A stretch of 64,000 bases of DNA, from assembly GCF_018304825.1 (NCBI RefSeq), contig NZ_CP072648.1, forward strand, positions 1,719,501-1,783,500. Reading direction: 5' to 3'. Made by a program: the position numbers and the translations under genes. Positions 1 to 64,000 of this stretch are shown piece by piece. The DNA is from Chloracidobacterium validum (GTDB lineage: Bacteria > Acidobacteriota > Blastocatellia > Chloracidobacteriales > Chloracidobacteriaceae). Every line of letters begins with the position of its first letter. Position 1 is the first letter of the stretch. Under the pieces are notes generated by a model that saw only the letters and a list, made by a program, of their open reading frames with translations, was not told the origin of the DNA and did not search any database.

Positions 1-603
1 ACACCACAGGATGGTTGCCATCCCCAGCTCGTGCGCCGCCTGAAAAGCCTCTGAAACTTCCTGAATCTGACGGCTGGATTCAGGCGAACCAAAGTAAATG
101 GTCGCACCAACGGCGACCGCCCCGAGGTTCCACGCCTGCTCGACGCGCCCAAACATCACCTGGTCGTACTTGTTTGGGTAGGACAGGAATTCGTTATGGT
201 TGAGCTTGACGATGAAGGGAATTTTATGGGCGTACTTACGCGCCGCAAAACCAAGCGCCCCAAACGTGGTGGCGACCGCGTTGCACCCGCCTTCAACGGC
301 AAGTTTCACGATATTTTCGCCGTCAAAATACATCGGATTAGGCGCAAATGACGCGCCGGCGCTATGCTCAATCCCCTGGTCCACCGGCAAGATGGACAGG
401 TAGCCGGTTCCAGCCAACCGACCGTGATTGAGCAATTGCTGTAAGCTCCGTAAGACTTGGGGCGAGCGATCCGACGGCATAAAGACCCGATCAACGAAAT
501 CCGGGCCAGGCAAGTGCAGGTGCTCTGATGAAATGCCTTTGGCGCGATAGGTCAGCAAAGACTCCGCTGCATCGCCAAGCAAGCGCTCGATTTCTGCAAT
601 CAT
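1..603 (-). CDS. fbaB: Class I fructose-bisphosphate aldolase (DhnA/FbaB type), 3' end beyond the window
   Basis: Glycolytic/gluconeogenic cleavage of fructose 1,6-bisphosphate through a lysine Schiff base. The reverse-strand frame opens with ATG at 603 ([15 protein letters not shown]) and stays open to base 1, giving 201 residues of the N-terminal part. The stretches [33 protein letters not shown] and [17 protein letters not shown] are typical of the DhnA-type class I aldolase family, not of the muscle-type or class II enzymes. The Schiff-base lysine region lies in the missing C-terminal part. It stands alone on this strand at the left edge and is divergent from the response regulator at 816. 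Family call is firm; operon context is unknown. Confidence 0.88.
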
Positions 604-815
604 GACAGGAAGACCTCCGGGCAAGGGTGTAGGAAATTGAAACCAGGGAATGTGAATCAGGCCGGCCGGGAAACTTAGTAGTCCCTGTTTGGTATCACAA
701 GTGCTAATATCCATTGCACAAGCCAAAGCTGTACGCCAAGGCTTTCCCACTACACTTTGCGACACCAGCTTTGGCATCATAGAGGGATGGAAGCCAACTG
801 GTAAAGAAAAGACCT

Positions 816-1529
816 ATGAATGAAGCACCGACGACCGAACACTCAAAGCCCACCATACTTGTTGTTGACGACGACCCAACGATTCGTTTGACCGTTGGGG
901 CGTACCTGACCGGACAGAATTTCACCGTCCTGGAAGCCGCAACGGCCCGTGAGGCGCTGGAGATGGTGTCTAGGCAGCGGCCGCAGGTGATTGTCCTGGA
1001 TGTCGTCATGCCTGATTTGGACGGGCTGCAAGTCTGTCGCCAAATACGCGAGTGCGGCGTTCAGTCGCCGATTCTCTTTCTTTCGACCGACAATCAGTTG
1101 GAGACCCGGCTCAAAGGCTTTGCCTCTGGCGGCGACGATTACCTCACCAAGCCATTCAATATGCTTGAGCTTGGGGCGCGCATCCAGGCGATCCTCCGTC
1201 GGCATGCCTATGTGCCGGAATTCGAGGATATTCTGGTGCGCGGCGACCTCTCCATTGATGTCATTCGTCGCCGGGTCATCCGGCATGGCAATCCCGTTGA
1301 ACTGACGCCGACGGAGTTTCGCATTCTGCTCACCATGGCCCGCCGCCCTGGACAAGTCTTCTCCCGCGACCGGCTGCTTGACGAGCTTCAGGACGAAGAA
1401 GGTTATCTGCGCAACGTTGACCCACACATTGCGCGGCTGCGCGCCAAGATCGAGCCGACTCCGAGCCGTCCGATGTACGTGCAGACGGTGTGGGGACAGG
1501 GCTACAAGTTCGAGTATCCGAACATGTGA
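816..1529 (+). CDS. OmpR/PhoB-type response regulator
   Basis: Two-component DNA-binding response regulator of 237 residues. The receiver domain (about 13-128) has the acidic cluster DDD at 18-20, the phosphoacceptor D62 (VIVLDVVMP) and the conserved lysine K112 (LTKPF). A winged-helix output domain (about 140-235) follows, with the ELTPTEFRIL and GQGYKFEYP signatures. No histidine kinase is adjacent. The stop is only 24 bases before sbcD on the same strand, so the regulator may be co-transcribed with the SbcDC nuclease genes; this is unusual and the target genes cannot be read from the sequence. Start chosen at the ATG that gives a normal-length N-terminus. Confidence 0.92.
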   Translation: MNEAPTTEHSKPTILVVDDDPTIRLTVGAYLTGQNFTVLEAATAREALEMVSRQRPQVIVLDVVMPDLDGLQVCRQIRECGVQSPILFLSTDNQLETRLKGFASGGDDYLTKPFNMLELGARIQAILRRHAYVPEFEDILVRGDLSIDVIRRRVIRHGNPVELTPTEFRILLTMARRPGQVFSRDRLLDELQDEEGYLRNVDPHIARLRAKIEPTPSRPMYVQTVWGQGYKFEYPNM

Positions 1530-1553
1530 GCCATACCGGCAACCTGGTGTGCG

Positions 1554-2807
1554 ATGCGCTTGCTGCATACGTCGGACTGGCACCTGGGCGCAACATTGGG
1601 CGACGTTGCGCGTGACGCTGAACACCAGCGATTTCTTGACTGGCTCGTAACGACCATCGAGCAAGAGCAGGTGGATGCGCTGCTCATCGCGGGTGACATC
1701 TTCGACACCGCCAATCCCCCGGCAACGGCGCAGCGGATGTACTATGAGTTTCTGGCCAGGTGCCGGGAACGCGCGCCCAACCTTGATATGGTCGTCATCG
1801 GTGGAAACCACGACTCAGCCGGACGGCTCGACGCCCCGGCTGAACTGCTCAACGTTTTCCGCGTCCGTGTCGTAGGCGGACTTCCCTACGCCCCCGGCGA
1901 CAAGCTCGACATTGACCGGCTGCTCGTTCCACTCCGGGCGGCCAACGGCACAACGGCCGCTTGGTGTATTGCCATGCCCTTTATTCGCCCGTTTGACGTC
2001 GGCGCGGCAGAAAACTTCTTGGCCGGTGTCGCGGCACTCTATGCCGAATGCCTCGCTGCGGCGCGTGCTCGACGCCAACCGGGGCAGGCCCTCATCGCCA
2101 TGGGGCACGCCTTCTTGGTTGGCGGTCAGCTCTCCGACACCGAGCGACCAATCCAACGCGGCAACCTCGATGCCCTACCGGTTGACCTCTTCCCGGATGA
2201 CATTGCTTACGTTGCGCTCGGACATTTACACCGGGCACAGTCGGTTGCCGGAAAGGCACATGTTCGGTACAGCGGCTCGCCGCTTCCATTATCATTTGCC
2301 GAATGCACCTACCAGCACCGGGTCATCCTGGTTGATGTGGATGGCGAGCGCGCGGCCCAGATTCGTCCGTTGAGCATCCCGCGCGCGCGCGACCTCAAGC
2401 GGATTCCACTCACTTCGGCGGCGTCACTTGAAGAAGTCAAACTGGAGCTTCGTCAACTACCCCGCACGCCAACCGAGCCTGGGGCATTGCCACCGTTGGT
2501 TGAAATTCACATCCAGCTTGACAAGCCCGAACCAACCTTGCGCGCCGACATTGAAACGGCATCTAAAGGGGCCTGGGCTGAAATTGTCAGCATTCAGGTA
2601 CATCACCCATCAACCGGCGGCGAGGGATCATCCCCTTGCCCAGATCAACCCCGGCAGTCTCTTGACCCAACCGACGTTTTTCTGCGCCGGTACGGGACAA
2701 AGTATCCGCACCGTCCCGATCCTCCGCAGCCGCTCAAGGATGCTTTCCAGGAATTGCTGGAAAAAGTACAGTCAAACTTGGCGGAAGAGGTAAAGCCACA
2801 GCCATGA
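1554..2807 (+). CDS. sbcD: SbcD (Mre11-like) nuclease subunit
   Basis: Metallophosphoesterase subunit of the SbcCD complex, which opens and degrades DNA hairpins and protein-blocked ends. 417 residues. Metal-binding motifs are visible: HTSDWHLG (D8, H10), IAGDIFD (D48), GGNHDS (N85, H86) and a C-terminal ALGHLHRAQ motif near 223. The C-terminal part matches the SbcD capping region, ending in a longer Pro-rich tail (FLRRYGTKYPHRPDPPQP). Its stop overlaps the sbcC start by four bases (ATGA), indicating translational coupling. Confidence 0.95.
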   Translation: MRLLHTSDWHLGATLGDVARDAEHQRFLDWLVTTIEQEQVDALLIAGDIFDTANPPATAQRMYYEFLARCRERAPNLDMVVIGGNHDSAGRLDAPAELLNVFRVRVVGGLPYAPGDKLDIDRLLVPLRAANGTTAAWCIAMPFIRPFDVGAAENFLAGVAALYAECLAAARARRQPGQALIAMGHAFLVGGQLSDTERPIQRGNLDALPVDLFPDDIAYVALGHLHRAQSVAGKAHVRYSGSPLPLSFAECTYQHRVILVDVDGERAAQIRPLSIPRARDLKRIPLTSAASLEEVKLELRQLPRTPTEPGALPPLVEIHIQLDKPEPTLRADIETASKGAWAEIVSIQVHHPSTGGEGSSPCPDQPRQSLDPTDVFLRRYGTKYPHRPDPPQPLKDAFQELLEKVQSNLAEEVKPQP

Positions 2808-5800
2808 AGGTGCTCGCCGTTCGCGGAAAAAACCTGGCGTCCTTGACCGAATTCGACGTGTCGCTCGTCAAGGGACCGCTCGAACAGGCCGGGTTATTTG
2901 TGATTACGGGCCCGACCGGCGCGGGAAAAAGCACGCTGTTGGATGCCATGTGCCTGGCGCTTTACGGACGCCTCCCACGGATCAAAGGGGAGCGCGGTGG
3001 GCATCAACTTCCAGCCAACGCCAGCGGCTCGGACAAGTTACGGATTACCGATCCACGCCATATTGTGTCACGCAATGCCGCCGAAGCCTGTGCCGAAGTG
3101 GAGTTTTGGGGGTGTGACCGCCAACGCTGGCGGGCGCGCTGGAGTGTGCGCCGGGCGCGTGGACAACTTGCCGGAAAGCTTCAGGAAGTCAACGTCGAGC
3201 TTTTTGATGAACACGATCATGCGCACACTGCGCATCGCCGGGAGGAAACGCAGGCGCTCATTGCTCAAAAAGTCGGGTTGACATACGAGCAGTTCTGTCG
3301 GTCGGTGTTGCTGGCACAGGGCGAGTTCGCTGCGTTTCTCAAGGCCGGCGCCGATGAGCGAGCGCAAATTCTGGAGGCACTGACTGATGGAAGCCAACTC
3401 TATACGAAGCTTTCCATTGCTGCTCACCAACGGGCTGCTGACGAAAAAAGCAAGCTTCAGGAATTGGAACGTCAAGCCGGCAACTTGCAGCCCCTTTCCG
3501 AAGAGGAGCGACAGGAAGTCGAGAAGCAAAAGGCGTGTCTGACGGCCGAATGCGAGCGGCTGGCCGAAGAGCAAAAGCCGTGCGAGGAAGCCCGTCAGTG
3601 GTATGTCAAGGGTGACGCTCTCAGCCAAGATGTTCAGGTAGCAGAAGTAGCACACCGCTCGGCCCAGCAAGCGCGTCAGGAGGCCGCACCGCAGGCCCAC
3701 CACCTCGAACGGCTCGAACAAGCCGAGCGACTGCGCGGCCCTTACGAACGCTATCAATCTGCCTCTGCTGAACAGAACGCGGCAGACAAGCAACGAAGCG
3801 CCGCCGAGCAAGCATTCGAGGACGCGGAGCAGGCGCTCAAGCTTGCCAAAGCTGAAGTCGAACGCGCCGAGCAGCGGCTCGAAGGTGCACGCACTCACAG
3901 GGAGCACAAACAACCGGAGATTGACGAGGCTCGCCGGCTTGACACTGAACTTGACCACGCCCGCGCAGCCCTTGCGCAAGCCGAAGCCGACCAACACAAG
4001 TGGACGCAGGAACTCGAGCAACATACGCAGGCACTGGAAGAGGCTCTGCTTGCTCAGGCCGCGGCGGATGAGGCTATTGCCCAGGCCGACCGCTGGCTGC
4101 GCGACAACTACCGGCTCAAACCGCTGGCCGAGCAGTGGCCGCGTTGGGAACGTGGCATCCAGAACTACAACTCGCTCCACCAGAAGATCGCCGATTTGTG
4201 CGCCGATCTGGACACAGCAACACGGAAACTTCAGCAAGTCGAAGAACGTCTTGCATCGGCGCAGCAAGCGGTTCGAGATGGCGAAGCGAAGCTCGAAAAT
4301 GCCCAGGAAGAGCTTGCTGTGGCGCAGCGTGCTGTTGAAGCGCTCCAAGCAGATCACAGTCTCGAAGCACGCCAGACAGCACGGGAACGGATTGACACTG
4401 GCCGCCAACGGCTGCTGGAACTCAAGAATTTGCTGGAAGGCCTGGTGGAGGCTGAAACTGCCCGCGCTGCCGCCGCCCAGGTCGTCGCGGAGGCCACCAG
4501 CGCCATCACGAGTCTCAGAGAAAAACTTGATGCCCTTGAGCAAAAGCACGCCGAACTTGAAGCGGCTTGTCTCGCCCGTGAGCAGGACTTGAAGCTGGCC
4601 GAGGCCGCCGAGGCTTTGGCGGCTCGCCGCCCTGATTTGCTCATACCGGGAAAGCCCTGTCCGCTGTGCGGTGCTACCGAACACCCGGCCGCCGGCCAAC
4701 CCGCGCCACCAAGCGAGATCGTCAAGCGTCTCAGGGCTGAAATGGAGGCGGCCCGGCGGGAACGCGCAAGCTGCGCTCAGGAGATCCAAAAGTTGGGTAA
4801 CCAGCTTGCAGCCGAACGCGCCCGCACCGAGGAAGCCGGTCGCCACCAGTCAGACGCGGCCAAGCGTTATGCCGCGCATTTGACGCAGTGGAATACCATT
4901 TCAATAGATGAGCCAGCGCTCGTGCCACATGACCCGGAAACCGGGTCTAAACTTGACGCGGCTCTTAACCAACTTGAAAAAGAAAAAGCCAATCTTGACG
5001 CGGCAGAAAAGGCTTATGAAGCAGCCTGCAAACGGCGCGATCAGGCGCAAACCCAGGTCAACCAACTTCGGGAGCGACAACAACAGGCACAAGTAGAGCT
5101 AAACCAACTTGAGCAAACGCGCCAGTCCATTGCGTCAGAACTCAAGAACTGCCGGCAACGGCTTGAAGAACAGCAATCCCGGCAACGCCATGACTTGGAC
5201 GAACTTGACTCGGCCTTTTCCTGGCAGAACGACTGGCAAACTGCCCTTCAAACCAATCCCGTTACCTTTTTGGAAGCGGCCCAGGCATACGTCAAAAGCT
5301 GGGAAGTCACGCAGCAGCACCGCCAGCAGCAAAGTGATCAGCGGCAGGAACTCGCGCGTGAAGTTGCCATCCTCCGAACCAAATGTGAGCAGTCCAAGAG
5401 CAATCTCAGCACGGCCCGGCACAAAGTCAACGACTGCGCGATACACCTTGCCCAGCTTGAACATTCCCGCGCTCACTGCCTTGGTGGCGAACCGACCGAT
5501 GAGGTCATCTGGGCACTTGACAATGAGGTTAAGGAAGCCGAAAAGGAAGCAACGGCCGCGCGTCAGAAGCTCTTGGAAACAAGTCGCCAGCAGGCAGCGG
5601 CTCAGACAGATTGCCAAGTCGCCCAGGAACGAGAAGTCAAAGCCAAGCAGGAAGCAGCCACTGCCCGGGCGGCGCTCGACCAGGCCCTCGAAGCCGTTCA
5701 ACTCACGGAAGCAGAACTCGAATCATTACTATCCACGCCGACCGACGTGCGCCGGCAACTGCAAGATCACATCAAAGCACTGGATGATGCAGTGACGGCG

Positions 5801-6565
5801 ACGGCCGGGGCTCTCGATAGCAAACGCCAAGCGTATGAAAGCCACCTTGCGTCGCCCCGACCGGATGCTACGCGAGAAGCCATCGAGGCCAGACTTGCCG
5901 AACTCGATGGCTGCATTGCCGAAAAGTACAAGAAAATTGGCGCGCTTGACGAAAAGCTGAGACAAGACCGGGAGCTACGGGAGCGCCATGCCCAGCTTGT
6001 CCAGGAACTTGAAGCGCAAAAAGCGGTTTACGCCCGGTGGGCAGAACTTGATGACGTGATTGGTTCGTCAGACGGTAAAACGCTTCGGCTTTTCGCGCAA
6101 AGCCTGTACTTTGACGCGCTCCTCGCGCAAGCCAATTATTACTTGAAAAACCTGCGCCAGCGTTACCGCTTGGAACAGGTGAAAGATGCGGCGCTCGAGG
6201 TACAGGTGATTGACCACGATCTGGCGGATGTGGTTCGTCCGATCAGTACCTTGTCCGGTGGTGAAACATTTCTCATCTCCCTGGCGCTAGCGCTTGGATT
6301 GGCCGCGATGTCGTCGGACAAAGTCACCATCGGTTCCCTTTTCATTGACGAAGGCTTTGGCACGCTTGACCCCAAATCACTGGAAAAGGCACTGGGCATG
6401 CTCAACCAACTACAAGCTGAAGGACGCCAGATTGGTATCATTTCACATATTCCTGGACTCGCCGACCAGATTGGCTACTGCGTTGCCGTCGAACCCAACG
6501 GAACAGGCACGAGCCGCGTCTCGGTCATCGGACCACCCCAACCTGCTGTTGTTTCTACCACGTGA
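2804..6565 (+). CDS. sbcC: SbcC (Rad50-like) SMC-type ATPase
   Basis: ATPase and tether subunit of the SbcCD nuclease. 1253 residues. N-terminal Walker A GPTGAGKS (36-43), a very long Ala/Glu/Gln-rich coiled coil interrupted by the zinc hook CPLC (C619, C622), a second coiled coil, then the ABC signature LSGGE (1150-1154) and Walker B LFIDEGFGTLD (D1182, E1183). The hook sits almost exactly midway, as expected for an SMC-like dimer joined through zinc. Coupled to sbcD by an ATGA overlap. Length is somewhat above the E. coli protein, owing to the coiled coil. Confidence 0.96.
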   Translation: MKVLAVRGKNLASLTEFDVSLVKGPLEQAGLFVITGPTGAGKSTLLDAMCLALYGRLPRIKGERGGHQLPANASGSDKLRITDPRHIVSRNAAEACAEVEFWGCDRQRWRARWSVRRARGQLAGKLQEVNVELFDEHDHAHTAHRREETQALIAQKVGLTYEQFCRSVLLAQGEFAAFLKAGADERAQILEALTDGSQLYTKLSIAAHQRAADEKSKLQELERQAGNLQPLSEEERQEVEKQKACLTAECERLAEEQKPCEEARQWYVKGDALSQDVQVAEVAHRSAQQARQEAAPQAHHLERLEQAERLRGPYERYQSASAEQNAADKQRSAAEQAFEDAEQALKLAKAEVERAEQRLEGARTHREHKQPEIDEARRLDTELDHARAALAQAEADQHKWTQELEQHTQALEEALLAQAAADEAIAQADRWLRDNYRLKPLAEQWPRWERGIQNYNSLHQKIADLCADLDTATRKLQQVEERLASAQQAVRDGEAKLENAQEELAVAQRAVEALQADHSLEARQTARERIDTGRQRLLELKNLLEGLVEAETARAAAAQVVAEATSAITSLREKLDALEQKHAELEAACLAREQDLKLAEAAEALAARRPDLLIPGKPCPLCGATEHPAAGQPAPPSEIVKRLRAEMEAARRERASCAQEIQKLGNQLAAERARTEEAGRHQSDAAKRYAAHLTQWNTISIDEPALVPHDPETGSKLDAALNQLEKEKANLDAAEKAYEAACKRRDQAQTQVNQLRERQQQAQVELNQLEQTRQSIASELKNCRQRLEEQQSRQRHDLDELDSAFSWQNDWQTALQTNPVTFLEAAQAYVKSWEVTQQHRQQQSDQRQELAREVAILRTKCEQSKSNLSTARHKVNDCAIHLAQLEHSRAHCLGGEPTDEVIWALDNEVKEAEKEATAARQKLLETSRQQAAAQTDCQVAQEREVKAKQEAATARAALDQALEAVQLTEAELESLLSTPTDVRRQLQDHIKALDDAVTATAGALDSKRQAYESHLASPRPDATREAIEARLAELDGCIAEKYKKIGALDEKLRQDRELRERHAQLVQELEAQKAVYARWAELDDVIGSSDGKTLRLFAQSLYFDALLAQANYYLKNLRQRYRLEQVKDAALEVQVIDHDLADVVRPISTLSGGETFLISLALALGLAAMSSDKVTIGSLFIDEGFGTLDPKSLEKALGMLNQLQAEGRQIGIISHIPGLADQIGYCVAVEPNGTGTSRVSVIGPPQPAVVSTT

Positions 6566-6583
6566 CCGCCGAGGAATACCCCT

Positions 6584-6901
6584 ATGCTAACCCCAGAACA
6601 GCAAGCTCAATATCAGGCCCTACTTTTGAAGCAATACAAGGGCCTCCTTACAAACGAGGAGCAGGCTGAAATGGCGGCGCTCCAGCTTCTCCGGGATGCT
6701 CCGGAAACAGGCGCTTCATCGGATGAGGTAGCCAATCTGGCACCGAATCTGGCGCGGCTGGCCGGCGAGCTTGACCGATTTGAGGCTGACCTCGGCGAAA
6801 TGTCCGGCAAAATCGGCGGACGCCGGGCCGTGGCCGAAGCCATGACCGAGCTTGGCGAACCGGATGCAAAAAAGCCAACTTCCGACCATGACGCACATTG
6901 A
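6584..6901 (+). CDS. Small hypothetical protein after sbcC
   Basis: 105 residues, acidic and helical (EEQAEMAALQLLRDAPET, LARLAGELDRFEADLGEM), with no signal peptide or membrane segment. It starts 18 bases after the sbcC stop, and its 3' end overlaps the preferred kdsD start by 14 bases, so it fits the operon spacing. I do not recognise the family. Coding is supported by position and by codon use like its neighbours, not by a motif. Confidence 0.6.
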   Translation: MLTPEQQAQYQALLLKQYKGLLTNEEQAEMAALQLLRDAPETGASSDEVANLAPNLARLAGELDRFEADLGEMSGKIGGRRAVAEAMTELGEPDAKKPTSDHDAH

Positions 6902-7889
6902 ACGGGGACGGCAAACGCTGCGTGTCGAAGCCGAGGCGGTGGCCCGCCTGGCCGAGCGGCTCGATGACAACTTTGAACGCGCGGTTGAAGTCATTGCGGC
7001 CGGACGCGGCCACGTTGCCACACTCGGCATGGGCAAAAGTGGCTTCGTTGCGCGCAAGACATCCGCCACGTTGGCCAGTCTGGGAACGCCTTCGTTCTTT
7101 TTGCACCCGGCGGAAGCCGCGCATGGCGACATTGGACGAGTCACGTCAGACGACGTGCTCCTTGTGTTTTCACATAGCGGCGAAACCGAGGAAATCGTGC
7201 GCCTTCTGCCTAGTTTTCAGCGCATGCGGCTGCCACTCATCGCCATTCTGGGCCGCCCGGATTCGACGCTCGGCCGCGCGGCGCAAATCATCCTCGACAC
7301 GGCCGTGGATACCGAAGCCTGCCCGCTCAATCTAGCTCCAACGGCTTCGACGACGGCAGCCCTGGCGCTGGGCGACGCCTTGGCGGTGGCCGTTGGCGCG
7401 GCGCGTGGCTTTGCGGCTGAAGACTTTGCCGCCCGGCATCCTGGGGGCAAGCTTGGACGCGAACTCCTGCGCGTCGCCGATGTCATGCACACCGGCGCGG
7501 ACGTTCCGCGTGTGCTGCCCACGACCCAGATGCCCGACATCATCCATGAGATTTCACGCAAGGGCTTTGGCGTCACGACGGTCGTGGATGCCGAACACCG
7601 TTTGCTGGGCGTCATTTCCGACGGCGATCTTCGGCGGCTCATGGAACACCAACCAGAAACGTTCTTGCGCCTCACGGCCGGGGCGGCGTTGGAAGGACGC
7701 CACTCACGCCACCCACACCCACGCACGGCGCGCGCTGCCGATCGGGCCAGCGCGGCCCTCCGCGCCATGGAAGCCTACCGCATCACATCACTTGTCGTGG
7801 TGGATGCCCGCCAGCGCGTGGAAGGGCTTGTTCACCTCCATGATTTGTGGAGCGTCTTGTCACCATCCGGCGTTGAGCCGTCGGTTTGA
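6888..7889 (+). CDS. kdsD: Arabinose-5-phosphate isomerase (KpsF/GutQ family)
   Basis: Converts D-ribulose 5-phosphate to D-arabinose 5-phosphate, the first step to Kdo for lipopolysaccharide. 333 residues from the ATG giving MTHIERGRQTLRVEA. An SIS domain (about 30-165) shows GMGKSGFVARK, FSHSGETEEIV and the family motif APTASTTAALALGDALAV. Two CBS domains follow (VADVMHTGADVPRV; GVISDGDLRRL). A TTG at 6852 and an ATG at 6864 lie upstream in frame, but the ATG at 6888 matches where the family normally begins. The gene for UDP-glucose dehydrogenase follows 66 bases later, suggesting a cell-surface sugar group. Confidence 0.9.
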   Translation: MTHIERGRQTLRVEAEAVARLAERLDDNFERAVEVIAAGRGHVATLGMGKSGFVARKTSATLASLGTPSFFLHPAEAAHGDIGRVTSDDVLLVFSHSGETEEIVRLLPSFQRMRLPLIAILGRPDSTLGRAAQIILDTAVDTEACPLNLAPTASTTAALALGDALAVAVGAARGFAAEDFAARHPGGKLGRELLRVADVMHTGADVPRVLPTTQMPDIIHEISRKGFGVTTVVDAEHRLLGVISDGDLRRLMEHQPETFLRLTAGAALEGRHSRHPHPRTARAADRASAALRAMEAYRITSLVVVDARQRVEGLVHLHDLWSVLSPSGVEPSV

Positions 7890-7955
7890 CAGCGCATTAG
7901 ATGCTTTGCCACAGTCACGGCGCAGACCTCTATCTTCTCGACGACGTACACTGTC

Positions 7956-9260
7956 ATGCATATCGCTATCATTGGTACGGGTTACGTAGGCCTCGTCACG
8001 GGGGCCTGCTTTGCCGAATTTGGCGTCAATGTCACCTGTGTGGACAAAGACACCGCCAAAATTGCCATGCTCGAAGATGGGCGCGTGCCGATTTACGAAC
8101 CCGGACTTGACGTGTTGATTGAAAAGAATCGCCGCGCCGGTCGCATTCACTTCACGACTGACTTGAAAGCCGCCGTGCAGCGGGCGCTGGTCGTCTTCAT
8201 TGCCGTGGGCACGCCGCCCAACCCAGACGGCAGCCCGGACTTGTCACAGGTTGAAGCCGTAGCCGCGCAAATTGCCGAAGCTCTGGACGGCTACAAGGTG
8301 GTGGTCACCAAAAGCACGGTGCCAACCGGCACCGGCCAGGCCATTCGGCGCGTGATGGAAGAGCGCTGTCCGGCCGGGGCCAGTTTCAGCGTGGCGTCAA
8401 ATCCTGAATTCCTGCGTGAAGGCGACGCCATCAACGATTTCATGCGTCCGGAGCGGATTGTCATTGGCTGTGAGGATGCCCAGGCCAATGCCATTTTGCG
8501 CGACCTCTATGGTCCATTGACCCAAACGGGTGTCCCATTGGTGGCAACGACCGTTGAGACTTCGGAACTCATCAAGTATGCGTCCAATGCCTTCCTGGCC
8601 GTAAAGATTTCCTTTATCAACGACATGGCCTTGCTGTGTGACCGACTCGGCTGTGACGTAGCGGATGTCGCCCGCGGCATGGGACTCGACAGCCGAATTG
8701 GCAGCAAGTTTTTGTCGCCTGGGCCAGGCTATGGAGGCTCGTGCTTCCCCAAGGATACCCAGGCCTTGGCGCACCTGGCGCGCAGCCACCAGCACACGCT
8801 CCGCATCGTCGAAGCCGGGATCGCCGTCAACAACGATATGCATGGGGCGATGGTCAACAAGATCAAGACCCTTCTAGGCGAGCCTTACCAGGACAAAGTC
8901 GCCGGGCTGCTTGGACTGACATTCAAGCCAGAAACCAGCGACCTGCGGGAATCGCCAGCCATGGCGATTGCGGCGGCCATTCGCAAACTCGGCGTGACGC
9001 TGCGCGTCAGCGATCCAGTTGCCATGCCAGAGGCTTCGACGCTGCTGCCGGACGTTACGTTCTGCGACGACCCGTATGAAACCGCGATAGGCTGCGACGT
9101 GCTCATTATCGCCACGGAGTGGAATCTTTACCGGCGGCTCGACCTCGAACGCCTGCACGCCGTCATGCGGACGCCGGCCATTGCCGACCTCCGCAATGTC
9201 TGCGATCCGGTCCAGGCCCGGCGAGCTGGATTCCGCTACTTGGGCGTTGGGCGCGGCTGA
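7956..9260 (+). CDS. ugd: UDP-glucose 6-dehydrogenase
   Basis: Oxidises UDP-glucose to UDP-glucuronate with two NAD, supplying polysaccharide and envelope synthesis. 434 residues. The N-terminal Rossmann motif is IGTGYVGLVTG (6-16), followed by the VGTPPNPDGS nucleotide loop, a KSTVPTGTG motif (from K119) and the NPEFLREGDAI signature. The catalytic cysteine is C263 in GPGYGGSCFPKDT. The C-terminal UDP-binding domain (from about 310) includes GLTFKPETSDLRESP. GDP-mannose dehydrogenase is a relative, but the length and spacing fit the UDP-glucose enzyme. Confidence 0.93.
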   Translation: MHIAIIGTGYVGLVTGACFAEFGVNVTCVDKDTAKIAMLEDGRVPIYEPGLDVLIEKNRRAGRIHFTTDLKAAVQRALVVFIAVGTPPNPDGSPDLSQVEAVAAQIAEALDGYKVVVTKSTVPTGTGQAIRRVMEERCPAGASFSVASNPEFLREGDAINDFMRPERIVIGCEDAQANAILRDLYGPLTQTGVPLVATTVETSELIKYASNAFLAVKISFINDMALLCDRLGCDVADVARGMGLDSRIGSKFLSPGPGYGGSCFPKDTQALAHLARSHQHTLRIVEAGIAVNNDMHGAMVNKIKTLLGEPYQDKVAGLLGLTFKPETSDLRESPAMAIAAAIRKLGVTLRVSDPVAMPEASTLLPDVTFCDDPYETAIGCDVLIIATEWNLYRRLDLERLHAVMRTPAIADLRNVCDPVQARRAGFRYLGVGRG

Positions 9261-9347
9261 GGCGTTGGCGCGCTATCGGCAGCGCTGAAGAGGCCGGCTG
9301 AAGAGGCCGTCGGGCGCGCCAATGGCACCGGACGGCTCTACCAACCC

Positions 9348-10268
9348 TCAGCTTTGCGTGGCGGCAGCCGGCGGCACAACCAGCAGCGGGCAGGTCGTTT
9401 CCCGAATCACCCGTTCGACGTGGTGCCCAAGCGGCTGTCCGGCTTGGCGATCACCGCAGCCCATGACGATCAAATCGGCCTCGAGTTCCTGGGCAGTTTT
9501 CAACGTCGCCTCGTAGGCCCGCCCATCCACCAGCCGAGATTCAAACTTGATGCCCGCTGCCGCCGCTTCGGATGCCAACCCTTCAAAGCGCGCTTCGGCA
9601 TTGCGGCGGACAAGCGCCACGGCGTCATCTTCACCAGATTTGGCGCGCATCGGGAAATAACCCAAGACGATGTGGATGGCGTGCAGCGCCGTCACCTTGG
9701 CATCGTGGGCTTTAGCCAAATCGAAAGCCAATTGCTTGGCGGCATCGGTAACCGGGTCAAAGTCGGTGGCAAGGAGAATCCGATTGAGCGCAATTGTCGT
9801 TTCAGCCCCTTTGTAATAGACAAAGTCGCGGCAGGGTGGACGGGCAACGAGCGCTGGGCAAGGGCTTTCCTCGAGGACGGCCAGCGCCGTTGAACCAATC
9901 AGCGGACGCGCTAAGAAGCCCCGCCGCTGGGTTGCCATCACCAACAGGGATACGTCCTTTTCACGCGCAACACGCAGAATTTCGGTTGCCGGGTCGCCCT
10001 CGGCCAGCATGGCGTGGGCGTCAAGTCCCTGAAGGGTTTCATGCTGAAGCATCTCTTCCAGCTCACGGCGAATCCCAACCAGCCACTCATAGCCATTTTC
10101 CGCCAAGGCGCGCTCAGAAAGCCGGAGCGCCTGGGCCGGCAAGGATGCGCTCTGGACGTTGAGCAGGGTCACTCGCCCATTGGCCTGGCGGGCAAAAGCC
10201 GCAGCATATTTCAGCAGTCCACGCGAAAGCGGTGAAAAATCAGTTGCAAAGAGAATGTGTTTGAACAT
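9348..10268 (-). CDS. Tandem universal stress protein
   Basis: Two UspA domains in one 306-residue chain, each opening with an ILFATDFS/ILLATDFD strand. Domain 1 (2-150) has VMATQRRGFLARPLIGSTA, a loose form of the ATP-binding G-x2-G-x9-GS motif. In domain 2 (about 160-306) the same loop reads MGCGDRQAGQPLGHHVE and lacks the usual GS, so nucleotide binding there is doubtful. Start placed at the ATG giving MFKHILFATDFS, because upstream in-frame codons give an atypical N-terminus. Stands alone; role in stress survival is inferred from the family. Confidence 0.88.
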   Translation of the reverse strand: MFKHILFATDFSPLSRGLLKYAAAFARQANGRVTLLNVQSASLPAQALRLSERALAENGYEWLVGIRRELEEMLQHETLQGLDAHAMLAEGDPATEILRVAREKDVSLLVMATQRRGFLARPLIGSTALAVLEESPCPALVARPPCRDFVYYKGAETTIALNRILLATDFDPVTDAAKQLAFDLAKAHDAKVTALHAIHIVLGYFPMRAKSGEDDAVALVRRNAEARFEGLASEAAAAGIKFESRLVDGRAYEATLKTAQELEADLIVMGCGDRQAGQPLGHHVERVIRETTCPLLVVPPAAATQS

Positions 10269-10437
10269 GGCGTTAAGCTGGCACGAAAGAGAATTCGGGG
10301 CTTCCTCCTCGACCCTTGCCGTGCGAAGCCAGGCAAACAACGAGGGGGAAGCGCAACTCCAGCGTAGCGCACTGGTCGGCGCTGCGCCTATCGGAAAAGA
10401 TCATTGATAAACGCAGCGCCCACCAAGTCCAAATAGC

Positions 10438-11343
10438 CTAAGCCGCTTGCGCCTGCGGACGCCATAGACTTTCCACGGCGCGGCGGGCGTCGCCGGCCAG
10501 GCGTCCGAGCAGCGAATCGCTAGACAGCGACTGACCGGCAACCATGCGCCGGACATCCTCGCTGACCTGTTCACGCAATTGCGCCGAGGATAAAATGGTT
10601 TCAACCAACTGCCAACGCGCGCCAAGCACGGGCAATGGATTCGCAGCGCGCAGAAACTGACTCACCACATACGGGATTTGGCGTTCAGTCGGCAGTTCCT
10701 GCGCCACATCCACAATTCGCCGGAAGTGACGGATGGGCGCGCCGGGCATGATGTCAAGCGATGTTTCATAGGCGGCTTTTTCGATGACCTCAAACTTCGC
10801 CTGCGCCCGCCGCACTTCCGCTTCGCGTCCACTTGCCTTGAGTTCGGCCAGCCGCTGATTGCCCCACCGGACGTGTCCGGCCTCTTCGTTCTTGACCTGA
10901 TTGAGTAACTTGAAGGCCTTGCTTTCCTTGGGCAGAGTTGAAACGTGCAGGGCAAAGCTGAACAGTCCCCGTTTCTCCGTCACATTGAGCGCCGCCAGTA
11001 ACTCCACTTCGTCCAAGCGGTCTGGATCGGTGCTGGCCGTAGCGAGCGCCGCAAACTCATCCACGTACTTGATCCCAAGTGGCGGGCGCGGGCTGCTGCC
11101 GAGATCGGTCATGATGTCGGCGATCATGGCGGCATGGCGGAACTCATCATCCGCGTGATGGACAAGCTCCTCGGCAAGCTGTGGGTTGGTGGATTCGGCC
11201 CGCTTGGCAAGCGCTGCGATGCCTTCAGCGCCGTGATATTCAGAGTAGTAGTAGAGATTCATCGTCGCCCAGTGCAAATCAGGGTCGGCAACAACACGCT
11301 CGAAGACCTGACGCATGGCGGCTTCCTGACGAGTAGCTGACAT
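10438..11343 (-). CDS. Ferritin-like diiron protein
   Basis: 301 residues, mostly helical. It contains two E...ExxH sets typical of diiron carboxylate proteins: an early E in YYYSEYHGAEG followed by DDEFRHAAM, and an E in LNVTEKRG followed by NEEAGHVRWG. The C-terminal ~100 residues form a separate helical segment. A clear ribosome binding site (GGGAGAAG) precedes the ATG at 11343. The substrate is unknown; relatives include rubrerythrin-like, MiaE-like and N-oxygenase proteins, and I cannot choose among them. It is flanked by a stress protein and a patatin gene on the same strand. Confidence 0.72.
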   Translation of the reverse strand: MSATRQEAAMRQVFERVVADPDLHWATMNLYYYSEYHGAEGIAALAKRAESTNPQLAEELVHHADDEFRHAAMIADIMTDLGSSPRPPLGIKYVDEFAALATASTDPDRLDEVELLAALNVTEKRGLFSFALHVSTLPKESKAFKLLNQVKNEEAGHVRWGNQRLAELKASGREAEVRRAQAKFEVIEKAAYETSLDIMPGAPIRHFRRIVDVAQELPTERQIPYVVSQFLRAANPLPVLGARWQLVETILSSAQLREQVSEDVRRMVAGQSLSSDSLLGRLAGDARRAVESLWRPQAQAA

Positions 11344-11446
11344 GCAACTTCTCCCAAACAAGTGAGGGATAGGTTTTCTGGGGGATGTCGGGCCAACTGT
11401 AAACCACCTGCCGCAACTTGAAAACCCCTGCAACGCGCCCCGGTCG

Positions 11447-12268
11447 CTAACCAACCGGCGAGCGGGCGCTGGATTGAATGAGTGCCGTCATGACGGTTCG
11501 ACCAGAAACGACAAGCGCTTCCAGGTCGGATGGCTGATACAGCAACATTCCACGTCCAAGCGCGTCTGGCATGACATGGTGAATGGCGACATCAGGATGA
11601 CGAGCCTGGAGTGCCTTGATTTTCGCGGCATTCTCTTGCCGATGAACCAGGCGATTGGCAATGTCACTGACCACAATCTGTCGTGGCGCAAAAGGCTCAG
11701 TGAACAAATACTCAATGGGAATGCGGTTCCGCCCGCCAGCATCGTGGAGCAGCATGCGCCGTCCGGCGCAGACGACCGGGCGCGGCGGATACACCAGCGG
11801 GATAGCGACCGCACCGCGCATGGCATCGGCAAGCGGAAAATCGGGCAGGTGGCTGTGCAGCAAAACATCTCCACGCGAAATACGATCAAATGCCAGGAAG
11901 CCAATGCGCTCAACACCGTGGTGGAGGCGCTTACCTGAAGCGCGCTCGAGGCGCTCAAGGTAGTCCGGGACGATCCCGGCGCGTTGCCGGAAGTAGCCTG
12001 CTAGCCATCGTGGCGCGCGCCGCGCAGCCGCCCACGCGAGCAGGTGGCGTGACGTTAGCCCCAGTCCCAGCCGCCGCAGTTCATCCAACGACAGGCCCAC
12101 GCCGGCATAGTAGGCGGCAATCAATGCCCCGGCGCTGGAGCCAACGATTTCACTGACCTGGAAGCCATTCGCCACCAGCGCTTCTAAAACGCCGACGTGC
12201 GCTACCCCACGCGCACCGCCAGCGGCAAGCACCAAGCTAACCGGCACATCGCGGCAGAGCGTGGTCAT
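11447..12268 (-). CDS. Patatin-like phospholipase
   Basis: 273-residue lipid acyl hydrolase of the patatin/RssA type. The oxyanion loop AAGGARGVAHVGVLEAL is near the N-terminus, the nucleophile elbow is GSSAGAL (GxSxG), and the catalytic Asp lies in HDAGGRNRIP, with DAG in place of the commoner DGG. The start at 12268 (MTTLCRDVPVSLVLAAGG) puts the first motif where the family has it; longer in-frame starts only add an Arg-rich stretch overlapping the upstream terminator. No membrane segment. Separated from sucC by a terminator, so independently transcribed. Confidence 0.85.
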   Translation of the reverse strand: MTTLCRDVPVSLVLAAGGARGVAHVGVLEALVANGFQVSEIVGSSAGALIAAYYAGVGLSLDELRRLGLGLTSRHLLAWAAARRAPRWLAGYFRQRAGIVPDYLERLERASGKRLHHGVERIGFLAFDRISRGDVLLHSHLPDFPLADAMRGAVAIPLVYPPRPVVCAGRRMLLHDAGGRNRIPIEYLFTEPFAPRQIVVSDIANRLVHRQENAAKIKALQARHPDVAIHHVMPDALGRGMLLYQPSDLEALVVSGRTVMTALIQSSARSPVG

Positions 12269-12296
12269 GTCAAGAACTCCACGCGGTAAAGCACAC

Positions 12297-12325
12297 CAAA
12301 AAGGCTGCGCCGATAGCGCAGCCTT
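12297..12325 (-). terminator. Rho-independent terminator of sucC
   Basis: Perfect 10-bp stem (AAGGCTGCGC at 12301-12310 pairing with 12316-12325) with a 5-base loop. On the minus strand it is followed by a run of T, and it lies 66 bases past the sucC stop. Confidence 0.85.
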
Positions 12326-12390
12326 ACCAGTGAACCGACGGCAAACGGATCTGTGGCGCAAGCGCCAGCGCGCGCTCACTGCCTGGCTCA

Positions 12391-13551
12391 CTAAGCCGCC
12401 AGGGCAACCACTTTTTCCGCGGCATCCTGCATACCAGTTGCCGTCGTGAAGTTGAGTCCAGAGTCTTCGAGTAAGGCGCGGCCGGCTTCAACATTCGTGC
12501 CTTCAAGCCGAACGACAATCGGAAGCGCAACGTTGAGGTTGCGCGCGGCTGCAATCACGCCGGCCGCAACCATGTCACACCGAACAATGCCGCCAAAAAT
12601 GTTGATCAGTACCGCCTTGACGTTTGGATCGGCCAGCAGGATGCGAAAGGCTTGCTCAACCCGTTCCTGTGACGCACCGCCGCCCACATCCAGGAAGTTT
12701 GCCGGGTTTCCACCGGCCAGCTTGATGATGTCCATCGTTGCCATCGCCAGCCCAGCCCCGTTGACCATGCAGCCAATCGTGCCGTCAAGCTTGACGTAGT
12801 TGAGATCGTACTTCGCCGCTTCCGTTTCAAGGGCTTCCTCTTCACGGGTGTCACGCAGTTCGACATAGTCGGGATGCCGATACAGGGCATTGTCATCCAG
12901 CATCACCTTGGCGTCGAGGGCGTAAAAGTCGCCTTCCTTAGTCAGGAGAAACGGATTGATCTCAATCAGTGAAGCGTCACTTTCAATGAAAGCCCGATAC
13001 AGTGCCAGGAGTATCTTCACGACCTTACTGGCCTGGTTGCCGGTGAAGCCAAGTCCAAAGGCAACCTTGCGCGCCTGATAGGGCTGTAGCCCAAGCGCCG
13101 GGTCAATGACCTCACGGAGTATTTTTTCCGGCGTTTCCGCTGCGACCTCCTCGATTTCCATGCCACCCGCCTGACTTGCCATGATGATTGGTGACGACGT
13201 GGCACGGTCAATCAGTAGGCTGATGTACAGCTCACGGTCAATATGGAGGCCTTCCTCTACGATCAGCCGGTGAACCGTCCGTCCTTCCGGGCCGGTCTGG
13301 GGTGTTACCAACTTGTGCCCCAGCATGCGCAGGGCAATGGATTCAACTTCTTCAAGCGAATGCGCCAACTTGACGCCGCCGCCCTTGCCACGCCCGCCGG
13401 CGTGGATTTGCGCCTTGAGCACTACGGGAAAAGTGCCCAGAGCTTCGGCCGCCATGCAGGCATCCAGGGGATTGAGCGCCACGTGATGCCGTGGCACCGG
13501 AACGCCAAACTTCGCCAGGAGGCGTTTGGCCTGGTATTCATGAATTTTCAT
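12391..13551 (-). CDS. sucC: Succinate-CoA ligase beta subunit
   Basis: TCA-cycle enzyme subunit (succinyl-CoA + NDP + Pi to succinate + CoA + NTP). 386 residues, the usual length. The N-terminus [20 protein letters not shown], the ATP-grasp segment [18 protein letters not shown], the metal-binding region ([23 protein letters not shown]) and the CoA-ligase loop [10 protein letters not shown] are all present. A GAGGGG ribosome binding site lies six bases before the ATG. Its partner sucD is not adjacent; the next gene downstream is a patatin after a terminator. It sits 26 bases behind the HAMP receptor gene and may be read from the same transcript. Confidence 0.95.
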
Positions 13552-13577
13552 CGAGCACCCCTCACAGATGATTCTCG

Positions 13578-14837
13578 TTAGCGGCGACTGCGCAAACGCT
13601 CGATAGCCTGTTTCAAACTGATGCGCATCCGCTCAAGTGATTCGCCCAGCTCGCCGATTTCATCGCCAGTTGCCACGCTGATTGGCTCATCCAGCTCGCC
13701 AAGGCTGATGCGATTGGCCGCATCGGTAAGCTTCAGAATTGGTTGGGTCAGGCGCTGTGAGAGAACAAATGCCACACCAACCCCAAGCACCAGTGAAACG
13801 CCAGTGACAACGGCGATGATGAGCAGCGTCGCGTTGAAGACTTGGCTGAAATAGCTCTCACGAACACCAACCCCAACATATCCAATGATGGTGACATCGT
13901 CTGGTCCCTTGACCGGGGCGAAAGCTGTCTTGTAACTCGCGCCAAGCAATGGGTTATTGACGGCAGTGGGCTTGTCAGCCGCAAGCTCGCTTTGAACGGT
14001 CAGGCCTAGCGCACGTGGGTCGCTGGCTGAAATAACCTTTTTGTCTTTGGCGAGAACCAGGGACACAGCGACTTCCTGAAGATCACGGTAAAGCGTCTGC
14101 TTGACTTCCCGGGTCAGGGCGGCCAGCGGCCGATTCTCGTCCTGGGGCGCGTTGTTGATGAGTTGTCCCGTCACGACATAACCCAGCGCCCGATTGCCGG
14201 ATACCACGGGAGCAATGGCTTCGATCATCAGTCCAACCTGTGAGACCGCGTTACGGTTGAACTGTTCAGCCAGGCCAAAGTTTTTGAGCAGGTCAGGCGT
14301 CTCGTTGACCGAGCCGGCGACCAAAGCCCGGAGCAGGGCGTCCGGCTGGTTGCTTTCAGCCGCATTTTTGGCCTTGATAAACAGCGGGTTGTCACTGAAG
14401 GAGTCTTCGCCACTTCCGGCGCTCCGCACCAGCACCTGGCCCTTCGTGTTGAGGATGGCGATGAAGTCCACCCCAGAGGATTCAACGCGCTGCTTGATGA
14501 GTTGAATAAGCTTTTGCTGCCCGCTTGCCTGACTTTGCTGCGCGACCTGAGCAGGATTCCCGGAAGCGCTTGAAGCGCCGGTCGGAGACGCAGCCGAATC
14601 AATCAAGTTTTCTGCCGCCACGGCCTGTGCGGTCGCCTGGGCGACTTCGCGCAACGTCTGTTGCCTAGAGCGGAGAATCCGGTCAGCTAGGCGAGCATCT
14701 TTTTCAACGTCACGGCGGGCGTTGGCATCAATCGTGCCGCTCACCACCACGACAAATGCCAATGCCGACAAAGCCAGCGGCGCGAAGATAAGCAACGCCG
14801 CAAAGATGACAAGCTTGTTCCGAATATTGAACTTCAT
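13578..14837 (-). CDS. Membrane receptor with periplasmic sensor and HAMP domain, no output domain
   Basis: 419 residues. An N-terminal membrane helix ([20 protein letters not shown]) is followed by a ~300-residue extracytoplasmic region that looks like a double Cache sensor ([18 protein letters not shown] and [13 protein letters not shown] repeat-like strands). A second membrane helix ([20 protein letters not shown]) and a HAMP domain ([19 protein letters not shown]...[13 protein letters not shown]) follow. The chain ends about ten residues after HAMP, so there is no kinase, methyl-accepting or cyclase domain. It is the last of five collinear signalling genes. Output is presumably through a partner protein; that is inference. 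Confidence 0.8.
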
Positions 14838-14950
14838 GGGCAAAAATAGACGACGACTAATCCGTCACAAGGTAAACTCTTCGTCCCCATCCCAGCCGAG
14901 ACTCAGCACAGGGCGAAAGACCGATGATGGGCTTACTTGGGCAACGGCGT

Positions 14951-15757
14951 TTAGGCATACAAGTGCTGCATGATTTCGAGCATAGCTTCTTGAAACTTGA
15001 CGCGCCGCTCGTTGTCAGGAATTTCTTCGGCGAGGCGTTCCGCCAAGGCCGGCATCATGTCCTTGGGCAACTGCCGCAGCTTGAAGCCAATTGCTTCAGC
15101 GCAGTCTTCGAGCACAATTGGCGCCATTGGTCCAATTGCCCGCATCAGTTCCCTCTCCGTCTGGTGGATGACGTCTTCTGATACGGCGTCCACCTGCACA
15201 TCTTCTTCTTGGCGCTCGCCAACGTATTCGACCAACCCCAGGTCGTACAAGCGGACAATGACTTTTGACGCCATCAGCTCATTGAGTTGCGTCAGGTCGC
15301 CAATCTCGCCGATTGTCTGCGTGCCGTCCAGATTTTGAATGATTGACCAGTCTTCAGCGCGCAGCGAAAACTCCTTCATCGAGCGCGAGGAAAGGCGAAA
15401 TACGGCCCGCGCTGAAGGCACAACCCGCCGCACACTTTCCCACTCCGTGGCATAAGTCACACATTCGAGAAGGATTTCCTCGGTTTGTAGATAGGTGGTT
15501 CGCTCATCGGTCGGAGTGTCAGTGGCCGTAAAGCTGAACTTTCCGCTGCCCCATGAGAACAAACCATAGACGGCATCCTCCCCAACTGCGTCCTCATAAA
15601 CGGCATGAACGATTTGCCCGTTGTCGAAGTGAACTTCGCCTTGCCGTCCATCATCGTGACTGAGTTCAAGTGTGCCGGTGCGATTACTCGCGTGGAGCAA
15701 GCGTAGGACGTCCATGAGTTTGAGCTGAGCGAGATTACCACTGAATGCATTCGACAT
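14951..15757 (-). CDS. DUF4388-domain protein
   Basis: 268 residues from the ATG giving MSNAFSGNLAQLKLMDVLR. The first ~110 residues match the DUF4388 (PATAN-type) pattern: GNLAQLKLMDVLRLL, NRTGTLELS, GEVHFDNGQIVHAVY, GEDAVYGLFSWGSGKF. A winged-helix-like part (DGTQTIGEIGDLTQLNE...LYDLGLVEYVG) comes next, and an acidic helical tail ends the chain. DUF4388 proteins occur beside MglA/MglB and chemosensory genes in myxobacteria and acidobacteria, but the biochemical role is unknown. It lies between the receptor and the roadblock gene. Confidence 0.75.
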   Translation of the reverse strand: MSNAFSGNLAQLKLMDVLRLLHASNRTGTLELSHDDGRQGEVHFDNGQIVHAVYEDAVGEDAVYGLFSWGSGKFSFTATDTPTDERTTYLQTEEILLECVTYATEWESVRRVVPSARAVFRLSSRSMKEFSLRAEDWSIIQNLDGTQTIGEIGDLTQLNELMASKVIVRLYDLGLVEYVGERQEEDVQVDAVSEDVIHQTERELMRAIGPMAPIVLEDCAEAIGFKLRQLPKDMMPALAERLAEEIPDNERRVKFQEAMLEIMQHLYA

Positions 15758-15892
15758 GGCGTGCGTTCCTGGGATCAGAAAAAATGTCCATTGAGGTCTG
15801 TCCATCAGGTGCGCCAGCCCCCCGCTAGGGCACCGCACAACCGACGCTTTACCGACCCACCTATCGAGTCAGTCCACCAGGACACCAGAGGC

Positions 15893-16387
15893 TCACTGGG
15901 CGCGGTTCATCGCTTCAAGCAGTTCCCAACTCGTGGCATCGAGTCGGTCGCGTGTCAAGAGGTTACGACGCAATACACTGACGCTGACCCGCAGCCCGGC
16001 CACGGCGCGGTCTTTTTTCAGCTTATCGGCCGCCACCTTGACGCTCATGCGCATGGTTGGCAGGTTTCCAGTGGGTGCACTAACGAGTATGAGGAAGACT
16101 TCCTGGATACCATAGGTGGTCTCTATCATCAAGTCAAGGTTTGTGAAGGTCGTGACCCGCCCTTCCCCAAAGACCATCGAGATTTCTTCGACCTTGTTGT
16201 ACTCAAGTTCAGCGACAGCCGACAGTTGCGCCAACAATACCCCCATCTGCACTGTCGCCTGTGAGTTGAGGGCAAACTGCCCGGCACTCAGCAGGACTTC
16301 TCCACGATTGTTGACAAGCAAGGCGCTCTTGATGCCTGCGGGTGTGCGCATCAAATCCTGAAGAAACACTTCGTGAGCCTTTGACAT
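15893..16387 (-). CDS. Roadblock/LC7-type protein
   Basis: 164 residues with no membrane segment. The pattern fits the roadblock/LC7 fold: GIKSALLVNNRGEVLLSAGQ, an amphipathic helix of about 25 residues, then short strands (EEISMVFGEGRVTTFTNLD, EVFLILVSAPTGNLPTMRM). Bacterial relatives include MglB, the activator of the polarity GTPase MglA. No Ras-like GTPase is encoded in the window. A C-terminal extension (KKDRAVAGLRVSVSVLRR...) goes beyond the minimal fold. The assignment rests on pattern and on its DUF4388 neighbours. Confidence 0.62.
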   Translation of the reverse strand: MSKAHEVFLQDLMRTPAGIKSALLVNNRGEVLLSAGQFALNSQATVQMGVLLAQLSAVAELEYNKVEEISMVFGEGRVTTFTNLDLMIETTYGIQEVFLILVSAPTGNLPTMRMSVKVAADKLKKDRAVAGLRVSVSVLRRNLLTRDRLDATSWELLEAMNRAQ

Positions 16388-16434
16388 AAGAACTCCTTGG
16401 AAGCCGAGGCTTCACCGGACGAGGCTAACGCCAC

Positions 16435-17697
16435 CTATCCAGCCGAGGGCGCTAGAATTTCGTTCGTGGCGATTTCCAACCCATAGCGTTCAAACTCGGA
16501 CCGGCGGCGCTGATGCAGCGCGCGCAGGGCGGTCTCGATGTGGCTACGCACGTGAGTCTCTGGCGCGCGGCGATCAAGGTCAGCGACCGTCAGGCGCAGG
16601 GCTTGGGCCAGCCCAACCACGAAATCGGCCGGACGCGCTTTCCCCCGAAAGGTCGCCACACCGCCAGCATACTCAAACTCAGCGGCGAATGGGTCTAGAA
16701 ACGGATAATGGGTAGCAATGTTGATGAGCGCCTCCCGAAATGATGGCAAGAAGTCAGCCCGCCGGAGGGCGTCAGTCACGCCAGCCTCGACCGCACTAAC
16801 CACTTCCCCCATCAAGCCCACAAGTTCGGCATATTGTTCACGAGTCAGCGGTCGCGTACTCTCGTCTTCGAGTTCAAGCGGCGAGTCGCCATCGTCCGCA
16901 TCGCCAACGAGCGCCATATCCACAACTGGCGACGTAGGTGGAGGAAGCTGCACTTCTGGCACGCGAACCGTAGGCGGAGGCATTTCCTCCGTTGGCTTGA
17001 GGGCCCCCACCTGCTCCACCGGAGCCGCGCCAACGGATACTGATTCAAGCCGTGGTTGGGCCGTAGCAGGTGGCTTGATCGTGGTGACTAGGGTATCTGG
17101 GGCAGCGGTGCCACGATAGACATTGAACGTCGCCCCTTTCGAGACACGCTCATAGATCAGCTTCAGCCCGTCTGACCCAAGCGCCACCTGGTATTGCCCC
17201 TCTCCCCCGAACTCAACCGAGCAAACCCCTTCCGCCCGGCCATCCACAATGTAGATGATGCCGCCACTCGGTTCCTGTTCAAACAGCACTTCGACATACC
17301 AGACTGAATCTGATTTGACGAGTTTCTCGACCAGTTTTTCAAGATTGGTGAAGTCTGAGGATAGGTCACGGTAAACCGGCTCACCGTTGATAATCCCAGC
17401 AATGGCGTGGATGACTTCCTCCGGGTGATGAAAAAAACCAACCTTGCCATTCCGCGCCTGGGCGCGTGAGAGCAACCCATCCAGCGCTTCCCGCTCACGC
17501 TGAATCACGGAGTCAGTCGCCTCGTAGGCATTGACAATCTGCCCACGTGACAAAAACACATAGCTGCTGTAGCCCCAGAACTCAACCGACACATACCCCG
17601 TAAACTCATTGACTTGTAGGTCAGCCAACAGGGCAGCAACGTTGACGTAGGATGTGCTCAGATTCTCGTGAACCGGTTTTCCACGCGGAACAATCAT
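16435..17697 (-). CDS. Two-lobed DUF4388-like signalling protein
   Basis: 420 residues. The N-terminal ~210 residues look like two related lobes: FTGYVSVEFWGYSSYVFLSR followed by GQIVNAYEA, and VEVLFEQEPSGGIIYIVDGR followed by AEGVCSVE. A Pro/Thr/Val-rich linker (about 215-275) joins them to a ~140-residue C-terminal helical domain (LTREQYAELVGLMGEVVSAV...). Soluble. Start set at ATG 17697, since the frame above it opens only with TTG. Function unknown; membership of the DUF4388/roadblock cluster is the only clue. Confidence 0.65.
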   Translation of the reverse strand: MIVPRGKPVHENLSTSYVNVAALLADLQVNEFTGYVSVEFWGYSSYVFLSRGQIVNAYEATDSVIQREREALDGLLSRAQARNGKVGFFHHPEEVIHAIAGIINGEPVYRDLSSDFTNLEKLVEKLVKSDSVWYVEVLFEQEPSGGIIYIVDGRAEGVCSVEFGGEGQYQVALGSDGLKLIYERVSKGATFNVYRGTAAPDTLVTTIKPPATAQPRLESVSVGAAPVEQVGALKPTEEMPPPTVRVPEVQLPPPTSPVVDMALVGDADDGDSPLELEDESTRPLTREQYAELVGLMGEVVSAVEAGVTDALRRADFLPSFREALINIATHYPFLDPFAAEFEYAGGVATFRGKARPADFVVGLAQALRLTVADLDRRAPETHVRSHIETALRALHQRRRSEFERYGLEIATNEILAPSAG

Positions 17698-17745
17698 GAC
17701 CAAGCGTAAACCCAAACCAGAGTCGTGACCCGAGGCAAGGTGGCA

Positions 17746-18582
17746 TTACATCGTCAGCGGGCCAGCATAGGGACCCGGCGGCGTCAACGTGCCAGTTCCA
17801 CCCAGTAACCCGGTCGAAACACCTTCGGTCGCACCGTTGATGCGCGCCTGCATCTTGCGGAAAATGCGATCAATGTGCGGACTCATCGTCTCGAATCGAA
17901 CCGCCGCGCCAAACTCGATCAGGGCCAGGTAGTTTTCAAGATCAAAAATCATGACCTTTTTCGGGCCAACGCTAATCGTCATCCGTGACAGTGGCCCAAC
18001 GCGCCCCGGAACCGTGACAAGGCGGCCGAGGTGAACCATCAAGGCCACCATCATGCCCAACTTTTCGGCGGACTTGACCTTGCTGGCGGCTTGAACGGTG
18101 CCATCCCGAGAGACCGCCAACGCCAAGTCAATTCCCTTGACCTTCGTCAAGTCGTTGACCAATGACTGATAGATGTTGACGACGCGGGCCGCGCCGCTGG
18201 TCGTTGTTGGGGTCCGGGTCGGCGTCGCGGCTGGCGTCGGGGTGGACGACTCACCCTCTTCGCCGCGCCCAGCGCGGGCTTCATCCAGCAGGCGTAACCC
18301 CTCCATGATGAGGTTTGCCCAAGGCTCAAAAATCGTCCGCGTTGGGGCTGGAATACCGGTATCAATTCGAAAAGCACCCTGATCGTATTCCAGTGCCTTG
18401 TAAACTGCCTCAACGCCAACCAAGCTACCCAAACGCGCATCTACGACTTCACCGTCGGCGAAGTAAAACACCCCATCGCCAATTGGGTAATGCACGGTCA
18501 GTCGAGCCGTATTTCGGCCGACACAGTTAATCTGGATGATGTCCACCAGTGCGAGGTCGGTAAGATCGCCAACAAGCGGCAT
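17746..18582 (-). CDS. DUF4388-roadblock fusion protein
   Basis: 278 residues. DUF4388 at 1-105 (MPLVGDLTDLALVDIIQIN, RLTVHYPIGDGVFYFADGEV, DARLGSLVGVEAVYKALEY). A Thr/Pro linker (about 112-128) leads to a roadblock/LC7 domain (about 133-245: LTKVKGIDLALAVSRDGTV, ISVGPKKVMIFDLENYLAL). The fusion of both modules in one chain supports a physical link between the separate DUF4388 and roadblock proteins encoded just downstream. It is the promoter-proximal gene of the five-gene signalling group. Confidence 0.72.
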   Translation of the reverse strand: MPLVGDLTDLALVDIIQINCVGRNTARLTVHYPIGDGVFYFADGEVVDARLGSLVGVEAVYKALEYDQGAFRIDTGIPAPTRTIFEPWANLIMEGLRLLDEARAGRGEEGESSTPTPAATPTRTPTTTSGAARVVNIYQSLVNDLTKVKGIDLALAVSRDGTVQAASKVKSAEKLGMMVALMVHLGRLVTVPGRVGPLSRMTISVGPKKVMIFDLENYLALIEFGAAVRFETMSPHIDRIFRKMQARINGATEGVSTGLLGGTGTLTPPGPYAGPLTM

Positions 18583-18765
18583 AATGTTTCCCAGAAGCAG
18601 GAAAAAGCTATTTCTGAAAGCGTTAGGAACGTCCCAAGAAGGTGAGCGAAAGCTAACAAAGTTTCTTTCGCAGTGTCAATTCAACCATTGCCCTTGAGTT
18701 GGCAGGCGACGGCGTTGAGACCAACCTATGCTTCAAGACCAAACACGATGCGCGCCGTTTTACGC

Positions 18766-21708
18766 TCACCGGTAGTGACGCCACAGCCAGGTTCCGATGA
18801 CAAACAGGGTCAATCCGCTCGCAGTCAGGTAAACACTGTACGGAATGTCACCCCACGGCACGCTATACACCACCACCAACCCAAGGTGGAAGCTGAGGGC
18901 AAACGCCCCCACTGTACTGGGCGCGCGCCAACCCGTGGCCAAGCCAGTTACCAGTGCCACCAGCGCAGCAGCGTCAGCCACAACGTCATAAGACAGGGCA
19001 ACCCTGTCCGTCAGGCGGCGCTGCAATGCCTGGAGGACAACCGGGACGCAAAAGATGAGACTCCCCAACCAAATGAGCGCCTCAGACAAAACTGGATACC
19101 CACGTTGAAAGCGCTGCTTGAGCCACCCAATCCCCACCGTCAGTACGCCATAGGGCAGCGTGATGTATGCGATGTTTGCAAACACAGGCAAACCAACGTG
19201 GCTTAGCCACCACACGTAAGCGGCGGCACCCCACACCAGCCCACCCAGGGCATAGAGGTCAGACAGAACCGCTTGGCGGACAACAAAACTCGCCGTGGTC
19301 AGCGCGCCGGCGGCACAGACAAGGCTCGCGCCGGTCGCCAAGTTGCCCCCGGATGGGAAAGACGGAGGGATGACGACCAGCCCACCAAAGGCGGCCAGCC
19401 ACAAGCCAATCTGGCCGGCAGTTGCCATAGCCGACCATAGCGCGCCCCCCTGTGCGCGGTGGCGTTGCCAGCGCCATCCCAGCCAGGCGCAGGTAAAGCC
19501 ATACAGAATGCCGATCAGCGGCAACACCTCAGGCTGACTTCCGGCACACCGTGCCACTTGGACACTTGCCAATCCCCCACACAGCGTGGCAGCAAGCATC
19601 AGCCAGGACGCTTGCCGCCAGACGGCGACCACCCAGCCTGCGCTCGTTGCGGCAACAAACGCCAAGCCGTGGCCCACCTCATGCCCCTGTGCCATGAGAA
19701 CACCAGTCAGGCCAACCAGCACCCCAAAGCCAAGCATGCCGACCGATACTTCCCGCAACGCCCACCTGAGTATCGGTTCATCTTCGATCTCACGGGCCAG
19801 GCCAATGGCAACGGCCGCGGCTACAAGCGTTACCGAAGGGGTTACGTCAATGAGCGCGGCGCGTCCCGCGCCGCAGATCGTACTGAGCAGGCCAACATAA
19901 ACCAGACTCCACATCGCCAAGGCATAGGCCCGCTGCGTCGTCGGGACGCCGGCCGCAAACCAGCACAAACCGCTGTAACCAATCACCAGCCCCAGCCCCA
20001 GCGTATGCGCCAACTTCCAATCTCCCGCGGCCAGCGCCACAAGCACCACCAGACACAAACCGGCGCTGATGTCCAAAATCACTCGTGATGGGACAATGTC
20101 GGGGTGGTGGGCGAGTCCAAAATCCAGGCCGAAGCTAGTATCTACCTCCGTGCTGTACTGTTTCCCGAAGTAAACCCCAAGCAACTCCACGCCCAGACGC
20201 GCGGCGCACAACAGCCCCGGCAACACCAGAACTGCCAGCGGATGCGCGGAAACAGACAAGACCAGCACGCCACCGCTGGCCAAAACAGCGAGTGTCACCA
20301 GTCCAAGCGGAAACCAGGACAGCGTCTCACATAACTGCCAGCCTCCCCACCCCATCACCAAGAACCAGGCCAGCCAGTTTCCATAAGCTTCTTCAATGGG
20401 GAGCGAGTGGATAGGCGAACCCGGAAGCAACGCCACCTCGGAAGCGGCAACAAAGCCCACCAATGCCCACAAGCCAAGCGCCCCTGCCAGCACTTGTTCG
20501 GCCCACCACAAAGGCGCTCGGAAGTGGGTAGCGACGGACTCATCGCTTTCTGACGCCCACCGGGTAGCGGCGGAGCGTCCGGCTGCCAGTGCGAGCAACC
20601 AGCCGGCCCAGCCGGCCGTCATCCACCCAACCGACAGTTCGAGCGCACCGAGCCAGCGCCCATAAGCTACCGTCAGTGACCAGAGTCCAGCTCCGACCCA
20701 GAGCCAACCAACCACCCGGATGGAGACAAACCGCCCCATCACGAAACAACCCAGCCCGGCAACGCCGCCCAGCCAGAACTCATCGAGCACGGGCAGAACG
20801 CTGGCGCACAGTCCGATGGTCGCCCCACCCCACCACCAGCCGGCAGGAGCGGCGATGTGGAACGGATGGGTAGCGGACCAGGCGGCAAAGCCAGCCGCTA
20901 TGGCCACCACCAGCGTCAAGGCCAACGACGTTGTCAGCCGGTCAAGCCCGAACCATACCCCGGCCGTGAGCGCGGCGAGCACCGCCAAGTGGGGCAGTCC
21001 ACGGTCAGCGAGCCAAACGGACAATAACCAGTACACCACGGCGCAGACCACCGCATAGCCCCACCCCACGCCGGTCGGCAGCACGCCGTGATAGACGCCG
21101 GCCCAGAAGTCCAGTGGGAGGAGCAACGCCCCCAACCACAGCCAACCACGGGCGAGAAGGTCGTCCGTCTGGTGACGAAGTCCCCGGACACCCAGGCCTA
21201 AAAGCCCCGCCGTCACGCCCGTGAGCAGCGCAAGCTGAAGGGCCGGACTTTCCAAAACAACTTCCCGCAAATAGATGAGTGCGCCAACTGCCATCAGAGT
21301 GACACCACCATAGACCATGGTCTTGAGCAGCCACGCCGTGGAGGTGGTGCTCTCGCCGGCTAGGCTGGTGGGCAAGCCATCAGCCGCCGTCGGCAAGCTT
21401 ACCGGTGGCTTCTCGGCGGATAAGGCCTGCGTGGGGGCTGATTCAAACGGTGGGGCGGCGGCCGGAACGGATGTCGCTTGAATCGGCGGAGCGCCCGCCG
21501 CGACAGCGGGGAGAAGTGACGCCAAAATTGCCCGTCGCTCAACGTCCAGCATCGCCAACCGCTCAAGAGCGGCCGGATCGCACCGCAATCCACAGCGAAT
21601 GCAGTATTTTTGCCCTGAAAACAGCCCGGCCCCGCAGTTTGGGCACGGCCTGACACGGTTCTCCCCAGCAGTCACGACGGTATCTGAAGGCACCTTGGTA
21701 TCCGACAT
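18766..21708 (-). CDS. Giant polytopic membrane protein with N-terminal zinc ribbon
   Basis: 980 residues. A cytoplasmic N-terminal zinc ribbon is formed by C22, C25, C36 and C39 (CPNCGAGLF...YCIRCG). An Ala/Pro-rich linker follows, and from about residue 125 to the end there is a nearly unbroken series of hydrophobic helices, Trp- and Gly-rich, well over twenty. Short loops carry few charges. It resembles large DUF2157-like hypothetical membrane proteins, but I cannot assign a transport or enzyme function. It lies 183 bases upstream of the signalling group on the same strand and divergent from hisZ. Confidence 0.75.
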   Translation of the reverse strand: MSDTKVPSDTVVTAGENRVRPCPNCGAGLFSGQKYCIRCGLRCDPAALERLAMLDVERRAILASLLPAVAAGAPPIQATSVPAAAPPFESAPTQALSAEKPPVSLPTAADGLPTSLAGESTTSTAWLLKTMVYGGVTLMAVGALIYLREVVLESPALQLALLTGVTAGLLGLGVRGLRHQTDDLLARGWLWLGALLLPLDFWAGVYHGVLPTGVGWGYAVVCAVVYWLLSVWLADRGLPHLAVLAALTAGVWFGLDRLTTSLALTLVVAIAAGFAAWSATHPFHIAAPAGWWWGGATIGLCASVLPVLDEFWLGGVAGLGCFVMGRFVSIRVVGWLWVGAGLWSLTVAYGRWLGALELSVGWMTAGWAGWLLALAAGRSAATRWASESDESVATHFRAPLWWAEQVLAGALGLWALVGFVAASEVALLPGSPIHSLPIEEAYGNWLAWFLVMGWGGWQLCETLSWFPLGLVTLAVLASGGVLVLSVSAHPLAVLVLPGLLCAARLGVELLGVYFGKQYSTEVDTSFGLDFGLAHHPDIVPSRVILDISAGLCLVVLVALAAGDWKLAHTLGLGLVIGYSGLCWFAAGVPTTQRAYALAMWSLVYVGLLSTICGAGRAALIDVTPSVTLVAAAVAIGLAREIEDEPILRWALREVSVGMLGFGVLVGLTGVLMAQGHEVGHGLAFVAATSAGWVVAVWRQASWLMLAATLCGGLASVQVARCAGSQPEVLPLIGILYGFTCAWLGWRWQRHRAQGGALWSAMATAGQIGLWLAAFGGLVVIPPSFPSGGNLATGASLVCAAGALTTASFVVRQAVLSDLYALGGLVWGAAAYVWWLSHVGLPVFANIAYITLPYGVLTVGIGWLKQRFQRGYPVLSEALIWLGSLIFCVPVVLQALQRRLTDRVALSYDVVADAAALVALVTGLATGWRAPSTVGAFALSFHLGLVVVYSVPWGDIPYSVYLTASGLTLFVIGTWLWRHYR

Positions 21709-21814
21709 CGGCAGCCCTTCCCGTCCCTAAGGAGACGACTTTTGCGTTGGCCGCTTCGGTTAGAGTACAAGCACAGCGCACCGAGTTTTTGAAGAAGTGT
21801 GGCTATAAACTACC

Positions 21815-22927
21815 ATGACGGATGCGCTATTCAAACTTCCAGCCGGCGTAACCTACATTCTCGGACCCGAAGCGCGGCGGCGGCGGGCCATTGAACACCT
21901 TGTTCTCGAGACGTTTCACGGGTGGTCTTATGAAGAAATCCTGCTGCCAGTGTACGACGCTTACGCGCTCTTTGCCCATAGCGCCGGCGCGCACTCGGCT
22001 GGCGCGGTGTACTGCTTCACGGATGTCGCGGGAGAGGTGCTAGCCCTGCGGACTGATTTGACCTCGCTTGTTGCGCGCACCGTCGCCATGCGCTGCCAGA
22101 ACTGGCCGCGCCCCATTCGGTTGTGCTACGTGGGCGAAGTGTTCCGCAACGCCCAGCCGGCGCGCCACCCCATGGACGCCAGTTGGCAACTTGGCGCGGA
22201 GCTTTTCGGCAATGACCGGCTGGAGGCGGATGTCGAGGTCCTGCTGGTCGCCCTGGAAGCCCTGGAACGGCTCGGACTGACCCAAGCCCAAGTCTCCCTT
22301 GGCCATGCCGGACTCCTTGACGGAATCGCCGCGGAACTGGCGCTCTCGCCGGTGAAACGCGATGAGCTGCGCAACCTAGTTGACCGGCGGCAAACCAGCG
22401 CACTGGCGCGCTGGCTCCAGGAACAGCCGGCACCAGCGCACTGGCAAGATGTGTTGATGTCCCATGGGCAGACAGCCGCCCTGCGCCGGATTCGCGCCCA
22501 GACAGACAATCCTCAAATTCGATCGGCCCTCGACGACATCGAGCATGTTTTCGACGTGGCGGCGGCGCTTGATATTGCTGACCGGTTGACATTCGATGCG
22601 GCAAACGTCAGCCAACTCGGTTACTACACAGGCATGACCTTCCACCTCTACGCACCAGGCAGTGGCGTCGCCCTGGGCAGCGGCGGGCGCTACGACGCGC
22701 TCACCCGCTTGTTTGGGGTGGATGAGCCGGCAGTCGGGTTTCAGCTTTCCCTTGACCGCCTCGTGCAAATAACCGATGCCCTGCCCCTTCCAATCCCCCC
22801 GACAACCGCCCTCGATGCTGACGGAGATGACCTCACCACCGCCTTTCGCCAGGCCCGTCAGTGCCGCCGCGCCGGTGAGCGGGTTGAAATTCGCACGGCG
22901 CGGCACTCGTTTCCACCAGAACGCTAA
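21815..22927 (+). CDS. hisZ: ATP phosphoribosyltransferase regulatory subunit HisZ
   Basis: HisRS-like paralogue that activates the short form of HisG at the first step of histidine synthesis. 370 residues. Class II synthetase-like motifs are visible: PAGVTYILGPEARRRR, a motif-2-like segment RTDLTSLVARTVA...CYVGEVFRN, and the C-terminal LGYYTGMTFHLYAPG and GSGGRYDALTRLFG, which in HisRS form the histidine site. There is no anticodon-binding domain, which separates it from HisS. HisG is not in the window. The PhaR-type gene follows after a 145-base gap with its own promoter. Confidence 0.88.
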   Translation: MTDALFKLPAGVTYILGPEARRRRAIEHLVLETFHGWSYEEILLPVYDAYALFAHSAGAHSAGAVYCFTDVAGEVLALRTDLTSLVARTVAMRCQNWPRPIRLCYVGEVFRNAQPARHPMDASWQLGAELFGNDRLEADVEVLLVALEALERLGLTQAQVSLGHAGLLDGIAAELALSPVKRDELRNLVDRRQTSALARWLQEQPAPAHWQDVLMSHGQTAALRRIRAQTDNPQIRSALDDIEHVFDVAAALDIADRLTFDAANVSQLGYYTGMTFHLYAPGSGVALGSGGRYDALTRLFGVDEPAVGFQLSLDRLVQITDALPLPIPPTTALDADGDDLTTAFRQARQCRRAGERVEIRTARHSFPPER

Positions 22928-22972
22928 AGCACTTTCCTGCTTAGATTTGCGGGGGAAAAGGAGCTTTTTTTC

Positions 22973-23021
22973 TGACGCATTGCGTTATTTTTTGCTTGAC
23001 CTTTTTTGACGCATCGCGTTA
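22973..23021 (+). promoter_or_regulatory. Paired 15-bp operator-like repeats
   Basis: Two near-identical direct copies, TGACGCATTGCGTTA (22973-22987) and TGACGCATCGCGTTA (23007-23021), start-to-start 34 bp. Each is an imperfect palindrome around GCAyyGC. They bracket the -35 hexamer, and the second runs into the -10. This placement suits repressor binding by the downstream PhaR-type protein, which is inference. Confidence 0.55.
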
Positions 23022-23025
23022 CATT
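22996..23025 (+). promoter_or_regulatory. Candidate sigma-70 promoter of the PhaR-type gene
   Basis: -35 TTGACC (22996-23001) and -10 TACATT (23020-23025) with an 18-base spacer, about 48 bases before the ATG at 23073. The region is AT-rich against a 60% GC background. Confidence 0.45.
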
Positions 23026-23072
23026 CATCTCAGCGTTGGTTTACCCGAACTTCAGACTCCCAACGCCAAAGG

Positions 23073-23720
23073 ATGGACGCAGCGAATATGGCACGCACAA
23101 TCAAACGTTACGCCAACCGCAAGCTCTACGATGTCGCCGCCCGGCGCTATGTGAAGTTGGACGAACTAGCCGATTTCATCCAGGCCGGTGAAGAGGTCCA
23201 AGTCATTGACAAAGAAAGCGGCGAAGACATCACGGAAGCCACCCTTTCCAAGATTGCCGCGGCCACGGTTCGCCAGCCGACCGAGCCGATTTCGCGCAAC
23301 GCCCTGGTATCGTTCATTCGGCAGCCGGGCGACCTGTTTTTTGGCTATATGCGGCGGACGGTTTCGGCCGGGCTGGATACGGTGCACCAGATTGACCGCC
23401 AGTTTGAGCGTTTAGGCGCAATGCTCCGGGAGGCGCTGCGCCCTGGAGTCAAAGACACTACGAGCGCGGACGAACTCGCGCCGGCGTTGCGGGCAGTTAT
23501 CGAAGCCTTCGTCGCGCAGTGCGTGGCCGAACAGCTCTCGGAGCATGGCGTTCCGTCAGCCACGGAATTCGCCCGCCTCCAGCGCCGCGTCACTGAGCTT
23601 GAAAAGCAGCTTGGGAAGCTCACGCGCGCAGCACAAGACACAGATGGCATCGCTTCTCAGCCCGCCGCCAATGGGCACCCGATATCCCCGCGCAAGCGGG
23701 TTCGCGCTGCCCGGTCGTGA
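23073..23720 (+). CDS. phaR: PhaR-type polyhydroxyalkanoate synthesis regulator
   Basis: 215 residues. The N-terminal domain (IKRYANRKLYDVAARRYVKL, IQAGEEVQVIDKESGEDIT) is the PhaR DNA-binding/PHB-sensing domain that represses phasin genes until polymer forms. A middle helical region resembles the PHB-accumulation regulatory domain (RQPGDLFFGYMRRTVSAG), and the C-terminus is a coiled coil with a basic end (RKRVRAARS). An ATG at 23088 (MARTIKRYANRK) is an alternative start. A phasin gene follows 59 bases later, as in known phaR-phaP pairs. PHA synthase genes are not in the window. Confidence 0.85.
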   Translation: MDAANMARTIKRYANRKLYDVAARRYVKLDELADFIQAGEEVQVIDKESGEDITEATLSKIAAATVRQPTEPISRNALVSFIRQPGDLFFGYMRRTVSAGLDTVHQIDRQFERLGAMLREALRPGVKDTTSADELAPALRAVIEAFVAQCVAEQLSEHGVPSATEFARLQRRVTELEKQLGKLTRAAQDTDGIASQPAANGHPISPRKRVRAARS

Positions 23721-23779
23721 CACTGGGACAACCTCAATAGTTTTGTTTTGATACTTTCCGCAACAAGGAGTGCACTCAT

Positions 23780-24406
23780 ATGGCAACGACCAAGACCACC
23801 AAGAAAACCACCCGCAAGACCACGCCGGAGGCGGCCAAGCCACGGTCACGGGCCGCGCAGCGGTTGGTGACGCAACCAGCCCGCGCCCCGTTTGAAGTCG
23901 TCTCGGAGGCGGCCGTCAAAGGTGTCAAATTCGGCATCGGCACAACGCTCGTCGTCCGCGACAATGTGAAGAAGTTCTTCGATGATGCCATGGCGCGCGG
24001 CAATGAAGTTGAACTGACGGTGCCGACGCTTCCGATGCCAACCCTCCCCAACCTCAACCTACCCACGACCAAAGACATCGAACGCCAGGTCAACAAGCTC
24101 AGTGAAGCACCCATTGCTCAGGCCAAACAAATCGCTGAGCACCTTCAGAAATTTTTTGAAAGTCTCGTGCGCCAACTTACCGAAGTGGCGCGCCCCACGT
24201 CGAAGAAGGCCGCGCTTGACAAGGAAGCGCTGCGGGAAGAAGTCCTCAACGTCGTTGCGTCGCTTGATTTGGCCAATGGTTCGGACATCAAGCGGATTCT
24301 CAATCAAGTCGAGAAAATGTCGCGCAAGCTCGACAAAGAACCCAAGGGAACCAGCCGGCGCAAGGCTGAACAGGCGACCGGTGAACCCATCGCCGCCACT
24401 GCCTAA
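23780..24406 (+). CDS. Phasin-family granule-associated protein
   Basis: 208 residues. The N-terminus is Lys/Thr/Arg-rich (TTKTTKKTTRKTTPEAAKPR), like the basic DNA-binding tail of PhaF. A helical core follows (VKFGIGTTLVVRDNVKKFFDDAMARGNEVE) that matches the phasin pattern of a hydrophobic helix and charged coiled coil. A hydrophobic TLPMPTLPNLNLPTT linker precedes a second helical half. Basic tails at both ends could link PHA granules to the nucleoid; that is inferred from PhaF and PhaM. It ends in a strong terminator. Confidence 0.7.
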   Translation: MATTKTTKKTTRKTTPEAAKPRSRAAQRLVTQPARAPFEVVSEAAVKGVKFGIGTTLVVRDNVKKFFDDAMARGNEVELTVPTLPMPTLPNLNLPTTKDIERQVNKLSEAPIAQAKQIAEHLQKFFESLVRQLTEVARPTSKKAALDKEALREEVLNVVASLDLANGSDIKRILNQVEKMSRKLDKEPKGTSRRKAEQATGEPIAATA

Positions 24407-24466
24407 GCGCAAACCATAGCGGGTTTCGTCGCCGACCAGCCTAATTTCAACTCACGCTGATTCCTG

Positions 24467-24498
24467 AACGCGCTCCGCCTGGGGCGCGTTTTTCTTTT
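24467..24498 (+). terminator. Rho-independent terminator after the phasin gene
   Basis: 10-bp stem (24467-24476 with 24481-24490, one G-T pair), loop GCCT, followed by TTTTTC and TTTT; 60 bases past the phasin stop. Confidence 0.82.
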
Positions 24499-24561
24499 CT
24501 CTCAGTTAGTTCAGCCGGCGGCGGTTCCAAGACGTGGCGCCGACTCGCCCCAAATCCTCAT

Positions 24562-25623
24562 TCAACGAATGTGAAATACGCTTTGCACAACTTCGCCGTT
24601 GACCAGTTCTGCCTTGCGCCACGAGCTGTTGTCGTTGAGCCGAATCCACCGGCGTTCGTTGAGCATGTAGTGCCAGTCGGTATCGTTCTGATAGAAAATC
24701 TGACTCGTTCGGCACTCTAGGATATTGAGAATTCCGTTGTCGTGATAGTTCTGTTCATCGAAATCCGTGATGGCTTTCTGGCCCATCTCGGAATACATCT
24801 CGTTGAGTTCGATGAGCAAGTCATTGAGTTCCGGGTTGAGTTCATGGGCGTTGAGTCCAATCCGCCGCGCCTCGCGGAGTGTGATGGGGTACACATGCGA
24901 TGGGTACTCCGCATTGAGCGTGTGGCTGATGGCGCGGGCTTTTTCAACATCTTCGAGATGGTAAGACAGAATTTCCGTGCACAACCGCATCGAAAGCGAA
25001 CTGGCCCGATCCACCGCGCCAATGACGAGCGGGTGAACGTACTTGAAGATGTCTTCGTAAGGGTTCATCGTCTCACCGCGGGTTTCCTGTCGCCAAAGTG
25101 TCAGGATGCGATTGAGTTCATCAGGACTCACCCGGACGCGCAGGTTGTCCTTGTCAATTGGCGACAGGTCGTGGGTCAACGCGGTATCCACCGCCGACAA
25201 ATGAGCGAGTGGACCCATCAAGATTTCATCCGCCCCAAGTGCGATCATTGTCGCGGCTGAAAGACAAGCCAGCGGTACGGCCACCGTGACGTGGGACGCA
25301 AACTGGCGCAGCAGGTGAACAATCCGCAACGAAGCCGTCCCATCACCGCCATCCGACTTGATGAAGAGTGTCACCCGATCCTGCTTACCAATCGCGCGCA
25401 GCAGTTCATAAAATCCCACGACATCGTTTTGACAGACCGAGCCGCCGGGCGAGTTCCAGTAGACGAGAAACGTCTCCCCAATCTGGCCCTCGATACGCCT
25501 GACAATCGCCTGCGTGTCAGCCAACAGAATTGGTGGGCGCACCACCTCTGGGGCGCGCTTGTTTTTTGGAGAAGTTTCAGAAGCGGGTTCTGGCGTATCC
25601 GGCGCTCCGTTTGCATTGTCCAT
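24562..25623 (-). CDS. Serine dehydrogenase proteinase-like ClpP-fold protein
   Basis: 353 residues. The ClpP/crotonase-like core contains YWNSPGGSVCQNDVV, LFIKSDGGDGTASLRIVHLL and PLACLSAATMIALGADEILMGPL; the Ser in CLSAATMIALGA aligns with the expected nucleophile. The C-terminal half carries Tyr/His/Asp-rich segments of unknown use. Relatives are annotated as SDH proteinases or membrane-bound ClpP-class proteases, but no membrane helix is seen here. An AGAGG motif is one base from the ATG at 25632 and ten from the ATG at 25623, so the latter is preferred. The SRPBCC gene is upstream on the same strand, 56 bases away. Confidence 0.75.
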   Translation of the reverse strand: MDNANGAPDTPEPASETSPKNKRAPEVVRPPILLADTQAIVRRIEGQIGETFLVYWNSPGGSVCQNDVVGFYELLRAIGKQDRVTLFIKSDGGDGTASLRIVHLLRQFASHVTVAVPLACLSAATMIALGADEILMGPLAHLSAVDTALTHDLSPIDKDNLRVRVSPDELNRILTLWRQETRGETMNPYEDIFKYVHPLVIGAVDRASSLSMRLCTEILSYHLEDVEKARAISHTLNAEYPSHVYPITLREARRIGLNAHELNPELNDLLIELNEMYSEMGQKAITDFDEQNYHDNGILNILECRTSQIFYQNDTDWHYMLNERRWIRLNDNSSWRKAELVNGEVVQSVFHIR

Positions 25624-25679
25624 GGGGCGCATACCTCTTAGTCAAGACAGCAATGGTCAGGGGTTCACACACTACTGTG

Positions 25680-26141
25680 TCATGAGTCGTCTTCTGGCTG
25701 CCATTGCTCCTCGACGGCCCGCTTGAGCAGCGGCATTTTGTTGCGCACGTCGCGTTCGGCCACCATCCGCCCGACCGCCTTCCAGCCAACGAGCGTCAGA
25801 AAATCCGGCTGGTAAAACACCATCTGATTGTGGACTTCAGTGCGCTTGTCTTTCGGGTCCAGCGTCCAGATGTCTTCCCCTGACATTGTGCCGGTAAACC
25901 GACTGACCAGCCGGGTCCCTTCCTGGTGGATGATTTCGTACTCGATGGGGTCTAAGCCGTGAGCGACAAACTGCACGCGGAGTTTCGCGCCAACCCCGTG
26001 CTTCTTGCGTCCAACGCGGGACACACGCGCCTCGGTTGGCGACCACAACGGCAACAACGCTGGCTCAACCAAGTATGGAAGGATGGCTTTGGGCGGGGCC
26101 TGAATCGTGATGCGCCCCTCCAGAACGTCCACGATATTCAC
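25680..26141 (-). CDS. SRPBCC (START-like) small-ligand-binding protein
   Basis: 153 residues. A helix-grip pattern: ITIQAPPKAILPYLVEPALLPLWSP at the start, central strands (GAKLRVQFVAHGLDPIEYEI, TRLVSRFTGTMSGEDIWTLD), and a C-terminal helix (FLTLVGWKAVGRMVAERDVRNKMPLLKRAVE). This matches polyketide-cyclase/dehydrase-type SRPBCC proteins, which bind hydrophobic ligands. The ligand is unknown. Just upstream of the ClpP-fold gene, so possibly a two-gene operon. Confidence 0.7.
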   Translation of the reverse strand: MNIVDVLEGRITIQAPPKAILPYLVEPALLPLWSPTEARVSRVGRKKHGVGAKLRVQFVAHGLDPIEYEIIHQEGTRLVSRFTGTMSGEDIWTLDPKDKRTEVHNQMVFYQPDFLTLVGWKAVGRMVAERDVRNKMPLLKRAVEEQWQPEDDS

Positions 26142-26270
26142 ATTTCGCTCTCAACCGAAGCTAACCTGACTGACGTGCCTGACTGACGTGACCGCAGCTT
26201 GGCACAAGTTCACATCACGCCCAAGCCAACCGGGAGGGTTGCCAAACACAGCACAAATTCAAGGAGCGAA

Positions 26271-26306
26271 CAAAAAGCGCCTTGCAAGCTGGCTTGTAAG
26301 GCGCTT
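26271..26306 (-). terminator. Rho-independent terminator after the cold-shock gene
   Basis: 15-bp inverted repeat with one mismatch (26275-26289 with 26292-26306, about two bases in the loop), followed on the minus strand by TTTTTGTT; 30 bases past the csp stop. Confidence 0.82.
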
Positions 26307-26335
26307 GAGGTGAGGAGGAACAAAACGCCGGGCGC

Positions 26336-26545
26336 TCAAACGGCTTTGGTGACGTTTTCGGCCTGCGGACCCTTCGGCCCATTCACAATTTCATATTCAA
26401 CGACCTGTCCTTCATCAAGCGACTTATAGCCGTCTTCCTTGATGGCTGAATAGTGGACAAATACATCATTGCCGCCTGGATTCTCGATAAATCCATAGCC
26501 CTTGCTGTTATTGAACCACTTGACCTTACCGGTGGTACGCGACAT
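26336..26545 (-). CDS. cspA: Cold-shock domain protein
   Basis: 69-residue single-strand nucleic-acid chaperone of the CspA family. RNP1 is KGYGFI and RNP2 is VFVHYSAI; the ending [19 protein letters not shown] is typical. A strong ribosome binding site (GGGAGGGAG) is five bases before the ATG. It stands alone between the SRPBCC gene and the atp terminator, with a 272-base upstream gap that may hold a long leader. Whether it is cold-induced cannot be read from the sequence. Confidence 0.95.
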
Positions 26546-26756
26546 GGGGACTCCCTCCCGAAAAGAATACAGTTATGCTGCGCGGTTGACAGACGCGCAC
26601 GAATCCTTCACACCCTAGTTCCCTGAGCGCACCCATACCGATACCTAGCGGTGACGGCACACTGAACAAAGTCGGCGACAGGTGGTTTATGCGTGAAGTA
26701 GCGCGAAAGTAACGGCCGTGAGCTTACACGTCAATTAGTTTGTTGAGGCACAAAGC

Positions 26757-26795
26757 AAAAAAGCCGTCCGTTACCCATCATCAGCAACGGACGGC
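26757..26795 (-). terminator. Rho-independent terminator after atpE
   Basis: 10-bp perfect stem (GCCGTCCGTT at 26763-26772 with 26786-26795), 13-base loop, followed on the minus strand by TTTTTT; 23 bases past the atpE stop. It ends the dnaE-to-atpE run. Confidence 0.85.
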
Positions 26796-26817
26796 GAAAG
26801 TCTCGGCTTGCCCTGCC

Positions 26818-27126
26818 TCAGAAGCCCAGATAGGCCGCCAAAAAGGTAAAGAGCACCAGGGTTTCGATCAGCACCATACCAATGAGCATCGTGGTGAAGA
26901 TTCGTTGACCGGCGCCTGGGTTGCGCGCCGTGCCTTCGCAGGCGGCGGCGATGGCGTTGCCGTCACCGAGTCCGCAACCAATCGCGGCGATACCAACGGC
27001 AAGTGCCCCGAGCGCAATTTTGTACGTACCGCCGCCGCTCGTGCCGTCGGCCGCCAGCGCCGGAAATGACATCGCCATCAGGAACGATGCCGTAGCCAAG
27101 GTTTTCAGAACAAGTTTTTTCATCAT
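26818..27126 (-). CDS. atpE: F0F1 ATP synthase subunit c with leader peptide
   Basis: 102 residues from the ATG at 27126, preceded by a GGGAG site. The first ~27 residues (MMKKLVLKTLATASFLM... ending FPALAAD) look like a cleavable signal peptide, longer than the usual c subunit. The mature part has two membrane helices, the Gly-rich helix 1 (YKIALGALAVGIAAIGCGLG), the polar loop EGTARNPGAGQR and helix 2 with the ion-binding glutamate in LIETLVLFTFL. Helix 1 has GDG where sodium-type rings have GQG, so ion specificity is unclear. It follows atpB; no F1 genes follow. Confidence 0.9.
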   Translation of the reverse strand: MMKKLVLKTLATASFLMAMSFPALAADGTSGGGTYKIALGALAVGIAAIGCGLGDGNAIAAACEGTARNPGAGQRIFTTMLIGMVLIETLVLFTFLAAYLGF

Positions 27127-27353
27127 GCAGGGATCTCCCAAAGCGTTAGAGGTAGTGAAACAACGACGCTCGGGGTCAGCTCGGCCATACGCTTCATGAG
27201 TGCGGTGTGTCCGGGATTGCAGCCTGCGACGTTGGGACGTGCAGCGTTCCAGCAACACACAGGAAAGGCCGATGCGTATCGCCAAGGCAACTTTGAGCGC
27301 CAGGGAAAGAAGCCAAAGAAAAAGCGGCAGGCCGGACAGCCATCGAAGCCCAA

Positions 27354-28148
27354 CTAAGCATGCGCAGGCTCGTCTTCGTGACCGTGGTCATCATGCGGCA
27401 CGGTTTCACTCAGGTAAATAATCGCCAGTTGGACAAAAATGAAGGTCTGCACCACCGCCACAAACGTCCCCAGCAGCATGGGCAGGATCGGGACGAGGAT
27501 TTGGTAAATCGTGCCAAAGGCAATGCCGAGCTGCTCATCCACGAACATGTTGATCATCAAGCGCAGGGCCAGCGTGGCGGGACGAATGGCGTTGCTAAAC
27601 ATCTCGAAGATGAAAATGATGCCGCCCATGATGGCCATCAATCCGGCGGTCAGCCCGCCCGTGAAGTGCTTCAGATAACCTAGCCCCTGTTGGGCAAAGC
27701 CCATGAACATGTAGTAGATGAATGTCATCAGCCCCAGCGCCAAGGTGACGTTGAAGTTCGCCGTGGGCGACTCAAACAGCGGAAACAACCCCATCAGGTT
27801 CGAGGTCAGGATGAGCGCCGCCAGGGGAAGCAAATAAGACAAGTATTTGAAGCCATACTGCCCGGTGGATTGCTCCACCATATCGCGCACCTGAAGCACG
27901 ATGATCTCGACGATCTGCTGCCCAAAACTGGGCTTGTCAACCGAAGGCTTGCCAACCAGCAGCTTGAAACCGACGACGCAGATCACGGCCGCGATGAGGA
28001 GCATGATGACATGACCGGGAAGTTCCCGGTCGGAAAGGCCGGTCAGGTGGTGAATTTGTTCGACCAGCCACGGGTGCGGATGGGCGGCCCCTTCATCAGC
28101 CAGGGCCAGCGGCCAGGGAAAACCTACAATGGACGAAACCATAGTCAT
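27354..28148 (-). CDS. atpB: F0F1 ATP synthase subunit a
   Basis: 264 residues, five or six membrane helices. The conserved proton-channel helices are present: LTSNLMGLFPLFESPTANFN and, with the essential Arg, MFSNAIRPATLALRLMINMF; the last helix is AVVQTFIFVQLAIIYLSE. The C-terminal tail is His/Asp/Glu-rich (HDDHGHEDEPAHA). The start overlaps the atpI stop (ATGA). A 227-base gap separates it from the chosen atpE start. Confidence 0.95.
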   Translation of the reverse strand: MTMVSSIVGFPWPLALADEGAAHPHPWLVEQIHHLTGLSDRELPGHVIMLLIAAVICVVGFKLLVGKPSVDKPSFGQQIVEIIVLQVRDMVEQSTGQYGFKYLSYLLPLAALILTSNLMGLFPLFESPTANFNVTLALGLMTFIYYMFMGFAQQGLGYLKHFTGGLTAGLMAIMGGIIFIFEMFSNAIRPATLALRLMINMFVDEQLGIAFGTIYQILVPILPMLLGTFVAVVQTFIFVQLAIIYLSETVPHDDHGHEDEPAHA

Positions 28149-28624
28149 TGTTCATGTTCCAAAGTTACGTGACCGGCGCGGTCCAGCCCATATCTCACCT
28201 GCACCAGGGCTTCAGCGATGACGGCCAACGGCAATGCGAAAAGGCCGCATACTATGGCAACTGGCGGGACGAATGCAACCTGGATGGACAGCCAGATGAC
28301 CACGCCAATTACGATCCAGCGCAGAAAAAACTTACCCATCTGCCAGCGCGACGGTTTGCCTCCGATGGAGGTCGTCGCCGCGACGATGGAGCGCAAGCTA
28401 GCTTGCATCCAAAGAAAGTTGAGGTAGGCCAGTGCCCCACCCAGCGCCACGCCGACGCCGACGCCCCATCGCCACCACATTCCGGCCGCCAGCGCCAGGC
28501 CGGCGGCGATGACGCACGTCAACCAGCGAACGCGCCGCTCGGTCGCCAGCGGACTGACCGGCGATGTGTCGAGCAGGGCTGGCTCCGGCGTGGATTCCGG
28601 GGTTGGTTCCAGGGAAAGCGCCAT
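28145..28624 (-). CDS. atpI: ATP synthase subunit I-like membrane protein
   Basis: 159 residues with four hydrophobic helices (LTCVIAAGLALAAGMWW, GVALGGALAYLNFLWMQ, WIVIGVVIWLSIQVAFV, AIVCGLFALPLAVIAEALV). The length, the LGGALAYLNF motif and the position directly before atpB match AtpI, which helps assemble the c ring. The N-terminal 30 residues are Pro/Thr-rich. Overlaps atpB by four bases and lies six bases after the NtrC-type gene. Confidence 0.78.
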   Translation of the reverse strand: MALSLEPTPESTPEPALLDTSPVSPLATERRVRWLTCVIAAGLALAAGMWWRWGVGVGVALGGALAYLNFLWMQASLRSIVAATTSIGGKPSRWQMGKFFLRWIVIGVVIWLSIQVAFVPPVAIVCGLFALPLAVIAEALVQVRYGLDRAGHVTLEHEQ

Positions 28625-28630
28625 GGCGGA

Positions 28631-29995
28631 CTACTCAGGCTCAGAAACTGGCGCGTCGCCTGAGCGGCGCAACCCAAACTTTTCCAGTCGGTACTGAAGT
28701 GTGCGGAACGTCAACCCCAGGAGCTTGGCGGCGCGGGTGATGTTCCAGTCGGTTTTTTCCATGGCCTGAATGATGAGTGAGCGCTCGACTTCCTCAAACG
28801 AGATGCCTTCTGGTGGCAGCCGGAATTGAAAAGACGGGGCGGCTTCAGCCTCCGGCAGTCCGGCCGCCTGGCGGATTTCAACCGGCAGGTCTTCCAGGCC
28901 GAGCATATCCCCCTCGCATAACAAAGCGGCCCGCTTGAGGGCTGATTCGAGCTGGCGGACGTTGCCTGGCCAGTCATAGGCTTGCAAAACTTGGAGCGCC
29001 GCCGGGGTTATCGTGTAGTGATTTGGGCCGCGTGACTGTCGCGCCAGAAAACACTCGACCAATAGCGGGATGTCATCCCGCCGGTCGCGCAACGGTGGCA
29101 AGTGGATTGGAATTACGTTGAGTCGGTAGTAGAGGTCTTCACGAAAGGTCTTGGCTGCCACCATGGCTTCCAATGGACGATTCGTCGCTGCCACGACCCG
29201 GACATCCACCTTGATGACTTTGGTCGAACCGACGCGCTGCACTTCACCTTCCTGGAGAGCGCGCAAGAGTTTGGCCTGGAGCGCCACGTTGAGTTCACCG
29301 ATTTCGTCAAGAAAGAGTGTTCCCCGGTCGGCGACTTCAAACAGCCCCTTCTTTTCGGCAACCGCGCCGGTGAACGCGCCTTTCTCGTGGCCGAAGAGTT
29401 CGGATTCAAGCAGGTTTTCGTTGATGGCCGCGCAGTTGACGACGTGAAAGACGGCCGCGGCACGCGGACTGTGCCGATGAAGCGCCCGCGCGACGAGTTC
29501 CTTGCCCGTCCCGCTTTCACCCCGCACGAGCACGGTTTCATCCGAGACCGCCACCTTGAGGATCATCTTTTTCAGCTTCTGCATTGGCTCGCTCGCACCG
29601 ACTAGGTCATCATCGAGCGCGTCCAGGCGGGACAGGGCTTGCGTCAGCACTGCCAGCAAACGCTCACGGTCGAGTGGTTTTTCCAGATAATCCACAGCCC
29701 CCAGACGCAAGGCCTCCTTGACGGATTCAATCGAACCATGCGCCGTCATCAGGATCACCAGTTGGGAAGCGTCGGCTTGTGTGAGCGCGCGGAGCAAATC
29801 CAACCCGCTTTGCCCTCCCATTTTGAGGTCGGTCAGCACCAGATCGAACCGCTCGGCTTTGGTCATCCGCAGGGCGGCTTCGGCGCTGGGCGCGGTCGCC
29901 GTCCGGTAGCCTTCTGCCGACAGGATCATGTCCAAGATGTCGCGCTGATTTTGTTCGTCATCTACGATGAGAATGCTTCGCTTCGTCGGCGTCAT
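28631..29995 (-). CDS. NtrC-family sigma-54-dependent response regulator
   Basis: 454 residues. Receiver domain with DDE at 12-14, phosphoacceptor D56 (VLTDLKM) and K106 (LEKPLD). An AAA+ domain has Walker A GESGTGKE (159-166), the sigma-54 contact loop GAFTGA (206-211) and Walker B GTLFLDEI (225-232). The C-terminal Fis-type helix-turn-helix is NITRAAKLLGLTFRTLQYRL. Complete and likely active. The partner kinase is not in the window. It is 17 bases after the dnaE N-half gene and 6 bases before atpI, an unusual position for such a regulator. Confidence 0.95.
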   Translation of the reverse strand: MTPTKRSILIVDDEQNQRDILDMILSAEGYRTATAPSAEAALRMTKAERFDLVLTDLKMGGQSGLDLLRALTQADASQLVILMTAHGSIESVKEALRLGAVDYLEKPLDRERLLAVLTQALSRLDALDDDLVGASEPMQKLKKMILKVAVSDETVLVRGESGTGKELVARALHRHSPRAAAVFHVVNCAAINENLLESELFGHEKGAFTGAVAEKKGLFEVADRGTLFLDEIGELNVALQAKLLRALQEGEVQRVGSTKVIKVDVRVVAATNRPLEAMVAAKTFREDLYYRLNVIPIHLPPLRDRRDDIPLLVECFLARQSRGPNHYTITPAALQVLQAYDWPGNVRQLESALKRAALLCEGDMLGLEDLPVEIRQAAGLPEAEAAPSFQFRLPPEGISFEEVERSLIIQAMEKTDWNITRAAKLLGLTFRTLQYRLEKFGLRRSGDAPVSEPE

Positions 29996-30012
29996 CGTTC
30001 ACTTTGCGAGGT

Positions 30013-30480
30013 TCAATGTCCAGGCGAACCGGCCGCGCGTGCGCCGGGCAACGGCAACGTCCGCGCAGCTACTGCTTCTGGCTGGACACGGTCTGGCCGA
30101 ACACTTGCCGGCTCGTCCCAAGCATAGAGCGCCAGACCGCGCGCGAGAATGTCCCGCAACGGCAGAAACACCGCCTGCCCATCGGCATCGCGGGTGTAGA
30201 ACTTATGGTCGAGCGTGCAGCGCAGGGTTCGCCCATCCTCCAGCTCAACTTCAACCACGTCTTTTTCGCCCGTCGGGAAGGCGTCCACCAGTTCGTTCAA
30301 GACCACGGCCTGACCGTCCCAGCTATAGGTCTGAAGTGGCGCCTGATGAGCCGCGGACTGGGGCGCTTCCACGTCCTGGCCGGCGACCCTGGATGCGCTC
30401 TCTAAGCGGGTGACCAGTTCCCCGACTGTCACGGCTTCGCCCGTCGCCGCATCCACCAGGGTGGCATCGCCGGTGACGCA
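30013..30480 (-). other. Candidate split-intein N-fragment within dnaE
   Basis: 155 codons from Cys766 to the stop. The first residue is Cys (nucleophile of the first splicing step) in a block-A-like CVTGDATLVDAATGEAVTVG. Block B reads VEVELEDGRTLRCTLDHKFY with the TxxH motif (T89, H92 of the fragment), followed by a hydrophobic LPLRDILARGLALYAWD as at the end of DnaE-type Int-N. There is no endonuclease domain and no C-terminal His-Asn block. Cyanobacterial Int-N fragments are of similar size (about 100-125). The junction after FNK puts Ser of SHS at +1, a permitted splicing residue. Confidence 0.82.
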
Positions 30481-32775
30481 CTTGTTGAAGGCATAGTCGG
30501 CAAAACCTTCGAGCTGTTGCCAGAGCTTTTCGAGCTTGGCCCGGTCGTGCCCGCGCTCAACAGCCTGCGCTATGAACTTGGCTTTGTGGGCATCGAGTTC
30601 CTCACGCTTTTTCTTTCCCATGGCGCGGCGGACCAAGTCGGCTTCGCCCAGCGAATAGCCCGCCAACTGCTGGAAAATCGCCATGATTTGCTCCTGAAAC
30701 ACCGGCACGCCATAGGTCGTTTCCAAGACGCCTTTCAGCTCTTTGAAATCGTACGTCACGCGCCGCCGTCCATGGCGTCGCTCGATGTAGTCGTCCACCA
30801 TGCCTGAATCAAGCGGGCCGGGCCGGTAAAGGGCATTGAGCGCTACAATGTCATCCAAGCCGCTGGGCTTGAGGCGGCGCGCAATTTCACTAATCCCATC
30901 GCCCTCAAACTGAAAGACCGCGTTTGTCTTGCCGTCGGCAAACATTTTTAGCGCCGCTGGGTCATCCACGGGAATGGTCGTCAAGTCGGGGCGCGTGCCG
31001 GTTTCCTTCTCGATGCTGGCGAGGCAGTCCTCGATGATGGTCAGCGTCGTCAGCCCAAGAAAATCCATCTTGAGCATGCCGGCCTTTTCGAGGTCATTCA
31101 TGTTGTACTGCGTCGCGGTGACTTCGACTTCCCCACGTTCACGGTCGCGGGTCTTGGTCTTGAAAACCGGCACAAGTTCGTGAACCGGCCGGGGCGAAAT
31201 CACCACGCCAGCAGCATGGATGGACGAATGCCGCGCCCCACCTTCCAACCGCTGGGCCAGGTCAATCAGACGTTTGACTTCGGGTTTCCTGTCATAAGCT
31301 TCTTTGAGTTCGGGCACCATTTTGAGCGCGTCAGCAATCGAGACGTTGCGCCCACGCTGCGGCGGCGGAATGAGCTTGGCAATCTTCTCAACCTCCGGGT
31401 AGGGCATTTCCAGCACGCGCCCCACATCCTTGATGACCGCGCGCGAGGCCATGGTTCCAAACGTCGCAATCTGTGAGACGTTCTCGCGTCCATAAAACTG
31501 ACTGACGTACTCAATGACCGTGCTACGCCCACGCATGCAGAAGTCCACATCAATGTCCGGCATCGAGACGCGCTCAGGATTCAAAAAGCGCTCGAAAAGC
31601 AAATCGTGGGCAATCGGGTCCACATCGGTAATGTGGAGCGCGTAGGCTACCAGTGAACCGGCCGCGCTGCCCCGCCCCGGCCCAACCGGGATGCCGCGCT
31701 CACGCGCATGGCGGATGAAGTCCCAGACAATGAGGAAGTAGCCTTCATAGCCCATGCGCTCGATGATGCCGATTTCGTAGTCGAGTCGCGCTTGATATTT
31801 CTCCGGCTCGGCCGAAGCATTTTGGCGCAGGCGTTCATCGAGGCCGCAGCGCGTGACATGCTCGAAATAACTCGTCAGTGTGAAGCCTTCGGGAACCGGA
31901 AACACCGGCAAGTAGTTTGGCGACTTGCCAAACTCAAAGGTGCACATTTCGGCAATCCGCAGCGTGTTGCGCAGCGCCTCCGGGTTTTCGTTCCCCCACA
32001 GCGCCCACATTTCTTCCTGGCTCTTGACGTAGTGGTCCGGCGAGTAGTGAAAGCTTGCCTCGCGCAGTGGCTTGCCGGTCTGGAGGCACAGGAGCGCGCG
32101 GTGCGCTTCGTGGTCGGCTTCTGTTAGGAAATGGGCGTCGTTGGTCACGACCAACGGCACATCGAGCCGCTCGGCAATTTCGGTGAGCGCGCGATTGACC
32201 TTGGTTTGCGCCTCCTCAACGCCACGGTGCAACTGAAGCTCAAGGAAGTAGCGCCCGCGCCCAAAGATTTCATTGTATTCGCCAACCTCGCAGGCCGCCC
32301 GATCCGGCTTGTCGCGTAAAATGAGCGAGGCCGGCACGCCCGACATGCAAGCCGACAGCGCCACCAAACCTTCCCGGTGGGCGTGAAGCACTTCCTTGTC
32401 AATCCGCGGCTTGTAGTAGTACCCCTCGGTGTAGCCCAGCGACGCCAACTTGACGAGGTTTTTATAGCCCGTTTCGTCGGTGGCCAACAGAATCAGGTGA
32501 TTGGTTCCGCGCTCGCCTTCGGTGTCAAGCTTCCCACGGTCATGGCGGGAGCCACGCGCCACATAAGCCTCCATGCCGATAATTGGCTTGACGCCAACCT
32601 TTTTCATGGCGTTGGCAAAGCCCATCGCGCCAAACATGTTGCCGTGGTCGGTGACAGCCATGGCGCTGAATCCCAGGCGCTGGGCCTGTTCGGCTAATGC
32701 GCCGTGCTGAATGGCGCCATCGAGCAAGCTGTAATCAGAATGCAGATGCAAGTGGACGAAGTCTTTTGTTGCCAT
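30013..32775 (-). CDS. dnaE: DNA polymerase III alpha subunit, N-terminal half fused to an N-terminal intein fragment
   Basis: 920 residues starting at the ATG giving MATKDFVHLHLHSDYSLLDG. The PHP domain (H8, H10, H12) is followed by the polymerase core with catalytic D407 and D409 (PDIDVDF) and D571 (KMDFLGLTTLTII). The polymerase sequence is normal up to GFADYAFNK (residue 765). In normal DnaE this runs on into SHSAAYG; here it continues CVTGDATLVDAATG and ends 155 residues later. The remaining ~350 residues (fingers end, HhH, OB fold) are absent, and the next gene starts 17 bases on. The layout is that of a split-intein DnaE-N gene, so a second gene with the C-half is predicted elsewhere in the genome. 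Confidence 0.9.
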   Translation of the reverse strand: MATKDFVHLHLHSDYSLLDGAIQHGALAEQAQRLGFSAMAVTDHGNMFGAMGFANAMKKVGVKPIIGMEAYVARGSRHDRGKLDTEGERGTNHLILLATDETGYKNLVKLASLGYTEGYYYKPRIDKEVLHAHREGLVALSACMSGVPASLILRDKPDRAACEVGEYNEIFGRGRYFLELQLHRGVEEAQTKVNRALTEIAERLDVPLVVTNDAHFLTEADHEAHRALLCLQTGKPLREASFHYSPDHYVKSQEEMWALWGNENPEALRNTLRIAEMCTFEFGKSPNYLPVFPVPEGFTLTSYFEHVTRCGLDERLRQNASAEPEKYQARLDYEIGIIERMGYEGYFLIVWDFIRHARERGIPVGPGRGSAAGSLVAYALHITDVDPIAHDLLFERFLNPERVSMPDIDVDFCMRGRSTVIEYVSQFYGRENVSQIATFGTMASRAVIKDVGRVLEMPYPEVEKIAKLIPPPQRGRNVSIADALKMVPELKEAYDRKPEVKRLIDLAQRLEGGARHSSIHAAGVVISPRPVHELVPVFKTKTRDRERGEVEVTATQYNMNDLEKAGMLKMDFLGLTTLTIIEDCLASIEKETGTRPDLTTIPVDDPAALKMFADGKTNAVFQFEGDGISEIARRLKPSGLDDIVALNALYRPGPLDSGMVDDYIERRHGRRRVTYDFKELKGVLETTYGVPVFQEQIMAIFQQLAGYSLGEADLVRRAMGKKKREELDAHKAKFIAQAVERGHDRAKLEKLWQQLEGFADYAFNKCVTGDATLVDAATGEAVTVGELVTRLESASRVAGQDVEAPQSAAHQAPLQTYSWDGQAVVLNELVDAFPTGEKDVVEVELEDGRTLRCTLDHKFYTRDADGQAVFLPLRDILARGLALYAWDEPASVRPDRVQPEAVAARTLPLPGARAAGSPGH

Positions 32776-33076
32776 AAGCGTGAAGCGCAACCGTGAGGTA
32801 GAGTAAACCAAGCGGCAAACAAAAAAAGAAACCCGAGCCAGTGCCGCAATCGAATGCCATAGCCCGATTGGGATCACTGACGACGACCGGAGCGTACCTA
32901 TTCTTACCTACTGGCGCAAATCGGTTGCCGAGTGACTAGAAGCTTGAGCGCAAAAGCGCAAACGTGTGGCGCAAGCTTACAGCCGCGTCACACGTTTGCG
33001 CTTGCCCCGCGCCGGCTGGCGATTGCCGGGTCAGGTTCGCGTCGCCTTGTTCAGTGCCAGCGTTCCAAAGCGCGCA
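32776..33076. other. Intergenic region between dnaE and bchX
   Basis: 301 bases with no credible gene. It holds the bchX terminator hairpin (32954-33003) and, nearer 32776, the presumed leader and promoter of the dnaE-to-atpE run, for which no convincing -35/-10 pair was found. Confidence 0.6.
32950..33003 (-). terminator. Large hairpin terminator after bchX
   Basis: Perfect 15-bp inverted repeat (AAGCGCAAACGTGTG at 32954-32968 with 32989-33003) around a 20-base loop, followed on the minus strand by TTTT; 73 bases past the bchX stop. The stem is longer than needed for termination and may also stabilise the mRNA. Confidence 0.72.
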
Positions 33077-33961
33077 CTAAATCACCATGCACGCCAACTG
33101 CGACGGGATGAGGTCTTCCTCCAGGGCTGGGTCAAGTCCGCCTAGGCTGCGCGTTCGCATGATGTCACTGGAGAAAGCCTCGAAATCCACGGCTTTAGGG
33201 AGCTTGGGCGTGCCATGGAGGATGGCCCATTCAATGTCTTCAAAGTAACCCCGGTGTTTCGGGTCATCTGAAATCAACTGGAAGGCCATACTCCGGTTGC
33301 GGATTTCGTCTGACAACGGAATGCTGGTAATGATGTCAATCCCAGCCTCGCGCGCGTACCGCTCACCCCAACCAGAGCCGTCGTCACGGTTGACCACCAT
33401 TCCCAAAACGCGCGTTGCCCCGCCCTGTTCGGCAAAGTAGCGAACCGCGCCGCACAAGTTGTTGACGACATAGAGCGCCTGGTGATCATTGCCGCCAATC
33501 AGGATGATGTCCCGCACCATGGACTTGGCAATGGGCGTTCCAAAGCCGCCACAGACGACATCCCCAAGAAAGTCGTAAATGACGTAGTCAAACTCCCAAT
33601 CCTCAAAACCCATTTGCGACAGCAAATCAAAGCTCAACGTGATGCCGCGTCCGCCGCAACCGCGTCCGACTTCAGGCCCGCCGAGTTCCATGGCAAAGAC
33701 GCCATGGCGTTTGAACACAACTTCACTAATGGGGGGCACGAGACTTGCCGCTTTGGCTTCTTGGCGCAATGCCCAGGCTTCAAGCAGCGTGGGCAGTGAC
33801 TTGCCACCAAAGAGCAACGCGGTAGAGTCGTGCTTCGGATCACACCCGATCTGGAGAACGCGGTGCGACTTGCCAGCCAAGTAATAACTGAGATTTGAGG
33901 TAATGAAAGACTTTCCACTTCCGCCCTTACCATAAATGGCAACAACGCGACGTGCTGACAT
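33077..33961 (-). CDS. bchX: Chlorophyllide a reductase iron protein BchX
   Basis: 294-residue nitrogenase-like iron protein that passes electrons to BchYZ in bacteriochlorophyll synthesis. P-loop YGKGGSGKSF, switch IGCDPKHDSTALLFGGK, and the two [4Fe-4S] cysteines in LGGPEVGRGCGGRG and LGDVVCGGFG. The ALLFGGKSLPT stretch and the ELGGPEVGRGCGGRG form fit BchX better than BchL (which has TLTGF) or NifH. It is shorter than purple-bacterial BchX at both ends. A GGGAGG site is seven bases before the ATG. No other pigment gene is adjacent; bchY and bchZ must be elsewhere. Confidence 0.88.
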   Translation of the reverse strand: MSARRVVAIYGKGGSGKSFITSNLSYYLAGKSHRVLQIGCDPKHDSTALLFGGKSLPTLLEAWALRQEAKAASLVPPISEVVFKRHGVFAMELGGPEVGRGCGGRGITLSFDLLSQMGFEDWEFDYVIYDFLGDVVCGGFGTPIAKSMVRDIILIGGNDHQALYVVNNLCGAVRYFAEQGGATRVLGMVVNRDDGSGWGERYAREAGIDIITSIPLSDEIRNRSMAFQLISDDPKHRGYFEDIEWAILHGTPKLPKAVDFEAFSSDIMRTRSLGGLDPALEEDLIPSQLACMVI

Positions 33962-34428
33962 GAGGCATCCTCCCTAGGGAAGATTTGGCTCTTCGGCGCC
34001 GTGGGGAAGAACGTGTCGAGACGTTACAACGCAGGAAGCAGCGTCCACCGGACGCCTACCATCAACCTACATCCAGCCTGCGATTGGGCAAAAGGTTTTT
34101 GCCGTTTACCCAGGAGAGGTTGCGTGAGAGCACGTCTGAAACGTCAGGGTTGACCGCCCGCCCAGCAGATGGCGGGAGCATCGGGGGCAACGAACCACCC
34201 AGAAACGCCTTCCACGCCATCGCCCATCGAGAGGGTCGAAGCGGAGGTTTCGGTAAACCTTGCCCTCAAGCCACACCAAGCAATCACTCAAGCAATCACT
34301 CAAGCAATCACCACTGACGCGAAGACCGATGGCAAGGACACCTCGGCGTTGCGAAGTCCTTCAAAACGACAGTACATTACGCGCGCGCAACACAATGCGC
34401 ATCGGTCGAAATCGGGAGGCGCGTTTCG
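33962..34428. other. Divergent intergenic region between bchX and the zinc-ribbon gene
   Basis: 467 bases. Short frames in it have no recognisable protein and poor codon use. It contains a 12-bp triple repeat (34277-34312) and must carry the promoters for both flanking genes, though no clear hexamer pair was found. Confidence 0.5.
34277..34312 (+). repeat. Triple 12-bp tandem repeat
   Basis: CAAGCAATCACT repeated three times head to tail; the last copy ends in CC. Non-coding, 117 bases before the GTG of the zinc-ribbon gene. Confidence 0.8.
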
Positions 34429-34824
34429 GTGCCGCATGCTAACTTTTGCCCAGCTTGTGGCGAAGCTATTCCACCAGTACCTGACACCTGGCAGTCGCAC
34501 GGACGCGCGGCCCTTCTCGGCCGTCGCTGCCCGGCGTGTGGCTACCGCCTGGATGGGCCGCAGTGGAAGACCTTCGGACTCGGACTGATCCTCGGGCTAG
34601 CGGCTGGCGTCGGCAACACCGTTTGGCAGGCAGTCCACCCACCGCCTCCCTTACCTCCACTGACAACCAGCCAAGCGCTCATGACTGCCGGACCGACTGA
34701 AATGCCAGCCGCGACAATCTCACGGGAGCGGCATCGCTGTGGAGCGAAAACGAAAAAAGGGACGCCGTGCCAGCGGTGGGTCAACGGTACGACCGGCTAC
34801 TGTTGGCAGCACCGGACAGACTGA
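34429..34824 (+). CDS. Zinc-ribbon membrane protein with C-terminal Cys/His cluster
   Basis: 131 residues from a GTG start preceded by GGGAGG nine bases upstream. The N-terminal zinc ribbon is [10 protein letters not shown]...[10 protein letters not shown]. One membrane helix ([18 protein letters not shown]) and a Pro-rich linker follow. The C-terminal module [20 protein letters not shown] then YCWQHR has the C-x9-C...C-x2-H pattern of a small DUF5763-like metal-binding motif. Function unknown. The stop lies 34 bases before the rnhB start. Confidence 0.68.
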
Positions 34825-34858
34825 GCCAGACAGACAAGGGCACGGGACAAATCACGCT

Positions 34859-35503
34859 ATGCCAAGCCGCGCACACCCCACAGATGAGTTTGAAGCGCCG
34901 CTCTGGGCGCAAGGCGTCCACGATGTGGCCGGTCTGGATGAAGCTGGACGGGGCGCATGGGCAGGACCTGTCGTCGCCGCAGCCGTCATCCTTAGACCAG
35001 ACGCCCTGCCTAACGGACTCAACGACTCCAAGCAACTCACTCCAGCTCACCGCGAGCGGCTTTATGTCCAATTGGAGGCCGTCGCCGCCGGGATTGGCAT
35101 CGGCGTGGTGAGCGCGGAAGTCATTGACCAAATCAATATCCTTGAGGCGACTCGCCAAGCCATGCGACAGGCGCTTCAGTGTCTCCCCCGCCAGCCCAGA
35201 TTTCTTTTACTTGATGCCGTTGACCTACCGGACATTGCCATTCCACAGCGCGCCATTGTGCACGGAGACGCGCGTTCACTTTCCATTGCCGCGGCTTCAA
35301 TCATCGCCAAAGTCTATCGTGACCGCCTGATGACGGCCCTGGATGCCCAATATCCACCGTATGGATTCGCACGTCATAAAGGCTATGGAACAGCTTACCA
35401 TCGGCAAGTACTAGCGTCCCATGGTCCACTGCCGATTCACCGGATGACATTTCGCGGAGTCATCCCTCAATCCAGTTTTCCACTGCTTGAGACAAAAGGC
35501 TAA
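34859..35503 (+). CDS. rnhB: Ribonuclease HII
   Basis: Cuts RNA in RNA/DNA hybrids and single ribonucleotides in DNA. 214 residues from [14 protein letters not shown]. The first catalytic Asp-Glu pair is in [34 protein letters not shown], the third acidic residue in LLLDAVDLP, and [14 protein letters not shown] (with a further conserved acidic residue) follow, then [14 protein letters not shown]. All the motifs of the RNase HII family are in place. An upstream in-frame ATG at 34739 would overlap the previous gene and add a basic non-family tail, so 34859 is preferred. Confidence 0.94.
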
Positions 35504-35552
35504 CTTATTGATTTAACTGAACTTTGCGAAAGCGGCAAGCCTATTCTAGCAT

Positions 35553-35581
35553 TTGACAGTCCAGGACTCTTGTGATATTTT
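35553..35581 (+). promoter_or_regulatory. Sigma-70 promoter of the TPR gene
   Basis: Consensus -35 TTGACA (35553-35558), 17-base spacer, -10 TATTTT (35576-35581). It implies a leader of about 68 bases before the ATG, which has a GGGAG site seven bases upstream. Confidence 0.6.
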
Positions 35582-35655
35582 CGCCCACCTATCATCCTTG
35601 AGCCTCCGTCGTCGCAAAATCTTTCGGCGGCGTTTACCGCGACGGGAGCAACGCC

Positions 35656-38600
35656 ATGTCCTACACCAAAGCCAACGACTTACGAAAAGCCGAGAAGCTT
35701 GTTCAGCAAGGCAAGATCAAACCGGCGATCAAGGAATATGAAACCTTGGTCATGTCGAATCCAGGCGACACCAACTTGCTCAACATTCTTGGCGATTTGT
35801 ACGTCCGGGATGGACGAAACGACGATGCGATCATGACGTTCGTGAAGTTGGCGGAAGCGACGCTCCGGGATGGACATACCCCACGCGCCATTGCGGTTTA
35901 CAAGAAAATCTACAAGCTTGCCCCAGGCAATGCCGATGTCGCGCTCAAGCTGGCCGAGCTTTACATCCGCCAGAACCTCATGGTGGAAGCGCGTAAGCAG
36001 TACCTGGAACTTGCCGACTATTACACCAAAAACGGACGGAGCCGGCAGGCGCTTGAGTTACTCCAGCGCGTTGCAGACCTTGATCCAGAGAATGTCCCAG
36101 CGCGCTTGCGGCTAGCTGAAAACTACCAACGGGAAGGGATGCTTGAGCAAGCCATCGAGGCTTACATTGCAGCTGGCGCTCAACTCATCCGCAAGTCCAA
36201 TCTTCCTGAAGCCCAGCAGGTCTTTCAGCGGGTACTAGAACTCAATCCCCTGAGTACGCCGGCGCTCAATTCACTGGCAACGATCTATATCAAACAAGGC
36301 GATCCGGCGCGCGCGGTGGCACTTCTGGACGACGTCGCCCGCCGGCGCCCAGATGACGTTGACCTGCTCATTTTGAGCGGGCGAATTTACCTTCAGGCAG
36401 ACTTGCTCAATCAAGCCGAGGTTGCCTTACTCAAGCTCATCGAGGTTGACAAAACTCGTTTTGAGTACCTCCTGACGCTAGCACAAAAGTTCATCGAGCA
36501 CGGATCATACGACCGCGCGGTTGACCTGATTGAAAAGTGCATCGAGCCGATGATCAGTCGTCGCCAGGAAACCCGTGGGCTGGAGTTGCTCGACTTGGTC
36601 GTTGAACAGCAGCCCCACCACATCCATGCGCGGCAGTGCCTAGTTCAGATTTACAAGCGCCTTGGTGAAAACAATGAGCTTTTGATGGCGCTCAACCACT
36701 TGGCTGATGTCGCCCTGCGGCAGGTGGGTGAGCTAACCCCGCCCCAAACCCCGGCTGATGAAGCCATGCTGCAGGACGTGCGCGGCATCGCCGAAAACGC
36801 CCTCAAGCAACTCATCGAACTTGAACCCAATGAACCGGCGCACCTAGAAAAGCTGCGCAACTGGGGCTTCACCACGGTTGTTGCGCCAACGATTGCCGAA
36901 CGAGAGCGGGTCATCAATCAGCCTGTTTACACCGGTGGGGTTGGTCAACGGGTTGAATTCGTTGATATACCCACCGCCCCCACCGGCACACCAGGTTTCC
37001 CGACTGCACCATCCGAGGGCACCGGCTTCGGCTACACATCGGGTTCAGGATTTGCCGCCTTGCAGCCAAACCCAAGCGTCGGCCCCTTTGGGACGCCTGG
37101 GTTTGACTTTGTGGGCACGAACGCGGCTGCGTCTGGGGGCTTTACTGCTCCGACTCAAAGCTTTGACTCCAGCTTTGGTGGCAGCTTCAACGGCTTCCAG
37201 AGTGGCGGTTTTACCGACCTCACGCCACCGCCAAGTTATCCGCCCCTGCCGCCCCAAGAGGCATTATCCGACGAAGTGCTCCGCCTAAAGGCCGATGCCG
37301 AACGGTTCGCCAATCTCGGCATGTCCGACAAAGCCATTGAGCTGCTCGAAGAGGTGTTGACGAAAGCGCCGCAGAGCATCGAAGTTCGGCTTCTGCTCAA
37401 GAGACTCTACACGGACGCAGAACAAAAGGCCGAAGCCAGTCAACAAGCCTTGGCACTAGCCGACATTTATGCGCAGCGGGGCGATTATGCCCAAAGTCAG
37501 CACTTCACGGCCGAAGCCCAACAACTGAACCCACCGGCTACGGTAGGTTTTGATTTGTCACCTTCCATGGGTATATCGGGGCAGTCCAGCGCACCGACAA
37601 CCTACACAAGCGACGAAGTCGAAATTGACATTAGTGGCGCGGTTCGGCCACCAACGCCACCACCAACGCCACCACCGGCGCCACCACCGGCGCCACCACC
37701 GGCGCTTGAGAGCGATTTCGGCTACACACGTGACAACGGTTTCATGGTTCAGCCTGAAGTTATTTACGGTGGACCGGCGCACTTTCCGACCCCATTGCCG
37801 CCCGAACAGTTACCCAACTTTGCCGTTGAAGAGCATGTCTTTGACATAAGCAAAGGACAATCCAGTGATTCACTCAATGTCATAGCGGAAGCCAAGCTAC
37901 GCGAGCAACTGGATGGGGTAGCGTTCTATATCGAGCAGGGCTTCCTCGACCTTGCCCGGGACAATTTAGCCAAACTCAGTGTTGAGTTTCCCAATCACCC
38001 CGAAATTTTGTCACTTCTAGCCAAGGTTCAGGCTCCGCCGCCACCATCCGAGCCATCCCTTACCAGCCTAGCGATCCCCACTGGTGCTCCGGCTGACGTT
38101 CCGGTATCCCAACCGGAGTCCATGGGATCACTCATGAACGGACTGGTGAGTGAGCTTGAAAAAGCTTTGGAAGAACTCGACTTGGGTCACTTTGATGCCC
38201 CGGCGGTGACAAACCTGACATCCAAGCCAGCGCCCATTACAGATTCAACTCCATCCGGCTCACTACTCCTTGGCGAATCGGGACTCCAGGATGTCTTCGA
38301 TGAATTCAAGCAAAGCGTGGAAGTTGACGCCGAGGCCACGCCGGACTTTGAAACTCACTACAACCTTGGTCTTGCCTATAAGGATATGGACCTCTTCGAT
38401 GAAGCCATCGAAGAGTTTCAGACGGCTTTCCGCGGCACTGACCCACATGCGCCGAATCCACACTACTTCCAGGTTTGCAACATGTTGGGGCTGTGCTTCA
38501 TGGCCAAAAACGAGCCGCAACTGGCCACCGTTTGGTTCAAGCGTGGCGTAGAGGCCCCAGGTCGTACCGAAGATGAATACCAGGCCATGCGCTATGACCT

Positions 38601-38733
38601 TGGCTTGGCTTATGAAAGCTTAGGACGCTACGACCTAGCGCTGGAAGTCTTTGAAATGGTTTATGCCGTGGACATCAACTACCGCGAAGTCGCCGAAAAA
38701 CTCGCTGAACTGCGTCAACGGGTAAAGCAATAA
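35656..38733 (+). CDS. Large tetratricopeptide-repeat protein
   Basis: 1025 residues, no signal peptide. Residues 1 to about 420 are a continuous TPR array (AIKEYETLVMSNPGDTNLLN, AIAVYKKIYKLAPGNADVAL, ALELLQRVADLDPENVPARL and more). A Gly/Phe/Pro-rich linker (about 425-530), a short TPR block, a Pro-rich stretch (664-682), another TPR pair and an acidic linker follow. A C-terminal TPR trio (THYNLGLAYKDMDLFDEAIE...) ends the chain. This matches large TPR scaffolds seen in acidobacteria and myxobacteria, whose partners are mostly unknown. The small membrane protein gene follows 21 bases later. Confidence 0.82.
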   Translation: MSYTKANDLRKAEKLVQQGKIKPAIKEYETLVMSNPGDTNLLNILGDLYVRDGRNDDAIMTFVKLAEATLRDGHTPRAIAVYKKIYKLAPGNADVALKLAELYIRQNLMVEARKQYLELADYYTKNGRSRQALELLQRVADLDPENVPARLRLAENYQREGMLEQAIEAYIAAGAQLIRKSNLPEAQQVFQRVLELNPLSTPALNSLATIYIKQGDPARAVALLDDVARRRPDDVDLLILSGRIYLQADLLNQAEVALLKLIEVDKTRFEYLLTLAQKFIEHGSYDRAVDLIEKCIEPMISRRQETRGLELLDLVVEQQPHHIHARQCLVQIYKRLGENNELLMALNHLADVALRQVGELTPPQTPADEAMLQDVRGIAENALKQLIELEPNEPAHLEKLRNWGFTTVVAPTIAERERVINQPVYTGGVGQRVEFVDIPTAPTGTPGFPTAPSEGTGFGYTSGSGFAALQPNPSVGPFGTPGFDFVGTNAAASGGFTAPTQSFDSSFGGSFNGFQSGGFTDLTPPPSYPPLPPQEALSDEVLRLKADAERFANLGMSDKAIELLEEVLTKAPQSIEVRLLLKRLYTDAEQKAEASQQALALADIYAQRGDYAQSQHFTAEAQQLNPPATVGFDLSPSMGISGQSSAPTTYTSDEVEIDISGAVRPPTPPPTPPPAPPPAPPPALESDFGYTRDNGFMVQPEVIYGGPAHFPTPLPPEQLPNFAVEEHVFDISKGQSSDSLNVIAEAKLREQLDGVAFYIEQGFLDLARDNLAKLSVEFPNHPEILSLLAKVQAPPPPSEPSLTSLAIPTGAPADVPVSQPESMGSLMNGLVSELEKALEELDLGHFDAPAVTNLTSKPAPITDSTPSGSLLLGESGLQDVFDEFKQSVEVDAEATPDFETHYNLGLAYKDMDLFDEAIEEFQTAFRGTDPHAPNPHYFQVCNMLGLCFMAKNEPQLATVWFKRGVEAPGRTEDEYQAMRYDLGLAYESLGRYDLALEVFEMVYAVDINYREVAEKLAELRQRVKQ
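37648..37704 (+). repeat. In-gene proline-coding 12-bp repeats
   Basis: Units of CCACCACCGGCG and the variant with ACG repeated in frame inside the TPR gene, encoding PPTPPPTPPPAPPPAPPPA. Such repeats can vary in number between strains. Confidence 0.8.
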
Positions 38734-38754
38734 TTCTTCAGGTGATTACCCCAC

Positions 38755-39021
38755 ATGTCCGTCAAGCTTACGGCGCTGCTCTTCATGTTGCTTTGCCTTG
38801 AAGTCGGGCTACTGCTCGCCATTATTCCTTGGACGAGCTACTGGGAAAGTAACTATTTCCTGTTTTGGCTCACGGCGCGCTTTCCCAGCACCAACTTCAC
38901 CGCCATTGTTCAAAGCGGCTATGTTCGCGGGGCGGTAACTGGCATCGGCTTGGCCAACATTGCGCTTGGACTCCTCGAAGTCAGCGGGCTTAACCTGGCC
39001 GGCAGCCGGGCAGAGGCATAA
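38755..39021 (+). CDS. Small two-helix membrane protein
   Basis: 88 residues. The N-terminal helix is LTALLFMLLCLEVGLLLAII and a second weaker one is VTGIGLANIALGLLEVSGL, with an aromatic segment between (WTSYWESNYFLFWL). I do not recognise the family. It starts 21 bases after the TPR gene and is probably co-transcribed with it; the pair could act together at the membrane, which is inference. Confidence 0.62.
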   Translation: MSVKLTALLFMLLCLEVGLLLAIIPWTSYWESNYFLFWLTARFPSTNFTAIVQSGYVRGAVTGIGLANIALGLLEVSGLNLAGSRAEA

Positions 39022-39066
39022 GAACGCAGCCGACCTAAGCCGTCGGTCACTCTCCTTTATCCCTCA

Positions 39067-40881
39067 TCACTCGCCGATATCAATCGCAGCACTTTTGGCC
39101 AGCTCGGCCCGGAAAGCGGCCATTTGCGCCGGAGGAACTTGCCAGTTAGCATCGAGTGGAACGCTTGCCGGCCGTAGCCAATCGGCAGGTTTTGGCACCG
39201 CCCGCCACCAGGCCGCATAGCGCCCAATGACGGCTTCCCGGTCGCGCTCGTCGGCAAGGTAGAAAAATCCAAAGTCTTCGCCGGAGACGCTTCGCAGTGC
39301 GTCATAGGCGAAGTACCGCACGGCGGGGTACGTATCGCGCAAGGCTTCGATCAGGAAGGGAATGGCCCACTTGCGGTCACGCGCGCGGCCATCGGCTCCG
39401 CTCGTCCCCAGTGCCCAGGCGGCGGTGATTCGGGCAGAAGGGTCCTTGCTAAAGAGCGCGCGAACCATTTCTGAGCGCCGCGCTTCGGGTCGCGCGGCAT
39501 TTGTCTTGGAAAGGGCATACCGCGGCCCATACCACTGCGTCATGTAACGCGCCGCCCACTCGGCGCTTTCACCGGGATGGCACATGTTGCACCCATTCGG
39601 CATCTCGGTTGAAAGGCTCTTGTCTGGCTCAGGGTTGAGAATGCGGTGCGTCCGCTTCGCCGTCAGTAGTCCGAAGGAAATGCGTGGCCGGTGACACTCG
39701 TAACAGGCGCTACCGCTGCTATCGGCTGGATGGTGGGTGTGAGCTTCCAGGTTGGCGGCAATTGCCGCATGGCACTGCGTGCAGGACTTGTTGCCGCGCA
39801 TCTCGTCGTGCATCAGTGACTGCTGACGGCCTTTGTGCACGTCATGGCAGCTTATGCAGGTCATATTTCCTTCGGTATGACACTTGCTCATCAGCAGCCC
39901 CTGGTATTCATACGCGGTCAGCCGTGGCGTCCCGTCTGGGTAAAAGCGCGGCGCGAAACTGTAGTCGCCGACCTTGGCCGTGATGTCGAGGGGGCGATAA
40001 TACTTCGCCAAGTCTTCGCCAGGCGTATAAGGGTCGCCCTTGGCCATGATTTGCCGAATGTTATCTAGCTCCACCGGAAGCCGCTGCCCATGGCAATGGC
40101 CACAAACTTGCGTATTGGCGCGTTTCTCAGCCTTGGCCTGATTGACAATGGTGGGGTCGTCTGCTCGCGCTACGCGCCGCAGCCAGGTCCAGCCCAGCGC
40201 CTGATTCTTTTCGATGTGTAGCTTTCCGGGTCCATGGCAGGCCTCGCACCCAATCCCCAGTTCCTCGACTTTGGTTCCCGTGAACTGCCCGGTCTTCAAA
40301 TCCAGGCCGGGGTTGCCCTTGACGTTGTGGCAGAAAATGCAGTTGTTGTTCCACACACTCGTGTGGCGGCCGAAGTCTGGCAAGTCTGGATGAAGAAACA
40401 GGCCTTGCAGGTTGAACCAGTACTTTTTCTCGATGTTCCAGGCGATGGGCAGACGGTAAAACGTCGTGCCAACCTGGGTCACATACTGCTGGAAACGGCG
40501 CGAACCGACGGTACGGACAATCTTCGCTACCGCCAGGCGACCACTTGGGTCAAGCGTTTCCATGAAAAATTCATCACCACGCCGAAACATGCGTGAAGTC
40601 ACGCCGTTGTAGGTGTACGTCGCATCGTTGAAGTCCCCTACCACTGACGCCGGCGTAGCCACTTGCGTCATCTTGTGATGATGCGACTGCGACCAGTGTT
40701 CAGACTCCTCCTGATGACAGGCGCGGCAGCTTTCCGACCCGACATAGTCCACCTGGGACAAATCTGGAGCGTAGGCGCGCATGGCAGCGACTTGCTGCCG
40801 CCAAACGAACCAGGCGAGCGCGGCTGCGACGCCACACCCAAGGACGATACTCAACTTCAGCGTGGTTGACTTCGAGAACAT
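39067..40881 (-). CDS. Membrane-anchored octaheme cytochrome c with C-terminal HEAT-like repeats
   Basis: 604 residues. An N-terminal anchor helix (about 9-27) is followed by eight CxxCH haem sites at 52, 181, 212, 260, 342, 367, 393 and 431. The haem part resembles cytochrome c554-type multihaem proteins (GSESCRACHQEESEHWSQSHH, MTCISCHDVHKGRQQSLMHD). The last ~150 residues are HEAT-like helices (EMVRALFSKDPSARITAAWAL, FLIEALRDTYPAVRYFAYDAL). Likely periplasmic electron transfer; the catalytic reaction, if any, is unknown. The M1-like gene upstream ends 15 bases before it. Confidence 0.85.
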   Translation of the reverse strand: MFSKSTTLKLSIVLGCGVAAALAWFVWRQQVAAMRAYAPDLSQVDYVGSESCRACHQEESEHWSQSHHHKMTQVATPASVVGDFNDATYTYNGVTSRMFRRGDEFFMETLDPSGRLAVAKIVRTVGSRRFQQYVTQVGTTFYRLPIAWNIEKKYWFNLQGLFLHPDLPDFGRHTSVWNNNCIFCHNVKGNPGLDLKTGQFTGTKVEELGIGCEACHGPGKLHIEKNQALGWTWLRRVARADDPTIVNQAKAEKRANTQVCGHCHGQRLPVELDNIRQIMAKGDPYTPGEDLAKYYRPLDITAKVGDYSFAPRFYPDGTPRLTAYEYQGLLMSKCHTEGNMTCISCHDVHKGRQQSLMHDEMRGNKSCTQCHAAIAANLEAHTHHPADSSGSACYECHRPRISFGLLTAKRTHRILNPEPDKSLSTEMPNGCNMCHPGESAEWAARYMTQWYGPRYALSKTNAARPEARRSEMVRALFSKDPSARITAAWALGTSGADGRARDRKWAIPFLIEALRDTYPAVRYFAYDALRSVSGEDFGFFYLADERDREAVIGRYAAWWRAVPKPADWLRPASVPLDANWQVPPAQMAAFRAELAKSAAIDIGE

Positions 40882-40896
40882 GGCGATTCAGGCCGT

Positions 40897-43119
40897 CTAC
40901 GGCTCAGGGCGATATGGCCGTTCGAGATACCGCCGGGCTTGCTCGCTGGCTTCCGCGCTATCACCCAAGTCAATGACTTTCTTGTATTCCGCCACAGCCC
41001 GGTCACGCTGTCCCAGCGCATCATAGGCATTGCCTTTTTTGAGCGCGGCCCAAGCTTCAACCCAGCGTGGGCGCAGATCGCCATCCAGCGCCTCATCAAA
41101 GGCATCACGCGCTTTTTCGTAGTTTCGCTGGCTTAGGTACAGCAGTCCGAGATTATACCATGCCCAGCTACTGCGACGATTGACGCGAATGGCGGCTTCA
41201 AACTGTTGTTGAGCTTCAGCGAACTCGCCATCCTCAACGTGCTGGATGCCGCGCCGCACGACCACCGCCACGCGCAGCTCATCTGACGTGCGTAAGATTT
41301 TGGCATCGGGGTCAATGAGCAGCTCGCGCGGCTCGGAAGTGGCGCTGAGGCTAAAGCTGGCTTCCCGTCCATTGAACTGGAGCGTCGCGCGTTCGCTTCC
41401 ACCTTTGGCTTCGAGCGTCACATCCACTGGCATGCGGAAACCTTCCAGGTTTTGTTCAAGCGTCCCCCGCACCCGATAACCACCGCTCGAAACGCGCAGA
41501 ATCTTGTAGTCCGGGACAAACTCCGGCACACCCGTCGAATCTACCCACAGGGCAAAAAACCAGCGCAGGTCTTGCCCTGCGGTTTGGCTGGCCAGGTTCT
41601 CAAAGTCGGCCAAGCTGATTGGTTGTTCGAGGTATTGGTTATAACAAGTCTGCAAAAGCCGGAAAAATACTTCCTCGCCAAGAAAACCCCGCAGCATCCG
41701 AAAGACAAACGCGCCCTTGTAAAACATGATCGAGCGATAGGCAGAGGACTGATCATCGAGTTCGGCTGGGGTGCGGCGGAGCGACGACTGTGACTCGAAG
41801 GCCAGCGCCCGCTCCAGAAAGTCCCGCACCAACTCACGAAATTCGCCTTCGTTCCGCCGAGTTTCCTCAACCAGCAGATAGGCGTAGGTCGCCAGCCCCT
41901 GTGACAGCCAAGCATCATCAAAGGACTTCAGAACTACCCCTTGCCCCCACCACTGAAAGGCGGTTTCACGACACAGCAGTTCACGTGGCAGGTCGCGGGA
42001 GCGAAAGACTCGCCCCGCCAGGAGTGTCACGCCGGCTGTCGTCGTGGCATCAAGGCTTTCGTCATCTATTTCGGCAAGGTCAAGCTTAGGGCCAAAGGCG
42101 TAGCGACCGAAATGTTGTTCATAGCGATCAAGCGCCTGGGCAACCACCTCCGCATACGCCGCCGCCAGAGCTTCGTTGCCCGGGCGCGTATAGACCGACA
42201 CTTGGGCATCGCCTTGCTGCCACGTCTGCACTTGGTACCGACCGATGGCAAGGTTGCCAAACAGCACGCGCCGAACCGAAGCAAACGACCAGCGCGTGCG
42301 CGTACCCGTGCCACTTGGCAGAGCCGCGGCCGCCTGCGGCAAGGAAGCTGCCTGCGGCAAGGAAGCTGCCGCGGCCGGAGAAGCCGTGCTTGAAAAAGAT
42401 GGGAAGGCACGCGCCTGCCAAGACATTGTTCCCGGCCGCCGTGGACGCGGACGCGGGGGCGGCGTAGGACGCGGCGTGACCTCCGGTGGCGGCGGGGCGC
42501 GACGCTCCGGCTCAAGGGATGGCACACCCGGGCCGGTTATCGGCTGCTTTGACTGAAACCCATAGCCCACCACCGTCAAACCATCTGGAACGGTCAGGTT
42601 GAGCGTGAAGGTTGCCGTATCAGACGCATAACCGTGGAAGGGAAACCATCGCGCGCCGTAGAGCAGATAGGCCGTTCCATCTTGTCCGACATAGGCTAAC
42701 CGCTTGTTGGCCAAGACACCGCCTTCCGCCGAAAGCAACTGCCCGGCGTATTCCACAGTCACGGCAAACGGCACTCCCGGCGTCGTTGCCTGCGGCAGAG
42801 CAATCCGCAGATCGAGGTCCCGTAAGCGATCTTGCGTGAACTGAAGCGGCTGGCGGTTCTCATCCAGCACGCGCTTGACTTCGAGAGAGCCGTTGAACTC
42901 GAACACCACCGACTGCATTGGTCGGCGCGCATCCATTGTCACCTTGGCGCGCGCCACGAAGGTTTGGGTTGCCGGAATGATTTCGGCGTCGATTCGGTAA
43001 TCCAGAATGTCGAGCGGGTCGTCAGCCGGCACGCCCCAAACTGTGGTCAAACTTCCCAAGACAGTCAGCAACACCAGGAAGACACCAAGCTGGGTTACTT
43101 GCCGAAAAGTGTACGCCAT
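40897..43119 (-). CDS. Degenerate M1 aminopeptidase-like protein with C-terminal TPRs
   Basis: 740 residues with a signal peptide (LGVFLVLLTVLGSLTTVWG). The N-terminal M1 beta domain (31-200) is followed by a Pro/Ala-rich insert (200-270) holding a tandem AASLPQ repeat, then the gluzincin-like domain. Where active M1 enzymes have HExxH...E, this protein reads RETAFQWWGQ (R384, F388) and WLSQGLATY (Q407), so all three zinc ligands are replaced although Glu385 is kept; the GAMEN loop is lost as well. TPR repeats fill 625-725. Peptidase activity is unlikely; a scaffold or binding role is inferred. Overlaps the ubiD end by 25 bases. Confidence 0.82.
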   Translation of the reverse strand: MAYTFRQVTQLGVFLVLLTVLGSLTTVWGVPADDPLDILDYRIDAEIIPATQTFVARAKVTMDARRPMQSVVFEFNGSLEVKRVLDENRQPLQFTQDRLRDLDLRIALPQATTPGVPFAVTVEYAGQLLSAEGGVLANKRLAYVGQDGTAYLLYGARWFPFHGYASDTATFTLNLTVPDGLTVVGYGFQSKQPITGPGVPSLEPERRAPPPPEVTPRPTPPPRPRPRRPGTMSWQARAFPSFSSTASPAAAASLPQAASLPQAAAALPSGTGTRTRWSFASVRRVLFGNLAIGRYQVQTWQQGDAQVSVYTRPGNEALAAAYAEVVAQALDRYEQHFGRYAFGPKLDLAEIDDESLDATTTAGVTLLAGRVFRSRDLPRELLCRETAFQWWGQGVVLKSFDDAWLSQGLATYAYLLVEETRRNEGEFRELVRDFLERALAFESQSSLRRTPAELDDQSSAYRSIMFYKGAFVFRMLRGFLGEEVFFRLLQTCYNQYLEQPISLADFENLASQTAGQDLRWFFALWVDSTGVPEFVPDYKILRVSSGGYRVRGTLEQNLEGFRMPVDVTLEAKGGSERATLQFNGREASFSLSATSEPRELLIDPDAKILRTSDELRVAVVVRRGIQHVEDGEFAEAQQQFEAAIRVNRRSSWAWYNLGLLYLSQRNYEKARDAFDEALDGDLRPRWVEAWAALKKGNAYDALGQRDRAVAEYKKVIDLGDSAEASEQARRYLERPYRPEP
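42332..42367 (-). repeat. Tandem 18-bp repeat in the M1-like gene
   Basis: Two exact copies of GCCTGCGGCAAGGAAGCT (42332-42349, 42350-42367), encoding the doubled AASLPQ in the linker. Confidence 0.88.
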
Positions 43120-44543
43120 TTTTCATCCACCTTACGCTGAATCTCGGTCGTCATGCGATTCTCCCTGGGCCAGGGGCGAGTAAAGCCCTCACTGGGCCAC
43201 TTGCGGGTGGCATCAATCCCCATCTTTGAGCCATAGGCCGGCAAGCGGGCCGCGTGGTCGAGCGCATCAATCGGTCCAAGCGTAAACTGGATGTCACGTT
43301 CTGGATCAATGTTGTTGAGGACGTACCACGCCACATAGCTCGCATCATGTACCGGTACGTCGTCGTCCACCACCACGACAACTTTGGTGAACATCAACTG
43401 CCCGGTGCCCCACAAAGCGTTCATGATTTTGCGGGCATGGCCCGGATAAGCCTTCTTGATGGAAACAATCGCCAGGTTGTGAAACACACCTTCAAATGGA
43501 AGGTGCATATCCACAATTTCAGGAAACTGGCGGCGAAGCACCGGTTTGGCAATTTCACCAACCGCTTCCCCCATCCAGCAGTCTTCCATTGGGGGGCGGC
43601 CCACGATGGTGGTTTGGTAAATCGGGTTGCGGCGGTGCGTCACACAGGTCACATGAAAGACTGGGTAGTTGTCGGCTTCAGTGTAAAAGCCGGTGTGGTC
43701 GCCAAATGGCCCTTCGGTGCGCAGTTCCTGGGGATCAACGTACCCTTCGAGCACAATCTCGGCCGTTGCCGGAACTTCCAGATCGTTTGTGACGCACTTG
43801 ACCATCGGAACGGGCTTGCCGCGCAAAAAGCCGGCCAGCATCATTTCATCCACATCATCCGGGAGGGGAAAAATCGCAGCGAAGGTCAGCACCGGGTCGC
43901 CACCGATGGCCACGGACACCGGCAGGCGGTCGCCCCGCTCCAACGCCATGCGCCAGTGCGCGGCTCCATGCTTATGAATCTGCCAGTGCATGCCGGTCGT
44001 GCAAGCGTCATAGAGCTGCATGCGATACATCCCGACGTTGCGCCGTCCGGTCGCCGGATGATTGGTAAACACCAGCGGAAAGGTAATGAAGCGGCCGCCA
44101 TCTTCCGGCCAGCACTGCAAAATCGGAAGGCGGCGCAGGTCAAATTCCCCTTCCCGCAAGATGATTTCCTGACATGGTCCCTGTTTGACGCGCTTTGGAA
44201 AGACGGCTCCCAGCTCGGCAAACTTGGGCAGCAACTTGACCTTTTCCAACATTCCCTGGGGGGACTTGAAATCAAGAATCTCGTTCAGCCGACCGGCAAT
44301 TTCCGCATACTGCTTGACCCCCAGGGCCATGAGCATGCGGCGGCGACTTCCCAAGGCATTGATGATCACCGGAATTGGTGATTCTTCAACCCGCTCAAAC
44401 AACAGCGCCGGCCCGCCCGACTTTGATACGCGGTCGGTGATTTCGGTGATTTCGAGGTGGCAGGATACCGGAGTTTTGATGCGCTTGAGTTCGCCGGCTT
44501 GTTCCAGATCGCGGATAAACGCTCGTAGGTCTTCGTAAGGCAT
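43095..44543 (-). CDS. ubiD: UbiD-family prenylated-FMN decarboxylase
   Basis: 482 residues starting MPYEDLRAFIRDLEQAGELK. The family normally removes the carboxyl group from 4-hydroxy-3-polyprenylbenzoate or related aromatic or unsaturated acids, using prenylated FMN made by UbiX. Visible motifs: NVGMYRMQLYD (cofactor site), HWRMALERGDRLPVSVAIGGD, TNDLEVPATAEIVLEGYVDP, and the catalytic EGPFGDHTGFYTE with Glu and Asp. C-terminal KMGIDATRKWP is typical. UbiX is not adjacent. The menaquinone-pathway MqnP-linked UbiD homologue is an alternative to the ubiquinone role. Confidence 0.92.
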   Translation of the reverse strand: MPYEDLRAFIRDLEQAGELKRIKTPVSCHLEITEITDRVSKSGGPALLFERVEESPIPVIINALGSRRRMLMALGVKQYAEIAGRLNEILDFKSPQGMLEKVKLLPKFAELGAVFPKRVKQGPCQEIILREGEFDLRRLPILQCWPEDGGRFITFPLVFTNHPATGRRNVGMYRMQLYDACTTGMHWQIHKHGAAHWRMALERGDRLPVSVAIGGDPVLTFAAIFPLPDDVDEMMLAGFLRGKPVPMVKCVTNDLEVPATAEIVLEGYVDPQELRTEGPFGDHTGFYTEADNYPVFHVTCVTHRRNPIYQTTIVGRPPMEDCWMGEAVGEIAKPVLRRQFPEIVDMHLPFEGVFHNLAIVSIKKAYPGHARKIMNALWGTGQLMFTKVVVVVDDDVPVHDASYVAWYVLNNIDPERDIQFTLGPIDALDHAARLPAYGSKMGIDATRKWPSEGFTRPWPRENRMTTEIQRKVDEKWRTLFGK

Positions 44544-44714
44544 GGTTGAACAAGAACACCGAGAAAATGCAGCCGTCCGTCGGCGTCCCACTCGCCGCCA
44601 CGACGGCTAAAGACGCAAACTACTGCATGTTAGGTTGCAATCGGAAATAATTTTGGACGTGGTCGAGCGGGTTGCCACGCGACCTGAACCACCAGGCACA
44701 TCAACCCACGGCCC

Positions 44715-44751
44715 AAAAAAGCAAGCGGACAGGCTCACGACCTGTCCGCTT
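44715..44751 (-). terminator. Rho-independent terminator after tRNA-Ala
   Basis: 11-bp perfect stem (AAGCGGACAGG at 44723-44733 with 44741-44751), 7-base loop, then GC and TTTTTT on the minus strand; nine bases past the tRNA 3' end. Confidence 0.9.
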
Positions 44752-44759
44752 CAGAAACT

Positions 44760-44835
44760 TGGTGGAGGTAAGCGGGATCGAACCGCTGACCTCTGCAATG
44801 CCATTGCAGCGCTCTCCCAGCTGAGCTATACCCCC
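44760..44835 (-). tRNA. tRNA-Ala (anticodon GGC)
   Basis: 76 bases including an encoded CCA. Acceptor stem GGGGGTA/TACCTCC (one G-T pair), D arm GCTCAGCTGGGAGAGC, anticodon stem CTGCA/TGCAG around loop ATGGCAT (anticodon GGC), T arm with GGTTCGATCC. Followed directly by a strong terminator. Confidence 0.95.
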
Positions 44836-44876
44836 ACAGGCGCGAATCGAATCTACCACGACTCGCACTCGTTAGG

Positions 44877-45731
44877 CTATTCAAGCCTTCCCTTCTCGTC
44901 AAGTCCCCCGTGGCAGGCCAGCGCGCGCGCCAAGCGGATAAACGCTTCAACCGAGAGTGCTTCCGGCCGGCACTCCGGCGCAATCGCGGCCTCGGCGAGT
45001 GCCGCCAACAGGCGCGACCGCTCCAAACCAAGTCGAAGCAAGCTTCCGCCAAGCATTTTGCGGCGCTGCTCAAAGGCGAGGCTTACGACCCGCCGGAACA
45101 TGGCTTCCAAGTCCGGCGGAAGCAGGGACGGAACCCGCGGCTTCAGTCGGACCACGGATGACATAACCTTTGGTGGTGGGTGAAACGCGCCAGGCGGCAC
45201 ATCAAACAACCGTTCGACGTCGCAGTGCGCTTGCACAATGACGGAAAAGTAACCGTATTCCCTTGTGCCAGGCGCAGCCGCCAACCGCCAGCCGACTTCG
45301 CGCTGGAGCATCACCACGATGTCAGTTAGGGCCGATTGGCTGGCTAACAGTTTTTCCACAATGGGTGTCGAAACGTTGTAGGGCAAATTCGCTACGACCT
45401 TGACCGGCGCGGCCGGCAACCCGAACAGCGCCCGTGTTTCGGCCAGGCAGCTTGTCAGATCGGCGTCCAAAACATCGCCGGTGTACAGTCGCCAGCGCGC
45501 ATCTGCGAAGCGCTCTTCCAACCACTTCGCCAAATCGCGGTCAAGCTCAAAGGCAACCACGGCCGCGGCTTTCTCTAAAAGCAGTTCCGTCAGGGCCCCG
45601 CGACCGGGCCCGATTTCCAGGACGAGATCGTGGCGCGTGATGTCTGCCGCGGCGACAATCCGGCGCAGCAGGTTGGCGTCACGGAGGAAGTGCTGACCAA
45701 ATCGCTTGCGCGGCGGGGGCAAGTCGCTCAT
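44877..45731 (-). CDS. rsmA: 16S rRNA dimethyladenosine transferase RsmA/KsgA
   Basis: Dimethylates A1518 and A1519 of 16S rRNA late in 30S assembly. 284 residues. N-terminal KRFGQHFLRDANLLRRIV, SAM motif LEIGPGRGALTELLL, acidic FELDRDLAKWL, catalytic NLPYNVSTPIVEKLL and the C-terminal FHPPPKVMSSVVRL are all present. The start overlaps the stop of the S1/P1 nuclease gene (ATGA), so the two are translationally coupled. Confidence 0.95.
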   Translation of the reverse strand: MSDLPPPRKRFGQHFLRDANLLRRIVAAADITRHDLVLEIGPGRGALTELLLEKAAAVVAFELDRDLAKWLEERFADARWRLYTGDVLDADLTSCLAETRALFGLPAAPVKVVANLPYNVSTPIVEKLLASQSALTDIVVMLQREVGWRLAAAPGTREYGYFSVIVQAHCDVERLFDVPPGAFHPPPKVMSSVVRLKPRVPSLLPPDLEAMFRRVVSLAFEQRRKMLGGSLLRLGLERSRLLAALAEAAIAPECRPEALSVEAFIRLARALACHGGLDEKGRLE

Positions 45732-46708
45732 GGGCGGTCATAAAGCCGGTTGAGCATGGCGGCCAGACGAAACCCGGCCAAGCGCACCCGCTCGCGGGCC
45801 ACAGCCTTGGCTTTCATCTTGTAGGACTCGGAAAGCACCGGCGGCTCTGGGGTATCGTCATCTCCGGCTTGGTAAACGACATCCTTGGCCAGTTGGGCGC
45901 TTTCATCAATCCAGGTCGTTGGCGGGGCAAGACTGTGCCGCCGCGCGGGACGAGACCGCGCCAACTCACGCGCCAGCGCCTGAACGGCCGGAAGCGACAA
46001 TTCATCCAGGGCAGCATTGTCCCAGAAGGCGTGGAGGTTTGGCTTGCGTGGTCCGTCCAGTGGTGTATCGGCCGTCGGCCGGACAATGAACAGATTGCCG
46101 CCTTGGTCGCCTTGGGGATTGTTTTTTGAGCAACGGGCTACGGTATGAAGTGGTTGGTGAACATCCCCGACGAGGTGAATGAGCCAGGCTAAGTAGTAGG
46201 ACTGCCGGGGACTATCCGGTGAGCTGTGGCGCAGAATATCCTCAATTTCAACGATTTTCCCCAGTGCTCCACCATCGGCCGCCACAATTTGAAAGTCGAG
46301 TGGAATGCTGACCCCTGGAGCCGCCAGCGGCCGATTGAGATAGTGCCAGGTGCCGTGAACCCGCATGTCAGGATACGCCAGATGGACACTGGGCGGCGGC
46401 TCGCGGTCGGAAAAGCCTTGCCGCCGGTCAAACTTGATGTCGTCCACCCAGTAGGAAGCACTCAGGAAAGCAGCCAGTGAGGCTTGCGCTGGTGACACAT
46501 CGCGCGTCCACTCGGCATATTCGGGATGTTGCTTGAGGATGGCATCTACGCGCGCCCGCGCCCGTGGCGTCAGGTGAGCGTAAGCAATGGCAGCGACAGT
46601 AGCGTGTCCGGCTTGGTTCCAGGCCAGCACTGATGTCGCACTCCACCCCCACCCGAACAAACAGAGACCAATCCACAGCCACCAACGTTGGCTTCGGCGA
46701 GAAAACAT
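45728..46708 (-). CDS. S1/P1-type zinc nuclease
   Basis: 326 residues, secreted. A signal peptide ends in SVLA directly before WNQAGH, so the mature N-terminal Trp can bind zinc as in P1 nuclease. The other ligands are visible: His of NQAGH, His of AYAHL, Asp of WVDDIK, His of GTWHYLN, the HLVGDVHQPLH cluster, and NLHAFWDNAAL. All nine expected positions are filled, so it should be active on single-stranded nucleic acid. Coupled to rsmA by an ATGA overlap; a functional link is not obvious. Confidence 0.92.
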   Translation of the reverse strand: MFSRRSQRWWLWIGLCLFGWGWSATSVLAWNQAGHATVAAIAYAHLTPRARARVDAILKQHPEYAEWTRDVSPAQASLAAFLSASYWVDDIKFDRRQGFSDREPPPSVHLAYPDMRVHGTWHYLNRPLAAPGVSIPLDFQIVAADGGALGKIVEIEDILRHSSPDSPRQSYYLAWLIHLVGDVHQPLHTVARCSKNNPQGDQGGNLFIVRPTADTPLDGPRKPNLHAFWDNAALDELSLPAVQALARELARSRPARRHSLAPPTTWIDESAQLAKDVVYQAGDDDTPEPPVLSESYKMKAKAVARERVRLAGFRLAAMLNRLYDRP

Positions 46709-46800
46709 CGTGTTTTGCGCTCAGTTGTAGAAACTGCCTCGACCGGAGCGGACAAGGCAAGTCCGATGATAACCTAGCTCTGCGGTTGGTCCAAACACAC

Positions 46801-46831
46801 CAAAGCCCCAGTGACCGAAATCAACTGGGGC
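46801..46831 (-). terminator. Possible weak terminator
   Basis: 8-bp perfect inverted repeat (GCCCCAGT at 46805-46812 with 46824-46831), 11-base loop, only a short TTT after it on the minus strand; 48 bases past the small gene at 46879-47220. Confidence 0.45.
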
Positions 46832-46878
46832 CTGACGGAAATGAGATGAGCGTTGAAGCCCACCCAAGGGCTGTGCGC

Positions 46879-47220
46879 CTAAGCAACCCGCCGCAATCCA
46901 CGGTTTGATGTCGCCGCAGCCGGAGACTTGACAACGACAGACTCTCGACGATGCCCTGTCTCCAGGGGGCGACGGTTCACGTAATAGGGTCCCACCATTT
47001 TCCATTGATTGGTGTCGAAGGCGCGATGCGCACCACAGGCAAGGCACATCCGATAGGTTTGTTGATCAATCGTGAACGGCCGGCTCATATCCAAATGCCA
47101 GCACCCAAAAACACGATGATAGGTCTTTTCAAAATACTCGATAGCACGTTGTAGGGCCGCTTTTGGCCAGGTAAATTCCGGCACATGAGGGAACGTTGGC
47201 GTCAGGGACTTGACTTGCAT
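46879..47220 (-). CDS. Small hypothetical protein with CxxC motif
   Basis: 113 residues, soluble. The core is ALQRAIEYFEKTYHRVFGCW, YRMCLACGAHRAFDTNQWKM and VGPYYVNRR; the CLACG pair could bind metal. The C-terminus is basic. Strong ribosome binding site (AAGGAGG) before the ATG, so it is well translated. Similar short YxxCLxCG...FDxxxWxxxGPYY proteins are familiar from acidobacteria, but no function is known to me. It stands alone, divergent from the SDR gene. Confidence 0.7.
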   Translation of the reverse strand: MQVKSLTPTFPHVPEFTWPKAALQRAIEYFEKTYHRVFGCWHLDMSRPFTIDQQTYRMCLACGAHRAFDTNQWKMVGPYYVNRRPLETGHRRESVVVKSPAAATSNRGLRRVA

Positions 47221-47405
47221 GGCGGATTCCTCCTTTTATCGAAAACCTGCAAAGCACCACATCCGCGCTTGGTTAGCGCTCAACCTGCGTAACGACGCAA
47301 CCAACATTCAGAGACGCTTGAACCTATGAAAAGGTTCACGTAATCCACCAAATTATTGCCAAATCACATAAAATCTAGCCTAGATGGATATTTTGAGGGC
47401 CATCC

Positions 47406-48164
47406 ATGACGCAGACATTTCAAAACACGGCGGTTCTCGTTACAGGCGGGGCATCGGGTATCGGGCGCGCAATTGCGCTGGCTTTTGCTGCCGCCGGGGC
47501 CAAAACTGTCGTCGCTGACCAAAACGCTGAAGGGGCAGCCGAAACCGTTTCCCAGATTGAAGCCAGTGGCGGGCAAGGCATTTCAGTGGTTGTGGACATA
47601 ACCGATGCCAACGCCATCGCGGACTTGGTCAAAACGGCGGCGCATGCCTTCGGAAGGCTGGATGTCGCCGTCAATAATGCCGGTGTGCTTGGCACACCGG
47701 CGCCCCTGCACGATACAGACAACGCCATGTTTGATCAGGTCTTGAGCGTCAACCTGCGCGGTCTGTTTCTGTGTATGAAGTATGAAATCCACCAAATGCT
47801 CAAACAGGGTGGCGGGAGCATTGTCAACGTGGCATCGCTCGCCGGGTTGGTTGGGTTCTCAGGATTCGCCCCCTACGCTGCCAGCAAGCATGCGGTGCTC
47901 GGACTGACCAAGACTGCGGCGCTGGAATATGCCAAGTCCAACATTCGGGTGAACGCCGTTTGTCCATCCATCATTGAAACCCCAATGACGGCGGCATCAC
48001 ATATCCCGCCACAACTGGTTGAGAAGTACCTCAATGCCCATCCGATGCGGCGCGCCGGACGACCTGAAGAGGTGGCGAGTGCCGTCCTGTGGCTGGCTTC
48101 GGATGGGGCTTCGTTTGTCAACGGGACCGCCCTTACGGTAGATGGGGGCGCGTTCGCCCAGTGA
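47406..48164 (+). CDS. Short-chain dehydrogenase/reductase
   Basis: 252-residue classical SDR, NAD(P)-dependent. Cofactor motif TGGASGIG (13-20), NNAG (90-93), catalytic S144, Y157 and K161 (YAASK), and the C-terminal NGTALTVDGGAFAQ. D38 after the second strand (VVADQN) favours NAD over NADP. Substrate not predictable; FabG-type and glucose/alcohol dehydrogenase-like members share all motifs. Monocistronic, with convergent neighbour downstream. Confidence 0.92.
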   Translation: MTQTFQNTAVLVTGGASGIGRAIALAFAAAGAKTVVADQNAEGAAETVSQIEASGGQGISVVVDITDANAIADLVKTAAHAFGRLDVAVNNAGVLGTPAPLHDTDNAMFDQVLSVNLRGLFLCMKYEIHQMLKQGGGSIVNVASLAGLVGFSGFAPYAASKHAVLGLTKTAALEYAKSNIRVNAVCPSIIETPMTAASHIPPQLVEKYLNAHPMRRAGRPEEVASAVLWLASDGASFVNGTALTVDGGAFAQ

Positions 48165-48256
48165 CGGATGGCGTCAACTCAGCTTACAGAGAAGTTCCTG
48201 ACGCCTGTCACACTCCCCAACTGCCCACGGCTCTGCGCAAGTGGCTTGAGATGCGC

Positions 48257-50668
48257 CTAGTTAGCAAGAACGTCCAGCGGCACTTCCCGACTTGCGACGT
48301 TGTGGGCAAAGTCCTCGGCGGTGACAAGCAGTACATAGCGCCCAGCCGGCAAGCCTGGTGGAAGGCGCAGCACGCCGACGTTCGTTTTGCGCTGCGGGTC
48401 CCACTTGACCAAGATGGGGAGTCCACCGGCCAGCCGCGCCGTAATCCGCCGCGTATCGGCATCAGCCGCCACGCGAACTTCAATTTCGCCGCCAGCCCGC
48501 GCGGTAATCGGACTGGTCGTCACCCCCAACTGCGGTGGACGGCTGTCAATCGTAAAACCTTTTTCCTCTTGAAAGACATTGCCGCTGGCATCCGTCAGGA
48601 TGAGACGGCAACGATAACGACCATCCTGCATGGTCTTGGGTGCAAGGAAGCGCGTCTCCCACACGTCATCGGCCGCCAGGTACGTCAACGGCTTGGTGAG
48701 TCCGAAGGGAAAGACGGCCACCACCGACCGGATTGAAGCGTCGGCCCGCACGCGCAACACCGGATCGCCGGGCTTGATCACCCGCGGACGGAGCAGCGCA
48801 CGGGGCGCCGCCAAAAAAGCCGTGTAGGGCGTCACAATGTTGTATTTCTTTGACAGCGCGATGACTTCGGCAATCAGCGCATCGTCCTCACCGTCGAGCG
48901 TCATTCGGCGAAGCAGCGCGGAAATGCGTTCCTGGGCCCACAGGCGGGGCAAGTGGGCGTGGGTGGTATCCTGCGCTGGCAGCGTGCCGGTCGCCGTGGC
49001 GGCCACTGGTTGCCCGGCACGTGCGCCGCTGATCGAGCACTCGACCTGTGACACCGGCCGGCGGTAGCGCCCCACAAAACTCACCCGCGAACCGTCATAG
49101 CCGGTTGCGTCTTCATTTGGATACACCGCGTAAGCATTGTCAGGATCGCTCAGGCGCAGCTTGATGCCTTCGACCGGGCGCTGCCCGACCTTGGCAAAAA
49201 AGGCATCCAGGCGGAAGGTCAGGTCGTCGGTTTCACGCCCAAACTCGCTCACGCCACGGCTTACCCGCGCCAACTCACCAAGAACATCGCGGTTCGCATC
49301 CGCGCCAACGCCAAAGGCGAAAACCCGAACCGGTGGGCCACCCTGGGCATTGGCTTCGGCAAAGTCACGGACGAGCTTGCCGGCGCGCGTCGTTGTCAAG
49401 GTTGGATTGCCGTCTGTGACGATGACCAGCGCGCGCTCGTCACCCGGCAGCGCCTTGGCCAGCGCCAGTCCGCGCTGGAGCGCCTTGGCAAGATCCGTCC
49501 CACCGCTCAGGTAGCCGCGCCGGATGAAGTCCAACGCCTGTGCCGTCTCGCTAGGCGTCCCCGGTCGTGGCGACTCAGCCCATACCTGCACATCATCATT
49601 GAACAGCGCCAGATTGAAACGGTCTTCCGGGCGGAGCGACTTCAAAAACACCCCACAGGCTTCGTAAGCGCGGTCAAGTTTCTCGAAGTTCATCGAAAGC
49701 GAGGTGTCAAGCAACAAGACCACCGACCGCGGCGGCGCGGGTGGCGGGGCGGCATCGCTGACCGGCAGTCCGCGCTCGTTGAGCAACGCCGACACTTCAA
49801 AATAACCGTCTTCGTCTGGTTTTGTTCGATTGGGATCGCGCAAATCATACGCCAGGAGCGGCTCCGGCGAGCGGTAGGCAATCAGGCTCACACTCGTGCG
49901 CGACACATCCAGTCCGTAATCAAAGGCAAAATCCTGGGTCAGGGCGACGCCTGCGCCTTGATACTCAGCCAGGACGCGGTTGATACCCATTGGCGTCACT
50001 TGGCATGGGTAGGCCGTGTCGCGTTGCTTGAATGCCACCAGCGGAAAACCACTGGTCACATCCACCCGGATGCGCAGGTTGCCGACCGACTGCACGCCAT
50101 ACTGCGATGGCTTGAGCGGCAGCGAGAAAAACGACCGCAGCCCGGCGACCGGAACCGCTTCGACATATTCCAGCTCGACGCGCTTCGTTCCAAAGGCCGG
50201 AATCGGAACCAGACGGACGGTGAAGGCCGTGGTGCCGCCGGCTTCATCTTCTTGCGTGACCAGCCCTGGATCAATTGCCTGGCGTTTGAGTTCACCGTAA
50301 ATTTCCTGAGCGCGTGGCAACTCAAGCATCACGCCTGGAATGCGCACGTCCCCGTCCCAAACCGCAAAATCGGCAATGGCGCCGCTGGTCGGCAGGCGAA
50401 AAATATATTTCCCTTCAAGCGGCTGGTTGGTTCGATTGGCATAAATCTGGACGACACGCACCCGCGCAAACTGTTGATCGATGCGGATGTCCACCCGCAT
50501 GTCCTCGAGCGCAATGCGCGTCGGATCGGGCGCTGACTCATCGCCCGGCAACACGACACCGGATTGCGCGGCGGCCGGATAGGCCAACCCACCTACCGCC
50601 AGCCAGACGGCCGACACAACCCAGCCCAGCGACCAGGCCAACAACGGACGACGGAGCTGCCGAGACAT
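48257..50668 (-). CDS. Secreted VIT and von Willebrand A domain protein
   Basis: 803 residues. A signal peptide ends AYPAAAQ. A VIT domain (about 50-180: LEDMRVDIRIDQQFARVRVV, YIFRLPTSGAIADFAVWDGD, RAQEIYGELKRQAIDP) precedes a vWA domain with the MIDAS motif DTSLS (D321, S323, S325) and further GGTDLAKALQRGLALAKAL and LVIVTDGNP segments. The C-terminal ~250 residues are Ig-like strands. This is the bacterial relative of inter-alpha-trypsin-inhibitor heavy chains; a surface or periplasmic binding role is likely but the partner is unknown. Confidence 0.88.
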   Translation of the reverse strand: MSRQLRRPLLAWSLGWVVSAVWLAVGGLAYPAAAQSGVVLPGDESAPDPTRIALEDMRVDIRIDQQFARVRVVQIYANRTNQPLEGKYIFRLPTSGAIADFAVWDGDVRIPGVMLELPRAQEIYGELKRQAIDPGLVTQEDEAGGTTAFTVRLVPIPAFGTKRVELEYVEAVPVAGLRSFFSLPLKPSQYGVQSVGNLRIRVDVTSGFPLVAFKQRDTAYPCQVTPMGINRVLAEYQGAGVALTQDFAFDYGLDVSRTSVSLIAYRSPEPLLAYDLRDPNRTKPDEDGYFEVSALLNERGLPVSDAAPPPAPPRSVVLLLDTSLSMNFEKLDRAYEACGVFLKSLRPEDRFNLALFNDDVQVWAESPRPGTPSETAQALDFIRRGYLSGGTDLAKALQRGLALAKALPGDERALVIVTDGNPTLTTTRAGKLVRDFAEANAQGGPPVRVFAFGVGADANRDVLGELARVSRGVSEFGRETDDLTFRLDAFFAKVGQRPVEGIKLRLSDPDNAYAVYPNEDATGYDGSRVSFVGRYRRPVSQVECSISGARAGQPVAATATGTLPAQDTTHAHLPRLWAQERISALLRRMTLDGEDDALIAEVIALSKKYNIVTPYTAFLAAPRALLRPRVIKPGDPVLRVRADASIRSVVAVFPFGLTKPLTYLAADDVWETRFLAPKTMQDGRYRCRLILTDASGNVFQEEKGFTIDSRPPQLGVTTSPITARAGGEIEVRVAADADTRRITARLAGGLPILVKWDPQRKTNVGVLRLPPGLPAGRYVLLVTAEDFAHNVASREVPLDVLAN

Positions 50669-50822
50669 ATTTGTTTGTTTACGGTCAGTAGAGGGAAGTT
50701 CTTACCACTGCAGAGGTAGCTTATACTGACCGGCAGGCAACTTGCCAACTCCAAATTTGGGCAGTGAGGCAGCGAGCGTAGCGGGCTGGACAGCTTTGCA
50801 GTTGATAGATGTTACAGTCGCA

Positions 50823-51509
50823 TTACCGAGTGACACCGGGCTGCATGTCACCAAACTCGACGACTTCAACGGATGGTTCGACCGGCGGCGCGAAGTCATC
50901 CCAGCCAGCCACCACCACCCCCTGCCCGCCGTCTGGAAAACGCTCCATCATCTGGGCAATTTCCGGTAACGTCTCGGTATGGGTATTCGTGACGGCACTG
51001 GCCAGCAGCGTCCCAGAGGTTTCCATCCAAACATGCTGCCAGGTGTCACCAAATTTCATGCGCCCCAGGTAGGCATAGGGAGACCGTACCGTGTACTCCC
51101 GGCTGTGCCAGACGCGCACCGGTGAACCATCTTCGGCAGCCATATAACCGGCCAGTGTGTAACGAACCTGATCGACTGTCGTCGTCAACGGGGTCGAGTC
51201 GGCCGTCAACACAACGTCCGATGTTGCCGGTGTGCTCAACGGAGCGACGCTTGCCGAATACGGCTTGACGGTTGGCTTCACCCGCGCGGCTTGCTTTGCC
51301 GATGGCTTCACGGGCGCAGCCCGACGTACGGACTTCCGCGCAACTCGCCGCCGCGCAACCTTTCGAGTAGCTTTCTTCCGTGTCACCTTTTTGACAATGC
51401 TGACCGGCAGTGGGTTTTCCACGCTCGTCTGAGCAATGGCTTCTCCACCCAAAACCGATAAGAGAACCAGCACCAGCAGCAGTAATGAACGGCGAAAGAA
51501 CTTGGTCAC
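50823..51509 (-). CDS. Secreted protein with Lys/Arg-rich segment
   Basis: 228 residues. Signal peptide LLLLVLVLLSVLGGEAIAQ, then a highly basic segment (VKKVTRKKATRKVARRRVAR and KSVRRAAPVKPSAKQAARVK) resembling histone H1-like tails. A C-terminal folded part (YTLAGYMAAEDGSPVRVWHS... FGDTWQHVWMETSGTLLASA) follows with a Pro/Val tail. Function unknown; the basic region after export could bind nucleic acid, polysaccharide or cell wall. It is divergent from the ECF sigma gene and shares its control region. Confidence 0.62.
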   Translation of the reverse strand: MTKFFRRSLLLLVLVLLSVLGGEAIAQTSVENPLPVSIVKKVTRKKATRKVARRRVARKSVRRAAPVKPSAKQAARVKPTVKPYSASVAPLSTPATSDVVLTADSTPLTTTVDQVRYTLAGYMAAEDGSPVRVWHSREYTVRSPYAYLGRMKFGDTWQHVWMETSGTLLASAVTNTHTETLPEIAQMMERFPDGGQGVVVAGWDDFAPPVEPSVEVVEFGDMQPGVTR

Positions 51510-51647
51510 GGTAGCAAAACCTCGGCAGCATCAGGAAAGGATGGTCGCACTACCCAGGCGTGCAAACCGTGTGCCAGATTTTGCCCAGACTTGGTAAAAC
51601 AACCCTAACTGATTTATTTTCAAGATGTTGAAGGTAGTTGAAAAAAA

Positions 51648-51669
51648 CCTTGACATGGCATTGACAAGG
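51648..51669. promoter_or_regulatory. Imperfect inverted repeat, possible operator
   Basis: CCTTGACA (51648-51655) and TGACAAGG (51662-51669) pair at seven of eight positions around a 6-base centre; two TTGACA hexamers lie within it. Confidence 0.35.
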
Positions 51670-51744
51670 TTCTGACCGTCGGCCCGTGAAACAGCCGAGG
51701 TCGAAACCGACACCCCGGCAAGAAACCGCCCAACGAAACCTTTG

Positions 51745-51770
51745 GGAACCTTTTGGGCAAGTGAGTGTCA
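51745..51770 (+). promoter_or_regulatory. ECF-type promoter before the sigma gene
   Basis: GGAACC (51745-51750), 16-base spacer, GTCA (51767-51770): the GGAAC...GTC pattern used by RpoE-like sigma factors, suggesting autoregulation. Leader of about 55 bases. Confidence 0.45.
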
Positions 51771-51832
51771 GTGGGTTATACCGACTGCGCCTTGGGTTGG
51801 CCCGTTGGGTTCATTTCATCTGGAGTTACCTC

Positions 51833-52507
51833 ATGCTGCCGGCTTCTGAACTCCATTTACGATTCGCGCTGGACACAACCGGCATTGCGGCCCCTGAAAC
51901 CGCGCAGCCGCTTTCCATCGCCGAAGTTGAGCTACTGGATGGCATTCGAGCCGGCAGCCACGCGGCTTTTGAAACTCTGGTCACAGCCCACCAGAAGCCC
52001 ATCTACAACTTGCTGTTGCGCGTGCTTGGCGACCCAGAGGATGCCGCCGATGTTCTGCAAGAAACATTCTTGAGCGCCTACCGTGGCGCCCAGACATTTC
52101 GCGGTGACTGTGACATCCGCACTTGGCTCTACCGGATTGCCGTCAATCGCGCTGCCAATCACCGCCGGTGGTGGCGCTGCCGACGGCAAGCATCAACCGT
52201 TTCGCTCGATGCCGAACCGGAAGACGGGCAGTTGTCACTCTCGGAAACACTCGCCGCACCGGACGCGACCCCGGAGCAACAAGCCCTCTGGCGCGAGCGT
52301 CAGGCTCAGGTTCTGGCCGCACTTGCCACGCTCAAGTTTGATTTTCGGGTTGCCGTGGTCATGCGTGATATTCGCGGCATGAGTTATGAAGACATTGCAT
52401 CGGCACTGGAACTTTCCATGGGGACGGTCAAATCGCGCATTGCGCGCGGACGGGAGATGCTCCGCGCCGCGCTCAACCTTCCGCCCCGAAAGGAGTCTCG
52501 GTCATGA
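51833..52507 (+). CDS. ECF-type RNA polymerase sigma factor
   Basis: 224 residues from MLPASELHLRFALDTTG, preceded by GGAG eight bases upstream. Region 2 (FETLVTAHQKPIYNLLLRVLG, DAADVLQETFLSAYRGAQTF, DIRTWLYRIAVNRAANHRR) and region 4 (LKFDFRVAVVMRDIRGMSYE, DIASALELSMGTVKSRIARG) are complete and resemble the RpoE/SigW group. No C-terminal extension. Its stop overlaps the next gene by four bases (ATGA), the usual arrangement for a sigma factor and its membrane partner. Confidence 0.93.
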   Translation: MLPASELHLRFALDTTGIAAPETAQPLSIAEVELLDGIRAGSHAAFETLVTAHQKPIYNLLLRVLGDPEDAADVLQETFLSAYRGAQTFRGDCDIRTWLYRIAVNRAANHRRWWRCRRQASTVSLDAEPEDGQLSLSETLAAPDATPEQQALWRERQAQVLAALATLKFDFRVAVVMRDIRGMSYEDIASALELSMGTVKSRIARGREMLRAALNLPPRKESRS

Positions 52508-53109
52508 TGGATGACAGACCGACGGTGATTTGCGATGCGCTTGCCACCTTGCCGGAAGTTGTGCCGCCAGCGCACCTCCATCGCCAGATTGTAACCGCTC
52601 TCGACTTGGAAGCCGCACGTGGCAAGCAGCGGCCAACCTGGCGGCAGCGCATCACCAGACATCCCAAACTTGTTGGCTATGGGCTGGGGTTGGCGGTGGC
52701 GACCTTGTTGTTCGGCAGCTTGTCCGTCACTGTGTGGACACCACTCCAGCGCCTGATGGCCACACCGGACTATGCCATCGTGTACGTTCCGCACCCCCAG
52801 CCGCATCGCTTTGTTGGGGGACTCACCACAACCGCGACGCTGCCCCATCTCACCAGTGGCAACGGATTTGACACACTGCCGGCCGGACTGGCCACACGCC
52901 CCGAAGGCATGCTGGTGATTGCCGAGATTTCACCATCTGGTGAAGCGCGGTGCGTAGATGTCGTCGAACCTTACGCGGACGCCTCACTGGTAGCCGCCGT
53001 GGATCATGCGCTCCAGCGCATGACGTTCCATCCGGCAACACAGGCCAATGGGCAGCCGGTGGCGGCCCGAATTGCCTTCTATCTGGAGCAAGTCGCCATC
53101 CGGGGCTGA
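52504..53109 (+). CDS. Membrane partner of the ECF sigma with TonB-C-like periplasmic domain
   Basis: 201 residues. A short cytoplasmic part (1-55) has no HxxxCxxC zinc anti-sigma motif. One membrane helix (VGYGLGLAVATLLFGSLSVT), then a periplasmic domain. Its end (LVIAEISPSGEARCVDVVEP, ALQRMTFHPATQANGQPVAA) follows the TonB C-terminal pattern of strand-helix-strand with F.PA..NGQPV. The position after the sigma gene suggests an anti-sigma role, with the TonB-like end as a sensor; both are inference. Confidence 0.68.
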   Translation: MMDDRPTVICDALATLPEVVPPAHLHRQIVTALDLEAARGKQRPTWRQRITRHPKLVGYGLGLAVATLLFGSLSVTVWTPLQRLMATPDYAIVYVPHPQPHRFVGGLTTTATLPHLTSGNGFDTLPAGLATRPEGMLVIAEISPSGEARCVDVVEPYADASLVAAVDHALQRMTFHPATQANGQPVAARIAFYLEQVAIRG

Positions 53110-53160
53110 GGCCTGTTCGTTCACGCTGCGGCCAAGCTGGCAGTGGCACGTCCTTCAGGT

Positions 53161-53610
53161 TCAGAGTGGCGTGGGGCGGACCCCCTCCACCCACACGTCG
53201 CCATCTTCAAAGTGTTCGTGCTTCCAAATCGGAACTGTCATTTTGATTTGATCGATCCCAAACCGACAGGCGTCAAACGCAACGGCCCGGTGCGCCGCCG
53301 TCACCACCACCAACACGCTTGTTTCGGAAATCATGAGGCGGCCGAGGCGATGCACCAGTGCCAGGCGGTCAATGTCAGGATAGGCAACACGCGCTTCTTC
53401 GGCGACACGGCGGAGCATTTTGAGCGCCATCGGTTCGTAGGCTTCATAGTCAAGAAAGCGCGTCTGACGCCCCTGCCAGTTGTTACGGACAACGCCCTCG
53501 AAGGTCGCCACCGCGCCAACGCAACCACGTAGCAACTGACGAACAATTGTCGGCGTGTCAATCGGCACATGGATCAATCCGATGATGTCGCCGGTGGACA
53601 AAACTTCCAT
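53161..53610 (-). CDS. moaE: Molybdopterin synthase catalytic subunit MoaE
   Basis: Inserts sulfur into precursor Z to make molybdopterin. 149 residues starting MEVLSTGDIIGLIHVPID. Family motifs: GAVATFEGVVRNNWQGR, LDYEAYEPMALKML, RLALVHRLGRL, the catalytic-site KMTVPIWKHEHFEDGDVWVE. The start was chosen because the longer frame reads antisense to moaD. Lies five bases after moaD. Sulfur for the reaction comes from the MoaD C-terminus. Confidence 0.93.
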   Translation of the reverse strand: MEVLSTGDIIGLIHVPIDTPTIVRQLLRGCVGAVATFEGVVRNNWQGRQTRFLDYEAYEPMALKMLRRVAEEARVAYPDIDRLALVHRLGRLMISETSVLVVVTAAHRAVAFDACRFGIDQIKMTVPIWKHEHFEDGDVWVEGVRPTPL

Positions 53611-53615
53611 ACTGG

Positions 53616-53876
53616 TCAGCCTCCGGCAATGGGTGGAAACACGGCCACGTCGTCGCCCGGCTTGACCGGCGTCTCGGCTGAAGCGTATTCCTCGTTCACG
53701 GCCACCAGTAAACTGCCGCGCAACGGCGCAAGCTGCGGATACTGCCGGCAAACGGCTGCCATCACCTCGGCCGCCGTCGTTGGGACGACCACCTGCACTG
53801 GGGCGACCGACGCTCCCACGAGCGCACGGCACTGACCAAACACCAAGACGTTGAGCGTGATCGGTTCAGGTGTCAT
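53616..53876 (-). CDS. moaD: Molybdopterin synthase sulfur carrier MoaD
   Basis: 86-residue ubiquitin-fold protein ending in PPIAGG, the diglycine that is thiocarboxylated. Typical strands ITLNVLVFGQCRALVG and LLVAVNEEYASAETPVKPGD, then DVAVFPP. Its start lies 11 bases inside the end of rsmE, so the two are coupled. moaE follows directly. Confidence 0.9.
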   Translation of the reverse strand: MTPEPITLNVLVFGQCRALVGASVAPVQVVVPTTAAEVMAAVCRQYPQLAPLRGSLLVAVNEEYASAETPVKPGDDVAVFPPIAGG

Positions 53877-54618
53877 GATGGTTGACGACAAAATCACCAA
53901 ATGCGCTTTGAAGCAAGCCGACGGCGAGGATGGCTGCCGTTTCGGCACGAAGGATGCGCGGACCTAACTTCAGACAAACCGCGTTGTGAGCCTCGGCCAA
54001 CGCCTGCTCGGATTCGCTCCAACCACCCTCTGGGCCAACCAGGGCAACAACTGCTGCTGGGCAGGGGCCAACTCGGTTGACGGCCATTGACCAATCCACG
54101 CCTTGCCGTTCCGTGAAAAAAAACTTGACGCCTGGCATCGTCAGTACATCCGCCAACCCATGGGGTGATGCAATGGCTGTCAGGTGACTGCGACCGCACT
54201 GCTTTGTCGCCTCGCGGCCAATGCGCCTCCACCGCTCAAGCCGCTCTGATGCGCCGCGCAGCACACTTGGTTCAACATGGCGTGTCGTGAGTGGGATGAT
54301 ACACGTCACCCCAAGTTCGACGGCCTTCTGGATGACCCACTCGAACTTGTCGGACTTGAGCAACGCGACGCCCAAGGTCAGCGCCAGTGGTGATTCGCCC
54401 GTCACCGGCAGCGCCGGCCCCAGCGTCAGGCGGACCCTGCGCTTTGACACTTCAGCCACGGTCGCTTGGAACACCCGTCCACAGCCGTCAAACACGCTCA
54501 CCGTCTCACCCACCTGGACGCGCAGAACCTGGCGGGCATGGTGGGCTTCGTCATCCGGCAAGCACACCGACTCGGCTGTAAAGTTTTCTAACGGCGCGTA
54601 GAAACGATGTCCTGGCAT
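53866..54618 (-). CDS. rsmE: 16S rRNA m3U1498 methyltransferase RsmE
   Basis: SPOUT-fold methyltransferase for U1498 of 16S rRNA. 250 residues from MPGHRFYAPLENF. N-terminal PUA-like part (HHARQVLRVQVGETVSVFDG) and the knot with motifs GVALLKSDKFEWVIQKAVEL, LVGPEGGWSESE and LGPRILRAETAAI. Full length. It lies seven bases after the ABC permease gene and overlaps moaD. Confidence 0.93.
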   Translation of the reverse strand: MPGHRFYAPLENFTAESVCLPDDEAHHARQVLRVQVGETVSVFDGCGRVFQATVAEVSKRRVRLTLGPALPVTGESPLALTLGVALLKSDKFEWVIQKAVELGVTCIIPLTTRHVEPSVLRGASERLERWRRIGREATKQCGRSHLTAIASPHGLADVLTMPGVKFFFTERQGVDWSMAVNRVGPCPAAVVALVGPEGGWSESEQALAEAHNAVCLKLGPRILRAETAAILAVGLLQSAFGDFVVNHHDT

Positions 54619-54624
54619 AACCAA

Positions 54625-55641
54625 CTACGTCTCGTCTTTGGCTTGGCGGCTGGTAACAATGACGGCCAACATGACCAAGGCTTCAATGACTCCGGCTAAT
54701 CCGGCTGATACGCCAACGGCCCGCTGCAAGCCGGCCGCGCCAACTTCCAAAGCTCCAAAGGCAACTGCCGACGGGATCACGGCCAGCGGATGCTGCCGGG
54801 CGAGCAAGGCGACAGCAACGGCCATATACCCGTAACCGGGCGAAAACTGTTCATAAAGTCGGTGACTGACGCCAAGCACCTCAACGCCGCCCGCCAGCCC
54901 GGCGCAGCCACCGCTCACCGCCAGCGCCAACCAAGTCATCTGCCGGGGCGCAATTCCGGCCGTCCGGGCAGCCGTCGGGCTGCTGCCCATGACCCGCAGG
55001 CGCAGCCCTAGCGGTGTGTAAAACAACCATACATGAGCCGCGAGGGCCAGGGCCAGGGCAATGAAGCTCCCACTGTGGAGGCGCGTCGGCGGCAACCAGC
55101 GCGTCAGCCAGAGCGTTTCCGGCAGCATGTCGGTTTGCGGGTAACTTTTCGCTGACTCTTGCAGCGGGCCGTGAACCAACCAACTCACCAGCCAGAACGC
55201 AATCGCATTGAGCATCAGGGTTGAGATCACTTCGTTGACACCACGGGCGGTTTTGAGCCAGGCCGCCATCAGGGCCCAGGCGCTGCCGGCCAACACCGCG
55301 CCGAGCAGAACCGGTAAGACGGCCCAGGACGCTTGCGCCGGCAACCCCAGGCACACGGCCGCCAACGCGCCGATCAACATCTGCCCTTCGGCGCCAATGT
55401 TGAACTGTCCGCCGCGGAAGGCCAGCGTGACACCCAAGCCACAGAGCGCCAACGGCGTCGCCTTGACCAGGGTATCGGCAATGGCAAACGGCCCCCCCAG
55501 CGCCGAGCTGCCCATCACCCAGAGCGCCGGGAGTGGGGCATAACCGGCCACCCGCAGGACGAGCAAAGTGGCCGCCAACGCAATCAGGAGCGTCAACCCG
55601 GTGCGCGCCGCTGAACGCGCCATCTCAGCCCACCGTGCCAT
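54625..55641 (-). CDS. BMP-type ABC transporter permease
   Basis: 338 residues, about eight membrane helices. It belongs to the nucleoside/simple-sugar permease family (RbsC/YufP): LVKATPLALCGLGVTLAFRG, QFNIGAEGQMLIGAL, ARGVNEVISTLMLNAIA and GSSPTAARTAGIAPRQM. Start at 55641 has GGGAG four bases upstream and overlaps the ATPase gene by 17 bases; ATG at 55623 is the alternative. Known BMP systems use two permeases; only this one is present here. Confidence 0.85.
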   Translation of the reverse strand: MARWAEMARSAARTGLTLLIALAATLLVLRVAGYAPLPALWVMGSSALGGPFAIADTLVKATPLALCGLGVTLAFRGGQFNIGAEGQMLIGALAAVCLGLPAQASWAVLPVLLGAVLAGSAWALMAAWLKTARGVNEVISTLMLNAIAFWLVSWLVHGPLQESAKSYPQTDMLPETLWLTRWLPPTRLHSGSFIALALALAAHVWLFYTPLGLRLRVMGSSPTAARTAGIAPRQMTWLALAVSGGCAGLAGGVEVLGVSHRLYEQFSPGYGYMAVAVALLARQHPLAVIPSAVAFGALEVGAAGLQRAVGVSAGLAGVIEALVMLAVIVTSRQAKDET

Positions 55642-57139
55642 GACGCTCCCAAATGGCTTCGTCACCCGCCATGAGCCGCCCCACATCGGCAAGTGGTACA
55701 TCAGGCGTTAGCGGCCGCGATAGCCGCCCACCCTGCAAAACCGCGAATCGGTGACAACGGGTCAGAATTTCATCCAGCTCATTGGAAATCAGAACGACGG
55801 ACATCCCTTGACGGCAAGCCGACCGCAACGCCCGATGAATCGTCGCCACGGCAGCAATATCAACGCCCCAGGTCGGATTGACTGCCACCAGCAGGCCCGG
55901 CCGTTGACCCAGCTCACGGGCGACGAGGAGTTTCTGCTGATTGCCGCCGGAAAGCGTCCGAACCGGGCGCGTGGACTGTGGCGCGCGAATATCGAAGTCT
56001 CGCGTCAGCGTTGCGACGTATTGCCGAACAGACCGCTGACTGAGAAAGCCTCCCCACCGCCGCCAGTTCGAGGCTGCCTCGTCCCCAAGGATGGCATTCT
56101 CGGCTACCGACAGGTCGAGCGCCAGACCGGCCCGCCGCCGGTCAGCCGGGATGTAGCGCACTCCGGCCACCATCCGCGCCCGTCGTCCATCCGGTGCCGG
56201 CCGGCCGTCCAGCCAAAGCTGACCGGTCATGGGGCGCAGTCCGACCAGAGCTTCGGCAAGCGCCGTCTGTCCATTGCCATCCACCCCGGCAATGCCGAAG
56301 ATTTCTCCCCGGCGCACCTCGAATGACACGTCATACACTCCGGCATCGGCCTCCGCACCCGCGACAGTCAAGCGTTCGACGCGCAATCGAATCTGGTCTG
56401 CCAAAGACGCCGTCGGTAACGTGGGCGCTTCCTCCGGCAAGTCGGCCAAGTCACCGCCAATCATGGCTGCGGCCAGCGCATCCACCGTGACATTGGGCGG
56501 CGTGTATTCCGCCACGACTCGTCCCTGGCGGAGCACCGTGATGGTGTCGCACAGGTCGAGCGCTTCGCGCAGTTTGTGGGTGATGAAGACGACGCCGGTT
56601 CCGGCCGCGCGCAACTCGCGGATGAGATCAAAGAGCGTGGCCGCTTCGGGCGGCGTAAGGACGGCAGTTGGCTCATCGAGCAGCAAGAGCCGGGCCTGGC
56701 GATACAGCGCCTTGAGGATTTCGACGCGCTGCCGCAGTCCGACCGGCAACGCGCCAACCGTCACGTCCAGCGTATCGAGCAACCCCAGGCGCGCCGCCAC
56801 GGCGCGCAGCCGGGAGGCATCTGGCGCACGCTCGCCAAGCCAGACGTTTTCACGAACCGTAAAACTATCCACCAAGTGAAAGTGTTGGTGAACCAAACCA
56901 ACGCCGGCAGCGATAGCGTCGCGGGGCGAAGCGAACTTGAGCGGCTGCCCGTCGCGTTCGAGCCTTCCCCGGTCAGGGTGGACCGCGCCGAACAAAATGT
57001 TCATGAGCGTGGACTTCCCGGCTCCGTTTTCACCCAGGATGCCGTGAACCTGGCCAAGCCGTAGCGTCAGCGAGACCCCATCGAGGGCCTGGACGGGGCC
57101 GTACCGCTTGGCAATATCCCACAGCGCAAAAGTCGCCAA
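55625..57139 (-). CDS. BMP-type ABC transporter double ATPase
   Basis: 504 residues with two ABC domains. Domain 1: Walker A GENGAGKST (36-44), Q-loop VGLVHQHFHLVDSFTVREN, signature-like VGLRQRVEILKAL, Walker B LLLLDEPTAVLTP. Domain 2: a degenerate Walker A (GVDGNGQTALAEAL), signature LSGGNQQKLLVAREL and LLVAVNPTWGVDI in place of a standard Walker B. Asymmetric domains are usual in YufO/NupO-type transporters for nucleosides. Between the lipoprotein and permease genes. Confidence 0.9.
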   Translation of the reverse strand: MATFALWDIAKRYGPVQALDGVSLTLRLGQVHGILGENGAGKSTLMNILFGAVHPDRGRLERDGQPLKFASPRDAIAAGVGLVHQHFHLVDSFTVRENVWLGERAPDASRLRAVAARLGLLDTLDVTVGALPVGLRQRVEILKALYRQARLLLLDEPTAVLTPPEAATLFDLIRELRAAGTGVVFITHKLREALDLCDTITVLRQGRVVAEYTPPNVTVDALAAAMIGGDLADLPEEAPTLPTASLADQIRLRVERLTVAGAEADAGVYDVSFEVRRGEIFGIAGVDGNGQTALAEALVGLRPMTGQLWLDGRPAPDGRRARMVAGVRYIPADRRRAGLALDLSVAENAILGDEAASNWRRWGGFLSQRSVRQYVATLTRDFDIRAPQSTRPVRTLSGGNQQKLLVARELGQRPGLLVAVNPTWGVDIAAVATIHRALRSACRQGMSVVLISNELDEILTRCHRFAVLQGGRLSRPLTPDVPLADVGRLMAGDEAIWERHGTVG

Positions 57140-57142
57140 CGT

Positions 57143-58201
57143 CTAGGGCTGCTCCTTGAAAACATCAATTTCACCTTTTTGAATCGCCAACGTGAGCGCA
57201 TTGAGCTTGCTTTCGATGTCTTTCGGGATGAAGCCCTTCTTGATGGCAAAGCCAACGGCGTTGTCCCGGATGCCGAGGTGGACGACCTCACCTTTCTGCT
57301 CTTTTCGCAAAATGCGGCGCACGACTTCGGCCAATCCCTGCGGGTTGCTCGTCGGACTGCCCACGATGTGGTCCGGCGCAAGGTGGGACTGATCCTTTTG
57401 CATGCCGAAGGCACGGATGTTGCGCTCCTTGACAGCCTGGAAAACGCCAGCCGCCGCCGCGTCGCAATCATGGATGAGAAAGTCCGCGCCTTTATCAATG
57501 AGCGCTAGAGCTTGTTGGCGCGCAGCGGCGGTGTCGGTCCAGTTTCCAATGAAGACCACCGGAACGTCCATCTTCGGGTTGACGGCACGCGCGCCGTTCC
57601 GAAAGGCATAGAGGTTGCGCGCCGAAGCCGGAATCTCCTGCCCACCAACCGCGCCGGCCCTGCCGGTTTTGGACATCAGCCCAGCAATTGCGCCCGCCAA
57701 GTACGAAGCCTGCCCGGTATCAAAAACCACGCTCACCACGTTAGGCGCGGCGCGGTCGCCGGCCGTGACGACAAAAGTCGTCTGGGGAAAATCGCGCGCC
57801 ACCGACAGCGCCTGATCGGTGAACTCGCCGCCATGGCCAATCACGACATCAAAGCCCTCCTGCGCAAAGGCCCGAAAGCCCTGCTCCCGGTCCGCCGGGC
57901 TGTCATTCACCTGTTGCTGGCGTACCTCGCAGCCCAGCTCTTTTTCGACGATCTTGAGCGCGTCATAGCCAAACGCATTCCAACCGTCGTCGCTAATTGG
58001 CCCCGGACTCAGCAGCGCCACACGCGGTTTTTTTTCACTGGCGGGCGGTGAAGCTGATGACTGGGAAGCCGGCGCGGGGTTGCCCGCCTCCGGCGCTTTG
58101 CCGCCGCAAGCCGCGCCGACCAGAAGCCAACTGAAGCTCAAGGCGCAAAGCAACCAAGACCGCTTTGGCAAGCGGCGAACGACACAGGTCACAGATAGCA
58201 T
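57143..58201 (-). CDS. BMP-family substrate-binding lipoprotein
   Basis: 352 residues with a lipobox VGAAC (lipid-modified C32) after a signal peptide. Mature protein follows the Med/PnrA/BmpA pattern: RVALLSPGPISDDGWNAFGY, VIGHGGEFTDQALSVARDFP, AGAIAGLMSKTGRAGAVGGQ, ADFLIHDCDAAAAGVFQAVK. Family members bind purine nucleosides or similar ligands outside the membrane. Start ATG at 58201 overlaps the DedA stop (TGATG). Four bases before the ATPase gene. Confidence 0.9.
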   Translation of the reverse strand: MLSVTCVVRRLPKRSWLLCALSFSWLLVGAACGGKAPEAGNPAPASQSSASPPASEKKPRVALLSPGPISDDGWNAFGYDALKIVEKELGCEVRQQQVNDSPADREQGFRAFAQEGFDVVIGHGGEFTDQALSVARDFPQTTFVVTAGDRAAPNVVSVVFDTGQASYLAGAIAGLMSKTGRAGAVGGQEIPASARNLYAFRNGARAVNPKMDVPVVFIGNWTDTAAARQQALALIDKGADFLIHDCDAAAAGVFQAVKERNIRAFGMQKDQSHLAPDHIVGSPTSNPQGLAEVVRRILRKEQKGEVVHLGIRDNAVGFAIKKGFIPKDIESKLNALTLAIQKGEIDVFKEQP

Positions 58202-58905
58202 CACGGTAGTCTATCGGGTGAGATCAGTGGGGTTGAAGCAGGGGGCGCTTCTGCCGCTTCACGCGAACTCAACCGCTCACGCGCGATTTCAATCACGGCC
58301 GGCAGAAGTGAAACCATGATAATCCCCAGCACAACCAGCGAAAAGTTCTTCTTGACGAAGGGGATGTTGCCGAAGGCATAACCGGCGTAGGTCATCGAGG
58401 CAATCCAGAGCAGGCCGCCAATGACGTTGTAAAACAGGAACTTTGGATAGTGCATGGCGCCAATCCCGGCCACAAACGGCGCAAAGGTGCGCACAATCGG
58501 GACAAACCGGGCAATAATGATCGTCTTTGCGCCATACTTGGCATAGAAACGCGCTGTCCGGTCGAGGTGGCGCCGGTCAAAGAACCGGGATGTATCGCTA
58601 CGAAACACCTTCGGCCCAACTTTCTTGCCAATCCAGTAATTGACCGTATCGCCCAAGATCGCGGCGATGCTGAGGAGAACTACCACTAGGTGAACATTGA
58701 GCACGCTGGTTGGGGTTGCGGCCAATGCGCCGATGGCAAAGAGCAACGAGTCGCCCGGCAAAAAGGGCGTCACCACCAGGCCGGTCTCACAAAAAATCAC
58801 CAGAAACAGCAGCACGTACAACCAGCCGCCAAGCTGGCCGCCCAGGGCATTGAGGTGCTTGTCGAGGTGCAGGACGAGGTCGAGCAGGTATTTGAAAAAC
58901 TCCAT
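58201..58905 (-). CDS. DedA-family membrane protein
   Basis: 234 residues, about five membrane helices. The conserved region ETGLVVTPFLPGDSLLFAIG, GDTVNYWIGKKVGPKVF, and the arginine motif IIIARFVPIVRTFAPFVAGI mark the DedA/VTT (SNARE-associated) family, thought to move phospholipids such as undecaprenyl phosphate between leaflets. Translationally coupled to the BMP lipoprotein gene. Confidence 0.93.
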   Translation of the reverse strand: MEFFKYLLDLVLHLDKHLNALGGQLGGWLYVLLFLVIFCETGLVVTPFLPGDSLLFAIGALAATPTSVLNVHLVVVLLSIAAILGDTVNYWIGKKVGPKVFRSDTSRFFDRRHLDRTARFYAKYGAKTIIIARFVPIVRTFAPFVAGIGAMHYPKFLFYNVIGGLLWIASMTYAGYAFGNIPFVKKNFSLVVLGIIMVSLLPAVIEIARERLSSREAAEAPPASTPLISPDRLP

Positions 58906-58926
58906 AAATGATTCGCTGCAGACTGG

Positions 58927-60549
58927 TCAGCGGCGTCGAGCCGGCGAAGATGGCGTGGCTGCCGATGGCTTGGCGACCGGCTCCTCGGGTGGTTCCAGCG
59001 TCCCAGGCACGAAGACCGCCGGAAGTTCCCGCATCTCCCGTCCGTCGCCGGTCACGATTCGTTTGAGTGACGATTGGCGATAGTCAGCGTCCACGATGGT
59101 CAAGGTATAGCGCCCTTCCTGCTGCGGCTCAAGCAAGTTGGGCGTCAGGTAAATGATGCGCCGCTCCGGTGGCGCGCCATCTGGCGTCCGTGGATAGAGT
59201 TCGATTTCAGCACGCAAGTCGTAGAGCGTCTCGTCGGTAATGTTTTTGACCACCCCGGCAATGGTCACCGTGCGGACAATTTTCCCGGTCGCGCCCTTGG
59301 GAGCGGATGAGTAGGCATTGGCGTACTGTCGCACCTCAACCTGCTTGACTGGAACGGGCGGTGGGGGAGGTGTTTCAATCCCCAGTCCGCGTGGGAGCGC
59401 GGCCACCCGCTCAGCCCAGGTCGGCGGAAGCACGCGGCTGCGGATTGCCGGGAAAAAGACCACCACAACGCTTCCCAGCAGCAGCATGAACACGACAAAC
59501 CCGACCCCTAGCCACAGGGCTTCACGCCCAATACCAGTTGGGCGGTCATCGCCAAGAAAATTCGGCGGCGCAATGGGAGTTGCGTTGGGTGATGGGCTGG
59601 GCGCCGCCACTTTGGGCACGAACTGCACCGGCAGTGGCGGTGCAGCGTCCGCTAAATCGGAGGTAGCGGCGGCAGCCGACTCGCCACGCACAACCTCCTC
59701 TGGCAAACGAGCTGTCCCAGGCGGCGCAATGACAGCCGTGCGAACAGCCGGCACAGGCTGGGTCAAGGGGGTCGTTTCACTTGGCGGCGGACGTAGCGTT
59801 TTTCGCTGGGCCGGGAGCCGCTCGGTGAGCGCGGCGCTCGGCTTAGGAGACGCTGACGGATTGGTTTCAAGCTTTCCAGTTTCGCGTTTTGGGGTGTTGA
59901 GCGCCCTTGAGGTTGCCGTCACTGGGACGGTTGTCTCAGCGGGCGGCGGCGTCAGTGGCGAGGTCGTGCCGTCCAGGGGAGAGGTGGTTTTGGGCAATGG
60001 CGCGGCTACCGGGTGTGCTAACCGAGCCTGAATGTCCTTGGCCAGGGAACTCACGGATGGGGTGGCTTCCGCCGCTGCCGTCGGCAGGGGTGAAGCAACA
60101 GTGGACTTTGAGGCGTTGTCCTCAGCCACCTGACGCGATGCGGACGACACCGATTCGGCAGCGCGCTCGGTGGATACCGCCGCCAAGTCATCAGCCGTAA
60201 TCTGCGGACGAATTTCAACCGGGAGCGACGGCTCCGGCAATGGAGCAGTTTGTTGTTCGGCGGCCGGCGCGTTGACAACCGCCACGGGCGGGCGGGCGCC
60301 ATCGGCTCCAGCGGCCGGCGTCACAGACGGCGGCGCCGCCGGCTCACCTGGCTCGACCAATCCAAGCAGTCCATCATCACCAACATCACGGTTATCCGTG
60401 GACGTTTGCAACTGGCGCAGGGCAAACCAGAGCAACGCAATCGCCAGCAGAACAAAAACAATGACCACCGTCACGCTAATCACGCCCCACCAGTTGGCAG
60501 CTAGTGCGCGTGGAAACCAGCCAGTCACCAATGCGTAAAGTGAGTTCAT
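58927..60549 (-). CDS. Two-helix membrane protein with long Pro/Ala/Thr linker
   Basis: 540 residues. First helix at 25-45 (ISVTVVIVFVLLAIALLWFA), then ~280 residues of low-complexity Pro/Ala/Thr/Ser sequence, a second helix (EALWLGVGFVVFMLLLGSVVV), and a C-terminal beta-rich domain (IVRTVTIAGVVKNITDETLY and DLRAEIELYP) that resembles an FxLYD/DUF3426-type extracytoplasmic domain. Function unknown. It overlaps the stop of the upstream gene (TGATG) and precedes the DedA gene by 21 bases. Confidence 0.65.
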   Translation of the reverse strand: MNSLYALVTGWFPRALAANWWGVISVTVVIVFVLLAIALLWFALRQLQTSTDNRDVGDDGLLGLVEPGEPAAPPSVTPAAGADGARPPVAVVNAPAAEQQTAPLPEPSLPVEIRPQITADDLAAVSTERAAESVSSASRQVAEDNASKSTVASPLPTAAAEATPSVSSLAKDIQARLAHPVAAPLPKTTSPLDGTTSPLTPPPAETTVPVTATSRALNTPKRETGKLETNPSASPKPSAALTERLPAQRKTLRPPPSETTPLTQPVPAVRTAVIAPPGTARLPEEVVRGESAAAATSDLADAAPPLPVQFVPKVAAPSPSPNATPIAPPNFLGDDRPTGIGREALWLGVGFVVFMLLLGSVVVVFFPAIRSRVLPPTWAERVAALPRGLGIETPPPPPVPVKQVEVRQYANAYSSAPKGATGKIVRTVTIAGVVKNITDETLYDLRAEIELYPRTPDGAPPERRIIYLTPNLLEPQQEGRYTLTIVDADYRQSSLKRIVTGDGREMRELPAVFVPGTLEPPEEPVAKPSAATPSSPARRR

Positions 60550-61085
60550 CAGGATTCGCCATTCAAGTGTTTGATGATGGCTTCAAGGATTTCATTTTCC
60601 TTGACACCGCGCGAGGGGCACTCAACCCACACGCCGCCGGTTTCGGTCTGGTATTCGCCTTCAATGCGCGCATAAACGGTCAGCCGCGTCCGCTGTGGGT
60701 CAAGGGGTAGGGCTTCCAGCTCGAGCGCATAGCGCCCACGTACCCAAGTGAAGTTACGCCCACCCGGACGCCGAGCAATGAACTCCAGATTAGAACCTGA
60801 GGTGAGCGCGCCACGGGTGAAAATCACCGGCTGGGTCACGAGGCGTCCGGGCTTCTCGGCGCTTAGCTTCTCATCAATGATGAGTTCGCGGTCACTCAAC
60901 ACCTGCTTGATGGACTCAAGCAGTGTGTCGCGTGGCACGGTAAAGGTGTAGGGGTTGGGCAGCATGGGCTTTTTTTCCTTGCCACGCCCCCAACTAATCT
61001 GCCCGGCGGCGGGCGTAAGCGACAGGCTACTGACCGCGCCCAGGAGCAGCCCGACCACAAGTAAGCGTCCAACAAAATTCGCCAT
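60549..61085 (-). CDS. Secreted hypothetical protein
   Basis: 178 residues from the ATG at 61085. Signal peptide ending near SLTPAAGQ. Mature part: YTFTVPRDTLLESIKQVLSD (RELIIDEKLS), RLTVYARIEGEYQTETGGVW and KENEILEAIIKHLNG, a mixed alpha/beta pattern. Similar short proteins in outer-membrane lipoprotein groups share the LLESIKQVL pattern, but I cannot name a family. Coupled to the next gene by TGATG, so the two probably work together at the envelope. Confidence 0.62.
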   Translation of the reverse strand: MANFVGRLLVVGLLLGAVSSLSLTPAAGQISWGRGKEKKPMLPNPYTFTVPRDTLLESIKQVLSDRELIIDEKLSAEKPGRLVTQPVIFTRGALTSGSNLEFIARRPGGRNFTWVRGRYALELEALPLDPQRTRLTVYARIEGEYQTETGGVWVECPSRGVKENEILEAIIKHLNGES

Positions 61086-61271
61086 AATGGAAACCTCTGG
61101 GAACCTTGCGCGTCCCCGGATTCGGAAATCAGGATGACCGACGGCGCCGGCACGCTCGCTTTCCACGCCACCTGCGCCAGCGTGCTATGTTAGCATTTCA
61201 CGCCCAACGTCAGCTTGTGTTCAAGCGATGTCGGCCTGAGGCAAAACGTTTTCCCGGTAGGGCTTGAAAAC

Positions 61272-61697
61272 ATGGCGGTTGATTTTTCCGTTGGCGACTT
61301 TCAGCGCGCAGACGACATCGCGTGGATCCTTGAACACTGCCGCCGCATCGCGGTCGTTGGACTATCGTCCAAGCCGACGCGCGCCAGTCATGGCGTGAGT
61401 CGGGCCATGCTCGAATGGGGTTATGACATCGTACCGGTCAATCCGCTAGAGAAGGAAGTGTTCGGACGTGAAAGTTATCCTGACTTGGCGGCAGTGCCCG
61501 GCGAGATTGACTTGGTCAACGTGTTCCGGCGGTCGGAAGATGTGCCGCCGATTGTGGAAGCAGCTATCGCCAAGGGGGCGAGGGCGCTATGGCTCCAGTT
61601 AGGCGTGACGCATCCGAGTGTTCAGCAGGCCCGCGCGGCTGGACTGCGGGTTGTCGTGGATCGGTGCCTGATGGTTGAGCGTCAACGTCTTGGCTGA
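61272..61697 (+). CDS. CoA-binding domain protein (YccU type)
   Basis: 141 residues from MAVDFSVGDFQRADDI. The Rossmann-like CoA-binding fold is clear: RRIAVVGLSSKPTRASHGVS, GYDIVPVNPLEKEVFGRESY, VNVFRRSEDVPPIVEAAI and ALWLQLGVTHPSVQQARAAG with the conserved cysteine in VVVDRCLMVE. Members of this family bind CoA, but no reaction is known. Monocistronic between convergent and divergent neighbours. Confidence 0.88.
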   Translation: MAVDFSVGDFQRADDIAWILEHCRRIAVVGLSSKPTRASHGVSRAMLEWGYDIVPVNPLEKEVFGRESYPDLAAVPGEIDLVNVFRRSEDVPPIVEAAIAKGARALWLQLGVTHPSVQQARAAGLRVVVDRCLMVERQRLG

Positions 61698-61724
61698 CGC
61701 AGTTGACCCGGTACAGATACAACG

Positions 61725-62348
61725 CTATGGCTTCTTCAGCGTAAACGACTCAAAAAAGCGCTGCACATCGTCGCGATCAAGCTCGATAGGCAAGGTCGTC
61801 ACAACCGCCAACTGATAGAGGCGCGGCCGAGCAAAGATAAAATCCACCCGTCCGAAAATGGCTTTGTCGTCGCGTACGCCACCAAAAAAGACGGCGCGGG
61901 CGGGGTGTCCCTGCACAATGTAGCGGTCCTCTTGCTCGATAGCCCCTTTGTAAGGCCGCAACAAGGCATCACGGGCCGCGTCCATCACTTGGTCAGGGGT
62001 GGCATTTCCCAGCTCAGGGCGTGTGAATGTTCGGACGGCGACGCTGCACACCGTCTCGTTGGCCGACGTACTCGTAAAGGCCAGAACCGCGCCGTTGGGG
62101 CTTTCCTCCCGCTTGGGCTGCTCGAAGCCACGCGGCAGGCGGACGCGGAAGCCTCCATCGGCTGAAATCAGTTCAAAGCCGGTGCGTGGTTTTTCGTCGG
62201 GGCGCTCTCGCTGGCGTCCGCTCTGGGCATAGAGCGGCGCAAGCACTGTGGCGAGCAGCGTCACCAGCCAAGCGATTCGGAGGGATTTCCAGCGGCGCGG
62301 CCATGTCTGGTGCCGTGACAGGTGTTGGTCATTGGGTCGGGTCTTCAT
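61725..62348 (-). CDS. Secreted hypothetical protein after comEC
   Basis: 207 residues. The signal sequence is a basic N-terminus and helix (IAWLVTLLATVLAPLYAQ). The mature part has FELISADGGFRVRLPRGFEQ, a Thr/Ser-rich strand and VDFIFARPRLYQLAVVTTLP followed by FFESFTL, a pattern seen in many short secreted PsbP-like or lipoprotein-like domains. Family not certain. Its start overlaps the comEC stop by one base (TGATG), so translation is coupled. Confidence 0.6.
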   Translation of the reverse strand: MKTRPNDQHLSRHQTWPRRWKSLRIAWLVTLLATVLAPLYAQSGRQRERPDEKPRTGFELISADGGFRVRLPRGFEQPKREESPNGAVLAFTSTSANETVCSVAVRTFTRPELGNATPDQVMDAARDALLRPYKGAIEQEDRYIVQGHPARAVFFGGVRDDKAIFGRVDFIFARPRLYQLAVVTTLPIELDRDDVQRFFESFTLKKP

Positions 62349-64000
62349 CAGGGGTTCTCAGGAACGTGACTGTAAACGCGCAAGACTTGCCCATCGGTTT
62401 CAAAGGTGACAGCGCCATCCCGTCCGGTATGCCACTGCCCAGCGCGGGGCAGCACGCTGGCGTAACGATTCACGACTTCCACGTGGGGATGCCCAAACGG
62501 CGATTGTCGCGGGGCGCTAAACACGATGTGCGACGCCTGGGTAGCGGCGATAAAGTCCGCCGAACTCGAACTGCGGCTTCCGTGATGCGGCGCTTTGACC
62601 ACGTCACAGGCAAGTTGAGCGCCGCGCGTCACGAGTTGACGCTCACTGGCGGCTTCAATATCGCCAGTCAAAAGCAGTGACCGGCCACCATAATCCACAC
62701 GCAAAACCAAGGAATCATCGTTGGTTCCGGTCGGCGGCGCGCCGGCCGGTGGCCACAGAAACGTCAACTTTACGTCCCCAAGTCGCGCTTCCCGTCCGGC
62801 GTGAACGACTTGGCGCGGAATGCCATGCCGCTCAAGCCCTTGGATAAACCGCCGAAACACTGTGTCTTCAGGGCGCGCCACGCCGTGCCAGGCCTGACCA
62901 ATGGAGATGCTGTCGGCCAGTACGCCGAAACTGCCCACGTGATCGGCATCGGGATGGGTCGCCACGATGGCATCCAGCCGGGCAATTCCCCGCGCCCACA
63001 AGCACCGCGCCACCACCCGTTCGCCGAGGTCCACGACATCTTCCCGGAACGCATCCGGCCGTGGCGGGCCATAGTCCACCCGCCCACCACTGTCCACAAG
63101 CAAGGTTTCACCGGTCGGAAATTCCAGCAAGATGCAATCGCCTTGTCCCACATCAAGGAAGGTCACGCGCAACCAGCCGGGCAGTGGCGCGCGCCAGGCA
63201 CGTGGCGGGCTGACGGACAACCAACCAAACGCGATACACAACAAGATCCCAGCAACCATTGGCCTAACTTGGGGACGAACCGGGGGAGCAGCCAATGGAC
63301 GCCAGTGATGGAGTGACCGAACAACCAAAAAGCACCCAAACGCGAACCCAACATAAATGCCAACGCCCCAGCCTTCCCAATGCGGAATCCGCCAGCTTCC
63401 CCACTGACTCCCAACCTCAGCTACCCACACGACCCACTGGACGCTCGACGCAACCAGCCACTTGAACGGCGCTACGGCGAGCGGAAAGAGTCCGAGAACA
63501 AGGAAGTAGCCCAGTGTGGCGAGCAAGACCACCGTGAGGAGGAGTTCTGCCGCAAGTGTCGCCACGCCACCGCCCGGCGTGATGCGATTGAAATAGGACA
63601 GGTTGATTGGAAGGAGCAAAACCTGAATACAGGCGCTGGCCAGTAACAGCCCAAACACCCAGCGCACCCCGGTCTGGAGGTTCCATGCGCCCCGGCCGAC
63701 CCGTTCGAGCCGCCGCGCCCAGGGAGACTTGTCCAAGCGATAGGTGACCGGCTCGCGGCGCATCTGTTTTTGAAATTCGGATTCCTGCCAAAACAATGCT
63801 TCGGCAAAGCGGCGGACCACCCACGGTGCATGCGGGGGGTAGGGCGTGATGCGCGTTGGTCGCCATGCGCCAATCGCCCGCAGGCGGGCATACAGTGGCG
63901 CGGCAACCCCGACCAGCGCCAGGACCGCGCCAAACGTCAACTGAAAGCTAGGGGCAAAAAGATTCGACGGCTGCACAACAAGCAAGACGCAAGCGCAAGC
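62348..64000 (-). CDS. comEC: ComEC/Rec2-type DNA uptake channel, 5' end beyond the window
   Basis: The frame runs open to base 64000, giving the last 550 residues. The visible part starts in the competence domain (QPSNLFAPSFQLTFGAVLAL) with several membrane helices (LLLTVVLLATLGYFLVLGLF, LRVTFLDVGQGDCILLEFP begins the next part). A C-terminal metallo-beta-lactamase-like domain has ATHPDADHVGS and APHHGSRSSSS. ComEC moves single-stranded DNA across the inner membrane; the hydrolase domain may degrade the non-transported strand. The full gene would continue upstream. Confidence 0.92.
   Translation of the reverse strand, partial: ACACVLLVVQPSNLFAPSFQLTFGAVLALVGVAAPLYARLRAIGAWRPTRITPYPPHAPWVVRRFAEALFWQESEFQKQMRREPVTYRLDKSPWARRLERVGRGAWNLQTGVRWVFGLLLASACIQVLLLPINLSYFNRITPGGGVATLAAELLLTVVLLATLGYFLVLGLFPLAVAPFKWLVASSVQWVVWVAEVGSQWGSWRIPHWEGWGVGIYVGFAFGCFLVVRSLHHWRPLAAPPVRPQVRPMVAGILLCIAFGWLSVSPPRAWRAPLPGWLRVTFLDVGQGDCILLEFPTGETLLVDSGGRVDYGPPRPDAFREDVVDLGERVVARCLWARGIARLDAIVATHPDADHVGSFGVLADSISIGQAWHGVARPEDTVFRRFIQGLERHGIPRQVVHAGREARLGDVKLTFLWPPAGAPPTGTNDDSLVLRVDYGGRSLLLTGDIEAASERQLVTRGAQLACDVVKAPHHGSRSSSSADFIAATQASHIVFSAPRQSPFGHPHVEVVNRYASVLPRAGQWHTGRDGAVTFETDGQVLRVYSHVPENP

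What the first reader, a model, noticed from the sequence alone, without database searches (positions are those of the whole stretch)
30013..32775. DnaE ends in a candidate split intein, with the polymerase C-half missing
Seen: the polymerase III alpha frame is intact with D407, D409 and D571, but after FADYAFNK (residue 765) it switches to CVTGDATLVDAATG and runs 155 residues with a block-B TxxH motif, then stops; the next gene starts 17 bases on. Known: natural split DnaE inteins are described from cyanobacteria, where DnaE-N ends in Int-N. Inferred: this organism splices its replicative polymerase in trans, with a junction four residues downstream of the cyanobacterial one and Ser at +1.
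Basis: partly seen in the sequence, partly recalled or inferred. Interest (0 to 1): 0.92.

Follow-up and report, generated by a model that had tools for sequence, protein, structure and literature searches.

The report
Split, trans-spliced DNA polymerase in Chloracidobacterium
This photosynthetic acidobacterium encodes its only replicative DNA polymerase as two genes some 716 kb apart, each carrying half of a self-splicing intein that should join the two proteins, and its relatives still show the uninterrupted and half-broken stages from which such a split can arise.

Summary
Confirmed, and the missing half was found. The window lies in a two-chromosome genome whose size matches Chloracidobacterium validum BV2-C. 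Its only dnaE-type polymerase gene ends after FADYAFNK765 in a 155-residue Int-N. About 716 kb away a second gene starts MSLREIKIARVTP...HNYFVNGILTAN|SHSVCYG..., that is a 40-residue Int-C, Ser at +1, and the last 397 residues of DnaE. All seven Chloracidobacterium genomes have both halves at separate places, with catalytic residues kept and Int-N core and Int-C under purifying selection. The site lies four residues downstream of the cyanobacterial one. The end is Ala-Asn, not His-Asn, as in Synechocystis DnaE. Relatives in the class Blastocatellia show a series: no intein (most); one contiguous mini-intein; adjacent halves with a Uma2-family gene between; five genomes with Int-N, an out-of-frame free-standing LAGLIDADG endonuclease gene, and Int-C in overlapping order; and one where that gene is a 22-codon relic. 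Intein and polymerase trees disagree in a way that indicates horizontal transfer of the already split form. Splicing itself was not tested. New variant of a known kind: a split DnaE intein outside cyanobacteria, with surviving intermediates.

The parts
30013..32775 (-). dnaE-N: N-part of DNA polymerase III alpha fused to Int-N, 920 aa plus stop
   Evidence: only PF17657 (finger) match in the genome
30481..32775 (-). N-extein, residues 1-765, ending FADYAFNK; catalytic D407, D409, D571
   Evidence: matched by intact intein-less homologues reading FADYAFNR-SHS
30124..30480 (-). Int-N core, 119 residues: Cys1, block A CVTGDATL, block B CTLDH, ending LALY
   Evidence: pN/pS 0.28 in the genus; Cys1 and TxxH invariant in 11 homologues
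30205..30216 (-). block-B TxxH motif (T89-L90-D91-H92 of the Int-N)
   Evidence: T and H invariant
30016..30123 (-). Int-N tail, 36 residues, variable in length and sequence; at the place where intein endonucleases usually sit
   Evidence: mean identity 0.25, pN/pS 0.75
28631..29995 (-). next gene downstream, sigma-54-type response regulator; a neighbour, not part of the system
33077..33961 (-). upstream neighbour, NifH/frxC family protein (bchX-like); not part of the system. The partner gene dnaE-C (Int-C + C-extein) lies outside the window at G000:C1:2468172-2469485 (-) (within L004:1673-3004)
   Evidence: neighbour; partner gene

Best explanation
The organism makes its only replicative DNA polymerase III alpha subunit as two polypeptides, DnaE-N (765 aa) with Int-N, and Int-C (40 aa) with DnaE-C (397 aa). 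The two intein halves associate and form one splicing domain. Cys1 attacks the K765 bond, Ser+1 takes over the N-extein, Asn40 of Int-C cyclises, and the chains are joined as FADYAFNK-SHSVCYG, giving a 1162-residue DnaE. The split most likely arose in Blastocatellia through a form in which Int-N, a free-standing endonuclease gene and Int-C were separate overlapping ORFs at one locus; in the Chloracidobacterium ancestor the endonuclease was lost and rearrangement moved the halves apart. Shown by sequence: both genes, both intein halves, conserved residues, no intact copy, conservation in seven genomes, the series in relatives. Inferred: the chemistry, and the order of evolutionary steps.
For: Single finger domain and single HHH_6 match in the genome, in two different genes. 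Int-C ending HNYFVNGILTAN then SHS. All seven genus genomes have both halves at separate places. A contiguous homologue at the same site in G009 reads straight through Int-N, Int-C and C-extein in one frame, matches the solved Ssp DnaE intein 1zd7 over residues 7-160 (E 1e-9), and aligns with both halves. Cys1, TxxH, the final Asn and Ser+1 are invariant. Int-N core pN/pS 0.28 and Int-C 0.21, against C-extein 0.21 and Int-N tail 0.75. Intermediates with adjacent halves.
Against: No protein or splicing data. The AlphaFold model of Int-N alone is poor (pTM 0.36) and gave no significant fold match, as may be expected of half a domain. Synonymous sites are near saturation between species, so the pN/pS values are rough. 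The order of events is not settled by the intein tree, whose deep forks are weak.
Confidence: 0.93

Rival explanations
1. The polymerase works as two non-covalently associated subunits, and the intein halves are splicing-dead relics or act only as a dimerisation domain.
For: No splicing was measured; the penultimate Int-C residue is Ala rather than His.
Against: Cys1, TxxH, the final Asn and Ser+1 are kept in all seven genomes and both halves are under purifying selection like the extein. Ala before Asn also occurs in the Ssp DnaE split intein sequence.
Confidence: 0.04
2. The gene is a broken pseudogene or an assembly error and an intact dnaE exists elsewhere.
For: The reading frame stops after two thirds of DnaE.
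Against: Complete two-contig genome, one finger-domain match, the same arrangement in seven separately assembled genomes, and both halves are open without stops.
Confidence: 0.01
3. The Chloracidobacterium split is the cyanobacterial split DnaE intein acquired by horizontal transfer, the two groups sharing hot-spring mats.
For: Best solved-structure matches are cyanobacterial DnaE inteins.
Against: Different insertion site, four residues apart; closest relatives, 50-66% identical, are acidobacterial inteins at the same site; the DnaB intein 1mi8 scores as well as Ssp DnaE with the family profile; in the tree Ssp DnaE sits on a long branch of unsure place.
Confidence: 0.03
4. The contiguous intein in G009 is the ancestral state and the Chloracidobacterium split arose directly from it by a break, with the endonuclease-bearing fractured form a separate offshoot. 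This concerns the route, not the present mechanism.
For: G009 is in the same family as Chloracidobacterium and carries no endonuclease ORF; Chloracidobacterium Int-N tails show no endonuclease relic in any frame.
Against: The G009 linker is alignable with the Int-N tail that overlaps the endonuclease start in other genomes (SEEVEAFTASSLE against SEEVERYAPNSLE), and G007 of the same family is split too.
Confidence: 0.4

Closest known systems
Cyanobacterial split DnaE inteins (Ssp, Npu DnaE)
   Same: Same host protein; dnaE in two distant genes; Int-N of about 100 and Int-C of about 36-40 residues, split at the usual endonuclease position; Cys1; Int-C ending Ala-Asn as in Ssp; sequence similarity (1zd7, E 1e-9 with the contiguous homologue).
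   Different: Another phylum; insertion four residues downstream (FNK|S instead of Y|CFNK); Ser instead of Cys at +1; an Int-N tail of 29-38 extra residues; relatives with contiguous and adjacent-split stages exist.
Fractured genes with split inteins and a free-standing endonuclease (Dassa et al. 2009, known to me but not held here)
   Same: Int-N gene, endonuclease ORF and Int-C gene side by side, as in G025, G033, G147, G150 and G151.
   Different: LAGLIDADG_3 endonuclease instead of the EDxHD (DUF559/Vsr-like) kind; a cellular replicative polymerase in bacteria instead of mostly phage or metagenomic genes; overlapping ORFs joined by ATGA; a related group with fully separated halves.
Contiguous DnaE mini-intein of G009 and the DnaE intein of viral contig L071
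   Same: Same or nearly the same place in DnaE; homologous intein (G009 50-66% identical to the split ones; L071 33% identical to the G009 query).
   Different: Splicing in cis from one reading frame; in L071 the site is two residues further on (FNRAH|S).

Membership tests
Natural split DnaE intein | dnaE encoded by two separate genes, no intact copy | tested here: met
Natural split DnaE intein | Int-N with Cys1 and block-B TxxH fused to DnaE-N | tested here: met
Natural split DnaE intein | Int-C with terminal Asn fused to DnaE-C with Cys/Ser/Thr at +1 | tested here: met
   ..HNYFVNGILTAN|SHS
Natural split DnaE intein | trans-splicing of the polymerase | not testable with these tools
   no protein data
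Cyanobacterial DnaE intein allele | insertion between Tyr and CFNK of DnaE | tested here: not met
   N-extein here ends AFNK; cyanobacterial C-extein starts CFNK (PMC2664965)
Cyanobacterial DnaE intein allele | groups with cyanobacterial inteins in a tree | tested here: inconclusive
   long branches, only Ssp included
Fractured gene with free-standing endonuclease (five relatives) | endonuclease ORF between Int-N and Int-C genes | tested here: met
   for G025, G033, G147, G150, G151
Fractured gene with free-standing endonuclease (Chloracidobacterium itself) | endonuclease ORF between Int-N and Int-C genes | tested here: not met
   no match in the seven genus genomes; halves lie far apart

The most novel reading that the evidence does not exclude
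The Blastocatellia form Int-N / out-of-frame LAGLIDADG gene / Int-C is a mobile intein that is already split when it arrives: on homing into an intact dnaE it turns the gene into three coupled ORFs at once, and the distant split fixed in Chloracidobacterium is its end stage after loss of the endonuclease and genome rearrangement. Splitting would then be a built-in property of the invading element and not a later accident.
Probability: 0.45. Interest if true: 0.85.

Novelty: new variant of a known kind. Interest (0 to 1): 0.78.

Why it matters
The natural split DnaE inteins that I know of, and those named in the papers read here, are cyanobacterial, and their origin is usually described only as a presumed break in a mini-intein (PMC7765530). 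Here an acidobacterial genus depends on what looks like trans-splicing for its only replicative polymerase, and living relatives preserve uninterrupted, locally broken and endonuclease-bearing forms at the same site. That makes the origin of split inteins testable. It also gives a set of new split inteins, some from moderately thermophilic hosts, for protein ligation.

Tried and rejected
Structure prediction of the Int-N alone (10 sequences): mean pLDDT 67, pTM 0.36, no significant match in the PDB; uninformative, not counted against. Gene order around both halves was compared across 19 loci: conserved within the genus (dnaE-C next to pdxS, and near gyrA in five of seven) but no shared context with G007 or G009 that would show which half stayed at the ancestral place. 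A tree with Ssp DnaE, Ssp DnaB and a phage intein does not resolve the relation to cyanobacterial inteins because of long branches. Search of annotated phages gave only distant inteins, in DnaB and ribonucleotide reductase genes where annotated. I considered that Uma2-family genes near dnaE-C in some Chloracidobacterium are linked to the Uma2 gene between the halves in G007; the two compared are only 35% identical over 88 residues, so I treat this as coincidence.

Full report
Setting. The window is G000:C1:1719501-1783500 of a genome of 3,659,143 bases in two contigs. That size equals the one given for Chloracidobacterium validum BV2-C (class Blastocatellia) in PMC8245765, and a NifH/frxC family gene of the bchX kind lies next door, so I take the organism to be that strain. 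The paper mentions neither DnaE nor inteins.

The observation. The ORF at 30013-32775 (-) is 920 aa, with intact PHP, polymerase and finger domains, the three catalytic aspartates at 407, 409 and 571, and a switch after FADYAFNK765 to 155 residues of intein-like sequence with block-B CTLDH. The next ORF starts 17 bases on.

The missing half. PF17657 (finger) and the N-part give one match each in the genome, both in the window. PF14579 (helix-hairpin-helix of DnaE) also gives one match, at C1:2468952-2469218. The gene around it (within L004:1673-3004, -) starts MSLREIKIARVTPVGVAPTYNVTMRAPLHNYFVNGILTAN and continues SHSVCYGVLAYRTAYLKAHYPAHF to the end of DnaE, 397 residues from Ser+1. The two genes are about 716 kb apart. 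Joined at K|S they give FADYAFNK-SHSVCYG, the sequence expected from intein-less relatives (FADYAFNR-SHS), and 1162 residues.

Is it an intein? The contiguous homologue in G009 (below) matches the solved Synechocystis DnaE split intein 1zd7 over residues 7-160 with E 1.2e-9; a profile of 11 members gives 1.3e-11; the window's Int-N alone gives 4e-6 to the same entry. Cys1, the block-B Thr and His, the block-F H-N, the final Asn and Ser+1 are invariant.

Conservation. All seven genus genomes carry both genes at separate places. pN/pS among them is 0.10 for the N-extein, 0.28 for the Int-N core, 0.21 for Int-C, 0.21 for the C-extein and 0.75 for the Int-N tail. Synonymous sites are near saturation, so these are relative values. 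The contrast between core and tail is what a working splicing domain with a free end would show.

Relatives. Of 162 genomes of the class, 15 hold this intein at this site. Outside the class, a 396-genome sample of the phylum and a pattern scan of the 84,980 species genomes gave none (the scan is limited by its peptide patterns). The states are: (a) no intein, intact dnaE, for example G010, G011, G021 and G040. (b) G009, same family as Chloracidobacterium: one frame running through N-extein, a 160-residue mini-intein and C-extein. (c) G007, same family: Int-N ends with a stop, a Uma2-family ORF follows, then Int-C with C-extein. (d) G025 and G033 in one family, G147, G150 and G151 in another: Int-N, then a LAGLIDADG_3 protein of about 270 residues in the +1 frame whose start overlaps the end of Int-N by 23-44 bases and whose stop overlaps an Int-C start codon as ATGA, in all five; Int-C lies in the frame of Int-N. 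(e) G014: the same without the endonuclease, of which a 22-codon relic MPRTAWNKRLTPEIEERITRYL* joins its first and last codons (read from the DNA). (f) Chloracidobacterium: halves far apart, no endonuclease. The genomes of states c to e that were searched for the C-part (G007, G014, G025, G033) have no second copy of it.

Transfer. The extein tree puts G147, G150 and G151 far from G014, G025 and G033 (100/99), on a branch of 1.2 changes per site. In the intein tree they group with G033 within the G014, G025, G033 cluster (90/92 and 92/92) on short branches. With the endonuclease family confined to these five genomes apart from one partial distant match, this indicates horizontal transfer of the already split, endonuclease-bearing form. 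Intein-less members of that family (G021, G040) have Ala at +1 (FNR-AHS), which could not take part in splicing.

Route to the distant split. That endonuclease loss leaves an adjacent split pair is shown by the relic in G014. That rearrangement then parted the pair in Chloracidobacterium is inferred; the genus is known for extensive rearrangement between species (PMC8245765). Whether G009 is the uninterrupted ancestor or a re-fused derivative is open: its linker aligns with the Int-N tail that in other genomes overlaps the endonuclease start, and the deep intein forks are weak.

Comparison with what is known. It works like the cyanobacterial split DnaE inteins, and it is a natural split DnaE intein by every sequence feature tested. 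It is not the cyanobacterial allele: the Synechocystis C-extein starts CFNK (PMC2664965), while here FNK belongs to the N-extein and +1 is Ser. The relation in descent to the cyanobacterial inteins is unresolved. The five endonuclease-bearing relatives resemble the fractured genes of Dassa et al. 2009 (from my knowledge; the paper is not held), with a different endonuclease class. Searches of the held literature for inteins together with Chloracidobacterium, Acidobacteria or Blastocatellia found no report of this; subscription journals and intein databases are not covered, so a prior listing cannot be excluded.

Verdict. Confidence in trans-splicing 0.93; the remaining doubt is that the spliced protein has not been shown.

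Noticed in passing
L042 (G009), L041 (G007), L045 (G033): These dnaE genes hold a second, larger intein upstream, ending ..VGNNI(V/I)LHN|C(T/V)YQEQ, so the polymerase of G009 carries two contiguous inteins and those of G007 and G033 carry one contiguous and one split intein.
   Followed up: partly
L071 (IMGVR_UViG_3300009149_006183), 3531-6008: A viral contig encodes a DnaE-like polymerase with a contiguous intein at FNRAH|S, two residues downstream of the Blastocatellia site; with the cyanobacterial site this makes three intein sites within six residues of one polymerase motif.
   Followed up: partly
L047, about 8450-8530, and the same place in five other genus genomes (pdxS to dnaE-C): A strong hairpin with compensatory changes (GGGCGTTGCC/GGCAACGCCC, GGACGTTGCC/GGCAACGTCC) lies between pdxS and dnaE-C in six of seven genomes, mostly followed by a T-rich stretch; probably the pdxS terminator, with a promoter-like TGGACA-18-TATGCT overlapping it in L047.
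   Followed up: partly
L030 (G021), L031 (G040): Intein-less members of the family that holds the fractured intein have Ala at the would-be +1 position (FNR-AHS), possibly after loss of the intein or as protection against it.
   Followed up: no
L004:787-1413 (-): A Uma2-family gene lies between dnaE-C and gyrA in the window's genome; another, only distantly related, separates Int-N from Int-C in G007.
   Followed up: partly
window Int-N, residues 26-46 (about 30343-30405): The Int-N of this species carries an insertion of 15 residues absent from the six other species of the genus.
   Followed up: no
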